A DNA stretch of 64,000 nucleotides from Cordylochernes scorpioides (taxonomy: Eukaryota; Arthropoda; Arachnida; Pseudoscorpiones; Chernetidae), in NCBI GenBank assembly GCA_030710605.1, contig CP092880.1:9662072-9726071 (forward strand). Direction: 5' to 3'. Both the position numbers and the translations under genes were made by a program. Under the pieces are notes generated by a model. It did no database searches. It was not told the origin of the DNA and worked only from the letters and a program-made list of their open reading frames with translations. Below, one piece after another: positions 1 through 64,000 of the stretch (positions within the stretch are counted from its first letter, which is position 1; each line of letters opens with the position of its first letter).

Positions 1-19
1 GTGGTGTCTCCCACCTCAG

Positions 20-62
20 GCTACAGACTGACACACAAGTATGTCTACGATGAGGAAACAAG
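20..62 (+). CDS. RNF13: RNF13/RNF167-type E3 ubiquitin ligase, exon a (end of PA domain; gene enters from left)
   Basis: First visible coding exon of a PA-TM-RING ubiquitin ligase whose earlier exons lie outside the window. It reads YRLTHKYVYDEET plus two bases of an Arg codon, closed by a GT donor (63-64); the AG at 18-19 is a likely acceptor, although the frame is also open upstream. The phase 2 end joins the next exon, which begins with the third codon base. In this family the luminal protease-associated domain sits here, just before the membrane helix, and the protein works in endosomal/lysosomal membranes. The family is clear from the RING exons downstream; RNF13 versus RNF167 cannot be decided from this part. 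Confidence 0.72.
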
Positions 63-118
63 GTAGGTTGTCTACACCATGCTGGGTATGCCTACGCTGT
101 AAGGATGGATGTGTGCAG

Positions 119-221
119 GTATCTGGCACGGGTGGACTCCAATATCCTCAACCTGGGCCAGTACGTCTGGCCTTTTGTCTGCATTGTGGCCATTCTCACC
201 ATTCTTATTCTCTTCTTCATG
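119..221 (+). CDS. RNF13: RNF13/RNF167-type E3 ligase, exon b (transmembrane segment)
   Basis: Encodes YLARVDSNILNLGQYVWPFV followed by a run of Val/Ile/Leu/Phe ending in FFM, a single membrane helix of about 20 residues, as expected between the luminal PA domain and the cytosolic RING of this family. Acceptor AG is at 117-118 after a pyrimidine-poor tract; donor GT at 222-223 (ATG|GTGAGG). Enters in phase 2 and leaves in phase 0, matching exons a and c. An ATG at 105 lies in the intron side and is not a start. Confidence 0.8.
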
Positions 222-610
222 GTGAGGGCTCTTCTTCTTCTTTCTTGTCTCAGGGTGAGGACTCATTGCTGTGTGTATTCACATGAGATACTGACAGAGG
301 TTGTAGAGCACTGTAATGTACAAACCTTGGAAGGAACAGACTTCATCACCTGTTTATTCCCTCCACAGGTGTCAGGAAATGGGAACACTTGATTGCTGCA
401 TGCCACATTTGAATCTGTACTCTCTGCCAGCCAAGGTTACATGGAGATTTGTTGTTAGTCACATTCTAGGAGTTTTGACGCTATGGGGAAAATACAAAAT
501 CATTTTGAAAATTATCCCAGCATCATTAATTGTTCTATTACATTTGAACCTCTGTTAGAAGACACCTCTAAACAACAGAAACTTTCCAAATGCATCATCA
601 TTTTTATATA

Positions 611-784
611 CAGTAGAACCTCCATGTAAAAGACACCTAATTGCAGAGCCAAAGTGTCTTTTAGGGAAAGGTGTCCTCTTACCGGAGAGTTGCTAAATAG
701 TAAAAATGTTATTTTTGCAAATGAAAACTATCCTTTGTAGAGAGGTGTCCGCTAGCAGGGTGTTCGCTAAAGTGAGGTTTACTG
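611..784 (+). mobile_element. MITE family A, copy A1
   Basis: Starts CAGTAGAACCTCC and ends with an imperfect complement (GAGGTTTACTG), flanked by TA on both sides. About 160-185 bp, no coding capacity. The ends and the TA duplication resemble pogo/Tc1-mariner MITEs. The inner sequence repeats phrases such as GGACACCT and AGAGGTGTCC in both orientations, so the element is largely self-complementary. This is the commonest MITE in the window. Confidence 0.75.
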
Positions 785-1059
785 TATATTTTATAAAAAT
801 GTCCACTAGCTATGAATATTGTGATGAAATCATCTAAGGGTAAGGGTTGAATTAAACCCTTACTTTAATTCAACTAAAAGCTCTGATCCCTTGGGGTCTC
901 AAAGGTTAGGCTGCAATAGACTTTCCCAGTAGTGGACAAATAAAAAAAAGTATTAAAGTCGATTAAAAAAATTTTTAAGATACATTTTAAGATTAAAAAT
1001 TGAAATATAAATTTTAAAATAAATATAATATAATATAATACACTGTGGCCTGTGATTGT

Positions 1060-1308
1060 AAAACGACACTAGAAGTTACACCGCATGAGTTTCTTTTCAA
1101 CGACAAATTAAAATTCATTTCAAGGTGAAATGTCGACTATTTCTAATCTTTTTGGATGAGGTATGAAAGGGTGAATTATGAAGAGTAATGACGAACGGAA
1201 AAATAAAAGTGTCCAGGGATGGGAATCGAACCCACAATGTTCCGCTTACCGGGCAGATGCCATGTCCACTAGGCTACCCTCATGCGGTGTAACTTCTAGT
1301 GTCGTTTT
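1060..1308. mobile_element. TIR element enclosing a tRNA-like sequence
   Basis: Thirty-base inverted ends (1060-1089 and 1279-1308; AAAACGACACTAGAAGTTAC and complement, almost perfect) lie between AT-rich TATAATATA flanks. The interior holds a minus-strand tRNA-like segment (about 1218-1281) with an A box-like TAGCCTAGTGG, a B box GGTTCGATTCC and a possible 5-bp anticodon stem. No coding capacity. It looks like a MITE with a SINE-type Pol III head inside. Confidence 0.6.
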
Positions 1309-1337
1309 ATAATATAATATAGTCTGATTTTTTATTA

Positions 1338-1545
1338 AGAAAAAGGCATCTCCTGATCATGTAACAAAAAGTTGCTGAAGATTGCACCATCTGTCAGAAT
1401 AAATATCAACTATTGGTTGATGTTTAATTATTCCAGAATTGACCCCATTCTTGATTAATCAAGAAAAGCTAACCATGTTTAGGGCTGTTGGCCTTCATCA
1501 GCATGTTGCAAGCTGTACCTCAATGACCAAAACTGTTGTTATAAC
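1338..1545. mobile_element. Fold-back family E, half copy E1
   Basis: Carries the E landmarks: TCCTGATCATG, AAGTTGCTGA, TAATTATTCCAGAATTG, TTGATTAATCAAG and GTTGGCCTTCATCAGCATG. The hammerhead region on the minus strand (about 1471-1506) is decayed: the core reads CUGAUGAA, GAAA has become UAAA, and the bases around the cleavage site are missing. Confidence 0.55.
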
Positions 1546-1835
1546 CATCATTTTTGTTTGTATTTTATCCCATAACTTTTATATTAAGTCTGGGGGTTAT
1601 GTACAGAATGAATTTTTTATCATTCACTTTTGTCTGGTGTTGGTAGCAACGCTATTTACTGACACCATGAAGCCAACACATGTATAGAAACCAAACATGG
1701 TATGGAAACTGCATTTGCCATGCAGAATATCAAATTTTAAAAAATAAAATCATTTTCACCATGTTCAATGATTTTTGACTAGTTTAATTATTTTATTTAT
1801 TTATTTATTTTTTTTTTAAGTTACCAAAAAATAGC

Positions 1836-1899
1836 AATTCTCAAGTAAGAGGACATTTTGGCTCTGCCACTAGGTGTTCTTTACAGAGAGGTTCTACTG
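1836..1899 (+). mobile_element. MITE family A, right-half fragment A2
   Basis: Only the right end survives, finishing in AGGTTCTACTG before TA. Confidence 0.6.
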
Positions 1900-2029
1900 T
1901 ATTAGCAAAAATATTGTCACGAAAATATTGACTAATATCATGTTGGCAAAAGATCATCTTCAAGAACTTTCTTGTTAACATTTGAGTTGGATAAAAAGAG
2001 AAGTTGGTTTAAGTCATCGTTATGTTATA

Positions 2030-2433
2030 CTAGCCGAATGACCCGGGCAACGCCCGGGTTTTTACCCGATTAAATGCTTTTTATTAAAATACTATTCGTT
2101 ACAATTATAAATTGGCGCCGTGGATGTCATTCTTGTATAATATATAAGTTAGTTTAAAAAAAAAATGCATCGGCTGGGAATCGAACCCGGGGCGCCATCA
2201 TGGCAGGCGAGCATTCTACCACTGAACCAAAAGCAAACGGTGACAGAAGTGTCTCGCGCATTGGCGGCGCCATCGTAGCGAACCAATAGGAGAGCGCCAT
2301 TCCAAAAAAAAGCGAGTGGGGGGGGGGGGGCGAAGGTGGCATGATCGTAGCCAACCAATAGGAGGGCGCCATTCCAAAAAAAAAAGCAAACCGTGACAGA
2401 GATGAAGAATGACGCTCGTAACTGTATATAGAA
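2030..2433 (-). mobile_element. Non-autonomous Helitron H1 with captured tRNA-Gly-like segment
   Basis: On the minus strand it starts TTCTATATACAGTTACGAGC and ends with the hairpin CCCGGGCGTTGCCCGGG, ten bases and CTAG, inserted between A and T without target duplication. These are the hallmarks of a Helitron. It has no Rep/helicase. It shares its ends with copies near 11.6, 37.8 and 44.1 kb but alone carries the tRNA-like block at 2166-2230. ORFs across it are chance frames. Confidence 0.82.
2166..2230 (-). tRNA. tRNA-Gly(GCC)-derived pseudogene inside Helitron H1
   Basis: The minus strand reads TGGTTCAGTGGTAGAATGCT (A box), CGCCTGCCAT, then GGTTCGATTCC (B box), CCGATGCA and a T run. This matches eukaryotic glycine tRNA with anticodon GCC. 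The 5' acceptor strand is lost, the anticodon stem is mispaired and one T-stem pair is broken, so it is not a working tRNA. The T run just after the 3' acceptor would serve as a Pol III terminator. Confidence 0.7.
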
Positions 2434-2631
2434 TAGTCCCAGACAAAGTCCTTTAATGTAGTGGGGTTTTTGCTAGAACTAAGATGATACCTTTTTGTAA
2501 AAATCATTTGCTGGTTAGCAGTTTGTTTAAAATAATACAATTGAATCAATTGTTCTTGAACACATTTATCCTGAGGAATGTGGCTGCGAGCCACTGAAAT
2601 GTGGAGAAAATAATGAACTATTAAAACTGTG

Positions 2632-3127
2632 TGTTAAAAATAGATAATTTGCATGATGTAATTTCCATAAGAACATTTGCATAAAATCATCCGAAGATCA
2701 TGTGACAGAGAACCAATCGGGTGAGACTTGGTATGGTATAAAAGGCACGGCGGGATGGCCGGTGTAGAGAGAGTGTGTGTGGAGATTAGGAGAGAAAAGG
2801 GCATAGTAGCGCAGAGGTTTAGTGGTGTAAGAAGATTGGAGTGCCTGAGCCTAGGAGTTGAGCAACTCAAGTGATATAGCGAGCAACTCAAGTGATCTAG
2901 CGAGCAACTCAAGTGATCTAGCAGGCAACTCAGGCGATCTAGCGAGTAACTCAAGTGAAAAAGCTGAACTTGAGAAGAGGCTAAAGCAAGCTTACCATAA
3001 TAGTTCGGAATTGTTTAGATCGAAATCAGTTCATTTTTTGTTGCCATTGTAGAATAAAGCCTCATATGTTAAAATCATTAAATACTGTTAATCATTTCCT
3101 CCAGAATATCACCCGCCTATCGCTACA
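2632..3127 (+). mobile_element. Possible solo LTR with TATA box, minisatellite and poly(A) signal
   Basis: The segment begins TGTTAAAA and ends CGCTACA, holds a strong TATA box (GGTATAAAAGG, about 2738) followed by a GC-richer stretch, and has AATAAA at about 3051. That order suits an LTR. I find no convincing target duplication and no second copy, so an isolated promoter or another element remains possible. A 24-bp minisatellite lies at 2857-2960. Confidence 0.35.
2857..2960 (+). repeat. 24-bp minisatellite (CAACTCAAGTGATCTAGCGA units)
   Basis: About four and a half units of a 24-bp repeat, all multiples of three, so several frames stay open across it; the frames are by-products of the repeat. 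Confidence 0.8.
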
Positions 3128-3221
3128 GTAATTTCACTAGTTAGAAAAAAGGATTATTTAAATTATTCATTTGCCTATTACCTTAATTTTAAATTCTATT
3201 TCTTTTTATTCCCAACACTGT

Positions 3222-3535
3222 GGTTGTTCCTTATCTCCACTCAATCATTTAAGGTCTGGGTGAAGTAGAATGCGTCTGCCTTTGTCATTAAGACTGGGAG
3301 CACTACTCAGTGGCAGGCCGACTTAGCTCCAAAAGAAATGGCCGCCTCTGACAGAGGCCATGTGCAGCTGCTCCTAACATGGAGTACAAACACTGCTCAT
3401 CCTGTGTCCCTGGATCAGGAGCCCTTACAGGGTACTATCAGCCTGGCCAGCTGAGCCCAGGTTTTTTAGTGAGCTTGTTACTGCTCCCCCTCCTCCTTTT
3501 TCATCCGGGCTTAGGACCGGTAAAGGCGGAGTTAC
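3222..3535 (-). mobile_element. Retroposon B, copy B1
   Basis: About 310 bp. On its coding strand it runs from AACTCCGCCTTTACCGGTCC to ATGATTGAGTGGAGATAAGG. Family features: a GC-rich head, no recognisable Pol III box, no ORF, and in most copies a (GAA)n 3' tail with target duplications of 13-17 bp in the best copies. It is a SINE or short LINE derivative of unknown origin. Confidence 0.75.
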
Positions 3536-3643
3536 ATATTAGAATAATAACAATAAACACTTATAAAAACCCTGAGTCAGAAGAAGCAGGATTAGAATTG
3601 GTGCTGTTACTTTCTGTGTCTAACCCTTATGTGTCTCCATCAG

Positions 3644-3737
3644 CTGGGGAGATACGTTCGGGAAAGGAGGCGAGAGCTGAGAACTCGACTGTCTTCCAAG
3701 AACCTCAAAAATCTTCCCATCCACAAGTTCAAGAAAG
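3644..3737 (+). CDS. RNF13: RNF13/RNF167-type E3 ligase, exon c (juxtamembrane basic linker)
   Basis: Encodes LGRYVRERRRELRTRLSSKN followed by LKNLPIHKFKK and one base of a Gly codon. The Arg-rich stretch just after the membrane helix and the LP-H-KFKKG block before the RING are constant features of RNF13/RNF167/Godzilla proteins. Acceptor CAG ends at 3643 after CTCCAT; donor GT at 3738. Phase 0 in, phase 1 out, fitting exons b and d. Confidence 0.9.
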
Positions 3738-3996
3738 GTCTGTCACATTCCCTCCATGCTGTTTGACCACTCAGTCAACACTGGGAATCATCTCTGAACA
3801 TTCCCACCATGGCCATAGTCAGGGCTATTTTTTGGAGTGATTTTAACTTTCTTTACCTACACTTGTCAAAATAAGGAATATCTAGCTTCTTTTTTTTTAA
3901 GTTGGCCTAGCCTTCTCTAATCTTTGAATTCAATATGTGAAATCTGTTATGCAGTTTATCTTGTTTACTATAATTTCAATTGCCAAAATATATATA

Positions 3997-4115
3997 CAGT
4001 AGAACTTCTGTAAAGGACACTTGTACTGGGGAGTTCATGAATAGTAAAAATGGTAATTTTGACGATGAAAACTGTTCTTTGTAGAGAGGGGTGTCTAGTA
4101 TGAAGTGACCTTTCA
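3997..4115 (+). mobile_element. MITE family A, degraded copy A3
   Basis: Begins CAGTAGAACTTCTGTAAAGG after TA; the right end has decayed. Confidence 0.55.
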
Positions 4116-4344
4116 TTGAGATTTTACTCCAATAATTACAAAGTTTATCTTATTTATATTTATCCTGTGTATGTGTGTGTTTTCACATGATCAGCTGCAA
4201 TTAATAAAAAGAGAGACAAAAAATGCATTTTTCTAATTTATTTTAAAATATGTGTTTCTTTCATCATTACAATTGAACAGCTTTGGGTTGGTTGGCATGC
4301 CATTACACATGAACTTTAGAAACACCCACATGAAGTGTCAAGTT

Positions 4345-5015
4345 GTGGTCCCATATGGTGAGTGGGGGGGAGATGATGTGGTGCCCAGTTCTTCCGTTTT
4401 AATTTGGTTTTGGTTGTTGTTGTTGTTTTTTTTGTCTCTACCATCCACTATTTTAATTATATATACAGTTAAACCTGTCTATAGCGCCCCCAAAATAGGG
4501 TGCTATAGAGAAGTCACTTCTAATGTAAATCGCATCGTACTACGTATTTAAAAACCGGCGCTATAGAGAGGAGGGTGCTATTTAGAAGGGGTGCTATAGA
4601 CAGGTTTAACTGTATATTGTTTTTATTTGAAATATAGATAAGATTCATGAAGTAACAAGACCAAATTGGAAATTATTACCAACTATATAATATATTATTA
4701 TTTATATTAATATTATTAATAAAGAAAGAAAGGGCACCTGAGTATATTTGGTAGGTCCTCACCAATCAATCAAAAAACTGAGAAAGAGGGAGAAATTCTC
4801 CTAAATTATCTCAAATTTGGTCTTGTTACCTCATGTCTGGATCTTATCTATATTTCAAATTGAAACTCTGTATATATAATTGTAATGGTGGTTGGTGGAG
4901 ACAAGAAACAAATGTAAACAACAACGATGCACACACCACCCTAGAATTTGACAGATTCAAGTGGTAGGAGAACTGGGCACCACATCATCTCTCACCATAG
5001 CTCCACAGCATATAC
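4345..5015. mobile_element. Fold-back element with MITE C1 inserted in its left arm
   Basis: The left arm (about 4345-4675) and right arm (about 4810-5012) are imperfect inverted copies sharing GATGATGTGGTGCCCAGTTC, AATTATATATACAG and GAAATATAGATAAGATTCA. MITE C1 interrupts only the left arm, so it arrived later. No coding capacity. Confidence 0.65.
4466..4612 (+). mobile_element. MITE family C, copy C1
   Basis: Ends CAGTTAAACCTGTCTATAGC and its complement, flanked by TA. 147 bp, inverted-repeat throughout (GCTATAGA recurs). Same TA-targeting class as family A but different sequence. Confidence 0.75.
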
Positions 5016-5400
5016 TTTCTCTAGATCCATTAGATTGTCAATTAAACTATATAAGGATGATGTCTATGTTAGTAGATGATTAGTGTTAAGTAGATATAAT
5101 TGTCAAAAAGGCTTTGTGCTCTGAACTATAAGTAAAACAAAAACTCAGTTTTATATTCCTCAATTCTTGAACATGAAGCTTGCATGGCCAGTATTCATTG
5201 TTCTTTGTAATAAAAGACAGTCAGACATTGTTTTATTTTAGTAACATTTTGCTAAAAAATATTTTGTCCTTGTCTGAGTAAAATAAAATATACTGCATTA
5301 TTATTTTTTTTTTTAGTTGATAAAATAAAGAGCACTTTGAAAAAAAAAAAAAAAAAAGATATACAGTGAATGAGTGAGAAGTTATTGTGTGATGTTGCAG

Positions 5401-5484
5401 GAGAGGATGAGTACGAGGGCTGTGCCATCTGCCTGGATCCCTACCAGGACGGAGAAAAGCTGAGAATTCTGCCCTGTCAGCATG
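5401..5484 (+). CDS. RNF13: RNF13/RNF167-type E3 ligase, exon d (first half of RING-H2)
   Basis: Encodes [20 protein letters not shown] then LRILPCQH. The two cysteines of CAIC and the C and H of PCQH are the first four zinc ligands of a RING-H2 finger, which binds the E2-ubiquitin conjugate. Acceptor TTGCAG ends at 5400; donor CATG|GTAAGT at 5485. Both ends are phase 1, as in exon c's end and exon e's start, so the RING is split across the intron right after its first histidine. Confidence 0.93.
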
Positions 5485-5541
5485 GTAAGTCCCAGCGTCC
5501 TGTTGTTTAATGGACTTGAAGGAATTGACACTTGTTCTCAG

Positions 5542-5873
5542 CATACCACTGTAAATGTGTGGATCCATGGCTGACCAAGGGCCGTCGAGTGTGCCCCATG
5601 TGCAAGAGGAAGATCACCCACACCGGAGGCATGTCAGACTCGGACAGCGATGACTCTGACAGCGACAGTGGAGCCAGATCCTCTACAGAAGCCACCCCCC
5701 TGCTGGCTGCACCCCCTCCTGAGCCTTCCCTCGAAACTTCCCCGCGCTCTCGCTTCCGCAGAATCAGGGATTTCTTGTTGCGCCGCCAGCCGCCTGCTGC
5801 TCCTGCCTCCCTCAACTCTGACTACGGGGCAGTCGCCGAATCTCCTTCACCTTCAGGGGCCTATACTGTCTAA
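5542..5873 (+). CDS. RNF13: RNF13/RNF167-type E3 ligase, last exon (second half of RING-H2 and tail)
   Basis: Completes the RING-H2: AYHCKCVDPWLTKGRRVCPM then CKRK gives the fifth to eighth ligands (H, C, C, C), the conserved DPWL and the basic linker. A serine/aspartate-rich stretch, a TPLL motif and a Pro/Ser/Arg-rich region follow, ending GAYTV and TAA at 5871-5873. In mammalian RNF13 an acidic stretch and a TPLL motif lie at the matching place; such dileucine-like motifs are linked to lysosomal sorting, here by inference. Acceptor TTCTCAG ends at 5541; the in-frame TTG at 5532 is intronic. The tail is shorter than in human RNF13, so closeness to RNF167 is possible. Confidence 0.95.
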
Positions 5874-5954
5874 CGTCATCACTTTGTTTTATCTAGGACC
5901 ACACAGACCTGTACATAGTTGTGTATATTCCCCAAGCCACTAACAATTTTGACA

Positions 5955-5960
5955 AATAAA
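5955..5960 (+). promoter_or_regulatory. Poly(A) signal of the RNF13-like gene
   Basis: AATAAA 82 bases after the stop codon, followed by a T/G-rich stretch near 6000; the most likely end of the transcript. Confidence 0.65.
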
Positions 5961-6544
5961 TCCGCACCAGCAAGGTGCTGCTTGAGATCTACTTTACCTA
6001 AGTGGGGGGACACAACAGAGATATTTTAAAGTTAAATAAATATCTACCTCTCAACTTCTCTTTATTGGAACATTATACAGCAGTCTTCCAATAATAACTA
6101 AAGAAAATCTAGACTTTTTAAGAATTTATATGTTACAAGCTTCTCTACTTTAACAATAGCTCATATAAAAAATTGTAACTATTTTTTATGTGTATGAATC
6201 TTCATAAAATTAAACAATTTTCTCTTGCCCTTACTGCAATAATAAATTAATGGGAAGGCCTGGCTCATCACTAGTGAACCCTCCCAATGATTTCACTAGT
6301 TTAATGTTACATACCACTGTAATATTGCATTTTACCAATACAGAAGCTGACCTCTTGGAAATGGCATTTCAAAATTAAAAATGCAATTTCTGATACCATG
6401 AATTATTGTTGTTGTTAGTTTCCATCAAGTAGAATTTCAACAAATCAATATGGACAATTATTTTTCAATTAAGATTAGTTATTTGGTCTATATAGATTTC
6501 TCAGCAGTGTACTTGATACAGAAGACAACAGCCTTCTTTCTACT
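5961..6544. other. Intergenic; short F-family fragment
   Basis: AT-rich sequence. At 6246-6320 a fragment of family F is recognisable on the minus strand (GGGAGGGTTCACTAGTGATG). Nothing else recognised. Confidence 0.5.
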
Positions 6545-7167
6545 ATTCCGTTAGCCAAATAAATTTGGATCTTCCACCTTTTGGGACAATTTCTCCCCCC
6601 CCCCCAAGGACAAGAGAGTGTCCTTCTTCATTACAAGAATTAAGTCGAAAACTTATCCCGGCTTTCATTCTGTCCTCTATTGTGTTAGCCATCCCATTAG
6701 GATGTTGCCTGTCCTCTACTGGAGTTGTACTCACACAGGGGATGTACAAATAGAGGTTTTCCATCCATTGGGTTTAAGACCAAATGGTATTTCTCAAAAC
6801 CCTCCACTGCCTTCAGATGACTTATGTAAATTAAGTAGAGTTAATCCATACCATCAAGACCCAATGCCTGCAATGACCCATACAGAGCAGGAGGGACAAG
6901 CATCAATTCTGTCCTCCCAAAGTAACAACAGTCTTTGATTTCCGCGCTTAAGTCTGGTCATCAACGAACAATGACTTTCCAGAATTTTGCAAGGTTTTTC
7001 TCACTATGTACTAAGTGCAATTCTCAATCTTCAATCCCAAACTACATCATTGACTGTAATGCCTCATCCATTGATGAGCTATACTCATCCCCAGCAGACA
7101 CCATTAACAAGCTCTACAAGCTTGATACCCTGATATGATTGAGTAGAGATAAGAAAGAAGAAGAAAT
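6545..7167 (+). mobile_element. Retroposon B-prime: possible LINE 3' end ending in the B tail
   Basis: The last 45 bases (CAAGCTTGATACCCTGATAT, GATTGAGTAGAGATAAGAAA, GAAGAAG) match the 3' tail of retroposon B, while 6960-7120 matches a second copy at 59105-59325 and not B. The upstream part (6545-6950) has no other copy here. I infer a longer element, perhaps a LINE 3' region, sharing its reverse-transcription signal with B. Short ORFs in it show no known domain. Confidence 0.5.
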
Positions 7168-7219
7168 AGAGTTAAATATCTATTAGTTAAACATGTAGTT
7201 TCACATTTACTTCATTTGT

Positions 7220-7534
7220 TTTTTTTTTTTTTTTTGCTTATCCTCACCACACATGGTACAGGCCATGATAATCATGGTGAGGTAGAAGTAGGCAACTGCT
7301 TTTATTGTAAGTGCACCACATGTGAAAAGCAGTTCGACTTTGCACTTACAAATGTGCCAGAGCCCCGTTTTGTTACTTGCACTTGCTGGTGAGGTTGGAC
7401 TATTGCAAGAATCAGGGGCCATTGGAGCATTTTTTTTTTATCAGAAAAAATTGCCCAATGCGGGAATCGAACCCGGGTCGTAGCAGTTGAAAACCAAAGG
7501 TTTAACAGTTTAGACCATCCTTCCACTGACCCCC
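7220..7534 (-). mobile_element. SINE family S, copy S1 (tRNA-derived), 13-bp target duplication
   Basis: About 300 bp. The head on the minus strand has an A box-like TGGTCTAAAC and a B box GGTTCGATTCC; then come GCATTGGGCAA, an A/T run, AATGCTCCAATGGCCCC, a unique body and GATTATCATGGCCTGTACC. The 3' end is A-rich. TTACTTCATTTGT flanks it at 7207-7219 and 7535-7547. The head is tRNA-like, but I cannot name the parent tRNA. Confidence 0.88.
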
Positions 7535-7552
7535 TTACTTCATTTGTAACTA

Positions 7553-8855
7553 CAGGGTGTACCAGGTAAATTGGGAATTTCAACAATGGTATTTTAACTG
7601 AAATTTTTTGCAAGTAAAAATTAAAATATCCGAATGAAATTTGACACAGTAGTAGATAAAAGGATATAGTTTTTATTTATTCAATGTAGTTTCCATTATT
7701 AGCTACAACAGTCTCGAGGCGAGTGCGGAATGAAGCACAGGCCTTGGCGACGATGACCTTGTCCATTTGGGTCATCACCGTGTGAACTGCTTTCTTGACA
7801 GACTGGATGGTGGTATGAGGAGCTTTGTTGACATCTCTCTCAACAACGCCCCATACATAGTAGTCGAGGGGATTGCAATCTGGAGAATTAGGGGGCCAAA
7901 TATCAGGACCCCAGTGACTAGGGACGTTAAGTGTCAGCCACGATTGTGTCTTTTTTGCCTTATGGGCTGGAGCTGAGTCCTGTTGGAAGACATACTTCCT
8001 TCCTGCGGCCACCATGTCCATCCAAGGCTTCACAACGGTCTCCAGAACATTGATGTAGGTGTCAGCGTTCATCCTAAGGCCCTTCTCAAAGAAATGGGGA
8101 GGCATGACATCACCTTCACTGCTGATAACGCCAAGGACCATTACGGAGGCAGGAAATTTCGTGTGCATCACGACAGGTATCTCTGAGGGGTCTTTACAGA
8201 TCCAGCGATCATTCCTGGGATTTACCTTTTGGTCCACGTCAAAGTTCTTTTCGTCAGAGAAGAACCTTAGCATGCCAAAAGAGTCGTGTTTCAGGTTGTT
8301 GAGGAGGGCAGCAGCCTTTCCTTTTCTGTTATTCTTCATATTCTCAGTCAGCAACTGACCTTTCCGAAGGGCATAAGACATTAGACCAAGGTCCTCATGG
8401 ATAGTTCTGACAATTGTCATAGAGCCAACGTCCATTTCCTTGGCTATGGCCCTCATGCTCTTCCCAGGGTTTCCATCAATCTTCTCCTTGACATTTTTGA
8501 CAAATTCTTCACCTCTTACCCTGTCCGATCGACGCGAGTGCTTTTTCCTTGTAGCTATCCCCTCTTTGTTACTGTCAGCCTCATCAAACTGCTTCTTGAC
8601 ACGATAAATAGTGGTTTTGGGCAACTTAAGAAAATCCACTATCTCTTTGGGGCTCCTTCCGGCGCGCAGAGCAACGATGATAGCAGCTCGATTTTCAAAT
8701 TCTCGGTTACTGTTCATCACCACATTGCGCACACATGTACTGTTGCATTTTACATGAATATGGCTACGTTATGAAAAAAAAACAAGTTTTTAATCTCAAG
8801 TAGTTTTTGTTTTATGGACTGTCAAAGTTAGTCCCAATTTACCTGGTACACCCTG
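7553..8855 (-). mobile_element. Complete mariner-like DNA transposon
   Basis: Perfect 24-bp terminal inverted repeats beginning CAGGGTGTACCAGGTAAATT lie at 7553-7576 and 8832-8855, flanked by TA on both sides (7551-7552, 8856-8857). At 1303 bp with one intact transposase gene this is a full-length, possibly recently active element. It sits four bases beyond the target duplication of SINE S1. Confidence 0.95.
7677..8732 (-). CDS. Mariner-like transposase, intact, DD37D
   Basis: 351 residues without stop or frameshift. Residues 1-120 form a paired-type helix-turn-helix DNA-binding region (KEIVDFLKLPKTTIYRVKKQ near 30-48 is the first HTH). The DDE/D domain follows: D160 in FFSDEKNF, D252 in FQQDSAPAH and D290 in NPLDYYVWG. 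D252 and D290 have 37 residues between them, so the triad is DD37D, as in maT-type Tc1/mariner relatives rather than classic DD34D mariner. The enzyme cuts and pastes the element at TA. The start is the first ATG in frame; the second Met at residue 6 could serve. It is flanked by 1303-bp element ends, so it can be self-sufficient. Confidence 0.93.
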   Translation of the reverse strand: MRNVVMNSNREFENRAAIIVALRAGRSPKEIVDFLKLPKTTIYRVKKQFDEADSNKEGIATRKKHSRRSDRVRGEEFVKNVKEKIDGNPGKSMRAIAKEMDVGSMTIVRTIHEDLGLMSYALRKGQLLTENMKNNRKGKAAALLNNLKHDSFGMLRFFSDEKNFDVDQKVNPRNDRWICKDPSEIPVVMHTKFPASVMVLGVISSEGDVMPPHFFEKGLRMNADTYINVLETVVKPWMDMVAAGRKYVFQQDSAPAHKAKKTQSWLTLNVPSHWGPDIWPPNSPDCNPLDYYVWGVVERDVNKAPHTTIQSVKKAVHTVMTQMDKVIVAKACASFRTRLETVVANNGNYIE

Positions 8856-9014
8856 TATATTATGGTAAAACTCTTTAATAAGGCTTAGAACTGGCTGTCA
8901 TCCTTGACCTGTTTGTAGAATGGGCTAATGTTATATAATAAAAGACATATTGGAGATCCAACCAAGAAATTATTTTCCAAAGTACAATAAAGTATTATAA
9001 TCCAATTAAATATA

Positions 9015-9312
9015 ATCCCCGTTTGGTTACTTGTACTCGCTGGTGGGGTTGGACTTTTGCAAGAATCGGGTGCCATTGGAGCATTTTTTTTTTTTTTTTT
9101 TTTTAAACAGAAAAAAGTGTCCGATGCGGAAATCGAACCCGGGTCGTAGTGGTCGAAACCAAACGGTTTAACCAGCCTTCCACCGACCCCCTGGCACATT
9201 TGTAAGTGCAAAGTCTAACTGCTTTTCACATGTGGTGCGCTTACAATAAAAGCAGTCGCTAACTACCCACCATGATTATCATGGCCTGTACTATGTGTAC
9301 TAGAGATAAGTC
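9015..9312. mobile_element. SINE S copy S2 with inverted 5' part
   Basis: The tRNA head and middle (9015-9190) lie on the minus strand and the body and 3' tail (9191-9312) on the plus strand. The break falls inside the sequence that is CGGGGCTCTGGCAC in other copies, with almost nothing lost. This is the arrangement expected from twin priming during target-primed reverse transcription. Confidence 0.8.
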
Positions 9313-10190
9313 AAAAAAATATATATATATGTGATAAGGTCCTGTCGACTTATCTGTGATGAGGAATCCTGTCGACTCTTGCTATAGGCTGTGGTAACCG
9401 AGGGTCAAACCACTAGTAACCGAGAGGGACAGTCAGGGCGTGGAGAGTTTTCCAGTACCTCTCTGCACCTTGGAGGACCTTTAACAGTTCTCACAGAGTA
9501 CAGGCAGTCGTGGTCGAGGCAGAGTGGAAAGCTTGGGAATGTCCATCACAAAAACGAAGAGACACAGTTGTAGTAGGCAAGTTCCATGAACAGATAAAAG
9601 TTGAGCTAAGAGCAAGATGAGGTTTAAAGAGATCTTACTGTTTTACATGGTCGATGAGGTGGACCTGGCTGCAACCAACAAGGGCTCACGCCGATGGTAA
9701 AGTTACTGTCTAAGTTGGGCTAAAACCGAGGTTTTTATATACCATTCCCAAGGAGGGGGGGGGGGGAGATGTGAGAATTTGGACTTTGAACGTCTGCGGC
9801 ATTCTGCACCCTTTGACCTTGATGGCAACGGGCTGCCAAATTCCTTTTTAAGGTCTCGATTTTAGACATTTTTGAACTTCTCAATCTTGCTTTAACTCAG
9901 CTCTTAATCTATTACATAGTTTTATTTATTCATCCTCAGTTTGTACAAAGTACATTACATATGGTGATGCAATGGCACAGATTAATCATGCATATAATTA
10001 TTTATAGATGTGTTTCTATATACAACATGACAATCTTGTTATAACTATTATACAATATAGGGTTGTTGGTTTAAATTACCATATATATGTAATCCACTGT
10101 ATTAAGTTGCAAAAATTGACTCTCCAGGTATAAGTTTCTTTTTTAAAACATTTTAATTCACAAATCTTTAGATTTCAGGCATTAAAGCCC
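9313..10190. other. Unassigned; GC-richer block 9340-9860
   Basis: A GC-richer block includes a 61-codon open frame (9391-9573) without known domain, a T-rich TATATACC motif near 9735 and an 11-12 G run near 9755. No repeat of it elsewhere in the window. AT-rich beyond 9900. Confidence 0.4.
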
Positions 10191-10194
10191 TTCT

Positions 10195-10375
10195 GGGGGT
10201 CGGTGGAAGGCTGGTTAAACTGTTTGGGTTTCGACCATTATGGCCCGGGTTTGATTCCCGCATCTGGAACATTTGTAAGTGCAAAGTCGAACTGCTTTTC
10301 ACATGTGTAGATATGTGGTGCGCTTACAGTAAAAGCAGTCGCTAACTACCCACCATGATTATCATGACTTTGAGA
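10195..10375 (+). mobile_element. SINE S copy S3 with internal deletion
   Basis: The head (GGGGGTCGGTGGAAGGCTGG, B box GGTTTGATTCC) runs straight from CCGCATCTGG into AACATTTGTAAGTGC; about 100 bp between TTGGACAC and TGGCACATTT of full copies are missing. Confidence 0.75.
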
Positions 10376-10394
10376 TAAGAAAGAAAAAGAAGAA

Positions 10395-10600
10395 GCTCTT
10401 CTACAGGAGAAATCATTTCTGTAACAGCATTTGCCATCATCAGACAAAAGTAGTGAATAAGAAACACATGGTAATATGATAAAATATAAATAGTGTGTGA
10501 TGTTTTTCTAACAACACTTGTTGCATAAATATCACACACTATTTGGATTTGCTCTATTTTACTTTGTGTTTCTAATCTATAATCCAAAAATTGTACCTTA
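10395..10600. mobile_element. MITE family D, copy near 10.5 kb
   Basis: Contains CCATCATCAGACAAAAG, AATAGTGTGTGATG, TATCACACACTATTTGG and AATCTATAATCCAAAAATTG. Diverged. Confidence 0.55.
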
Positions 10601-10744
10601 TCAAAATATAAAGTAGAAAAAAAATATTAAGGAAAAAAAATGTCTCCATATGAACCACTACAAAATGTTATTTTTAATACCACTTTAAATGAACACATCA
10701 AAAACAATGCTAAAATCCAGAGAGAAAGAATGCTTAAATAATTA

Positions 10745-10905
10745 CAGTGGAACCTCCATGAGAGGGGACATCTCTCTACAATGGACAGTTTTCATTTGCA
10801 AAACTAACATTTTTACTATTTAACAACTCTCCAGTAAGAGGACACCTTTCCCTAAAGGACGCTTTATCTTGGCAATTAGGTGTCCTTTACAGGGAGGTTC
10901 TACTG
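10745..10905 (+). mobile_element. MITE family A, copy A4
   Basis: Starts CAGTGGAACCTCCATGAG and ends GAGGTTCTACTG, flanked by TA. Confidence 0.75.
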
Positions 10906-10911
10906 TATCAT

Positions 10912-11062
10912 CTTCTTCTTTCTTATCTTCACCTAATCATATCAAGGTATCAAGCTTGTAAAGCATGACAACCATCATGATTGGGTGAAGTAGAATGCAT
11001 CTGCCTTTGTCATCAAGACTGGGAGCACTACTCAGTGGCAGGCCAACTTAGCTCCAAAAGAG
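10912..11062 (-). mobile_element. Retroposon B, 5'-truncated copy B2
   Basis: Keeps the CTTCTTCTTTCTTATCTTC tail and about 130 bases of the 3' body, then stops at GCTCCAAAAG: a 5' truncation typical of retroposition. Confidence 0.65.
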
Positions 11063-11084
11063 ACAGTTGCTAAATCAAAAATAA

Positions 11085-11375
11085 ACAAGAACTGGAGGAT
11101 CCCGTTGGTACAGTGGAGTGAACCCAGGAGGAGCTCTGAACCTCAGAAATAGACAGCATCAAACAACACTAACAAGATTTAGAACAGGCCATCTCAAGCA
11201 ATTATAGATAGAAAATAATAAAATCTACCCCACTTGCCCAAAATGTAGCTTGGCACTTTAAGCTCCAGAACACATTTTGGCTTGTATTAGAGACACTAAA
11301 CAGGACCTTTGGGAGAGGCCACTGCTTATCATAAAACAGCTTGAGGAGCATGAACTCATGGAATTTGTGTAATCT
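11085..11375 (+). pseudogene. LINE ORF2 C-terminal remnant
   Basis: One frame reads LTRFRTGHLK, a stop, IENNKIYPTCPKCSLAL, a stop, then APEHILACIRDTKQDLWERP and LLIIKQLEEHELMEFV. The RFRTGHL and CPKC...PEHIL.C pattern is the zinc-knuckle-like end found after the RT or RNase H part of many non-LTR retrotransposons. Two in-frame stops show it is dead. No upstream RT remains; the 5' part is truncated. Confidence 0.6.
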
Positions 11376-11577
11376 TTACACAAGGGGATAAGAAACAATA
11401 TATTGACACTATGTGGCACCCATACACTGAGCTTACTTATACAAAACCAATATGTTGTTATACCTTAATAAAAGGCTGCCACCTAGCCAACCAAAATATC
11501 CGTGAATTCTTTTTTATTTATCCAATATATTCCTTTAATATGTGAAGATTTATTTAAAAATTTCTTGCTTTAAAACA

Positions 11578-11984
11578 TTCTATATACAGTTACGAGCGTC
11601 ATGCGTTCTTAATTCTTCATCTCTGTCACCGTTTGCTTTTTTTTTTGGAATGGCGCTCTCCTATAGGTTGGCTACGATCACGCCACCTTTGCCCCCCCCC
11701 CCCCCACTCGCTTTTTGGTTTTTGTAACTATTGTGTTGGAGCGGGTCGCTCCTTAAATAAATGCATATATTAGTTAATAACTAAATGGAATCCTCTCTTT
11801 CTTTTTCCCAGTAAGAGAGGCCTACGGAAGCCAACAGTACATAGACAGATAAAGCACATAGGCTATAGTTATTAACTAATATATGCATTTATTTAAGGCG
11901 CCAATTTATAATTGTAACAAATAGTATTTGAATAAAAACATTCAATCGGGTAAAACACGGGCGTTTACCGGGTCATTCGGCTAG
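11578..11984 (+). mobile_element. Non-autonomous Helitron H2
   Basis: Begins TTCTATATACAGTTACGAGC and ends with a decayed hairpin (CGGGCGTTTACCGGG), CATTCGGCTAG before T. 407 bp. Contains a 12-13 C run and the palindromic TTAGTTAATAACTA block also present in H3 and H4. Confidence 0.82.
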
Positions 11985-12052
11985 TTAACTTATAATGCTA
12001 ACACTTCATATTAGATTCAGAAAATCCTCCATGAACATAAACTCTATTTGAA

Positions 12053-12425
12053 AACTAGTACAAAAGTGAATTTGTACTTGGATCAAGTGGATAAATTGAA
12101 AAAAAAAAAAAAAAAAAGTGGCATTTCCTGATTGTAGCTTGCGTCACCTATCGGAATAAATATCAATTAATTGTGAATTTATAATTATTCCAGAATTGGC
12201 CAAATACCGTTTCTTGATTAATCAAGAAAAACTAACCACATACGCATTTCGGGTTGGCCCTCGTCAGTGTGGTGCAAGCTGTACCTCAATTTTGGTGTAT
12301 TTACCCAATTCTGGAATAATTAGAAATCCACAATTAGTTTATATTTATTCCGATATATGGCGCAAGCCATCAGCAACTTTTAGTTGCACAATCAGGAAAT
12401 TCAACCTTTTTTTAATAAACTCTAG
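12053..12425. mobile_element. Fold-back family E, copy E2
   Basis: Starts near AGTACAAAAGTGAATTTGTA and has inverted arms sharing ATTTCCTGATTGT, ATCGGAATAAATATCAA and ATTCCAGAATTGG. The left arm keeps an intact hammerhead ribozyme on the minus strand; in the right arm the matching piece is deleted. An 18-A run lies at about 12101-12118. No coding capacity. Confidence 0.75.
12235..12273 (-). ncRNA. Type I hammerhead ribozyme, 39 nt, in element E2
   Basis: Read on the minus strand: ACCACA (stem I), core CUGACGA, GGG-CCAA-CCC (stem II), GAAA, a very short stem III (A-U and U-G pairs closing GC), A at position 17, then UGUGGU closing stem I with six pairs. All invariant core bases (CUGANGA, GAA, A15.1-U16.1, NUH = GUA) are present; cleavage would fall between 12241 and 12240. 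Short stem III forms are known in Penelope-like elements and retrozymes and often act as dimers. Function is inferred, not shown. Confidence 0.78.
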
Positions 12426-12736
12426 TTTTAAAACAAAAAATGTCCATCACCTAAATTACCATTTTATCAAGTAGTCAACAATCATTGAATAAATGACTTT
12501 AAGGCAATAATATTTTGATCTTTGAATGCTCTCTTGTAGACTAGAATTTTGGTAAATACCATTTTTACTAATTAATTGCTCTATTGGTTTTTTAAAAATA
12601 CATTTACAAGTCCAGACATGCTCTGAATAACAAATCTATTATTTTTAACAATAGTATTGCAAGACTGCAGACTATGTTATGGAAATTTTAAAATGTTAAA
12701 GCCGTTTGAAAATACATAACTTTATCTGACAAAGTA

Positions 12737-12914
12737 CAGTAGAACCTCTCTTTAATGGACACCCTGCTAGCAGACACCTCTCTACAAAGGACAGTTTTCA
12801 TTTACAAAATTACCATTTTTACAATTTAACAACTCTCTGTTAAGAAGACACCTCTCCCTAAAGGATACTTTGGCTTTGCAATTAGGTGTCCTTTACAGGG
12901 AGGTAGTTCTACTG
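12737..12914 (+). mobile_element. MITE family A, copy A5
   Basis: CAGTAGAACCTCTCTTTAAT to GTTCTACTG; TA on the left, AA on the right (one base decayed). Confidence 0.75.
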
Positions 12915-12930
12915 AATAAGGAAAAGTAGG

Positions 12931-13222
12931 GGGTCAGGGGAAGGATGGTCTAAAACATTGGTTTTCAGCTACTACGACCCGGGATCGAATCCCGCATTGG
13001 GCACTTTTTTATAATTAAAAAATGCTCTAATGGCCTCAGAATCTTGCAAAAGCCCAACTCCACCAGCGAGTGCAAGTAACCAAACGGGGCTCTGGCACAT
13101 TTTCAAGTGCAAAGTCGAACTGCTTTTCACATGTTTAGACATGTGGTGCACTTACAGTAAAAGCAGTCGCCAACTTCTACCCACCATGATTATCATGGCC
13201 TGTACCACGTGTACTAGGGATA
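12931..13222 (+). mobile_element. SINE family S, copy S4
   Basis: Near full length: GGGGGTCAGGGGAAGGATGG, a broken B box (GGATCGAATCC), body and ACTAGGGATAA tail. Confidence 0.82.
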
Positions 13223-13334
13223 ATATTTTTAAAAAAGTAAGAGAAAGAGGAGGTCAGGTAGAAATATAAAAAATAGGCATATCATGACAGTTCAAATGAA
13301 CATTTTAGATGGCAGAGTGCTGCTGTATAAATAA

Positions 13335-13985
13335 TAAGTTTTCCATAATATTAGCCAACCCATTTTTGTGATAAATCAAGAAAAGTCAAATATGTATAGC
13401 TGTTGGCCCTTGTCAGCATGATGCATGCTGTACCTCAACAGCCAAAAAATCTGGTCCAAGAGGCTTCTTAAAAATTAAGAAATGGGTAGTTAAGGCCAAA
13501 TTTACATTAATATGTTTTAAAAGTTTTATATATTTATACAGTAGAACCTCCCTTTAGCGGACACCTCTCTACAAAGGACAGTTTTCGTTTGCAAAATTAT
13601 CATTTTTGCTATTTAACAACTCTCCTGTAAGAGAACACCTCTCCCTAAAAACGACATTTTGGCTCTGCAATTAGGTGTCCTTTACAGGGAGGTAGTTCTA
13701 CTGTATTTATATAATATAATATGCTCCCTGACCTTACTTTTTTCTTTCTTTATTACATATTCTTAGCATATTTATGCCAATTTGGCTTTAACTACCCATT
13801 TCTTGATTTTTCAGGAAGTATCTTGGACAAGCCTTTTTAATCTTTGAGGTACAGCTTGCACCACACTAATAAAGGCCAACAGCTTGAAATTCATAGCAAT
13901 TGGTTTTTCTTGATGGGTTTTCCAATTTTATATGGATTAACCACTAAATTAACATTTAGTTTATATTTATTCTGCTAGACAATAT
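13335..13985. mobile_element. Fold-back family E, copy E3, with MITE A6 in its loop
   Basis: Inverted arms (13335-13505 and 13780-13985) share CCCATTTCTTGAT, the ACAGC.TGCACCACAC region and GGGTAGTTAAGGCCAAATTT. Both hammerhead regions are decayed (CUGACAA on one strand, CUAAUAA on the other). MITE A6 inserted later. Confidence 0.6.
13539..13703 (+). mobile_element. MITE family A, copy A6
   Basis: CAGTAGAACCTCCCTTTAGC to GTAGTTCTACTG, TA on both sides. Confidence 0.78.
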
Positions 13986-14149
13986 AATTTAAACAATTTT
14001 ATTGATTCTTTCAATCAAATTTTACAAAGGTGGAAAATAAAAGAGTAAAAGGGCATATAAAGTGTAGGGGAATATATATACAAATATCTTCAGCAAGGAA
14101 GGCCTCCCCACCTTGAGAGAATCCTCCTCCAGACAAGGAGGGGGTCTTC

Positions 14150-16490
14150 TTATACACTCCTCAGTTCCACACCGAGGAAGTACCTATAGATGTGTGTCTT
14201 GGCAGACGCCAGGATGGCCAGGGCGTCATCGTCTAGGCCATGCCCGAAGACCCAGCCCTGCAGGTCAGGGGGCCGCCCGATGATGGTAATTGCCTCCCGG
14301 ATGAGAGGCCTGATGTAGCAGCAGGACCAGTACCGGTGAACCAGCGACAGGTCGCCGGACCCACAGGCGATGCAAGACTTTGTGCCGATGCTGGATGGGG
14401 CAGGGCGTGCAGAGCTAGCCTCACTGCCATGTTGTGCCCGGAGAAGGCGGAGCGACGACCAGCCGATGTTGATGGGTAGGTTTATATTTTCCTCCCACCA
14501 TCTAGCGAACTGGATGATGGGCAGAGCAGTCAGGCGTAGGCGCTCTAAGATGCGACGGGCAGTTCGGGTGATGACTTGCAAGAACGGCGTAGTCGTCCCG
14601 CGCAGCACTACGGCCTGGCCGATGGTGTTTACTCGGTAGGTCCCGCGTAGATTTTTCGTCGATAAGACGACGGCAGATGCTGGTCAGCGACGCGGCGTCA
14701 GCCAGGGCGCAGCGCGTAGGCCGAGTGAGGGAAGGGGTAGGGCCAGCGAAGTCCCCAATGCAGGCACTGACCCACCGGGTAGGAGCGAGAAGGTCGGGTG
14801 GCCGGAGAAGGCGGCAGCCACCTATGATGGGGAGGTTCAGGAGTTGATGTGGTGTAAGCACAGAGTGGTCTAGCGTGAAGATGTCAGCGACCGCCTCCCA
14901 GATCTTAAGAAGCCGGAGACGCCGTGGCGAGAACCAGGACCCGGATGGAGGTGGATATAGCCACGCATCGCTCTCGACCAGCCAAGAGTAGGCATTACGG
15001 CTTCCACGCAGTGCGGCCTGCACGCCCTTGAAGCACGACAACCGCAGCTGGGTCTCGATGTCGATGAATCCGAATCCTCCAAGAGATACAGATCTCGCCA
15101 GGACGCTACCAGGAAACCAGGCGGTGCGCTCCAGCCCCCAGATGAACCGCGCAAGACGTGCCTGGTCTTGTGGTCGGTAGGCAGGTAGCCGTGGATATGA
15201 TGGACCACCGAGGAGAGAACCAAGGAGTTGGCGGCTCTGGCCCGGCCGACGAGAGAGAGGCCGCGGGTGTAGGGAAACCACCTCGTTATAGCAGCTTCGA
15301 GCAGGACCAGGATATGTCTTTCTTGGGCTGAGTTTTGATTTCCTGGCGTCACATTGCAGCCCAACACCTTCAGTTCGACCGACGACCAGGAGATGCCGAG
15401 TGGAGCGTCGTTGCGGGCACGCCAGGCGCCGCACCATAGACCTTTGCTCTTGGTGAAATTTCCCTTTATGCCGGAGGCGCGCCGGAAGTTCTTGAAGTTG
15501 GAGGTCACCACGCCGAACTGTTCCTCCCTGCAGATGAGCAGGACGATGTCGTAGGCGAGGACATTACCGGGGCCGAGCGCTTGCTCAAGGCGACGTAGGA
15601 GAGGGCTTGTGGCGAGGCTGAACATTGCGGCGCTGATGGCGCAGCCCTGTCTCACACCGTTCAGAAGCTGGAAGGGTTTGGTGTGGAGGCCTCCGGCTCG
15701 GACTGTCGCGTCCGCTCCGGCATAGAGGAGGAGAAACCACCCAATGAAAACCTGTGGCAGCGAGACCATCAGGGACACCAAGAAGCCGCGGTCTAGGGTG
15801 TCGAAGGCAGACTCGAGGTCGGTGGAAATGACGGCGAGCCGGTCCTTATAGCCGCGTCGACCTCGTCGCGCACACGCGCGATGTTCCAAAAAGGGTATCT
15901 ACCGGGAACGGCGTAGGTCTGGCACTGAGGTACCAGAACAGGAAGAGACGCCGGAGGAGGATATTGCCCAGGATCCGGTAGTCCGCCGTGGGGGGGCGAG
16001 ATAGGCCTGTAGCCGCAGAGTCCAGGGCCGCCGTGAGACTTGGGGGACCAGGCTGGTGCTGCGCCGCGTCGATGTAGGCCAAACCCCGCCGAGTTGGGAG
16101 GCCTCGTAGACGCGCTTGAGAGCGTTGACGAAGAAGTCCTCGTAGGCCATGTAGAACTCGCAGGGCAAGTCGTCCCATCGGGGGGGGGGGGGGGGGCCTT
16201 TCAAGCGGCGGATGGCGGTGGCGATCTCTGTCGCGGAGATCTCGGAGCGGAGCAGGGGATCGTCATCTTCGAGGATGAGGGGGGTCGTCGTCCCCTGGAT
16301 GAATTCTGTAGCGGCGATGTAGGATAGAGTAGACCCTGCGTCGTAACTCCGTGCCCTCGATGATGTTTCCTTCTTCATCGCGGAAGTTCGTCCTTGCAGG
16401 CCGGCACACACGAAGCGCGCGCCCAAGGTTGAGCAGTGATGGATAGTCCGCTTCCATCGACGCAGCTTCGATCCTGGCCTGCATCATCAA
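14150..16490 (-). pseudogene. L1/Tx1-like LINE ORF2, 5'-truncated and frame-broken
   Basis: Overlapping minus-strand frames jointly spell a non-LTR reverse transcriptase. In order: the RT entry block EISATEIATAIRRLKG with LPCEFYM (16200s); RPPTADYRILGNILLRRL (about 15970); motif A DLESAFDTLDRGFL (about 15800); NGVRQGCAISAAMFSLATSP (about 15650); the active-site region LAYDIVLLI (about 15550), where the expected A-D of YADD is missing; LSLVGRARAANSLVLSSVVH (15240); FIWGLERTAWFPGSVL with LGGFGFIDIE (15130-15050); and a C-terminal CIACGSGDLSLVHRYWSCC (about 14350). Frames change several times, once beside an 18-G run (about 16179-16196). No endonuclease remains. GC content is far above the flanks. 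The gene is dead. Confidence 0.85.
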
Positions 16491-16499
16491 GATGATTAG

Positions 16500-17341
16500 C
16501 GAATATTATCTATTGTTTCCAGCCTAGCTCCAAATCGAGGGCGAAGGGTGATATATAGTTAGCAATAAATATGTATATATATATATATGTTTCTATGAAA
16601 ATGTTAATCTGCAAGACGCAGGTTATCATCATCCCTTTTTGATTTGTTTTTGTCACTTTGGCGGTTCGCAAATAAACAACAAAAGCTGTATCAGACATTA
16701 TAAAGACAATAAAGATTTCTGATAATAAAAGCGTACAAAGATGTTGCAAAGGGGATACATTTTAATAGACTGAGAAGTGCTACCAAGGCGGCAGGACTGA
16801 TTGGGACGATTGGTTTAAGAGGGAGGCAGTGTTAAAAGTATTGGCCTAAAAAAATGAATACAATCTCCTTCAACAGATGGAATTCTATGAAACTGTGGCC
16901 TATTTCCTGTTTAGGCTAATGGTGGAAATGACCTGCTGATGTACCCCTGTGTTTTGGGGATTTCTCAAAGAAAATACATTATGACATTGGTTCTAAAACT
17001 TTAATAGCTGTAAATACCCGTTGACTAATATTAATGTGTGAGTGTAAAGTGAATAAAGCGCAATAAAAATGCCATAGATTCCAAAATTATGGCCACTCAC
17101 TATATTAATGGATGAGTAAAACGTGGTCAAAACCACTTCACATTAAAATGCACAAAAGATCAAGCAACCCTTCCTAAATGTGCTAACTGTTAAGAAGAGC
17201 ACATAGTAAATTGGCGTGGGTACCCTCTTTACAAGAAAATAATAATAATAAAACATGCTAATTTCATACCATCAAGAAATCGAAAATTATAATATTAGAG
17301 TGAGTCAAAACTGAATGAGTCAGTGAGTCAGTTTGCGTCAA
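16500..17341. other. Unassigned AT-rich intergenic sequence
   Basis: Low-complexity AT-rich DNA with a TATATATATA stretch near 16572. No gene or repeat recognised. Confidence 0.5.
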
Positions 17342-17640
17342 TTATGTTAATTTCTTTGTTGATTTCTGTCTAACTTTTTTATTATTAACTTTGCAATCAA
17401 ACTCGTAGGTGATTGCAATATGATCAGTGACATCCATCAATGTTGATGTATCCCGAATTTTTAATAAACTAATTGAATTACTATTAGAAACCTTGAGATC
17501 AATCACGCTTTCTTTTAAGGCAGGTCAGATTTTTAAAGTCACGAACAGATGAGTTGTGTTCGTTCACAATTAAATGGCGTTTATTACCGCTAGAATTTCA
17601 CTTCGATCATACATACCAAACGGGATGTCTAGAGTTAAAT
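17342..17640 (-). pseudogene. LINE endonuclease (EEP) remnant
   Basis: One minus-strand frame reads ALKESVIDLKVSNSNSISLL, KIRDTSTLMDVTDHIAITYE and FDCKVNNKK to a stop. The SVIDL...(S/T)DHIAITYEF pattern is the C-terminal end of the apurinic-like endonuclease of non-LTR retrotransposons. The upstream part (YDRSEILAVINAI) is broken by stops. Seen from a short match only; the family is not certain. Confidence 0.45.
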
Positions 17641-19445
17641 TTTCCACAGAGCACAGGTTTATAAAATCCCTTAATATAAATTTAATGGGTCTCTGTAAAT
17701 ATGTTATAGGTTGGATATATAAATTTACTATTATTATATTTTAGTTATATGCATGTATTGAGATTGTTGTGCAGAAGTAATTTGTGATTTCATCAACCTT
17801 ATTATATATTTAAGCTTTCTTTTCTTCTAAATTATGGTTACTGAATTCACTTGATTTTCTTTAGCTGTAAATATTAAATGTGAGTCTCCTTATTGAAAGT
17901 TCGTAATAATTTATAATAAATTAATTAATAGTAATATTTATAAAATAAGTTTGAATTTTTCGTGTTAATATAGTTATCTTTGTGAAAAATAGTATAAAAG
18001 TGAAATTGCACTGGGATCTCAGGTGGATAAATTCTTCATAGTTATCTTTGTCATCTATTTTGTGTAACTTTTTAAAAGAGAAAATCTCTAAAATATAGCA
18101 TTTCACTTTATAATATGAAAATATTCAATTATATTTATGGTCTTAACAATTTAAAAATATTTTAATAGTTAAAGGATATGTGGAGGATTTGGGGCGAAAT
18201 CACAGAATATCTTCTTTAAAGGACTAATTTCTTTAGTTTACTTTTGGTAATAAACTACGGAACTCTAGCTAAACTTAGTCAACTATTCTTTTTATAAAGG
18301 GTAAGTTTAAAACTCCCTTTTAAGTTATTTTATCCCTTTAAATTTGCACGTAGCATTTAATTATAAATAATTTTGGCACCCTCTTCTGTTGGGAGATCCC
18401 TTTGTTTATATTTCTTTTTATACGTCTATGCGATTTTTTTAGCACGCTGACAACCCTTTGATGGTGGCCAACTTTAGGCGGACATACTCTTATAATTTGA
18501 TGGTATTTCAGCATATTTTCGCAAAATAATTTTAAAACAATGCAATTTATTCATATATTTTAAAATAATATTAAAGTAAATTTTATTATCGCGAATTTAA
18601 GTGACCCAACCCCAACTGTCAAACTAGAGAATCGGCACTTTCAATATGTTTCCAATAAAATAAATATATATATATTGCATTTATTTATTCATAATATATT
18701 AAAAAATAAAGAGTATTTATTACAATGAATATAAGGAAATAAAAATGGAAATAAATCTAAAATTAGTTTCACTATATAACACTGATAGAATATATTTACG
18801 CAACCAAAAGACATCAATACAATAATAATTTATTATAATTTTAAAATATATCAGGAGTTAAGAAATGCAGTCACCATATGGAAATCAGGAAATAATTATT
18901 TGGAGGCTAAGAATTAATATGTCTGCTCTGCTTCCCTATTGTCACTATTGTCCTTCAAGCTTGTATCATTATGCAGCAGAAGCTAATGCATTTGAATCCA
19001 TTTTTGATATTTCTTCATTTTTGTTAATTTTAATGGAATAATAATATATTATTTTATTGCAGAACCTACTACCCTTAAAAAAAAAAACTATATAATTTTT
19101 CTGATCAAATTAAAATTTAAAAATTAATGTATTAGAAAAATAATAGTTTACTAATTTTTTTAGTTTTCTGGACATACTACATGGCTTCTCAACTGCCCAT
19201 ATAGCTCTTTATGGTTGATAGGAGATTCCAAGACACCTTTTTGTTTATCGCTAAAATCCATTACTGCAGTGTTGAATATAACCTAACCCCAAAGCTAAAT
19301 AAAATATAAAAATCAAATTTAAAACTGTGTTTATAGAGAACATCAACCAAACAACAGCAGCTAGCCAACAATGTCGAGGTGTCCCAGTCTCTCACTATTA
19401 GCATCTCAGAATTTGGAAGATGCTCTAATTATGTTCTGAACCTTC
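17641..19445. other. Unassigned AT-rich intergenic sequence
   Basis: Very AT-rich, with scattered short open frames that show no domain. At 17988-18030 a short stretch (AGTATAAAAGTGAAATTGCA) resembles the outer part of family E. Confidence 0.5.
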
Positions 19446-19589
19446 AGTGGTTATAGCATCATATTTTTCATCTCAGTAAGGACAGTAGAAGTTTGTATTG
19501 TGTATAAAAGAAACATTTGTGCTTTTAAATCTTTTCATTTTATAAATATAGATGTAGATGGAAAATTTGCCGGGAGGAAATTAATCCAC

Positions 19590-19922
19590 AGAAGCACAGG
19601 GCGCCTCTCCCATAAAAATAAACGTCAAAACCTGACGCCATCTATTGACTGTCGCCGCAACTAGCGGCCTCGGGTCGGTGACAAAGCCACAACACCAGCT
19701 TTGGCAAACTTAGATCCCATGTGGATCTCATGGAATAAAGTCCGCCCTAGACTGATGAGGGCCATTAGCCCGAAACCATGGTCTCTAGGTGGACGCTTCT
19801 CAGTTTGCCAAAGCTGGTGTTGTGGCTTTGTCACCGACCCGAGGCCGCTAGTTGCGGCGACAGTCAATAGATGGCATCAGGTTTTGACGTTTATTTTGAC
19901 GAGAGAGGTGCCCTGTGCTTCT
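19590..19922. mobile_element. Fold-back element M carrying a hammerhead ribozyme
   Basis: Two 121-bp inverted arms (19590-19710 and 19802-19922), nearly perfect, with a 91-bp spacer. It sits inside family F at an ATATAGATG-like site present on both sides. Arms share CGCCGCAACTAGCGGCCTCG and CACAACACCAGCTTTGGC. The frames on both strands across the arms are not genes. Degraded relatives lie at about 38.4-38.6 and 54.5-54.8 kb. Confidence 0.82.
19740..19794 (+). ncRNA. Canonical type I hammerhead ribozyme, 55 nt, in element M
   Basis: Stem I: GUCC-GC-CCUAGA (19740-19751) pairs with UCUAGG-U-GGAC (19784-19794), ten pairs with a small internal loop. Core CUGAUGA 19752-19758. Stem II GGGC-CAUUA-GCCC 19759-19771. 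GAAA 19772-19775. Stem III ACC-AU-GGU 19775-19782. Cleavage triplet GUC, so the cut would be after 19783. Every invariant position fits the hammerhead model. Activity is inferred from structure only. Confidence 0.88.
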
Positions 19923-20271
19923 ATATATAGATGTGCGTTATTGCTTTGTATTGATTTATGCCTAACTGGTCTTGTCCTTATTGTTTGGGGAAGAGGGTTG
20001 CTCGATGCAAATATTTATATGTAATTCTACTGTCCTATAAGCTTATGTCCATAGTTTTCTTGAAAACCATTTTTGAGATTCTACCCTTCAGTGCTGTGTA
20101 TATAAGCAGAATCTTCCAATACAGTATTAGAGCTCCAAGAAGCGGTCTGGTGGATTAAATTGGCGAAACTGTTGGGAGGGTTCACCACTGATGAGTCAAG
20201 CCCTCCCAATATATCTATCACAACTATCGATTTCGGAAGATGACCGACTTCTGTGACAACGGAATTGTTTG

Positions 20272-20472
20272 AGATTCTTTGGTCACATCGCGTGACACAG
20301 GGGAATGGAGTACATCATACTGACTGGAAAGATGTCTGGGCGACACATACCTGGACGCCCACCGATACGCTTCGTGGACCAATTAAAGGAACTTACTGGC
20401 TTGACAATCACTGAGATGGTACATCAAGCTAAAGACAGAGATGGCTGGCATCGCATCATATTTGTGATGTAA
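20272..20472 (+). pseudogene. LINE ORF2 C-terminal end
   Basis: Reads EILGHIA, a stop (probably a mutated Arg codon), HRGMEYIILTGKMSGRHIPG, RPPIRFVDQLKELTGLTITE and MVHQAKDRDGWHRIIFVM to TAA. The LGHI.R, GKR-RGRPP, W/F-VD-LKE and RDGWR pattern is the usual end of the reverse-transcriptase ORF in several LINE groups (CR1/RTE/Jockey relatives). The rest of the ORF is missing. Confidence 0.7.
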
Positions 20473-20865
20473 TACATACAGTGGGTCACAATGTTTGATC
20501 GTGAACAAAATGATATATCTAGGTTATCAAACCAACGGCACCCAAATCATCCACGAGAAAACTAAAATTCCATGTGACTCTTACGAGCAACATTGACAGC
20601 AGAATTTGCGGCACCTGATTGTGAAACTTTTAAGCAGAGTGTGCATGTGCAAACTACAGCCATAATACTGCCACATACCATAGTATTGCAATTTTAGCAA
20701 TTTTCTTATAGGCTGGAAGCTGGGATATTAAAAATGGTCAAATTAACACAAGTGTTGAATTATCGTTGGCTACAAGGCTAGACTATCTTCATTAGAAGAT
20801 CACTCCCTCTCGTGTTCTCCTTTTGCCTGATGAAGTGCAAGAGCTTGAAAGCTCACAGCTAAAGG
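20473..20865. other. Unassigned; contains a weak hammerhead-like hairpin
   Basis: No gene seen. Around 20825-20858 CCTGATGAAGTGCAAGAGCT followed by TGAAAGCTC resembles a degenerate hammerhead core, but no stem I forms. Confidence 0.4.
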
Positions 20866-21202
20866 CTTCTTCTTTCTATCTCCACTCAATCATATTAGGG
20901 TATCAAGCTTGTAGAGCTTGAGTAAAGTAGAATGCATCTGCTTTTGTCATTAAGACTGGGAGCACTACTCAGTAGCAGGCCGACTTAGTTCCTAAAGAAA
21001 TGGCCGCCTCTGACATGAGGATCAGATGCCATGTGCAGCCACTCCTAACATGGAGTATAGACTCATCCTGTATCCCTGAATCAGGAGCCCTTACAGGGTA
21101 CTATCAGCCAGGCCAGCTGAGCCCAGGTTTTTTAGTGAGCTTGTTACTGCTCCCCCTTCTCCTTTTTCATCCAGGCTTGGGACCGGCAAAGGCAGAGTTT
21201 TA
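20866..21202 (-). mobile_element. Retroposon B, copy B3
   Basis: Near full length, from AAACTCTGCCTTTGCCGGTC on the minus strand to the GAGATAGAAAGAAGAAG tail. Confidence 0.78.
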
Positions 21203-21986
21203 AGTATAATTTAAAGTAAATGGAAGAAACTTATTACAAAAGGATTTTATAAATAATATTTATTTTGATATCACTCTATTTTTAACCCCTTTTAAGTGTT
21301 TATAACAAAATCTCCTAGAAAAATGTCAATTAGCAGCAGAGTGATTGAATGAATTAATTGATAATCATCTTAGATGACTATATTCAATACCAACATTAAT
21401 TCATCTAAAAATTCCAATCCCATGGGGTGTTGAATTAAAAAAGTTGGACTATATTTTTAAATAGTAACCATTTTTTGTATACCTTTGTTATTTATAATAT
21501 ATATCTCATCCCCCAGTTTATTAGTAGGTTACAAAAAATTGTTTATAAAATTCTGAGAGCATTTTCTATCCTAGATAAAAACAGCTTTATTAGAAAATAA
21601 GTGTACCAAAAACTCTTTATGGCCAAAATTTGGCCTTTAGTTTTTTGTATCAATGTTGGCAGCAAGCATTAGAGGAAAAAGTTTCAAGGCTACAACTGCC
21701 ATTCTCCTTTATAGTGAGTGTTGATAGCTCAACTAGGAGACATATACCTCAACTATTACATAACTAGGAAACATACATATTAACCCTATAAGCACCACCG
21801 CACGAAGTGCAGCGTGGCATAATGGGCCGTCACCTTTGGACTTCCCAAGCATTTCTTCTGCACTGTTCTACTTGTTTCCTTATAACTCTAAAAGAAATAC
21901 ACTCTTCAATACTAAAAATACAATATAATTTTATTACCCTCTCTGAAGCAAAATGTATTAATTACATTGTATGTATTTACTATATA
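21203..21986. other. Unassigned AT-rich sequence
   Basis: Contains the TTAATTCAT/TTGAATTAAAA motif pair (about 21355-21445) seen at several other sites, possibly ends of a further MITE. Nothing else. Confidence 0.4.
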
Positions 21987-22162
21987 CAGTTAAACCTGTC
22001 TATAGCGCCCCTCTAAATAGCGCCTTCCTCTCTATAGCACCCGATTTTAAACATTAAAATATAAACATTTTACATTAAAAGTGACCTGTCTATAGCACCC
22101 CCTCTCTATAGCACCCTATTTTGATGCATCCCAAGAAGGGGCGCTATAGACAGGTTTAATTG
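21987..22162 (+). mobile_element. MITE family C, copy C2
   Basis: CAGTTAAACCTGTCTATAGC to ACAGGTTTAATTG, TA on both sides. Longer than C1, with an extra inner repeat of CTGTCTATAGCACCC. Confidence 0.78.
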
Positions 22163-22197
22163 TATATTTAGTTATAGCTTGCCACAATTATAAGGAA

Positions 22198-22859
22198 CTA
22201 GACGAATGGCCCGGGCAACGCCCGGGTTTTACCCGAGTGCGAATATATTTTAAAAACGTTGTCTTGGGTGGTCGCTATAGACAGGGTGGTCTGTATAGAC
22301 AGGTGTATGTATCACACAGCTGATAACAGGGTTGTCTAGAGTGGCTGCTATAGACAGGGTGGTCTGTATAGACAGGTGAATGTAACACACTGATGATAAC
22401 AGGGTTGCCTAAAGTGACCGCTATAGACAGGGTGGACTGTATAGACAGGTGGATGTATCACACAGCTGATAACAGGGTTGTCTAGAGTGGCCGCTATAGA
22501 CAGGTGTATGTATCACACAGCTGATAACAGGGTTATCTAGAATGGCCGCTATATACAGGGTTGTCTGTATAGGCAGGTGGATGTATCACACAGCTGATAA
22601 CAGGGTTGTCTAGAGTGGTCGCTATAGGCAGGGTGGTCAGTGGTCGCTATAGACAGGGTGGTCTGTATAGACAGGTGGATGTAACACACTGCTGATAACA
22701 GGGTTGTCTAGAATGGCCGCTATAGACAGGTGTATGTATCACACAGCTGATAACAGGGTTGTCTAGAGGGGGGCAGGGAGGACACGTGTTCGCCGGCAGC
22801 CAATGGGCGCGCATTCTATCCGTGAGCTTCAGACAGAATAAGGCAATTATATATATAGA
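22198..22859 (-). mobile_element. Non-autonomous Helitron H5 with internal minisatellite
   Basis: The 3' end on the minus strand is hairpin CCCGGGCGTTGCCCGGG, CATTCGTCTAG; the 5' end is TCTATATATATAATTGCC. Inserted A|T. The interior is mostly a tandem repeat (22300-22770). Confidence 0.78.
22300..22770 (+). repeat. Minisatellite, seven units of about 73 or 55 bp
   Basis: Units begin TGTATGTATCACACAGCTGA or a close variant and continue TAACAGGGTTGTCTAGAGTG and GCCGCTATAGACAGG. The 55-bp units lack one GGTGGTCTGTATAGACAGG-type segment, so two unit lengths alternate. Confidence 0.88.
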
Positions 22860-23379
22860 TTTTTTTTTACAAAACAAAATTGATAATATAAATTCAAAAA
22901 GCAGGTAGAAGTGAGGAAAGAAATACAAAAAAGTTCACTCAGATAAAATATTTTGTACAAAGATTTCTATTCATTTACATGGTGATTCAGCACATAAATA
23001 CAATCCCATTGTAGCCCAGTACAAATAGTTCAGGGTCTTCTCTCTCCTTCAATGTTACACTCAGCACCTTGTTCCTTCTTCTCAGTCAACTTTCCCAACT
23101 GAATCTTGCTGCTGCTGATAGTGGTCTATGATGAGGTAGATCCTATAATAGTGTTCTCTACAAGGTTATTTATTTACCATGGACACACACTGTCTGGTGA
23201 GCTTGGGAAAATCAATTATATATTGGCAGTATAGGATGTAGAGGTTCAGCAGAGCTCTCTGTATTATTTGAATCAAAAGGCAAAGTTTATATAAAAAAGG
23301 GCGTACCTGGATCTGTAAAAAAAAAAAAACAATTATTTAATTAAACTATAATGTCCAGAGTCAATTTTGACCAAACACT
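22860..23379. other. Unassigned; half copy of MITE G at 23298-23340
   Basis: AAAGGGCGTACCTGGATCTG and a 12-A run match the left half of MITE G (29084-29274). The rest, including a CT-rich stretch at 23040-23130, is unrecognised. Confidence 0.45.
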
Positions 23380-23490
23380 TGCAGGAAATAAACACAAGGT
23401 AATAAAACCAAATCCAAATAAATAAATAGTGTGTGATGTTTCGGTAACAATGCTGTTACCGAAACGTCACACACTGAGATTTCACTGATA
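23380..23490. mobile_element. MITE family D, copy near 23.4 kb
   Basis: Family D is a fold-back MITE whose full form runs GATAAGGCACAATTTGGATT, ATAGATTATAAACACAAGG, TAATAAGACCAAATCC, AATAGTGTGTGACGTTTCGG, TAACAACG and then the complement in reverse. This copy keeps the central hairpin. Confidence 0.7.
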
Positions 23491-24019
23491 TATTCAGAAA
23501 GTATGAAATAAATTGCATAGAAACCATGTAACCCTATTTCTCAATATATCAACAACCACAAGAACACCCAATTAACAAAAAAGTTGGGTTAATTTATGGA
23601 GTAAAATGTGTGACCAATGCTATGGAAGACAAACACCCTGAACTTTTAAAATAAAGAATGAAATACCACGAATATGCTCTAAAATGGGATAAAATTGAGA
23701 ATTCTGCACTTATAGAACATAGAAAAATCACAGGACATAATAAAATTTCAATCTAAAAGAAGCAAAGATACTAGATTATGATAAAAATTACTTTGAGACA
23801 ATTTAAAGAAGCCTTTTTCATTCAAAAGAAATGTGCTACAATTAACTGGATAGAAGAAAGAGGAAATATCATTGATATTTTAATTATATTTAATAATATA
23901 TAATTTTTTTTTCCACTTCTAATTCTGAGAACAATATTTTAGGGTTCTCTTAGAAAACTATCTTCTTCTTATCTGCCATCTTACACTCTTGATAACAGTA
24001 ACTACATGCTGTGATATAT

Positions 24020-24152
24020 TTCTCATTCTGTTCTTTTGACTGATGATGGTAACAACACTGTTACCAAAACATCACAAACTACTTCTTTGGATAGGGTCTT
24101 TTTATATTGTGTTTATAATCTATAATCCAAATTGTGCCTTATCAAATAATAT
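24020..24152 (+). mobile_element. MITE family D, right half near 24.1 kb
   Basis: Starts in the long-form loop (TTCTTTTGACTGATGATGGT) and ends AATCCAAATTGTGCCTTATC. Confidence 0.65.
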
Positions 24153-24379
24153 AATATATGGGATTGTTGGAGCCTCTACCTCAGAGAAGATCACAAGTCA
24201 AGTCCTGGGGGTGGCCATTAAACTCTCCCTTCTTTCACTGTTATATCACCACTTGTTGCCATACAACCTACTCTAGGTGACTTCTACTGGAATTATATAG
24301 AAAACTCTATTACAATAATTGATTTTATTCTTCCTCTGTCATACATATGGTCAGTCAAGAGAGGGAAGGTAGAGAAGAT

Positions 24380-24865
24380 TTCCAGTGGTTGTTGGTCAAG
24401 CTTGTGGGAGGCCAGGTACATTATTAGAGATGATATTGAAGAAATGGCCATGTCTCAGGTTGTTGGTCCCTTTGGAGCACTTTGTAGGAGAAAGATGCCA
24501 GGTAGAGTGGAGTGGTATTGAAGAGCATGAAGGGATAATCAGCTATTTCCAGTATCTTGGGTTGTTGGTCCCTCTGAAGCCAGCTTGTAGGATGCCAGGT
24601 ATATTATTAGAGATGGTATTGAAGAGGATGGTCATTTCCAGTATCTCAGATTGTTGGTCCCATTGAATCACTTTTTAGTAGAAAGATGCCAGGTAGAGTA
24701 GAATGGTATTGAAGAGCATGAAGGGAGAATCAGCTATTTCCAGTATCTTGGTCCCTTTGAAGCCAGCTTGTAGGAGGCCAGGTATATTGGGAAGATATTG
24801 AAGAGGATGAAGGGAGAGTATCTCAGGTTGTTGGTCCCATTGAATCACTTCTTGGGATGCCAGGA
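24380..24865 (+). repeat. Degenerate tandem repeat, about 90-bp units in 180-bp pairs
   Basis: Five to six diverged units share GGTTGTTGGTCCC, AGATGCCAGGTA and GGTATTGAAGAG. Alternate units match better than neighbours, which implies a higher-order repeat. Confidence 0.7.
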
Positions 24866-25229
24866 TAAGAGAGAGGAGCAGGGGTCTTATGACAATAGAA
24901 AGATGATTTGGGGCTCAGATGGTTGAGTGTTGGTTCAAGAAATTCCATTTTAAATCCAAGAGGTATCTTGTGGACGTCAACAGACAGGATGTAAGAAGTC
25001 TTCAGCTGGAGGTTCACCGATATCAAGGGATTTATTCCAAGGGGCTTATTGATCAGAGCAAATGATAATGAGCAAATTGATATTCTTCATCATTAGAACA
25101 ATTCCTTCTTGGGATTCCCCGCAGGAGATTTGAAGGTTTCCAACAGGCAGGGGTAAGAATTCAGTTGATCAGAGGACTTCAAGGGACCCAATGATGAGAG
25201 CCTGGCATCAGGGAGGGACCATCCGAACT
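24866..25229. other. Unassigned sequence beside the tandem repeat
   Basis: No gene or repeat recognised. Confidence 0.4.
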
Positions 25230-25865
25230 GTGTCGAGACGGACCAGTGAAAGAGATGGAATGCCCAAAAACGGTTTTTCTAGACCATGTCTAACTCATTT
25301 CAAGGCTGTAGTTCTGCCAAGTTACTTAATGGTAGTGTACCCAACAATTATGCTTACTGCAACATTAGTTAACTCTGCTGTATTAGTAGTGCCTAGGGTC
25401 AGATCCTGTACCACTCTCTATTCCAGCAATCAGAATTATATTGGAATATGCCACGTTTTATATTATAGGTTTGTCTCGTTCTGTATTGCCGGGCTTAGGG
25501 ACCTGGTAAAAAAATTTTGATCGAAAATTGCCAATGCGAATAGAATTTTGATTTAAAAAATGCCAATGTTTCCCTATAGCTTTAAGCCCTTAAAGGTCCC
25601 TTAGCCTGACAAAGCAAAATAAAATAATCCTATAAATAAAACGTGGATATCCAATATAATCTGAATATCTGAAATAGAAAATGGCACAAGGCCAAACCAG
25701 AGACACAACGGACACAACAGCTTTAACTATTGCTACAGGTAAACATAACAGTGGGTACCCCACCAAGAAGCAGCCTAACAGAACTACAACAGTGAAACAA
25801 GCTAGGCACAGCCTAGGAAAAACACGCCTAAGGACATCCATCTCTGACACCAGTCAAATCTCAAC
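25230..25865. repeat. Diverged inverted duplication with matching open frames
   Basis: Arms 25230-25505 (+) and 25590-25865 (-) align along their length. Each keeps a hydrophobic open frame (25191-25520 and 25590-25850) with shared residues: CL..F..VVL, YP...L, DYIG or NYIG, YR...FC and LRDL. The protein family is unknown. It may be the long ends of a fold-back element. Confidence 0.6.
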
Positions 25866-27047
25866 TGCAACAATGGAACAATCCTTGGATACCATTTCTT
25901 AACTTTTTTTTTTAATCTAAATAATTTTAGAGTTACATTATTATGTGGAAAAACAAAAAATATAGAAGAAATAGACTTTAATACAACTCAAAACTCTTTG
26001 TTATTTAAAAGACATTACAGATGAGGAAAGACGTGTCTTTTGAGAATAGATCAGCTGGAATGCAGGATTTCATTGTACAAAAACAGAGAGAGAGAGACAT
26101 CCATAAAGGACTTCTTTAAAATATCTTCAGGATTCTTTTAAAATAAAATTTAAAATAAATTTTATTTTCCATAGTTATTTACTTTTTAACTGCTACTATT
26201 CAATAGATTAAAATTTTATTTATATGTTATGTACAGTATAATCATTTATATGTTTAAAAAATATGTAATAATGCCATTTGTCCTTGACACTGAAAGTCTT
26301 CTTCTTTCTTATCTCCACTTGATCATATCAGGGTATCAAGTTGCACTGAAAGTTAATTATGAAATAAAAAATAAATATAAAAAAGTACAAATGGTTTTAA
26401 TTAATCTAAAAGGAATACATTATTTTAGTGAGTTAGATGAGTAGCTAATCATCTGACTAACTTTAATTCAACACTTCCTTTAATTCAACCGAAAGATTGG
26501 GGTGTTGAATTAAAGAGGTTTGACTGTATATCAGCAGGATAATTTCAATGAGGAATTCTTCCAATTTTTCTACATTTGAATAATTTAAAGTCAATAACAC
26601 TAGTACACAAAATGAAAAGAAATTCTCCTCCTCAAATAAACAAAACATTTTCTGGGTTAACTTTTTGTGCTGATTAACGTGGTATCAATATTTCTCTTCG
26701 ATTAGCTCAATTTCTCAAGTTATGGATATAATGCCTTTTACCCATGATATTCATCTATTGGAGGAAAAGTTATGACATTAAACTTATTACTATATAAATA
26801 AATGCGCCAAAGATAGTGCAAATGAAGAAACAATATTATTCATATATGCATGTGTATATATTTTACTTCAATAACTGCCCTTAGATAAATATATTTATCA
26901 AACTACTTACTCTATCCATATAAATTTTCATTTAAAAATCTAATTTCTTTCCCTTTATTTTTCAAAATTATCAGGAGAATTGTTTTTATATATAAGATGG
27001 AAGGTCTTAACAAAAAGTTGTGTATGCCAAAAAACATTTTATTTGGT
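25866..27047. other. Unassigned AT-rich sequence
   Basis: A 3' tail of retroposon B stands alone at about 26298-26341. At 26463-26530 TTTAATTCAACA and its complement form another copy of the TTAATTCAAC motif pair. No gene seen. Confidence 0.45.
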
Positions 27048-28482
27048 TTAATAAACATTATTTATAAAGATGCAGTAATGTTTAGGAAGTAATACAAAAA
27101 TTATATTCATGGATTTTAAGATTTTTTCTGAGAAGTCTATTATATTTTGCTTGTCATCACGCATCAGATTCCAACAATAATCCGCCACCATATGTTGATT
27201 CCAAAGACCATTGTATCGTTGCTGAATGATTTTAATATCTTGGTGGAAGCGTTCACCTTGTTCTTCGCTCTCTACACCGAGAATATCGGGGAAAAAGTTT
27301 AAATGTGAATCCATAAAGTGAAATTTTAGATTCGTTAGGCACTCGATCTTATGGAATTTGGAAATCAGATTTTCGACGATTCTCGCATAATTCGGTGACT
27401 TATTATTGTCTAAAATGTGTTTGACAACGTCGATGAATGCAAGCCAAGCATTTTTCTCATCTTCTTTCAATGTTGCAATAAACTCTTCGTCATTTATTTA
27501 CGAATTTGAGGTCCAATGAAAATACCTTCCATCATCTTAGAACAACTGATCTTCTGAAATTTAGTCATTAAATATTTGACAGCATTACTATCTTTAAAGC
27601 CTTTACAAAAATTTTCTTTAACCCTAAATTGATATGTAAAGGGGGAAGAAGCATTTTTAGTTTATGGAAAAGCGGTTCATTTTCAACGTTTTGTTCACTT
27701 AAGCGAAACATACTTCTTTCAGGCCACATTTTTTTTGTATATAATGATTCTTTCTGCCTCTGTTGTCCCGTTTGCATAAAAGGCAAGGATACTTTGTGTT
27801 TCCTTTTTGCAAGCCCTGTTAAATTCCTAATGTTCCCTATTACGATAGACAGAGATTTTGGTTTGTGGTAACAAGAGGTTCCTTTGCTTTAATCTTGATC
27901 CAAGGATTTCTGCTGCATCTTTTGATAGCCCTAGATCCCTAACTAGATCATTTAATGATGCCTGATCAAATAAATGTGGAATGCCACTTTCATTTGAAAT
28001 AAATTCAGGGTCTTCTAATTGATGATCATCTGCAAATGCTGCGTGCTAACCATCCTTTTTAGTATAGGATTCTTGAACCGTTTTAGGAATCGGTATGGGA
28101 TTCTCGAGGTCGTGAGGAATAGGTTGCCTAGCTGATGATATATCAGGATAAAAGTTAGTTTGCTTCTTTTTGCTATTAAAGCCTGTGATTTTGCAGACAC
28201 AGAAATAACAATCGTCATGGTGATTTTTTGGTTCTCGCCAAACCATTGGTACACCAAAGCCCATACCTTTTGATTTCCCCGATTTCCATTGCAAAAGCCC
28301 TTTATAGCACGTTCCGCAAACACTATGGGGGCACCACTTGTCTTGATCAACTAAGGCCACACCAAAATATTTTTATTGCATTCTTTTATCTTTGGGATGA
28401 TACGTTTCCTCTGTTTGGGAATTGTAAATTTTCCACAAATGTAGCAGAAAATTTCTGGATCAGCTTTGCATTTACGTGGCAT
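27048..28482 (-). pseudogene. Broken transposon-type gene ('EEQGERFHQDI' protein family)
   Basis: From an ATG at 28482 the minus strand reads MPRKCKADPEIFCYICGKF, then after a frameshift KYFGVALVDQDKWCPHSVCG, GMGFGVPMVWREPKNHHDDC, then (27568-27786) NVENEPLFHKLKMLLPPLHI and NLGLKKIFVKAL, and (27048-27470) HFMDSHLNFFPDILGVESEE, QGERFHQDIKIIQQRYNGLW and MVADYCWNLMRDD. A multi-copy protein with these blocks is common in arthropod, cnidarian and fish genomes and is usually taken as transposon-derived; its function is unknown. Frameshifts and lost stretches make this a pseudogene. Paired cysteines (CYIC, CGTC, CYFC) suggest zinc binding. Confidence 0.7.
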
Positions 28483-28796
28483 TATTTATATATTTAAAAA
28501 TATTTATGAAAACAAATGTATTGTTAAATATTTTCTTGATATAAAATTGCAATGGTATGCATTTCATCTAAATGATGATAAAATTTTATGCTTACAAAGT
28601 CAATATCTTCATAATATTTTGATGACAGCAATGACATCAGCTTCTTTATAAAATTAAATATTTTCAAATATTTTTCAAAAAATTGAGCTAATTTTGAAAA
28701 ATGAAGGTTATATTCATGATCTACGGGTTGGAAATTACCAGAAAAACTTTCAAATATTGAGAAGGAAAAAGTGTGTGTACTAGTGTAATCAAGGTA

Positions 28797-28962
28797 CAGT
28801 AAAATACCTCTCTATAAAGGACACCTAGTTGCAGACCTCAAGGAGAGGTGTCCTCTTACCATTGAGTTTCTAATTAGTAAAACTGGTAATTTTGGCTATT
28901 AAAGTTGTCCTTTGTAGAGAGGTGTTCTATAGCGGGAGTGTTCTCTCATAGAGGTTCTACTG
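28797..28962 (+). mobile_element. MITE family A, copy A7
   Basis: CAGTAAAATACCTCTC to GAGGTTCTACTG; TA on the left, CA on the right. Confidence 0.7.
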
Positions 28963-29083
28963 CATTGGGTTTAATAAGCATAAATTTGAATAAAAATAAG
29001 TTTGTAAATTTTAAAATTATATATAATATTTTAAGATGAAAATTATGCGCAAAAATGAAAACAAATATAATGGCGATTATATT

Positions 29084-29274
29084 AAAGGGCGTGCGTACCT
29101 GGATCTGTAAAGAAAAAAAAAAAAACAATTTTTTTCTTAAAATATTTCGAGAGATTGCTCCATCTTTATTAATTTATTATATTATATTCGCAATAAATTG
29201 ATAAAGAGGGAGCAATCTCGAAATATTTTAAGAAAAAAATTATTTTTTTTTTTCTTTACAAACCCAGGTACGCC
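29084..29274. mobile_element. MITE family G, fold-back
   Basis: Ends AAAGGGCG..GTACCTGGATC and GGGTTTGTAAAG-complement, A/T runs of 12-13, inner arms GGAGCAATCTCGAAATATTT in both orientations around TTATTATATTATATTCGC. Essentially one long hairpin. Confidence 0.7.
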
Positions 29275-29574
29275 CTTTTATATAATCTTAATTAATGGAT
29301 CGCCTTTTGACTCAAAAAATGATGGCTTTAACTAAACATATGTAGTGAAAAATAATACAAAAGAGAATTTGTACTTGGATCAGGTAGATAAATTAGGAAA
29401 AAAGGCAATTTCCTGATCATGCAACTGAAAGTTGCTGATGGCTTGCGCCATCTATCGGAATAAATATCAACTAATCGTTGATTTTTAATTATTCCAGAAT
29501 TGGTCAAATACCGTTTCTTGATTAATCAAGAAAAGTTAACCACGTACGCGTTTCGGACTGTTGGCACTCGTCAG

Positions 29575-29927
29575 CCTTTGCCGATCCCAAGCCCGGATGA
29601 AAAAGGAGGAGGGGGAGCAGTAACAAGCTCACTAAAAAACCTGGGCTCAGCTGGCCCGGCTGATAGTACCCTTATAGGGCTCCTAATCCAGGGATACAGG
29701 ATGAGCAGCGTTTGTACTCCATGTTAGGAGCGGCTGCACATGGCGTCTGTTCCTCATGTCAGAGGCGGCCATTTCTTTTGGAGCTAAGTCGGCCTGACAC
29801 TGAGTAGTACTCCCAGTCTTAATGACAAAGGCAGACGCATTCTACTTCACACAGTCATGATGGTTGTCAAACAAGCTTGATACCCTAATATGATTGAGTG
29901 GAGATAAGAAAGAAGAAGAAGAAGAAG
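29575..29927 (+). mobile_element. Retroposon B, copy B4
   Basis: From CCTTTGCCGATCCCAAGCCC to AAGAAAGAAGAAGAAGAAG. No clear target duplication. The ATG-led frames nearby cross the E/B junction and are not genes. Confidence 0.8.
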
Positions 29928-30009
29928 CGTGGTGCAAGCTGTACCTCAACGACCAAAAAGGCTGGTCTTTGAAGCCTCTCTCTGAAAAACCATGAAACAG
30001 GTATTTAGA

Positions 30010-30051
30010 CCGGAACGCTGACGAGAGCCAACAGCCCGAAGCGTGTACGTG
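30010..30051 (+). ncRNA. Mutated hammerhead ribozyme, right arm of E4
   Basis: CGGAACG, CUGACGA, GAGCCAACAGCCC, GAAG, CGUGUA, CGUGGU: core kept apart from GAAA to GAAG, stem I reduced to three pairs. Probably inactive. Confidence 0.5.
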
Positions 30052-30159
30052 GTTAGCTTTTCCTGATTAATCAAGAAACAGTATTTGGCCAATTCTGGAA
30101 TAATTCAAAATCAACGATTAGTTGCATGATTAGGAAATGCCTTTTTTCTCAAACATATG

Positions 30160-31290
30160 TTATTATTTCAAAAAATATATCTATATATATATATAGTAGA
30201 ATTAAATATAATTTATATGAAAAGTAGTTGTAAATTAATGATGATTAAAGCAAATTATTAAATATTATTATTAGGGTATCAAAAAGGTTTTAATTCTTTA
30301 TGTAACAATATAGGGCTATAACAAGTTCACGCTTATTACTTCGGTCGTTACACGTCATTGAAGCAGAACATAGAAAAAAAAAAAAGGAAGAATTGAAGAT
30401 ATTAGAGTAGGAAAAAGAGCAAAGACAGAACCATGTAATCTTTTTATCAAACAATTTAAATTTATTAAGAAAGAAAATTTTTAAATATTTTTTGTAATTT
30501 TATAATTTTTTTAAATATATTTTTTTGTGTGGAAAGCACTTTTTAAAATATCAAAATTTTATTGTAAGATGGAGTAAAATTTTTTGTGTTGTTTTGTTGG
30601 AAACCATAATGGTTCGACCAGGATGGAAAGGGATTGGTACCGGGCCGGGACTTGTCAAAACTAAACCCGGCGAGAGTTTCGTCCCTGCTAGTTTACTCAC
30701 CTACCAATCTCTTCGACCAATGAATATTTGGATTAAAATAGAAGAAAGAGTTGAAAAAAAAGACCTTAAAATTTATAAACTTTGCTTTTGTTGTGTGTGG
30801 TTGGAATTATATGTGTGTGTTGTATGTGTATTAGTCTGTGTGTGTGTTTATGTGTATTTTCTAAAGATTAAGTGTGTGTATATATTCTTGTGTTTGTGAC
30901 TTTTTTAAAAGGAGTAATTATGTGTGAATATTTCATGTTTACTTTTAAACCTTAGTATAAATATTCAATGACAAGTTTCAAGCAGTTCGAATTATAATCA
31001 ACAAAAATTAACAAGGTGTATATTTTTAATAAAACCTATCAATATGTCTTTTTTAAAATTAAATTATGAGTACATTTAAAAACCCATGTAATTATCAAGA
31101 CTATTATAATATTACTACATTGGACGATCGAACAAAACGAATAATAACAATGTTATCCAAATTTCAGTTTTTCATTAATTACCTTTAGATCTTTTTATAA
31201 ACAACTATAACATTGGGTTGATTGATTTAAAAATTCAATTTCTTTCTTTCCTTTAATAGTCATCTCCTTTAGGATCAAATAATTTAATTT
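30160..31290. other. AT-rich sequence with a relative (K) of the 51-52 kb palindrome
   Basis: At about 30330-30730 ACACGTCATTGAAGC, AGACAGAACCATG and AACC.TAATGGT...GACCAG follow in the same order as in the arms of the palindrome at 51.2-52.55 kb, diverged. The frame 30525-30899 is driven by a GTGTGT-rich stretch and is not convincing as a gene. Confidence 0.45.
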
Positions 31291-31315
31291 AATTTAAGAC
31301 GAATAATCCTTTCAA

Positions 31316-31598
31316 TAATTATAATAACGAATAGATTCAAAAATCATTTAAGGCTTTATCAAGGCTTTTCTTTGATTTAAACTAAAATCACGCGGGCATG
31401 TGATCCACTCACGCTATACAAGACCAAAGCGAGAAACCATTTAAATAAAATATATATAACTGTACATACATGACTACTTGAAATTGTTATCCATTATTCC
31501 TGTAGAAGGGCAGCTTGCGCCCGAAAGCTCGAATTGATTTTTCAAATAAAGAAACTTATCCTTTTTGAATCTATTCGTTATTATAATTTAATTTAATG
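31316..31598. mobile_element. Fold-back MITE N
   Basis: Inverted ends AATTATAATAACGAATAGAT plus TCAAAAA and complement at 31571-31598. The interior has CTGTAGAAGGGC, CAGCTTGC, GCCCGAAAGCTC, a degenerate hammerhead-like hairpin. Confidence 0.6.
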
Positions 31599-31639
31599 AA
31601 AATCTAGAAAGCTCAATTTTTTTTTTTTTTTTTTTTAAG

Positions 31640-31695
31640 GAAAAAAAAAGGGGGGGGGACATTCTAAACTGTCCATTGTTCAGAGGTGTCCTATA
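31640..31695 (+). mobile_element. MITE family A, fragment A8
   Basis: Only the end remains (CAGAGGTGTCCTATAAGG and AGGTTCTAATA), after an A run and a G run. Confidence 0.4.
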
Positions 31696-31873
31696 AGGAG
31701 GTTCTAATATATAAACAAGATAAAACCTTTAAGAACACAAATGCATGTTTTCAGATAAAAATTACTACTTTTCATTGCAGAGTAAGGACGGTAAAAATTT
31801 TGTTTTATTTGGAAAATAAAAATTTGTGTGTAATGATTTTATTTCTTGTATAATAGACATTATTGACTATTGC

Positions 31874-32047
31874 TCAAACTCTTATCCCATCCTCGTCATT
31901 TTTTTTTCCTGCCTCCTGACCTCCACTGACCCAATCTGGCTTAACCTGCCTCTTCCCTGATGGAGATCCTGTCCCTAGCTTCTCCAGCTTGGTCATAGTG
32001 CTTTGTAGATATTCCTCTTCATGCAGCCATTGGGGCTCAAAAATCAT
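31874..32047 (-). CDS. Small unrecognised open frame, 57 codons
   Basis: MIFEPQWLHEEEYLQSTMTK, LEKLGTGSPSGKRQVKPDWV, SGGQEAGKKNDEDGIRV. The sequence is less AT-rich than its flanks, hydrophilic and free of repeats, and a CAG|GTTAAG site within it could be a splice donor, so it may be an exon or processed gene remnant. No known domain; no upstream exon found. Confidence 0.22.
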   Translation of the reverse strand: MIFEPQWLHEEEYLQSTMTKLEKLGTGSPSGKRQVKPDWVSGGQEAGKKNDEDGIRV

Positions 32048-32132
32048 CCATTTTGGTTAGCAGCTCCGTAAATAAAGATATTTTTCCGCTCAAACTCTTA
32101 CATATTTGATCAGGTTATCTTGTGAAAACGTT

Positions 32133-32438
32133 TTTTTTTTTTGCTTATCCCTAGTACACGTGATACAGGCCATGATAATCATGGTGAGTAGTTAGCGACT
32201 GCTTTTACTGTAAGCGCACCACATGTCTACACATGTGAAAAGCAGTTCGACTTTGCACTTACAAATGTGCCAGAGCCCCGTTTGGTTACTTGCACTCGCT
32301 GGTGTGGTTGGACTTTTGCAAGAATCGGGGGCCATTGGAGCATTTTTTTTTAAACAGAAAAAAGTGTCCAATGCGGGATTCGAACCCGGGTCGTAGTGGT
32401 CGAAAACCAAACGGTTTAACCAGCCTTCCACCGACCCC
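32133..32438 (-). mobile_element. SINE family S, copy S5, 14-bp target duplication
   Basis: Full-length. CTTGTGAAAACGTT flanks it at 32119-32132 and 32439-32452. The head has TGGTTAAACCG and GGTTCGAATCC. Confidence 0.9.
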
Positions 32439-32708
32439 CTTGTGAAAACGTTCCATTCCACAGCCACAATTACTGACATCAATAGAACAATTTAAATGCT
32501 GTCCAAAGAGAGAACAATGGCAGCTACAAGTCATCCTTGCTGTGACACATATTGTCTACTAATTTAGTACACCTCTCTTTAACTCACATTTCAGGAGACC
32601 ACACAATTTCTCCACTTTTTTCAGCAGATATTTGAATTTTTTAAAAATAGCTTGAATGTCCAGATCGCAGAAAAATGTAAATTTTGAGAAATGACAATTA
32701 TCAAAGTA

Positions 32709-32888
32709 CAGTAGAACCTCCATGAGGGGACACTAACACTAAAGGACACCTCTCTATAAAGGACAGTTTTTTCATTTGTAAAATTTAAACTTTTACTATT
32801 TTGCAACTCTCCGGTAAGAGGACACTTCTCTTTAAAGGACACTTTGACTCTGTAATTAGGTGTCCTTTACAGGGAGGTAGTTCTACTG
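32709..32888 (+). mobile_element. MITE family A, copy A9
   Basis: CAGTAGAACCTCCATGAG to GTAGTTCTACTG, TA on both sides. Confidence 0.78.
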
Positions 32889-32989
32889 TATTTATTAAAT
32901 AGGTATTTTTTTGTAGTTTTATTCTCTTTTAATAAAAAATTATTGGATATATCTTATTTTTATTTAGGGCAACGGTTGTAAAACTTTTA

Positions 32990-33245
32990 TAATGCAGTCT
33001 CTCTCTCTCTAACTTCTTCAATTCAACAACCCCCCTAATGGCCAGTATTTTTGGTTGAATTAAAGTCCTTATCAAATTATAGTTGGTTAAGATAATTATT
33101 AATCCATTGTAACATTCAGCTTCTAGGACATGTTGTGTGGGTGTGTTTTTTCAACACCTAAGTTGGTGTGTTGAATAAATAGCCCTTTAAAGAAAATAGG
33201 CCGTTTGGGATTTGGGAAAACTGTTGAATTAGTTAAATTAGAGGA
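32990..33245. repeat. Copy of the TTAATTCAAC motif family
   Basis: CTTCTTCAATTCAACAAC, GGTTGAATTAAAGTCC, CAACACCTAAGTTGGTGTG and GTTGAATTAGTTAAATTAG recur in both orientations, suggesting a decayed MITE. A CT run lies at about 32999-33010. Confidence 0.4.
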
Positions 33246-33307
33246 AATGGCTGGAATATTTGAAAATTTAATTGATTTAAAAATATATATACTGTTTTAA
33301 TATGAAC

Positions 33308-33510
33308 ATAAGGTAATAAGACCAAATCTAAATAAATAAATAGTGTGTGACGTTTCGGTAACAATGTTGTAGTTCTGAGATGGTAAGTCAGCACTTTTTT
33401 CTGAAGATGGGAACTACGCTCTTACTGAAACATAACACTATTTATTTATTTGGATTTGGTCTTATTACCTTGTGTTTATAATCTATAATCCAAATTGTGC
33501 CTTATCTGCT
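33308..33510. mobile_element. MITE family D, copy near 33.4 kb
   Basis: Both halves are present around CTGAAGATGGGAACTACGCT. Confidence 0.7.
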
Positions 33511-33616
33511 TTAATATGATTTTTGCAAAAAAAAAAAAAAATAGTGCATAAAATTTTTTTCTTTAGTTTTATAAATAGTTTAAAAGTAACTTTACATTAA
33601 CTACTAAAACTATATA

Positions 33617-35054
33617 CAGTAAAACCCCTCTATAGTGAACCCCAATGGAACAGAGCTTTTGGTTCACTATAGCCACTGTTCACTATAGCCACGGTTTGGC
33701 CATTTTTTTAAACTTTTCTAAATTTTTAGACCGTATAATTAAAAAAACAGCCATACAAACAGGAAAAGGCAGCCACTTAATAATGTTCACTTTGTTTTAA
33801 TTCCCTAAATTGACCTATTTCTTTACAGTAATGCTGAATATCAAAAGAAGTCATTTTTGTTAATAGGTTCTTCTTATCATTAGCATACATGTTTATATAT
33901 AAACTTATGTATTATTTAAAAATTAAGCCACATCCCCTAGGCAAAACATTATTAATTATATATTTAAAAGGTATAAGAGTATTTTAGAACATCTTTCTCA
34001 AATAATATAATACTATATTTATTTGAAAAATTTGTTGTTTGAAAGTGAAAAGTGAAATTTGAAAATCAGAATTGTCATAAAATATCGTTATTACCATCAA
34101 AGGAATGAAGCTCCGTGTATTCTGAATCAATTGAGGATGAATCAAAAGTATCCAATTCAGAAAAATTGGACGCGAAACATGTTGATACGATAGCGCAATC
34201 AGTAAAATTGCAAATAAAAAACGCCAATTTGCAAACACAAAATCGGTGGTAAAACGGCCGGCCAGGGGGAATATCGGCGAACCCTGAATGAGTCATATAC
34301 CTAACAAGAATTCCATTCTAAAAATAGAACTGTAGTGGTAGTTTTTGAGAATTTATAAGTCGATTTGTTTGTGGCTCATGAAACACGGGGGAACTTGGGG
34401 AACTTTTTTTTTTCTTTCTTCTTCCAATTCCAGTTTCCACATATTCTTCTGAAGTGTATATTAAATTTTGTTTTTAACCTGTTATTTTCAAACCATTTCT
34501 GGCTTTAAAATTATTTGGAATTATGTTTTAGCCTAGGTTAAACTTGATATAGAACGCTTCTAAAAGGGCATGCTGCCACTGTTTTTTTTTTTTTAGAACG
34601 CCACTCTTCGTTTCCTTTTTTTCTTTTGGAAGCCATTTGTATTTTTCTTCTATTTCAAAATTGTCGAATGCAAAGATATTCTATTAAATAAAAGTATAAT
34701 GTGTAAAAATTTATACAACATACAGCAAAAATAGAATGGAAATGAAAACAAACAATACCGCTAATTTTTTGTTTTGAAATCGCGATCCGTGAGCTGAAAC
34801 ATGCTCAAAATTTTGTTGTTCTAAATTTTTTTTTAAATCACAATTTTAAGTTCGTTATAAGCATAGTATTTTTATTAGATTTTATCATTTTGGGACCGAA
34901 AATAGGTTCGTTATAGGGGTAGTTTGTTATTTTAAAAATCGCAAAGTTCGTTATAACGATGGTATTTTCAATAGAATGGAATTGGGAATTGCCGTGGGTT
35001 CGTTATAAGGGAAGGTTCGTTATATCCAGGGTTCGTATTAGCGGGGTTTCACTG
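33617..35054 (-). mobile_element. Pogo-like transposon remnant
   Basis: Starts CAGTAAAACCCCTCTATAGT and ends with the complement of CAGTGAAACCCCGCTAATAC; about 20 of 26 terminal bases match and TA flanks both ends. Subterminal GTTCACTATAG and GTTCGTTATA motifs repeat inward. The interior (34075-34296, minus) has an acidic open frame ending in SELDTFDSSSIDSEYTELHS, without a recognised transposase core. A related left end stands alone at 38818. Confidence 0.5.
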
Positions 35055-35069
35055 TATTTTGTAGTTATA

Positions 35070-35238
35070 CAGTAGAACTACCTCCCCATAAAGGACAACA
35101 CCTAATTGCAGAGCCAAAGCGTCTTTTAGGGAGATGTGTCTTCTTACTGGAGAGCTGTTAAAATGATAATTTTTTTACAAATGAAAACTGTAGAGAGGTG
35201 TCCAGTAGTGTGAGAGTCCTTCCACGGAGGTTCTACTG
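35070..35238 (+). mobile_element. MITE family A, copy A10
   Basis: CAGTAGAACTACCTCCCC to GAGGTTCTACTG, TA on both sides. Confidence 0.78.
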
Positions 35239-35972
35239 TATTGATTTTTTGTGTCTTTCTCACTAATGTGAAATTTACAATAAAGCCAGCCTGTGTGCCT
35301 TGTAGCTTTCCAATGGCATTTGCAGGAATGGGTAAAGGATAATATAGATTGAAATTTTACAAGAGAAATAGTTGGCTTAAAACCTCTTTTTTTTTTTTTT
35401 TAAAGAACCTCTCCTTTCAAAGTAGCCAAAAACTACAATGCCCCATCCAATAAATAATCTTCCAACATGGCTCAACCACTCTCAACCTCTCTATGGAGCA
35501 TATCTAAAGTTCCCTACGATCCATTGGCCTTAATTGAAGGAAGTAAAGTGGCCCGGAGAAGAGCTCTCAATTAGCCCTGACCTAGCCTTGGTGTAAGACA
35601 CCATTTACCACGGCCTATGTGTGAAACACGTTTAGGTGCTTATTACGATGTGTCATTCATTTTTTGTGTCCAGTTTTTTTTTTAGAAAAACTTAATTCTC
35701 TATTGTTTTTGTTTGAGGTGAGATAACTGAAGCAATGAAACTTTGTTATAATAGCCTTCCTCTATAATGACAACTTGGTTCTAATTCCCAAGTTCTAATT
35801 CCCAACTGTGGCTATAACAACTATATGGTGTTATAGAATCATGATCCCAAGTGATGGTGGTTTTACAGAGTAGGTTGACTGTATCTTACTAGGAATTGTG
35901 AGAGTATGCTCTGGATTTTTAGTTTGAAAATTATTAAAATGATCAGGAAATTATTTAATAAAACTCCAAATA
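35239..35972. other. Unassigned
   Basis: A less AT-rich stretch at 35400-35640 (CTAAAGTTCCCTACGATCCA) has no long open frame. Nothing recognised. Confidence 0.4.
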
Positions 35973-36474
35973 CAGTAGAACCTCCTTGAGAGGGCTCTCT
36001 CACTAGAGAACCACTCTTCACGAAGGACAGTTTTCATTGCCAACATAAACATTTTTACTAATGAGCAGTGGAAGGCTGGTTAAACCGTTTGGTTTTTGAG
36101 CACTACGACCCGGGTTTGATTCCTGCATTGGACTCTTTTTTTTTTTTTTTTTCTGATTTAAAAAAAAAAAAAATGCTCCAATGGCCCCCGATTCTTGCGA
36201 AAGTCCAACCCCACCAGCGAGTGCAAGTAACCAAACAGGGCTCTAGCACATTTGTAAGTGCAAAATCGAACTGCTTTTCACATGTGTAAACATGTGGTGC
36301 GCTTACAGTAAAAAGCAGTCGCTAACTACCCACCATGATTATCATGGCCTGTACCACATGTACTAGGGATAATTAAAACAACTAATGAGCAGTGCTCCAG
36401 TAAGAGGACACTTCTCTCTAAAGGAAATCATGGCTCTGTAACTAGGTGCTTTCCTTTAGTGAGAAGTTCTACAG
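35973..36474 (+). mobile_element. MITE family A, copy A11, split by SINE S6
   Basis: CAGTAGAACCTCCTTGAG to GAAGTTCTACAG, TA on both sides. Removing S6 and one target repeat restores a continuous A element. Confidence 0.8.
36071..36380 (+). mobile_element. SINE family S, copy S6, 14-bp target duplication
   Basis: ACTAATGAGCAGTG lies at 36057-36070 and 36381-36394. A clean insertion into MITE A11; the head here starts at GAAGGCTGG, a few bases short. Confidence 0.93.
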
Positions 36475-36585
36475 TATCAGTTTCCATAATGTTAAAGTAA
36501 TTAAAAGTTAAAATAAGTTTTCAAACTCTACAATAGTTTCACCACTGCTGGTGTTTCATGCACAAATCCACACATGTTTTGCTGA

Positions 36586-37424
36586 TATTTCATAAGACAC
36601 AATCTCTCCAGTTGTAACATTATAAAAATAAATTGTTTTAGAGTTTTCTTAGTTCTTCCTTTCTTGAATCAATGCATATTGTCACCATGTGATGTATAAT
36701 GGAAATCATAAAATTTATTTAGGCTTTTAAAAAACAAAATACAATCTTGATAAAGCATAATTTGGATCATAGATTAGAGCTACAAAGTAATAAGACCTAA
36801 TCCAAATAAACTAATAGTGTGTGACATTTCGGTAACAGCGTTGTTACCATCTTCAGTCAAAAGAATGTTTGAGAAAAAATATCACAGCATGTTCTTAAAT
36901 AGTACTGTTATCAAGTATTAAAGTACAATCTTTTTGGAGAATCCAAAGTGACTCCTACATAAGACAAAAGAATGTTTGAGAAAAAATATCACAGCATGTT
37001 CTTAAATAGTACTGTTATCAAGTATTAAAGTACAATCTTTTTGGAGAATCCAAAGTGACTCCTACATAAGGCTTTGTATTTACATTTGAGGAGGGATTCT
37101 ACTTTTTTTGTCTCCAGACTATTGTCAATTTTTTTATTTATTCTTTTGTCTGATGATGGTAACAATGCAGTAACCGAAACGTCACCTACTATTTATTTAT
37201 TTGGATTAGGTCCTTTTACTTTGTAGCTATAATCTATAATCCAAAATGTGCTTTATCAAGATTGTATTTTGTTTCTTAAAAACCTAAACCAATTTTATGA
37301 TTTCCATTATACATCATATGGTGACAATATGCATTGATTCAACAACGAAGAACTAAGAAAACTCTAAAACAATTTCTTTTTATAATGTTACAACTGGAGA
37401 GGTTGTGTCTTATAAAATGTCAAC
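36586..37424. mobile_element. Large fold-back element with a family D core
   Basis: Arms 36586-36786 and 37233-37424 (about 200 bp, good match; share TGTCACCATGTGATGTATAA and complement) enclose a long-form D element. The open frame at 37334-37531 begins in the right arm and is not a gene. Confidence 0.72.
36858..37071 (+). repeat. Perfect tandem duplication, two units of 107 bp
   Basis: Units 36858-36964 and 36965-37071 appear identical, inside the D loop region. Confidence 0.9.
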
Positions 37425-37674
37425 AAAACCTAAAGGAAAACCTGCAAACCAATTATCCATATCTCAAAGTAAGAAAGGATAGCTCTCACTTCAAATTGGA
37501 AGCAAAAACTCTGCAGCATCTATTTACCTAATCAGGTCAGTGACAAACCACAGATTTGGCCAATACAGAACACCTACTTGGAGACTATAAATGGCGCACA
37601 GCTTTTGTATCCATTTGGATGGGATTGGTTTTATTTTGAAATAGCTACAAGAAAATAACACCAATAGCCAAATA

Positions 37675-38258
37675 AACTAATAGTGTGTGACGTTTCGGTA
37701 ACAGCGTTGTTACCTAAATGTCTGACACTATTTTTTTTATTTGGATTTGGTCTTATTACCTTGTGTTTATAATCTACTAGCCGAATGACCCGGGTAACGC
37801 CCGTGTTTTACCAGATTGAATGTTTTGATTCAAATACTATTTGTTACAATTATAAATTGGCGCCTTAAATAAATGCATATGTTAGTTAATAACTATAGCC
37901 TATGTGCTTTATCTGTCTATGTACTGTTGGCTTCCGTAGGCGTCTCTTACAGGGAAAAAGAAAGAGAGGATTCCATTTGGTTATTAACTAATATATGCAT
38001 TTATTTAAGGAGCGACCCGCTCCAACACAATAATTACATAAATGAAAAGGCGAGTGGGGGGGGGGGGGGGGGGGGGGGGGGGTTCAAAGGTGGCGTGACC
38101 GTAGCCAACCAATAGGAGGGCGCCATTCCAAAAAAAAAAGCAAACGGTGACAGAGATGAAAACTGATGACTGATTGTTGATTAGGAGATGAGGAATGATG
38201 CTCGTAACTGTATATAGAATAATCCAAATTGTGCCTTATCATTAATAGTGTGTGACGT
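37675..38258. mobile_element. MITE family D copy carrying Helitron H3
   Basis: The D halves 37675-37776 and 38220-38258 join to ATAATCTATAATCCAAATTG when H3 is removed. Confidence 0.8.
37777..38219 (-). mobile_element. Non-autonomous Helitron H3
   Basis: Minus strand: TTCTATATACAGTTACGAGC start, CATTCGGCTAG end. Contains a G run of about 24 (38058-38081). The frame 37873-38115 ends in a poly-Gly translation of that run. Confidence 0.83.
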
Positions 38259-38372
38259 TTCAGTAACAGCATATGATGATGGTAAGAACTCTGTTACCAA
38301 AATGTCACAAACTATTTATTTATTTGGATTAGGTCGTATTTTCTTGTAGTTATAATCCAAATGGTGCTTTAT
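38245..38372. mobile_element. MITE family D, copy overlapping the previous one
   Basis: Shares its start with the end of the H3-bearing copy: two D copies in tandem. Confidence 0.6.
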
Positions 38373-38399
38373 CAATTTTGAAATCAATATCCTTGTATG

Positions 38400-38810
38400 T
38401 TTTGGCCTAGCCACTTACTCACCAGCTAAACATGTGGAAAAATTCACAAGATTTTATGAATCTCTTGTGGATCTCATCAAAGCAATACCTGAAATCATAT
38501 TCTCCAGGTAGACGTTCTGAATTTTCCAAAACTGGTGTTGTGGCTTTTTCACAGATCCAAGTTCCATACTGCGGAGGAAGTTGATATTATAATTTCTTGT
38601 GAAACCTTTCAACATCATCGCTCGGAGAGTTTATCATAGAAAATTGCCATTCTGGCTGTTTGCCCACCCAAGCTTCTAAATTGGTGGTATGGACACATTC
38701 TAGTATCTTCAAGTGCCTTGATGTTTGCCCAGTGTAAACTCTATCTGAGAAATTTCAGCATTCCTTCTCTCTTTATATATGTATCTATCCATTTTCTCAA
38801 CTATACTGGC
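38400..38810. mobile_element. Degraded relative of element M
   Basis: TTGTGGATCTCATCAAAGCA, CTCCAGGTAGACGTTCTGAA and AACTGGTGTTGTGGCTTTT match the spacer and right arm of M; the hammerhead core is lost. Confidence 0.5.
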
Positions 38811-38817
38811 AGTAAAA

Positions 38818-39000
38818 CCCTGCTAATACGAACTAGGGATATAGCGAACCTTCCCTTATAACAAACCTAAGGTAATTAATTCCCAAATACATTCCATTGA
38901 AAATATTGTAATATATTTAATAAATAATGTTAATTGATGCCATTGGGACTTTTTTTATTTAATTTTTTTAAAGATGTTTCACAATTAACTTTGAACGATG
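38818..39000 (+). mobile_element. Left end of a pogo-like element
   Basis: CAGTAAAACCCTGCTAATAC, with CTTATAACAAACCTAAGG inward, as in the right end of the element at 33617-35054. No right partner found. Confidence 0.45.
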
Positions 39001-39429
39001 GATAAAATTGCATTAATACATTTTTGAACAAAATAAAAATTATAAGTACTATTTTAACCTAAGTGTAATATAATGGGATGAAAGAGCAAATATATTTAGA
39101 AAATAAAGAAAATAAAATTTCATTTTGAAAATCAATCTCTTAAAGAAAATCTCTTATTCTTATCTCTTGTTTTATTTTAGGCTAGAATCCTATTTAGTGT
39201 GCATTCTAGCTGATCAATCTTCAAAAGGCATCCATGTCTTTCCTCTTCTCATTGTTTATGCAGGTGACTAGTTGGGCTCAAATCTTCCAGGAGTAAAAAA
39301 AATTGTGCGACCTTGGCATCGATATTTGTGAGGCATTGTAAAATGGTGCGCCTTCACTAACTTCAGCCATTATGCCCTGTGTGTCAACATATTGCATTTT
39401 TATACAAATATATTTTATGTAAATAAATA

Positions 39430-39604
39430 CAGTAGAACCTCCATGAGAGGACACTCCCGCTAGAGGACCCCTCTCTACAAAGGACAGTTTTCATTTTCAT
39501 AATTACCATTTTTACTATTTACCAACTCTTCGGTAAGAGGACACCTCTCCCTAAAGGACACTTTGGCTCTGCAATTAGGTGTGGTTTACAGGGAGGATCT
39601 ACTG
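39430..39604 (+). mobile_element. MITE family A, copy A12
   Basis: CAGTAGAACCTCCATGAG to GAGGATCTACTG, TA on both sides. Confidence 0.78.
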
Positions 39605-39653
39605 TATTTTCTAATTTTGTAGAAATTTGATCTTAAAAATCTGTCGAATTATT

Positions 39654-39965
39654 ATTTTTTTTGCTTATCCCTAGTACACATAGTGCAGGCCATGGTAATC
39701 ATGGTGGGTAGAAGTAGGTGACTGCTTTTACTGTAAGTGCACCACATGTCTACACATGTGAAAAGCAGTTCGACTTTGCACTTACAAATGTGCCAGGGCC
39801 CCATTTGGTTACTTGCACTTGCTGGTGGGATTGGACTTTTGCAAGAATCGGGGGCCAATTGAGCATTTTTTTTTTTTAATCAGAAAAAAGTGTCCAATGC
39901 GGGAATCTAACCTGGGTCGTAGCGGTCGAAATCCAACGGTTTAGACCATCCTTCCATTGAACCCC
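39654..39965 (-). mobile_element. SINE family S, copy S7
   Basis: Full-length with a decayed B box (GGTTAGATTCC). Confidence 0.82.
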
Positions 39966-40324
39966 CCCCCTAGTCAAATTATTGATGGTGTTGAATTATC
40001 ATTTGGTCAAATTAGTGTTTGTTATTTGATAGGCTGGAGGTTGGGTCATGTGGTCTACTGTGTGTTGAATTAAGGAAGTTAAATCCTATATAGGATGTGA
40101 TGGCAAATATTTTCCTTCGCACATGTTTGACGTGGACCAATGGGATATCTCCTAGACCTCAGTGTTGATTACTCTGTCACCCTCCTCCTCCACTCTAAGC
40201 GAGAGATAAGGTTTATCCTTGAGATATTATTGGTGAAATCTTATCTGACCTTTTACATATAGGAAGTCAACTTGAGGATTTCTTATTATTTATATTGTTT
40301 ATTGATGGACAAGTAAGTATAGCA

Positions 40325-40480
40325 CAACCCTGACACCTCTACACAAAGGACTGTTTTCAGAGCCAAAATGATCATTTTTACCAAATTAGCTGCTCTCTGT
40401 TAATTGGATACCTCTCTATATAAAGGACCTTTGGCTCTGAAACTAGGTGTCCTCAGTACATGGCATACTGTTTTCTTTTG
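40325..40480 (+). mobile_element. MITE family A, decayed copy A13
   Basis: Inner phrases GACACCTCTACACAAAGGAC and AACTAGGTGTCCTCAGTAC only. Confidence 0.4.
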
Positions 40481-40510
40481 GAAGCTAAAAACAAAAGTAA
40501 CATTTAAATA

Positions 40511-40669
40511 CAGTAGAACCTCCCTTTAGCGGACACCTCCACAAAAGAAAATTTTCATTTGCAAAATTACCATTTTTAAAATTTAGCAACTCTCCGATAA
40601 GAGGACACCCTCTCACTAAAGGACACTTTGTGTCTGTAATTAGGTGTCCTTCACAGGGAGGTTCTACTG
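40511..40669 (+). mobile_element. MITE family A, copy A14
   Basis: CAGTAGAACCTCCCTTTAGC to GAGGTTCTACTG, TA on both sides. Confidence 0.78.
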
Positions 40670-41756
40670 TAGTACATCCTCCAAGAAGGCAACAGGGATG
40701 CTATACCAGAATTGTAGATTGTTCTGTGCAGTAGGTGGTTACAGTAAAACCCTGAGAATGGAACACAGGGATGCTATACCAGAATTGTGGGCCATACTAT
40801 GTAGTAGATGGTGATATCCCTGAGAAGTTTAGAGCATGGCACACAGGGATGGGGCGTACTGTGCAGCGGCAGCAGGTGGCATTTCTCACATCAGTCAGCC
40901 TTGAGTAGAATTCCCTCGGCCAACTAACCACAATGGGGAGCTCTTCAGCTCTCTCCTGGCATCCTGCCATGGGCTGGTGCCAAACAAAAACTATCTAAAA
41001 AAAAAACAAATCATCTTAGAACAGCTGCCCTTGATGTGGGCCTTCATGCATCCCTAGTGTCCCGATTAGCTTCCTTCCTGGTTTCTGTGTCCTTTCTTTT
41101 CTTCTTCAAATTGTGAGCGGCAACTATTTCTTGACACATAACAGCAACACGGTTATAACATCACAATTCTAAGGGGGAGGATCCCAAGTTTTAAGTTTCA
41201 ATTATTTTAACTATGTTAAATAATAACAACAGCCAAAATCATGGTTATAATAACATAAGCTTAATGTCCCAAATGATGTTATTTTAGCAATGGAACCAAA
41301 TATTTGAATTTTTTTATCCTGAAACATTACTATTATCAAGTTCTTTTAATACATTTAAACCTCAATTAGAACATCACTTAAGATCAAATTAGGTTATGGT
41401 GTTGTATTAACCAAAGTTACACCATTTGTAACTTAAAACATGATTCTCTAAAATTATGATGTTATATCCAAGTTGTTGCTATAAAAAAGTTCCACCGTAG
41501 CTTCGATTTTGTTAGATGGTGTTTTAATCTTTTTTCAGCATTCATTTGGAAAATCAGTATTTGACTTATTTTTCATATTTTACTTCTTCCGTTTTTATTA
41601 TTTTTTTTTTTTTCAGTCCAGTCTCATATTTTGAGTAGTGGTGGTTTTCCATCTTTGCTGAAGATATAGTTGAGGTGGCGAGGATATAGAAGGAAAGGTT
41701 TATTGGGAGATGATACTGGAGAGCCAAAACAGCTTAGTTTAACCCTAGTCATGGGT
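40670..41756. other. Unassigned; short local duplication
   Basis: ACAGGGATGCTATACCAGAA occurs twice, about 70 bases apart (40691 and 40766). No gene seen. Confidence 0.4.
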
Positions 41757-41912
41757 GATAAGGGCACAATTTGTATTATAGATTATAAACACAAGGTAAA
41801 TTAGACCAAAATAAATAAGTGTGTGAAGTTTTAGTAACAGCATTCTGTTCGAAACGTCACACTATTTATTTATTTAGTCTTATTTACCTTGTGTTCCTAA
41901 TCAGGGTTTTCT
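41757..41912. mobile_element. MITE family D, copy near 41.8 kb
   Basis: Starts GGGCACAATTTGTATTATAG; both halves present. Confidence 0.7.
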
Positions 41913-42164
41913 TCCTGGTATATTCCTTCACTGAACTTTAGATTAGCAAAGGTTGGCTTCTCCTTGACATCATCTTGAAGTCAGTCACATATATCATCAG
42001 TAAAGAAGTTGTGGAAATGATAACGTTATCTTGGCAATGTGCCATGAAAATAGTGGTCACTGGTCAAAACAAATTCTCCTCTTCATCTCTGTAGTGATGC
42101 TTTTAAGATATGATGAAAGAAAAATAAAAGGATAATAAATCTAAAGCTCAATCACAACTTGTAA

Positions 42165-43030
42165 CAGAAAATTAGGAAAGACAAACTTCAGGATGACACA
42201 GCAGTTTATTTAAGTCACAAACACAAATCAAATTGTTGTCTATTCCTCAAGTAGTTTAAAAGATCCCCATTAGGTTCCATTGTCTAAGCTTTTCTATTAT
42301 AGTACTGTAGACATCATGGAGAAGGAAAGAGGGGTGCTGTTGGTCTAAATATCTGGAAGTACCACTCAGTGTGACTTTGCTTCTTTTGATCTCCTGACAT
42401 GGAGCCGCTCCTATGGAGAACAGACAATTGATACATTAGCCAGGTGTGTACTTCACTACCAGGAGTTAAACTCCCGACGTCCTGTGTTTACACCCTCCCG
42501 CCACTTTGAGGCTGTAGGATAGGATTTTGGGAGGGTAATCAACATTTATATTGTCGCGGAGATAAATAAATAAAGCAAGGGCAAATTTGGGAATAAATAA
42601 TTTATTATAAGGGGTATTTATAGGGAGAGAGAGGGAGTACAACTTACCCCAAGTTAAAAGATAATCCTAATGAGGGATGTCAGCTTCCCCCGCCGGCCAG
42701 ATTCCGCGAACCCCTCACCCCCGGTTTCCAGGGATGATTGACAGGCGTCCCATGGGGCCTCTCGTGGTTGGAACCGCTGAGCCGCTTGACATTATGATAC
42801 AAGTTGAGCAATGAGGGAAGTTTCCAGAGTAGCAAAATAATTAATAATATGTAAATAAAAAATACTTTGCTACAATATGATTGAGTGAAGAAGGAAGTCC
42901 TTAAGTAAATATCAAAGTCAATCAGTATGGTGCAACTGGGATGATTCAGCCTGTTATTTAAAGTTCTACTTATTTGCATGTGACAACACACCTGCCATGG
43001 CTGTGGAATGGAGGGAGTAAAACTGTCTGT
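42165..43030. mobile_element. Repeat family J, long copy
   Basis: GGAAAGACAAACTTC.GGA, CAGTTTATTTAAG and GAGGGAAGTTTCCAGAGT match 58723-58990 in order. A GC-rich block (42680-42780) and an internal stretch near 42560-42600 (AAATAATTTATTATAAGGGG) have no partner. The minus-strand frame 42680-43033 has no known domain. Confidence 0.45.
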
Positions 43031-43105
43031 CATATTTGGTTTAGTTCTCTAGTTTCAATCAACTCATTAGGACTCCCTAATCAACCACAAATTATTCCAA
43101 TTACA

Positions 43106-43310
43106 AACACAAGGTAATAAAATCAAATCCAAATAGTGTGTGACGTTTCAGCGTTGTTACCATCTTCAGACAAAAGTGCTGAAATGACTTGTCCAATGAT
43201 GGTAACAATGCTCTTACCGGAATGTCACATACTATTTATTTATTTATTTGAATTGGGTCTTATTACCTTGTGTTTATAATCTATAATCCAAATTTTTCCT
43301 TATTATTCCA
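43106..43310. mobile_element. MITE family D, copy near 43.2 kb
   Basis: Long form with CCATCTTCAGACAAAAG and CCAATGATGGTAACAATGC. Confidence 0.7.
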
Positions 43311-43584
43311 ATTACATTAACCTTTCTAAAGTAACTCAAATATATAAGAACGAGCCATCCCCAAACACTTCAAGGATAAGACCTACCAAGACAAAATATA
43401 GATCCCAGCCAACAGGTCAGCTCTCCAGGATTCCAAACAAAGGACAACCTACCTTTGAAATAAAGAACTACATTTTATAGTTTACAAGTCTAGGAGTTGG
43501 TTTAGGACCGTCTAAAAAGGGATAAAAAGATAAATTACTTAGAGATCTAAAAAAATCAAAACTAGAATGAAAAGGTTTATGTAT

Positions 43585-43735
43585 GTAAACACAAGGTAAT
43601 AAGAACAAATCCAAATAAATAAATATTGTGTGATGTTTTGGGAAGAGCATTGTTTTTACTGAAATGTCACACACTATTTATTTATTTAGATTTGCTCTTT
43701 CTACCTAGTGTTCATAAACTAAATTGTGTGCCTTT
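43585..43735. mobile_element. MITE family D, copy near 43.65 kb
   Basis: Both halves, with a decayed centre. Confidence 0.65.
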
Positions 43736-44004
43736 CGTTTATGCATTTACTTACTTAAAAGTTTATTCATCAGTAAAAGTTTGAAAAATGGTGAACTCTC
43801 CATTAGGATGGAACTTCCATCAAGAGCCAAGGTTAATGGTGTCACTGATATTATCTTAGGTTATACAATAAAGAAACATTAGAATGGCTGCTAAAACTAA
43901 GTCTTTTTCTTAGCTCAAGCTAAAACTAACTGTCATATGCAATCCAACTTCTTTAATTCAACACACAGAGGGATAAGAATTTTCAGTAGAACTAAAGTCA
44001 GTAT

Positions 44005-44690
44005 TCACAAGGTAGAGAGCAAGACCAAATTCAAATGTGTTTTTTATTTGGATTTGGTCTTATTACGATAAGTCACAATTTGGATTATTCTATATACAGT
44101 TACGAGCGTCATGCGTCATCTCTGTCACCGTTTGCTTTTTTTTTGGAATGGCGCTCTCCTATTGGTTGGCTACGATCACGTGGCTACGATGGCGCCGCCA
44201 CTACGCGAGACACTTTGTTTTTGACTTTGCCCCCCCCACTCGCTTTTTGGTTTTTGTAACTATTGTGTTGGAGCGGGTCGCTCCTTAAATAAATGCATAT
44301 ATTAGTTAATAACTAAATGGAATCCTCTCTTTCTTTTTCCCAGTAAGAGACGCCTACGGAAGCCAACAGTACATAGACAGATAAAGCACATAGGCTATAG
44401 TTATTAACTAACATATGCATTTATTTAAGGCGCCAAATTATAATTGTAACAAATAGTATTTGAATCAAAACATTCAATTGGGTAAAACACGGGCGTTGCC
44501 CGGGTCATTCGGCCAGTAGATTATAAACACAAGGTAATAAGACCAAAAGTAAATAGTGTGTGACGTTTCGGTAACAACGCTGTTACCAAAACGTCACACT
44601 ATTTACTTATTTGGATTTGGTCTTATTACCTTGTGTTTGGTCTTATTACCTTGTGTTTCTAATCTTTAAAATGAAAATTGTAACTTATCA
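44005..44690. mobile_element. MITE family D copies carrying Helitron H4
   Basis: The D sequence is cut at GGATTA|TAGATTATAAACAC by H4, the same site and orientation as H3. A 21-bp duplication (TTGGTCTTATTACCTTGTGT) lies at 44617-44660. Confidence 0.75.
44088..44516 (+). mobile_element. Non-autonomous Helitron H4
   Basis: TTCTATATACAGTTACGAGC to hairpin CGGGCGTTGCCCG and CATTCGGCCAG (CTAG mutated to CCAG). Confidence 0.83.
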
Positions 44691-45189
44691 ATAAAGTCTG
44701 TAAAATTAGTCAGTTATATATTAAAGAGGTTATATTGTATTTTAATGGGAGAGGTAACCTTTTTCTTTGTATAGATCAATATCCTCTCGTCAAAATTTTG
44801 TTCATTTAGGTTTGTTATAAAAGGAAGGTTATCCCTGGCTTATTTTAGAAAGGTTTTACCATATTTTTATCTTCTTATTGTGAATATGAAAGAAAACCCA
44901 GATGGAAGTGAACAATTGACATGTAATAATAGAGCTGGGATGGACAAAAGTTGAGAAGTTAGTTCTGAGAAAAATTTAATCTAGTTTACATCCTGGGTTT
45001 TCCCACAAGTGCCTAGCTTTCTCAAACCGTTGCAATTTCCTGGTGGACATGATGTGAACTGATATCTCTCTCTTTGCTGTAAGGTAAGTGTCTATAGAAA
45101 ATAATTTTAGATTCCGTATAAACTTGTTAATTGGACTCTTGCAATAATTCGATCCTGTTTTCACAACCCAACCTCCAGCCTATTAAAAA

Positions 45190-45678
45190 ATTAACACAAA
45201 GCAATAACGCGCCATCTATACATATAAAATAAAAGAATTTAAAAGCGCGAATGTTTCTTTTATACATAAAACAAACTTCTACTGTCCTTACTGCGATGAA
45301 AAAATATATTGGGAGGGCTTGGCTCATCAGTGGTGAACCCTCACAGCGGTTTCGCCAATTTAATCCACCAGACCGCTTCTCAGAGCTCTAATACTGTATT
45401 GGATCATTCTACTTTTATATGCTACACTGAAGGATGGAATCTTAGAAATAGTTTTCAAGTAAACTTTCAAGTATATTTGCTTCGAGCAATGCTCTTCAGC
45501 AAACTATAAAGACAAGGCCAGTTTGGAATAAATTAACACAAAGCAATAACGCGCCATCTATACATATAAAATAAAAGAATTTAAAAGCGCGAATGTTTCT
45601 TTTATACATAAAACGAACTTCTACTGTCCTTACTGCGATGAAAAAATATATTGGGAGGGCTTGGCTCATCAGTGGTCA
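45190..45678 (-). mobile_element. Family F, direct tandem: one 342-bp unit plus a second partial unit
   Basis: ATTAACACAAAGCAATAACG starts at 45190 and again at 45532; the second unit repeats the first 145 bases almost exactly. Contains the CTGATGAG/GGCGAAAC block on the minus strand. Confidence 0.8.
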
Positions 45679-45846
45679 TCCATTAAAAAATGGATGTTAA
45701 TCCGACCAATAATTAAATCAAATTTCAACAACATAATTCTGGGGTAAATACAATTTTATTGCTAAAAATACAATACTTTGACATGTGGGGCACAGCGGCC
45801 AGAGTATCTGTACTGTGCTTAAATGTGTTACAATGCGTGTTGCAAA

Positions 45847-46156
45847 CTCCTCCCTTGCCGGTCCCAAGCCCGGATGAAAAAGGAGGAGGGGGAGCAGTAA
45901 CAAGCTCACTAAAAAACCTGGGCTCAGCTGACCCGGCTGATATTACCATGTAAGGACTCCTAATCCAGGTTTACAGGATGAGCAGCGTTTGTACTCCATG
46001 TTAGGAGCCGCTGCACATGGCGTCTGTTCCTCATGTCAGAGGCGGCCATTTATTTTGGAGCCAAGTCGGCCTGCCACTGAGTAGTGCTCCCATTCTTAAT
46101 GACAAAGGCAGATGCATTCTACTTCACCCAATGTGGAGATAAGTAAGAAGAAGAAG
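45847..46156 (+). mobile_element. Retroposon B, copy B5, 17-bp target duplication
   Basis: ACAATGCGTGTTGCAAA at 45830-45846 and 46157-46173. Ends in AAGAAGAAGAAG. This is the clearest proof that B is a retroposon. Confidence 0.92.
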
Positions 46157-46410
46157 ACAATGCGTGTTGCAAATACCACCGGCACCAACATTCACATACG
46201 AATTTTGTTTCCTCTTGGATGATTTTTGGCCCTGCTAAAGCAGCTGCTGGTTCCCGGCATAAACAACAAGTTGTCTTAGAGAGTATTGTTCAAAATATGT
46301 GAAGTTTTTTAATCTTTTTATTTGAAAACTAATTGAAAGAAAGCGGGGTTAATCACATACTTTATAACAACAAAGATTTTCTAATAAACCAATAAGGAGT
46401 AATGATAAGG

Positions 46411-46560
46411 CACAATTTTTGGATTATAGATTATAAACACAAGTAATAAGACCAAATCCAAATAAATAAATAGTGTGTGAGGTTTTGGCAACAACACTGT
46501 TACTGAAACGTCACACACTATTTATTTATTTGGATTTGGTCTTATTACCTTGTATCAATA
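46411..46560. mobile_element. MITE family D, copy near 46.5 kb
   Basis: Starts GATAAGGCACAATTTTTGG; nearly complete hairpin. Confidence 0.75.
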
Positions 46561-47146
46561 AGGAGTAATGTTCTTTGCCTCTTAAAAGGTTGGTTAAAAT
46601 CGATTTTTTTTTTGTAATTTTACTACCAATTTAAGGATCTTTTTTTTTTCCAGTGACTTATTCGGACACTACATGATAAATTGACCACATTAATCCAAAT
46701 TAAAATTTTCTTGAGTGAATAATTCTTTCATAGATCAATTTCTTTCCCCATTAAATCTTATGTTTCCATTTTTTATGTTTCATCATTTTCTTCTTCTTTA
46801 TCTCCACTCCAGAGTAGAGCTCATCATTTTCTAAACTATTCAAGAAAAGAGTCAAATTAATTTGGCAAAATAATGAGCTTTTTGAAAGTAGTGTAAACAT
46901 TTGTACGTCAGCCTCAGATTTCAGATAAATTGTCTTTTTATTTCTGTAATATAATCCATTTTTTAAAAAATCTTGAATGAATTAGCTCTTCTTCTTGGTC
47001 AAATTTTGAAAAGGGGTTTTAACATTATCCCATTCTTTTGCAATCTGTCGATCATCAACACCAAATGTCATCATTTATTGAAACATTTTGTTTAAAATAA
47101 ATAAGTTCAACCCTTTAATTACAATTAAATTTAATACATTTTCAAA
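46561..47146. other. Unassigned AT-rich sequence
   Basis: A stray fragment of the B tail (TTCTTCTTTATCTCCACTCC) at about 46789. Nothing else. Confidence 0.4.
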
Positions 47147-47173
47147 GGGGGTCGGTAGAAGGATGGTCTAAAC

Positions 47174-47684
47174 CAAGCATGTCAAACTCTCGGCCCGCGG
47201 GCCTCATGCGGCCCACAACGAATAAATTTGCGGCCCACCAGACAATATATTTTAATAAAATTTTTTTTATAAATTAAAAAAAAATTAATACAAATTTGTA
47301 GCCTAATTTTTAAAAATTGTAATTATACATAATTTATTTATTAATAACGAACCACTGGTCGCCATACATAAGTCGTAAGTTTTGATAATATTATACCTAC
47401 ATACATAACGTATGTACATCACCATAAGTATTGTGTGCCTTAAAGTTTAAAGAAAATATTCTTTCGGAGTACTAGAAAAAAAAAAGATGGTAGTAGAAAA
47501 GAGATGCCAAATATCAGGGAGAAAATATTAACTTTACTATCTTTTTTCTTATTAGTATTTTTTAAAATAAACCTACATAAATGTTACTATAAAAATTTAA
47601 TTACTTGTTTTCTTTTTTTGCGGCCCACATAATCTTATTACTTTTTTATTTAGCCCGTGTTAGGATTTGAGTTTGACATGCTTG
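47174..47684. mobile_element. hAT-type element 1 (511 bp, non-autonomous)
   Basis: Terminal inverted repeats CAAGCATGTCAAACTC and complement; 8-bp target repeat GTCTAAAC on both sides (47166-47173, 47685-47692). GCGGCCCAC occurs subterminally at both ends. AT-rich interior, no transposase. Confidence 0.9.
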
Positions 47685-47692
47685 GTCTAAAC

Positions 47693-48002
47693 CAGGGGTG
47701 GCGAACCTTTTTATATTAGAAGGCCAATTTTCATTTTACCATTTTTGAGAAGGCCGCATCCATAGTTATGTACTTCATTTTTAGCACGACACTTGAATTA
47801 CTCTTAGAAATTTACATACTTACATTTACTATATTATATATATTATATAATATATGACATTCGTATTAGATATTTTCAATAAAATAATGAAAGTAATTGA
47901 AAACTGCGAAAAAAAAATTATAGTTTTGAATTTAAGAAAAGGCCACAACTTGGGCAAGAAAAGGCCACATGCGGCCTTAAGGCCGCACGTTCGCCACCCC
48001 TG
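47693..48002. mobile_element. hAT-type element 2 (310 bp, non-autonomous)
   Basis: Terminal inverted repeats CAGGGGTGGCGAAC and complement, a classic hAT end; GTCTAAAC flanks it (47685-47692, 48003-48010). Subterminal AAGGCC motifs in both orientations. Confidence 0.92.
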
Positions 48003-48408
48003 GTCTAAACAGTTGGTTTTCGACCGCTACAACCTAGGTTCGATTCCCGCATTGGGCACTTTTTTCTGATTTAAAAAAAAAAATGCTCCAATGGCCTCCG
48101 ATTCTTGCAAAAGTCCAACCCCACCAGCAAGTGCAAGTAACCAAACGGGGCTCTGGCACATTTGTAAGTGCAAAGTCAAACTGCTTTTCACATGTGTAGA
48201 CAAAAAACATTTTTTAAAAGTAAAATATAAATTTTAAAGTAAATAACCTTTTATTTTAGGGAATTAATTAGAAAAAAATAGCAAGATGTTTTGAAATGCC
48301 ACAAAGTGGGTATAGTTCTTTATTTAAAAAGTGCTCATTAATTGTGTCACAAAATATTTAACAACAAAATTTTTTTCATTTAATATTTTCAACCTTTAAG
48401 ATTTTTCA

Positions 48409-48666
48409 TTGGACACTTTTTTCTTTAAAAAAAAAAAAATAAAAAAAAAAAATGCTCCAATGGCCCCCGATTCTTGCAAAAGTCCAACCCCACCATCGAG
48501 TGCAAGTAACCAAACCGGGCTCTGGCATTTGTAAGTGCAAAGTCGAACTGCTTTTCACATGTGTAGACATGTGGTGCGCTTACAGTAAAAAAGCAGTCGC
48601 TAACTACCCACCATGATTATCATGGCCTGTACCACGTGTACTAGGGATAAGCAAAAAAAAAAAAAA
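48409..48666 (+). mobile_element. SINE family S, 5'-truncated copy S9, 11-bp target duplication
   Basis: Lacks the tRNA head; starts at TTGGACAC. AAGATTTTTCA flanks it (48398-48408, 48667-48677). Long A runs inside and at the tail. Confidence 0.85.
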
Positions 48667-48677
48667 AAGATTTTTCA

Positions 48678-49380
48678 ACCTTAATTATCAAATTTTATTT
48701 TTTAACAAGATCTCATGAGAGACCAAGAATCTATGTTTAGTGGTCACTGGCCGTTCACAAAGTTCATGGGAGACTTGTTATATAGTAGGCTTACAATGGA
48801 ACCATTGTAGGAACCACAATAGTGGTCCCTTATTGGAGATTATTGTAGTTGAGGTTTTTAATAGAGCAAAAAAAAAAAAAGTAAAATCTGAAAGCTCCTT
48901 ATTTTATAAAATACATTTTGTAACTAAATAGAGATTAATGTTTCTTTTAACATAATTATAAATCATAAATACACTCTAAACTAGAATCTAATATATAAAA
49001 GGCTGTTTAAAAGCTTAGATACTCCTGGAGGTTGTACTTGATTCTATAAAAATGGTAGCTGATGATTCCTTCATTTAACTCTTCCAATCAAATTGTTCTG
49101 TCACCAACAGAGTGTTGTGACTTCTGTGAAGCCATAAAACTCAAATGACACTACTGGATGATTCGAGAGAAATGATGTGCCACCATTAGAATAAAGCATT
49201 GACAGCCAAGGTGTCTGTTCTCTCTGTTAGAAGCAACACTATGGAATCTACAGTTGACTCAAATTTGAGGACCCCATCACTTTCATGAAGTTGTTGCCCC
49301 CATAAAATTGCCTAATAAATGAAATAATGTTTAACATCTTTAAAATGCAATAAATATTCAATTTTTTCCTCTATCCATTT
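48678..49380. other. Unassigned
   Basis: Mixed AT-rich sequence; a less AT-rich stretch at 49030-49330 has no long open frame. Confidence 0.4.
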
Positions 49381-49535
49381 ATGATAAAGCACAATTTGGA
49401 TTAGAGATTATAATACAAGAAAATAAGACCTAATCCAAATAATTTAATAGTGTGTGACGTTTCGGCAACAGCATTGTCACCATCATCAGACAAAAGAATA
49501 AACGAGAAAAAATATCACAGCAAGTTCTTAAATTT
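49381..49535. mobile_element. MITE family D, left half near 49.45 kb
   Basis: From GATAAAGCACAATTTGGATT through CACCATCATCAGACAAAAGA and GAGAAAAAATATCACAGCA. Confidence 0.7.
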
Positions 49536-49857
49536 CCTCTTTCTTCCATTCTATTAATTGAAGCACATGCCATTTGTATTTTCTTCTACTCTATCCATAT
49601 AGTCCAATTTAAGCAGAGTTCAGCAATCATGGTATATTGAATTCCTGTGTAAATCTCCAAATGTTCCAATAAATAAAGGTGGTCAATAAATCCCCCGTAC
49701 ATGGTTCCCTTTAAATTCAAAACCCTTTAATTCTGGGCTTGTTAAATTGGGGGAGTTGGCTGTGAATTGTTTCCTAGACATTAAGTTTCAAAGGATCATC
49801 ACATTTATAGAAGTGCAGTTAGAGAAGGAAGGCTTCAAGCTGTCAATTTCAAACAAC

Positions 49858-50090
49858 CCAGGATCAGATTCTGCATTGGGCACTTCTTTCTAAAAAAAAA
49901 AATTGCTTCAATGGCCATTGATTCTCACAACCCTACCACAAGTGCAAGTAACCAAACAGGACTCTGAGTATACTTTGTAAGGCCAAAAATCAAGCTGCTC
50001 TTTACATGTGGAGCACATACAGTAAAAAGCAGTGGCTAACCACCCACCATGATTATCATGGCCTGTGCTATGTGTATTTGGAATAAATGT
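49858..50090 (+). mobile_element. SINE family S, old copy S10
   Basis: Diverged; head truncated, body recognisable by AATGGCC, AAGTGCAAGTAACCAAAC and GATTATCATGGCCTGTGC. Confidence 0.65.
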
Positions 50091-50582
50091 AAGGAAAAAA
50101 TAGACTGAATTAACCAGAGAAGTAATTCTACTAAAGATCTCGTAGTGATGTCTAGGAGATGACTAAGGATCTTCAAATTTCCCCCAATCCTCTTTTAAGT
50201 ACAAGTTTCCTATTACTCTAGGTGTTGCCAGGATCTCAGCTTCCCACTAGGGTAGCACACCAAAATCTATTCAAGAAATGAAAATCTAGCTATATAATTG
50301 TGTGTTCAAATCTGAATTCTCAACCCCACAGCTTTGTTATTGTTACTTCCTCTGAACTTTATACCAAAGTGCATGGAACCATTGTAGTTTAATGATCCTA
50401 GGTTTACCAAAGAATTTGCTAAATGCTACATCTAATACAAGATATGTTCTGGGAGCATGTATTTAGTTGCTTCATGGTGAGGCAAGGTGGATGTTGTTTA
50501 TCTCTGAGTGAACCTCAGAGATCCTAGTTTTACCCGAGGCACCTTGCTAACTAACACTTGACTAACCTGTAACAGCAGCACC

Positions 50583-50919
50583 ATGTCAGCACCACCTGCT
50601 GAAGAAGTGAAGGACGGACATCATTCTCATCCACCTGCTGGAGGCTATCCAGTGTTTCCACCGGGGGTCGCCCCCTATCCTCCTGCCCCCAATGCTGGAG
50701 CTCCACCCTATCCTGCCCCAGGGGTAGGAGCCCCACCCTATCCAGCTCCTCCTGCCCCTGGGATTGTAGCCCAGCCCTACCCCCCTCCTGGAGCTACACC
50801 CTACCCCCACCCAGGTATGGGGGGAGCCCCCTATCCAGGAGCAGCTGGCTATCCTCCGCCTGAACATGGCTACCCCCCTTCTGGCTATGGCTATCCTCCT
50901 ACTTCTGGCTATCCTCCTG
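50583..50919 (+). CDS. PLSCR: Phospholipid scramblase, first coding exon (Pro/Tyr/Gly-rich N-terminus)
   Basis: 112 codons plus one base: MSAPPAEEVKDGHHSHPPAG followed by repeated YP, APPYP and GYPP units. Such cytosolic proline-rich tails precede the scramblase domain in many PLSCR proteins and carry PxxP/PPxY-like docking sites. Alone this exon could belong to an annexin A7/A11-type protein; the downstream exons settle it. ATG at 50583 in a CAGCACCATGT context, preceded by a possible acceptor (TAACAG at 50570s). Donor CTG|GTACCT at 50920, phase 1. Translation beyond 50919 is intronic. Confidence 0.82.
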
Positions 50920-51224
50920 GTACCTCCCCCTACTTACCTTACCGAATCTCTCTCTCTAGCTGCTGCATGGTCTTTCTTTCTTTGTTCCCAAGCTGCTTTC
51001 TCTCTCATGGCTGCTGGTACTAGCCTCTTGGCATCATGTGGGACTAATCACTTTAAGTATAGTTAAGAGATCAATTACAAATATATATATATCTATAGTG
51101 TAGAAACTATATAACAAAATTATAACAGTGATTCTACTTTTAAAACTTAAGGAGCAAACTGATAATAATGATAACTTATATCAATTAGATTTGATTAGAT
51201 TAGCAAGCTAAATCTAAATTAATT

Positions 51225-52552
51225 ATAATAATAAATAGTTATTTAATTTTATAGTCCAGTTTTGTATTAAGATTATCTTCACTATTATGATCATTTAAAT
51301 TCAAATTATAAAATTTGTAAAATGTTATTAATTTGTAGATAGAGAGAGAGAAAAAAAAATCCTTTACTTCTAATACATCATCAAGTTAATTATATATTTA
51401 TAATTAATAACAATAAAAATTAACAACGTAACGTCTTTTGCATCGGCTTTTACACGTCATTTAGACATACTCTAATCCTATATATAGAATAATCGAAGTG
51501 AGAATATATATAATAGTTAGAAAAAAGAGAGAAAGAGACAGAACCATGCACTTTTAATCAAACTAATAATAAGGAAAAAAAAAAAGGTTTGTAAAGAAGG
51601 TAGATAAGATTGTTAGTATATATATATATATTTTTATAATTTTATATTTTATCCTTTTTTTTTTTTAAAGATTTTTTAAGGTTTTTTTTATTTTATAATA
51701 TGATTATAAATAGTTGTATTTAGTAATATATCTATAGTATGAATTAACATTTGTTATAAGTTTGGATATTATGTTTTGAAACCCTAATGGTAGACCAGAC
51801 ATACACAAAAAACTTTAAATTGAAATAAATTGGAAAAAGAGATCTGCTGGACCGGGGATCTTCAGATAAAAGCCCAGCGACATTTCACCCCTTCTGTGTG
51901 TCGCTGGGCTTTTATCTGAAGATCCCCGGTCCAGCAAATCTCTTTTTCCAATTTATTTCAATTTAAAGTTTTTTGTGTATGTCTGGTCTACCATTAGGGT
52001 TTCAAAACATAATATCCAAACTTATAACAAATGTTAATTCATACTATAGATATATTACTAAATACAACTATTTATAATCATATTATAAAATAAAAAAACC
52101 TTAAAAAATCTTAAAAAAAAAAAGGATAAAATATAAAATTATAAAAATATATATATATATACTAACAATCTTATCTACCTTCTTTACAAACCTTTTTTTT
52201 TTTCCTTATTATTAGTTTGATTAAAAGTGCATGGTTCTGTCTTTCTCTCTTTTTTCTAACTATTATATATATTCTCACTTCGATTATTCTATATATAGGA
52301 TTAGAGTATGTCTAAATGACGTGTAAAAGCCGATGCAAAAGACGTTACGTTGTTAATTTTTATTGTTATTAATTATAAATATATAATTAACTTGATGATG
52401 TATTAGAAGTAAAGGATTTTTTTTTTCTCTCTCTCTATCTACAAATTAATAACATTTTACAAATTTTATAATTTGAATTTAAATGATCATAATAGTGAAG
52501 ATAATCTTAATACAAAACTGGACTATAAAATTAAATAACTATTTATTATTAT
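51225..52552. repeat. 1.3-kb near-perfect palindrome (fold-back element K)
   Basis: Arms of about 655-665 bp (51225-51890 and 51900-52552) mirror each other almost base for base; only about ten bases separate them (TTTCACCCCTTC region). Inner arm: GCTGGACCGGGGATCTTCAG and AAAGCCCAGCGACA. No coding capacity. A diverged relative lies near 30.3-30.75 kb. Confidence 0.88.
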
Positions 52553-52571
52553 ATATATATATATATATATA

Positions 52572-52749
52572 CAGTAGAACTACCTCCCTGTAAAGGACAC
52601 CTAATTGCAGAGCCAAAGTCTTCTTTAGGGAGAGGTGTCCTCTTACCGAAGAGTGGCTAAATAGTAAAAATGGTAATTTTTCAAATGAAAATTGTCCTTT
52701 GTAGAAAGGTGTCCTCTATTGCAAGTGTCCTTTCAAAGAGGTTCTACTG
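52572..52749 (+). mobile_element. MITE family A, copy A15
   Basis: CAGTAGAACTACCTCCCTG to GAGGTTCTACTG, in a TATATATA repeat. Confidence 0.78.
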
Positions 52750-53734
52750 TATATATATATATGTAATAAATGAAGGATTATTGCAGGTAGTTTGAGTGTG
52801 GAAAGTCCTTTATAAAAAGCCTTGAATAGGTTCATATCCCTCCTGACAACTGTTTTGCCCATGAAACTTGACTAATAAGTAGAGGTTTTGAAGACCATGG
52901 ATAGGACCAAAGCAATCAGAACTAACACATTCACTGCATCAAAGAAACTTCTTGCATGCATTCTCGTTTTTTCCATACTAATCACACTTTGCCTGTGTGG
53001 AAATTATAAATTTGATTAACCCAGTTGCCATCTGGCACATTACATACATTGAATTTATACCAAGGCGCCTCTCTCTTCCACATCAACAAACATTTTTGTC
53101 CTCCTAATGCTGTGTAGATCTTATATGCTCAAGACTGCATTTAAATATATACATTTATGTTATATCATATTTTTGAAATAGAAATTATTTGCTGATTTTG
53201 AATACATGTGTTTTTTTAAATGGTGTGCAGTCATAAACCTTTTTCAGCTATTGATATACAGTCTACTCTCGTTATAACGCCACCATCCGGATTTTGCAAA
53301 AAGGCGACGTAAGGTGAGGGTGGCGTTCTATCGAACACGTTTAAAATGTGAAATTTAAAGATTCTCAATAAATTATTTATAACAATTAATAATAACAATT
53401 TATATTTAAGTCTCAATATATAGAATGCAAAACCGGCATTAATTGATTAATATGATAAATAGAAAGCATTAATTTATAATTTATTCATAAAAAAATAATT
53501 ACATTTTCTTGAAGAAGTCTGTGTTCACAACTTGTGTTTTCTCTCCCTCACTTATGCCATAGACACGGTGTAACAAATCCGCAGATAGATTGACGTCGTC
53601 AGATGTTGCTCTCTTGGAGTGCTCAAGAAACAACAATAGTGATACTGATACTAAACTCTTGTGGAATGGGTATTTAGATTAACTATGGACATAAGCTTTG
53701 AGGTCAGTAGAATTTTACATACAATTATAAATAT

Positions 53735-54345
53735 ATACTATTTCCATCGCAGTAAGGGCAGTAAAAATTGTTTAACTTTCAAAAGAATCATACGCTTCTA
53801 TAATAGTTTCCAATTTTCATAACAGATGGCGCGCAAATGCTTTTTATGTAATAAGGTGCTTTCATTGGATAGCTCAGAATCTTGAATTCCGAGTTAAATG
53901 TTTTGCTCTCGTTTTTCACCAGTTTTTAGAATTATTTTATCCGATCGTTAATATGACCTTATCATAGACTTCTAAATATTTATTTTCATATTTTCCATCT
54001 GATTTTGTTTTCAAATGAATCATAAATTGCATAAAACAGATGGCGAGTTAATTCATAATGTTCATATTAAGTCTAAATGAACTTTACTTGTTGTTTGCGG
54101 AAGAGCAGCGCTCGAAGCATGTTTAGGAATTTATAAATATTTGTATTTCTACTGTACTTAAGCTTATGTTCATAGTTGTTTAAAATCCCTTTTCCAATAG
54201 TTTATCTTTAGTATTACTATAAAATAAAAACAGGAAAATACAAAAATTAAGCGGGATGGTAGATTAAACTGACAAAACCGCCAAGTAGATATACAAATGA
54301 TGAACCAGGCCCTCCCATCATTTTTATCATTGCGGTAAATATACT
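53735..54345 (+). mobile_element. Family F copy nested in the Tigger element
   Basis: CATCGCAGTAAGGGCAGTAA, two CAGATGGCG units about 230 bases apart, GAGCAGCGCTCGAAGCA and CAGGCCCTCCCATCA. Confidence 0.6.
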
Positions 54346-54479
54346 AGAAATTTAGTTGTTTTTAAAATGATCAAAGGCATCATAAATAGTTGAAATTTCC
54401 TACAAATGAATATATTGTATTATTTTAGGTCCATACGATTTGTTAATTTGTTCCTTGATATGATTTGAGAAGTTTATGG

Positions 54480-55090
54480 ATGGAAACATTTCTAGGCGAA
54501 GCTGACCTAAAATATATAAAGGCCCCTCCTCTCTCCCCGTCAACATAGATACAATAACTTTGCTATATATCTATCAACCATTTTCTTCAATCTAGCAGAC
54601 TGGTGGAGGTCAATGCCACAATAACATCTTTGTAAAATTCAGAATGTCACCAGGAGACCATGGTTTGGTTTATGGCTCTCGGCAGTCTAGGGAGAGCTTT
54701 GATTTCATGTTATCCGCAAGGGATGCGTAGAATTTACCCAAAGAGTTATTCAGCGCACTCAAAGTGGTTAGTTTAATTCTATGGGGGAGATATATATGTA
54801 AATTTGTCACTTAACCGAGAGAGAGAGTCTGCAAGGTTGATGAGGCATTCAATCAATAGAGGCATAGTTCTGGCGTCTTTTTTGATGCAAAATGCGACGT
54901 TTATTTTTTGCTAATTCTAGTATATGATTGAGGGTCACCCAGAGTTCGAAAATGGCACTGAATTTAATGAAACCTCTCAATGTCATATAATCAAGGAAGG
55001 GCATGGTACATCAGTGGGGAATCCTCCCATCGGTTTAGCCAGTTCAAGCTCCAGACCGTTCAACTATTGTTATAGATGGATTCTATCATA
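54480..55090. mobile_element. Degraded M and F pieces nested in the Tigger element
   Basis: Minus-strand CCCTAGACTGCCGAGAGCC and AAACCATGGTCTCCTGG (about 54645-54700) are a mutated copy of M's hammerhead. F sequence follows at 54990-55080 (minus, CCACTGATGTACC). Confidence 0.55.
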
Positions 55091-55239
55091 GTTTGATTTT
55101 GTTGAAGAATACTGGATATATTTTGGGGCTAAGCTGATAACGTTTTTTCTTTTCTTTTTAAAGTTATAATTGTTTCTGTAACTCTATTTATGTGCTTACT
55201 TGGTGTTTATTGATTTTTTTTTCAGCAAGGATGGTTTAT

Positions 55240-55700
55240 AGCATTTAATGTAATCATTTTATCTCATTCAAAGTCCATGCATCACCAGACCAGGTCATGA
55301 ATATTTTCGCAAAGGGTTTCCACGCCACCCAGGAGGTACCTGCTCAGCGCGTTAGCCTTTGTTTATAGTGGCGCTTCGCCTCCGTAGAAGCCCTATTCCA
55401 CTCTTCTGGCACAACCAGAGCATCCAACTCGCTCTCGGCCGAGCTGATGGTCCAGGCCCTGCCAGGAACTGGTCTGCCGATGCTATGGACTCCGTCTCAA
55501 AGATCAAAGAGTCGGGGGAGAGGAAGACAAAGCCTCAATATCTGAGGAAACAAGTAAATTCGGACAGAGTCTCAAAGCAGACCCACCTCCACCTCAATTC
55601 CCAACCGACTGGCCCATTGTTGGACCGTTGGAAACGAAATTTTTATAGCGTCCTAAAAATTCAATATATTAATATTTATATGAAATAAAAAATAATATGT
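55240..55700 (+). other. Unrecognised less AT-rich block with a 109-codon frame
   Basis: The frame 55359-55688 (basic, Ser/Lys/Gln-rich, containing KIKESGERKTKPQYLRKQ) matches no family I know and has no second copy here. It lies inside the Tigger span, so either cargo or an insertion. Confidence 0.3.
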
Positions 55701-56248
55701 ACCTTTTTAAATTATATATTATCTGTTTGAGATATATTTAAAATAATCTCCATCATTTTGAATTAAATATGAAATAGAATTTGGAACAATAAGATTATGA
55801 CTAAATTTTTTATTTCAATAACCTCAAAAATAATAAAAGAAATATTATTCAAACATTTGTTATTTATATAAAATGCTTTGAAGCTTCGAATATGTATATT
55901 TTAAAATATATAAAATGATGAAATGCGGAATTTTTTTTATCAAATTCAGACGTTTGCTCTCTCATTTTGCATTATCAAATATCAGTTGTCTTTCATACTT
56001 CACTATGAATATGCCTTATAGAGGAATACAAGTAAAATTTACCGTCTATTCTCGATTTGAGACTGAGCTATGGGACTCGAAATTTCTGTTCCTAAACACA
56101 GTTAGGTCTTATTGCAGTGATCACCATAATCCTCATATCGCTGATATAAACTGGTCCGCAAAATTAAAGGAACAACATATTTTTTCATTTATCTCAAATT
56201 TTATTGAACATATATCAATGAAATTTTATAGACAAATTTATTATTCCA

Positions 56249-57122
56249 TTATTGATTAGAATACCCGAAATCAAAGAATTCTAACACGTATTTTATGCAA
56301 ATTAGCCGGTCAAGCAATGATCTTCTTGCAGTCAGTGCATAAATATCTTGGATATTGTTGTTAATATGGGGTGTGATCGCCTTTAACTGATAGACAGGTT
56401 CCTTGCCGAAAAATATGGAGTGCTGTGCGACCGCCCAAGAAGATTCCAGCCCAGACCATAAAACCTTGGCTTCTGTAGGGATCCCTTTCAACCATATTCC
56501 AGTAGAGTTGCAGCACAGTAGAACAGTGATTCGTTGCTTCATCCTTTCGACACCACGGCAGTTTTCATCTTTGTGAGCAAGTGTTTGGTCAGGAATGAGC
56601 TGAAAAAAATAATCCTGTTTCGTCTGCATTGTATATGTTGGTTGGGTCATATCTGGAGTTGGCCAGCATACTGTTCAAATTTGTAAGGTGTTCATCAATG
56701 ATAGCTGGAGAAATCGATGCGCCTTCCCCACAGAGCCGTCGTTGCGAAATATGGAATCTCCCTTTAAATCGCTGCAGCCACCCACTGCTGTACGTGAAAT
56801 TTTCTGGTATGTCCAACTGCTCGCCAAGTTTTTTTGCCTTTTATCTTAGGAGGTCATCAGTAATAATAATATTATTGGCACGCTTTTGGGTAAACCAGTT
56901 GAAGAGAGCGTCTCCCAAGTCACTACATTTCCCGACTCTTTGTCTCTTTGAAGAACCAACAGTATAATTTTCCCACTTCTCAGCCTGAGTGAGAATATCA
57001 GGGACAGTTGTTCGTGGAAGTGAGAAACGCTCTCCAATTTCATTCTTCGACATTCTTGCCGACTGGCATATCTCCTTCTTTTCAATGGTGATCGACTCCA
57101 GTTTACACTTTTGGGAACTCAT
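56249..57122 (-). pseudogene. Tigger/pogo transposase, broken
   Basis: From an ATG at 57122: MSSQKCKLESITIEKKEICQ, SARMSKNEIGERFSLPRTTV (Psq-type helix-turn-helix), GDALFNWFTQKRANNIIITD, an in-frame stop at 56841-56843, then KAKKLGEQLDIPENFTYSSG, WLQRFKGRFHISQRRLCGEG (CENP-B-type HTH), NIYNADETGLFF (first catalytic Asp) and, after a frameshift near 56600, QLIPDQTLAHKDENCRGVER and MKQRITVLLCCNSTG. The rest of the DDE domain, including the second Asp block, is missing and unrelated sequence follows. Not functional. Confidence 0.85.
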
Positions 57123-57494
57123 GATACGACAATAAGGTTGTTGTGTTGACGTTACAAAGGATGAAGCGACTGTGTATCTCCCAGGCACAAGCAGGAAAAG
57201 GGTCTGCTGGCTGTTCACACAATCTGTTGTGTCAACAGCAGGCAAAGTACGGTGCCGCTGGCGGAAAAAAAAAGACAGGAAAAGGGAAGTGGGGGATGAG
57301 GGACGTTGTGAGCGGCGCTATAACGAGTGGTTTTTGCTACTTGGGATACTAAAAATCAGCGGCGGAAGGCGAACAGCGAGGGAGTGGCGTTATATCGAGA
57401 AAAATACATTGATGTCGATTGGGACAAAACGAAAAAGCGGCGTAAGGCGAGGGTGGCGTTATATCGAGTGGCGTTATAACGAGTGTAGACTGTA

Positions 57495-57841
57495 TCTATA
57501 TATATATAAATCAATGTTTGTTTGTATGTCCGGTATACAAATTCGCAGTAGTTCACTAATTCAAACCAAAATTTCCATACATAGGTAAAAAAAATACGGG
57601 GAAGACGATAGGCTATTTTAAAAAATATATAAATCAATTATTAAAACTATATATTCAAATTATTCTACTTAGCTCATGAACAGCGCCCTCTATCAAAGAT
57701 TAGATTAAATTATGCTGATGCAAACAAATAGATAATGCTAATAACAAACAATTATAAAAAAAAATCTTATCTAAATATATATCACTCGGGTAGATATGCA
57801 CACGGGTCAATCCCGGGGCGAAGCCCGGGTCACCCGTCTAG
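57495..57841 (+). mobile_element. Helitron H6, second family
   Basis: TCTATATATATATAAATC to hairpin CCCGGGGCGAAGCCCGGG and TCACCCGTCTAG before T. It abuts the TA of the Tigger element's right end exactly. Confidence 0.75.
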
Positions 57842-57921
57842 TTAAATATAAGTAATAGGGGTATAATAATGGGATATATATGATCATGATATAATATTTA
57901 ATAATTACCATTTTTATGGAT

Positions 57922-58640
57922 AACTAGCTGAATGACCCAGGCAACGTCCGAGTTTTACCTAAGTGTGTATATATTTTTAAAATATTTTTATTCAAATACT
58001 ATTGGCGCTGTGGATGTCACTCTTGTGAAATATCCCGTTCCACACTGTACACGTACAGCTCGGACTTACACCACCTTGTAGGCCACTCCGATGTCAGGCT
58101 CTTCTGGCACAATCTTGCAGGATCATCCACACACCCGGAGGAAACTCACCGTTTCTTCCACTCACTGCAGATGTGACCAGCTGTCCTTGTTTTCCCCCAC
58201 ACACCAATCCCTGTCACGCTGTGACCTGGGTCATCCTCCCACAGCTGTATTCCTTGTCCTCGACATATTTCTCTCAGTTACCGCAGTGAGGTGCTGGTTG
58301 TGAGTGAAATAGGGAAATTTGTTAATAACTCTAAGGATATTCAAAAATAGAACCCTGAAAATTTGCTTACAAGTTTTTCCAGATTCAACTCTATATATTC
58401 ACAAGGTGAAAAAACCAAATCCAAATAAATAAATAGTATGTGACGTCTATGTCCTGTCAAAACACGTTTTACATGTACATTAGGTCAGCTGATATTACTT
58501 CCCATCTTCACCGCTAGAGGTGCTGCTTGCGAGCGAAAAGGCAAATTTGCAACGCAATTTGCAAATAACTCGAATAATATTCGGGATAGAGACCTGAAAT
58601 TTTCACTATAAGTTTTTCCAGATTCAACTCTATATACTGT
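57922..58640 (-). mobile_element. Degraded Helitron H7
   Basis: CTAGCTGAATGACCCAGGCA, a decayed hairpin, then ATTCAAATACTATTGGCGC and GTGGATGTCACTCTTGT as in H1. The far end carries TTTTTCCAGATTCAACTCTA twice (about 58375 and 58615). A D fragment lies at 58400-58445. The frame 58091-58303 is not convincing. Confidence 0.5.
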
Positions 58641-58722
58641 TAAAATTTGAGCCAGATTAGTTACATATTGTGGTATAGCCAACAAGCATATATACATACA
58701 GTGACTATATTGCCACGTGGAA

Positions 58723-59050
58723 AATTAGGGAAGACAAACTTCGGGAGGCACAACAATTTATTCAAGGCAAGTACAAACTATGAATTATCAACAAAAGATA
58801 GCAAGGGAAGTTTACAGAGTCGCAAAATATAAATATAAAAAATGGGTTAATAAAATAATACATACTTTGCAGCAATATATATATGATTTGAGGACAAAGA
58901 AAAGATTATATATATAATCATCATTAATATATTGCCAGAGTCATATATGAGACACAATGAATGAACAATACCTTCAAACAATTTGATGTAAATTGGGAGG
59001 TTAAGCCTGTATATTGTCAATTGAGAGTACTGACTGACATTGTCAGTAGC
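58723..59050. mobile_element. Repeat family J, second copy
   Basis: AGGGAAGACAAACTTCGGGA, CAACAATTTATTCAAGGC and GCAAGGGAAGTTTACAGAGT as in 42165-43030. Confidence 0.5.
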
Positions 59051-59104
59051 TAGTTAACAAGGGGGCTGAGAACATATTTTAGCATGGTGTCTGTTCTTGC
59101 AATG

Positions 59105-59325
59105 GCTGTCCAGCAAAACTCTCTGTCCTGAATGGTTGCAAGGTTTTCCCACTATGTACTAAGTGCAATTCTCAGCCTGCAACCCCAAGACATATTATTG
59201 ACACTGTATTGACTCATCCATTGATGAGCTCTACTCTTCCCCGGCAGACACCATCAAAAATCTCAAGCTTTACAAGCTTGATACCTTAGTGTGATTGAGT
59301 GGAGATAAGAAAGAAGAAGAAGACT
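59105..59325 (+). mobile_element. Retroposon B-prime, second copy
   Basis: GGTTTTCCCACTATGTACTA, AAGTGCAATTCTCAGCC and the B-type tail ending AAGAAAGAAGAAGAAGA. Confidence 0.65.
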
Positions 59326-59675
59326 CTCTGTCCTTATAGGAAGATATAGTACAAAAGTTAAATTGTACTGGGATCAGTTGATAAAAGGTATCTGTTGATT
59401 ATGTATTGCAGATCAGGAGGTGCTCTTGTCTCCCAGAAGATGGTTCTACAGCTATTTAAAAAAAGAGACCAACAATGTATTTGAATTTGTCCATATCTTA
59501 TTCATAATCAGATATCATAGCCATTGTATACCATGCCAACTCTGTTCTAAATTGCTTTTTTATAAAACAATAAATTCAACATATGTATCTCTTGGAAAAA
59601 TGTATTAAATAGACTTCAATTATAGAAATATACAATAAATTAAATTTAAGACATTTTATTGTAAATTATTAAATA

Positions 59676-59826
59676 CAGTAGAATCTCCCTATAAGGGACA
59701 CCTAATTGCAGAGCCAAAGTGTTCTTTAGGGAGAAATGTCCTCTTACCGGAAAGTTGCTAAATTGTAAAAATGGTAATGAAAACTGTCCTTTGTGGAGAG
59801 GTGTCTGCTAAAGGGAGGTTTTACTG
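59676..59826 (+). mobile_element. MITE family A, copy A16
   Basis: CAGTAGAATCTCCCTATAAG to GAGGTTTTACTG, TA on both sides. Confidence 0.75.
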
Positions 59827-60029
59827 TATATATATTTCTATTTCACAAGGCACATTTTGTTTTGTATTTGTTTTCTTCACAGACATGATGCCTGTGAAAG
59901 AATTAAAGAACCATTCTAGATACAAAATGGGTGCCTGGTAAAATAGAAAGTAGAAAAGAGGTTTAGAAAAAGAGATGAAGCAGACAAAGAGTCCAGGGCC
60001 TATAAAGTAAGAGCATATACTATGTTTCA

Positions 60030-60148
60030 TACTGCAAGGTAATAAGAGTAAATCCAAATAAATTAGACATTTCAGTAACAACTCTCTGTTACAGAAACGT
60101 CAATTTGTTTGGATTTGGTCTTATCCATAATCCAAATTGTGCCTTACC
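60030..60148. mobile_element. MITE family D, copy near 60.1 kb
   Basis: Shortened hairpin ending ATAATCCAAATTGTGCCTTA. Confidence 0.65.
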
Positions 60149-60177
60149 ATTATGTTTTATACTTTTAAATATCTGTA

Positions 60178-60337
60178 ACTACAAGGTTATAAGACTAAAT
60201 CCAAATAAATTAATAGTATGTGACAATTCAGTAACAGCATTGTTACCATAACCAGACAAAAGACAAAAATTTTTGTGGTATTGGATTTAGTTTTATTACC
60301 TTGTAGTTCTAATTTATACTCTAAATTGTGCCTTATC
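60178..60337. mobile_element. MITE family D, copy near 60.25 kb
   Basis: Ends CTAAATTGTGCCTTATC; follows the previous copy within 30 bases. Confidence 0.6.
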
Positions 60338-60630
60338 TTATTTGTAAATATAGTAATAATGGGGGGGGGGGGGTCTAGTGTGCTTTCAAGGGCAGAGCCC
60401 CTTGCAGGGTGTGAAGTGCTATTTTTTTTCCAACTTTGAATTTGAGAGATTAGAAATATATTTAATTTATATATGTAGTAAAACCTCTTTTATTCAACAT
60501 TTATTCAACCCTTTTAAAAATTCCATATTAAAATATGATTTAACCGACAATAAATCAAACACTTGTGTTGAACTATCTAGTTTGGGCAGAGTAAATGACA
60601 TAGGAATCTCACCTGATGTTGTGGTTCCAG

Positions 60631-60666
60631 GTGCCATGCCTGCTCCCATTACCACAGCACCTGCTG
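60631..60666 (+). CDS. PLSCR: Phospholipid scramblase, 36-nt microexon
   Basis: Acceptor GTGGTTCCAG ends at 60630, donor CTG|GTAGGT at 60667. Read in the phase set by the first exon it gives (G)AMPAPITTAPA(G), a Pro/Ala/Thr linker like those before the CPPGLEYL block of scramblases. Both ends are phase 1, so skipping it would keep the frame. Found by phase and splice-site fit, not by similarity of length. Confidence 0.62.
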
Positions 60667-60708
60667 GTAGGTGTAACCTCTTCCCTCCTATGTGCCTACC
60701 TTCCAGCA

Positions 60709-61405
60709 GGGAGAGAGTCTGTATTATAAACATAGTTACTCTCTCGCCTGAAGATGGTCACATTGGCAGTTGTTGTTGAAAGATGTAAGATTACAATGAT
60801 TAGGGAGATCTGTCTTTCTATTCTCTTTGTACATGATTATTCTGTGTGGTGGCTTGGTCTCAAGTTTGGTTGATTTTATTTCATCTGTCTCACTGATAGG
60901 TACAATTTGGATTATAGACTGGAAACATAGACGGCAACTCCAGCAGGGAGAGAAAAAACATGTTACTCTCTCTCTCCTGAAGATGGTCACATTGACAGCT
61001 GTTGTTGTTAGAAGATGTGAGATTACAATGATTAGGGAGATCTGTCTTTCTATTCTCCTTGTACATGATTGTTCTGTATGGTGGCTTGGACTCAAGTTGG
61101 GTTGATTTTATTTCATTTGTCTCACTGATAGGTACAATTTGGATTGTAGACTGGAAACATGACGGAAACTCCAGCAGGGAGAGAAAAAAACATAGTTACT
61201 CTCTCTCCTGAAGATGGTCACATTGACAGCTGTTGTTGAAAGATGTAAGATTACAATGATTAGGGAGATCTGTCTTTCTATTCTCCTTGAACATGATTGG
61301 TGTGTATCGTGGCTTGGAGTCAAGTTTGGTTGATTTTATTTCATCTGTCTCATTGATAGGTACAATTTGGATTGTAGACTGGAAACATAAACAGCAAGAG
61401 ACCAC
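60709..61405 (+). repeat. Tandem array, three units of about 230 bp
   Basis: GTTACTCTCTC..CCTGAAGATGG starts units at 60735, 60962 and 61195 (spacing 227 and 233). Units contain GATTAGGGAGATCTGTCTTT and GGTACAATTTGGATT, the last shared with the outer end of MITE D. The minus-strand frames are repeat products. Confidence 0.88.
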
Positions 61406-61539
61406 ATAGATAAACTGTTATGTTTCAGTAACAGCATTGTTACTAATATTTTTTTCTAGTCTTATTTGCACAACTGATAACAATACCAACTCTCTAAAAA
61501 CATGCTGTGATTTTTTTCTCATTCATTATTTTATCTGAA

Positions 61540-61690
61540 GAGCTACAAAGTAATAAGAACAAATTGATTGGATTTGGTCTAATTACCTTGTAGTTCTAAT
61601 CTATTGAATTTGGTCTAATTACCTTGTAGTTCTAATCTATTGAATTTGGTCTAATTACCTTGTAGTCTTTATAATGCAAATTTTGCCGTA
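61540..61690 (+). mobile_element. MITE family D, right end with triplicated 39-bp unit
   Basis: TTTGGTCTAATTACCTTGTA occurs three times at 39-bp spacing from 61576. Confidence 0.65.
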
Positions 61691-61696
61691 TCAAAG

Positions 61697-61801
61697 TCAA
61701 AAACAAAGTGTCTCGCGTAGTGGCGGCGCCATCGTAGCCAACCAATAGGAGAGCGCCATTCCAAAGAAAAAGCAAACGGTGACAGTAACTGTATATAGAA
61801 T
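61697..61801 (-). mobile_element. Helitron fragment (5' end only)
   Basis: Minus strand TTCTATATACAGTTACTGTC and the AATGGCGCTCTCCTATTGGT block of H1-H4; no 3' hairpin. Confidence 0.65.
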
Positions 61802-62001
61802 GTATTGTTAACCTTTTATCACTTTATCTATACATTTATAAAATACTTTTTATGCCACGTTACCAGAATTGTTGCACAAGTGCAACCAACCCCACCACCA
61901 ATGAAGGGGGTAACCAATTGAGATTGGCTTTTTAAAGTAGAAATTCTAAATATTTCTACATGTATGTGTACATGGGGAGATTATAACCAACAAATAAAAA
62001 G

Positions 62002-62173
62002 GCATATATTGGATCAAAATATCATTTATTTTACCAATATTTCAGTTGGCTAAACGCCAACCTTTATCAAGGTATTATAACATATTAATGTATGTTATAA
62101 TACCTTGATAAAGGTTGGCGTTCAGCCAACTGAAATATTGGTAAAATAAATGATATTTTGATCCAATATATGC
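62002..62173. mobile_element. Fold-back MITE L
   Basis: Arms of about 82 bp (62002-62085 and about 62091-62173) mirror each other with one or two differences: GCATATATTGGATCAAAATA, CAATATTTCAGTTGGCTAAA and CGCCAACCTTTATCAAGG. Confidence 0.85.
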
Positions 62174-62254
62174 ATTTTTAATTAAATATTTATTTATGGA
62201 TTGCTCTATTTTCAAAGTAACTAACAATGTGTCAACAAGAGCTGTTGTGTGCAG

Positions 62255-62353
62255 GAGGAGACTTCCACCAGCCACTGGTATGCCCTCCCGGCCTGGAGTA
62301 CCTCACCATGGTGGACCAGCTTCTGGTACATCAGAAGGTGGAGCTCTTAGAGG
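62255..62353 (+). CDS. PLSCR: Phospholipid scramblase, exon opening the scramblase domain (gene continues to the right)
   Basis: Encodes (G)[32 protein letters not shown] and one base. CPPGLEYL...DQLLV.QKVELLE is the signature start of the scramblase family, which moves phospholipids between bilayer leaflets in response to calcium. Acceptor GTGTGCAG ends at 62254; donor GAGG|GTAGGT at 62354; phase 1 at both ends. The next exon should start with the VLTGFE-type block; I do not find it before 64000. Confidence 0.93.
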
Positions 62354-62618
62354 GTAGGTTCCCCCCATCTCTACACTTTCATATCTTATTTCTACATCAC
62401 TTCTATTCATACATCAAACTCCGGTTTTCCGGTATAACCCTTCTTCCCTCGACCCATTCCTCCAGTCTTGATCTTAGGATTGAAGTGAAAAGCTTTGATA
62501 CATTGCTAATCAGTGCAATACCTCGGTAGTTGGACATACATCAAACTCAAGAAATCACAAAAAAAAAATCATATAATGCTGCAACTCTTTTATATTCACC
62601 TGATCAAAGGAAGCTTTC

Positions 62619-62918
62619 AGGGGTCGGTGGAAGGATGGTCTAAACCATTGGTTTTCGACCGCTATGACTCGGGTTTGATTCCTGCATTGGGAATTTTTTT
62701 CTGATAAAAAAAAAAAAAAATGCTCCAATGGCCCCCGATTCTTGCAAAAATACAACCCCACCAGTCAGTACAAGTAACCAAACGAGGCTCTGGCACATTT
62801 GTAAGTGCAAAGTCGAACTGCTTTGTGTAGACATGTGGTGCACTTACAGTAAAAGCAGTCACCATCTCCTACCCACCATGATTATCATGGTCTGTGCCAC
62901 CTATACTAGGGAGAATTA
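62619..62918 (+). mobile_element. SINE family S, copy S11
   Basis: GGGGTCGGTGGAAGGATGG, B box GGTTTGATTCC, 15-A run, body and ACTAGGGAGAA tail. Confidence 0.83.
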
Positions 62919-63166
62919 AAAAAAATAATAATAATCTAGACTACTTTAAAATTGATAACATGTTGAGCAGTTTTTATAAACACAAATTTGGAGACTTTGT
63001 CAGTACAGATTCAATGGAACCTCATTATGACAGCAACTAGGTAATGACATTCTGAATTGTCCCAAGTGTGGGATAATTGGTCCCAAGTAATATAACAAGG
63101 TCCAGCTCTATATAGAGAAACTAGGAGCACATATTAGTTCTACTGTGAAACTGTAGAAATAATACT

Positions 63167-63521
63167 CTTCTTCTTCTTTCTTATCTCCACTCAATCATAT
63201 TAGGATATCAAGTTGTGACCCTTGATGGTGTCTGACAACCATCATGACTGGGTGAAGTAGTCTGCCTTTGTCATTAAGACTGGGAGCACTACTCAGTGGC
63301 AGGCCGACTTAGCTCCAAATAAATGGCCGCCTCTCACAACAGACGCCATGTGCAGCCGCTCCTAACATGGAGTACAAACGCTGCTCATCCTGTATCCCTG
63401 GATTAGGAGCCCTTACAGGGTACTATCAGCCGGGCCAGCTGGACCCAGGTTTTTTTAGCGAGCTTTTTACTACTCCCCCTCCTCCTTTTTCATCCGGGAT
63501 TGGGACCGGCAAAGGCGGAGT
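63167..63521 (-). mobile_element. Retroposon B, copy B6, 13-bp target duplication
   Basis: Nearly full length; TAGAAATAATACT at 63154-63166 and 63522-63534. Confidence 0.9.
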
Positions 63522-63599
63522 TAGAAATAATACTTAGGTGTGGATATATAGATGATTGCATTGCTTTCTCACCAATAAATAACAAACATGTTTATTATT

Positions 63600-63884
63600 A
63601 TTATTATCCCTAGCACACGTGGTACAGACCATGATACTCATGCTTTGTAGTTAGCGATTGCTTTTACCGTAAGTGCACCACATGTCTTACCATATAAAAA
63701 GCAGTTCGACTCTTGCACTTACAAATGTGCCAGATCCCTGTTACTTTCACTCGCTGGTAAGGTTGGACTTTTGCAAGATACGGGGGCCATTGGAACATTT
63801 ATAAAAGTACCCAATGCGGGAATCGATCCCGGGTCGTAGCAGGTTGAAAACCAATGGTTTAGACCACCCTTCCATCGACCCCCA
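63600..63884 (-). mobile_element. SINE family S, copy S12
   Basis: Head CCGGGATCGATTCCCGC and TGGTCTAAACC; near-match target repeats ATAACAAACATGT (left) and ATAACAAACGTGT (right). Confidence 0.82.
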
Positions 63885-64000
63885 TAACAAACGTGTAATA
63901 TGCAATACATGCATTAAAATATAATATTCTATCTATAGTTGAAAGGCAAAGTACTTTGCACTGCTTTTATTAAAGAGAGTAGAAACAAAATGTAGACCAT

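Follow-up and report, generated by a model that had tools for sequence, protein, structure and literature searches.

A type I hammerhead motif in a probable Penelope-like remnant in the genome of the pseudoscorpion Cordylochernes scorpioides

The DNA analysed here, referred to as the window, is a stretch of 64,000 nucleotides of Cordylochernes scorpioides (assembly GCA_030710605.1, contig CP092880.1, positions 9,662,072 to 9,726,071 of the forward strand), and positions are counted from its first letter. Near its start, a tRNA-like sequence (RF00005, 40.7 bits, 1280-1215 on the minus strand) lies inside an inverted repeat of roughly 32 bp at 1058-1310, followed by a nearly intact Tc1/mariner-type transposase reading frame of 351 aa with HTH_23 and DDE_3 domains (7677-8732, minus strand). 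A frameshifted reverse transcriptase at 14150-16426 on the minus strand (RVT_1, E 7e-10) is probably derived from a LINE, and its RVT_1 match at 14873-15898 looks like a LINE-type enzyme. At 22258-22768 there are nested tandem repeats with a 73-bp basic unit and CTATAGACAGG motifs. A very long palindrome at 51224-52553 consists of two halves of 665 nt that agree at 656 of the 673 columns of their alignment.

The element of interest is an insert of 369 bp at 19556-19924, with a GC content of 51%, which is bracketed by an exact 10-bp duplication of ATATAGATGT at 19546-19555 and 19925-19934. It contains an inverted repeat with arms at 19590-19714 and 19798-19922, each 125 bp long and complementary to one another at 119 of 125 positions, around a spacer of 83 bp in which a hammerhead motif is located. 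The inverted repeat around the motif is real; the earlier note had described it correctly in kind, with an arm length of 121 bp and a spacer of 91 bp that are corrected here. An imperfect palindrome, AGATCCCATGTGGATCT, is found at the inversion junction (19712-19728).

The insert splits a copy of a host repeat, unit A, into a left part (19464-19554, plus strand) and a right part (19935-20214, plus strand). Alignments of the two flanks overlap at this copy, and unit A is unbroken at the matching point in all three other copies that span it within the window, two of which belong to a tandem at 45 kb and one of which lies near 53.8 kb. Unit A is a 342-bp repeat present as approximately 1.4 tandem units at 45185-45676 (minus strand), with a possible 10-bp duplication around them, and also at 19464-20214, 53733-54353, 55058-54995 and 6305-6209; at 19.4-20.2 kb it forms one, seemingly permuted, unit. 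Near its end, it carries the segments UUGGC-GAAAC ... CUGAUGA-GCCAA, reminiscent of a permuted hammerhead. A second hammerhead, of type II, was considered for unit A and rejected, as the RF02276 match (12.1 bits, E 3.7) is at chance level and the core differs in two other copies.

The motif at 19740-19794 on the plus strand comprises the core and three stems of a type I hammerhead, with stem I open. The core elements CUGAUGA and GAAA and a UH cleavage site are present, stem II is GGGC/GCCC closed by a CAUUA loop, and two pairings are possible for stem I, one of 11 bp in which a C is bulged out and one of 6+4 bp separated by an internal loop (GC/U). According to the hammerhead model, cleavage is predicted after the GUC at 19783, i.e. 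between 19783 and 19784. All parts of a type I hammerhead that the earlier note had assigned to this interval were recovered in place. A descriptor made up of CTGAYGA, GAAA and UH, with minimum lengths of 3, 2 and 4 bp for stems II, III and I, respectively, matched this site alone on both strands of the window, and matched nothing in 300 dinucleotide shuffles; a tighter hammerhead pattern had a single match in the window, whereas 100 shuffles yielded none. As a specificity control, and solely for that use, hammerhead-like matches from viral contigs were compared: among 44 matches to a related pattern, 43 of them from 35 viral-contig stretches (duplicates included) and one being the site itself, a stem I of at least 4 bp occurred only at 19740-19794. 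Judged by its letters, the hammerhead motif is real. Patterns taken from the ribozyme and the arm mostly yielded no matches in viral contigs, and one such pattern matched three viral contigs whose common part is just a 21-bp stretch. Such patterns likewise had no match in the genome contigs collection, nor did the insert match phage records.

The earlier note had called the motif canonical, which the results do not bear out. None of the Rfam hammerhead families reached its gathering score. In a search with an 86-base query, RF02275 (Hammerhead_HH9) aligned over its full length with 26.0 bits (E 4.6e-5; gathering score 52), and RF03152 scored 13.9 bits against a gathering score of 56.3. RF00163, the family against which the earlier note had proposed to check the motif, was unlisted up to E=10 in both the 86-base and the 901-base searches; the 901-base E-value search returned no hammerhead family among its matches, and a search of the entire 64 kb at gathering scores returned tRNA alone. 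The same note had regarded a covariance-model score below threshold as refuting its claim. The scores are formally below threshold, but the full-length HH9 alignment keeps this from being decisive. The site shares with HH9 the topology and, in the alignment, a 6-bp inner stem I, whereas its stem I internal loop is smaller and its score is half the gathering value. A match of the long hairpin to RF03450 MIR1513 (43.7 bits, gathering score 95) was rejected, being explained by the palindrome alone.

Predicted folding of a single copy does not favour the hammerhead either: the best monomer fold is a different structure at -21.9 kcal/mol, compared with -17.3 kcal/mol for the hammerhead with the 11-bp stem I and -14.9 kcal/mol with the 6+4 bp stem I. 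The weak part is stem III. The letters ACC/GGU assigned to it previously are present, but they cannot pair in the monomer because only a 2-nt loop would remain, so that stem III is 2 bp at most (AC/GU, with a CAUG loop). The whole of ACCAUGGU is, however, a perfect 8-nt palindrome corresponding to helix III; at the DNA level the self-complementary 8-mer ACCATGGT lies at 19775-19782 on the plus strand, and an 8-bp helix III is possible between two copies. Since stem III has 2 bp in the monomer but is part of an 8-nt palindrome, the ribozyme at 19740-19794 may act as a dimer. When two copies are cofolded, the best predicted structure is exactly the double hammerhead with open cores, at -51.6 kcal/mol compared with 2 x -21.9 kcal/mol. 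The energy gained by dimerisation is ordinary, as 278 of 500 shuffles equalled it, and we dropped it as evidence for this reason, retaining the predicted structure alone. Newt and viroid hammerheads are known to act as dimers (PMC6155905), and dimeric action has been suggested for those in Penelope pseudo-LTRs (pLTRs) (PMC7761336).

That the motif is a chance or dead hammerhead-like sequence without activity seems very unlikely to us. Scores below every Rfam gathering threshold, a competing monomer fold that is better by 4.6 kcal/mol, the loss of the ribozyme core in both relatives described below (at 54 kb and 38 kb) and the fact that no standard loop-loop contacts were identified would all agree with inactivity, yet a complete core with three stems, seen in none of 300 shuffles, the HH9 match and the double hammerhead as best predicted dimer speak against it.

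The two arms differ in their position relative to the duplication, from which the right arm is separated by 2 bp and the left arm by 34 bp. In a MITE, both arms would abut the duplication, and an element with this asymmetry is thus unfit for a transposon bounded by inverted repeats. It is therefore quite improbable that the insert is a fold-back MITE, i.e. a DNA transposon whose terminal inverted repeats measure 125 bp and which has a hammerhead aboard by chance. Long inverted repeats, here 95% complementary, and the lack of coding capacity are shared with such elements, and 10-bp duplications together with long terminal inverted repeats occur in Mutator-like and foldback elements. Besides the target duplication not adjoining the left arm, the relatives of the element in the window lack convincing left arms and the 34-bp extension is contiguous with the arm elsewhere, both of which count against a MITE. 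A limited search of the literature, covering excerpts of two of the sources, turned up no hammerhead described on a MITE or foldback carrier.

The 34-bp extension is found outside the left arm only (19556-19589, minus strand). The 3' end of the arm together with this extension has a decayed relative at 44738-44798 on the plus strand, in which both are contiguous (BLAST with relaxed scoring, E 2.4e-5). The joint match has a score of 28, the best of 3082 other real windows reaching 20, and the extension alone scores 15 there compared with a best of 13 in real windows. Because the extension is contiguous with the 3' end of the arm at this second locus, it belongs to the element, as the stretch next to that end. 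We read it as a Penelope tail at the 3' end of an inverted pLTR. An open frame of 28 codons (P0001; 19556-19641, minus strand), beginning at the first ATG after an in-frame stop, runs through the tail, and the direct copy has the corresponding start codon at 19871 (plus strand); as evidence by itself, this frame is weak.

Two further decayed relatives align with the centre and right arm of the element. One, at 54611-54724 on the minus strand, has 75% identity (BLAST, E 2.4e-14) and has lost the core, with CTGCCGA in place of the conserved box and GAAA lost, while ACCATGGT is kept. Its BLAST match begins at element position 19714, and further alignment carries it back to 19699. The other, at 38488-38561 on the plus strand, matches the right arm together with the 3' portion of the centre at 80% identity (BLAST, E 1.0e-12) and has also lost the ribozyme core; an 18-nt piece upstream (38460-38477) is a weak match with E 0.88, so its 5' boundary is weak and offers no independent support. 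Tests for the left arm gave mixed results. Aligned with the left arm of the element, the 54-kb copy scored 20, a value attained in 1 of 300 shuffles and in 2 of 1233 real windows; the score of 19 between its own arms was attained in 1 of 300 shuffles and in 11 of 1233 real windows, and for the inner 50 nt of these arms the count was 6 of 2000. The 38-kb copy has no homology to the left arm of the element (128 of 300 shuffles reach the score), and the values for its own flanks were 2 of 300, and 307 of 2000 for the inner 50 nt. Left-arm homology is thus weak in the 54-kb relative and absent in the 38-kb relative. We had first assumed the palindrome to be a feature of the family, and dropped this since the left-arm tests fail to establish it. 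Judged from these alignments, the palindrome is certain only for the copy at 19556-19924; given the weak left-arm signs at 54 kb, it might predate this copy.

These relatives also bear on a second group of carriers, the metazoan non-LTR retrozymes (PMC7229834, PMC4918200), which share with the insert a type I hammerhead, a short non-coding self-paired element and a duplication of more than 4 bp. The insert could then be a monomeric, rod-like retrozyme derived from a circular self-paired RNA of which a single round was copied into DNA; the hammerhead would sit at one end loop, and 19923-19924 plus 19556-19589 (36 nt) would form the other. Its length of 369 nt falls within the 170-400 nt of metazoan retrozyme RNAs and its 10-bp duplication agrees with the larger duplications mentioned in PMC7229834; folded as a circle, 84% of the insert is predicted to be paired, and the weak left-arm signs in the 54-kb relative would also fit. 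We nevertheless consider this origin unlikely, as the window contains a single motif without tandem copies, the left arm is absent from the 38-kb relative, the tail at 44.7 kb follows the arm with no inverted partner seen, and a GC content of 51% contrasts with the low values (<45%) reported in PMC7229834. The asymmetric tail and the relatives without a convincing second arm are further differences from retrozymes. A more specific version, to which we give little credence, is a fold-back retrozyme, in which the palindrome would be the propagated unit; it would exist as a rod-like RNA circle of 369 nt, tipped by a hammerhead that acts as a dimer, and undergo a single round of copying by a reverse transcriptase acting in trans.

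We conclude that the carrier is probably a non-coding Penelope-like remnant consisting of two head-to-head pLTRs, and not a new kind of carrier. The right pLTR would be direct and contain the type I hammerhead; it extends over 19712-19922 (plus strand, 211 bp), its last 125 bp being the right arm, or is 224 bp long if its start is placed at 19699, the first position aligned with the 54-kb relative. The left pLTR (19590-19714, minus strand) would be inverted and 5'-truncated to 125 bp, hence without ribozyme, and would bear the 34-bp tail. The pair would have inserted into unit A with a 10-bp target duplication. Penelope copies of Adineta vaga provide a close parallel (PMC3846280): pLTRs that measure 193-218 bp, an inverted pLTR that is shorter (181 bp) and placed head to head, an optional tail of 31 bp on one of the inverted pLTRs, target-site duplications of 8-10 bp, palindromes at the 5' ends of the pLTRs, and a reading frame that starts within the pLTR and is extended by the tail. 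The insert resembles these elements of the Penelope clade (Pen2 and Pen3 of A. vaga) in every one of these respects, with pLTRs of around 200 bp of which the inverted one is the shorter, a tail within the 30-40 bp range that continues the pLTR 3' end, an exact 10-bp duplication, a palindrome at the pLTR 5' end and a frame that opens in the pLTR and stays open through the tail. It differs from them in that no reading frame lies between the pLTRs, whereas inverted and direct pLTRs normally flank one, in that its inverted pLTR is more truncated and in that its hammerhead keeps a short helix III. Neither a Penelope reverse transcriptase nor a GIY-YIG endonuclease was found among the 56 ORFs scanned of the 71 window ORFs of at least 85 aa, a negative result that speaks against this origin but is to be expected for a remnant.

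Hammerheads have been described in Penelope pLTRs, reportedly without helix III or without loop contacts (PMC7761336, PMC6155905), and Penelope-like elements were among the type I hammerhead carriers that the earlier note had listed. The motif resembles these minimal hammerheads in being of type I, in its location in a pLTR, in its weak stem III and in a probably dimeric action, and differs from them by its long stem I and by a helix III that forms an 8-nt palindrome. The non-coding fold-back MITE, which the earlier note had named as the carrier, is probably not the right one given the asymmetry of the duplication, the left-arm-poor relatives and the tail that continues the arm at a second locus. 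The duplication, the relatives and the tail are features of Penelope pLTRs, a carrier type that was already on that list. The interpretation in the earlier note is partly supported, in that a type I hammerhead motif does lie in the spacer of an inverted repeat.

The motif, the arms, the asymmetry of the tail, the target duplication, the relatives and the continuation of the pLTR into the tail at a second locus are read directly from the DNA, and the following steps are a model built on them. RNA would be made from the pLTR, and since stem III forms 2 bp in the monomer or an 8-nt palindrome between two copies, pLTR transcripts would fold mainly in pairs into a double hammerhead. Ribozyme cleavage after 19783 would leave transcripts whose 5' end lies 87 nt ahead of the start codon at 19871. 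In the copy at 19556-19924, a cut in the loop of the 125-bp RNA hairpin would not alone part the two halves. The insert itself was presumably made by a Penelope-type enzyme encoded elsewhere, the tail may mark one of the two usual start points of that enzyme, and the head-to-head form could have arisen from self-priming or from priming on both target strands. A study of Anolis elements (PMC11167929) describes a tail between two reverse-transcription start sites, cutting and extension of both target strands, and a hammerhead at the pLTR/ORF boundary. Hammerhead mutants had no effect on insertion in vitro in that study, and any role of the cut in transposition is hypothetical.

A Penelope-like origin explains the presence of a ribozyme in what looked like a MITE without the need for a new carrier type. 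It also calls for caution, as a solo pair of Penelope pLTRs in head-to-head orientation can be mistaken for a fold-back transposon. If it were true that the palindrome itself propagates, the insert would represent a new form of retrozyme. The motif at 19740-19794 is a clear example of a hammerhead with a fully palindromic helix III and with the double hammerhead as its best dimer structure by prediction, and the dimer model for such ribozymes is testable directly on it.
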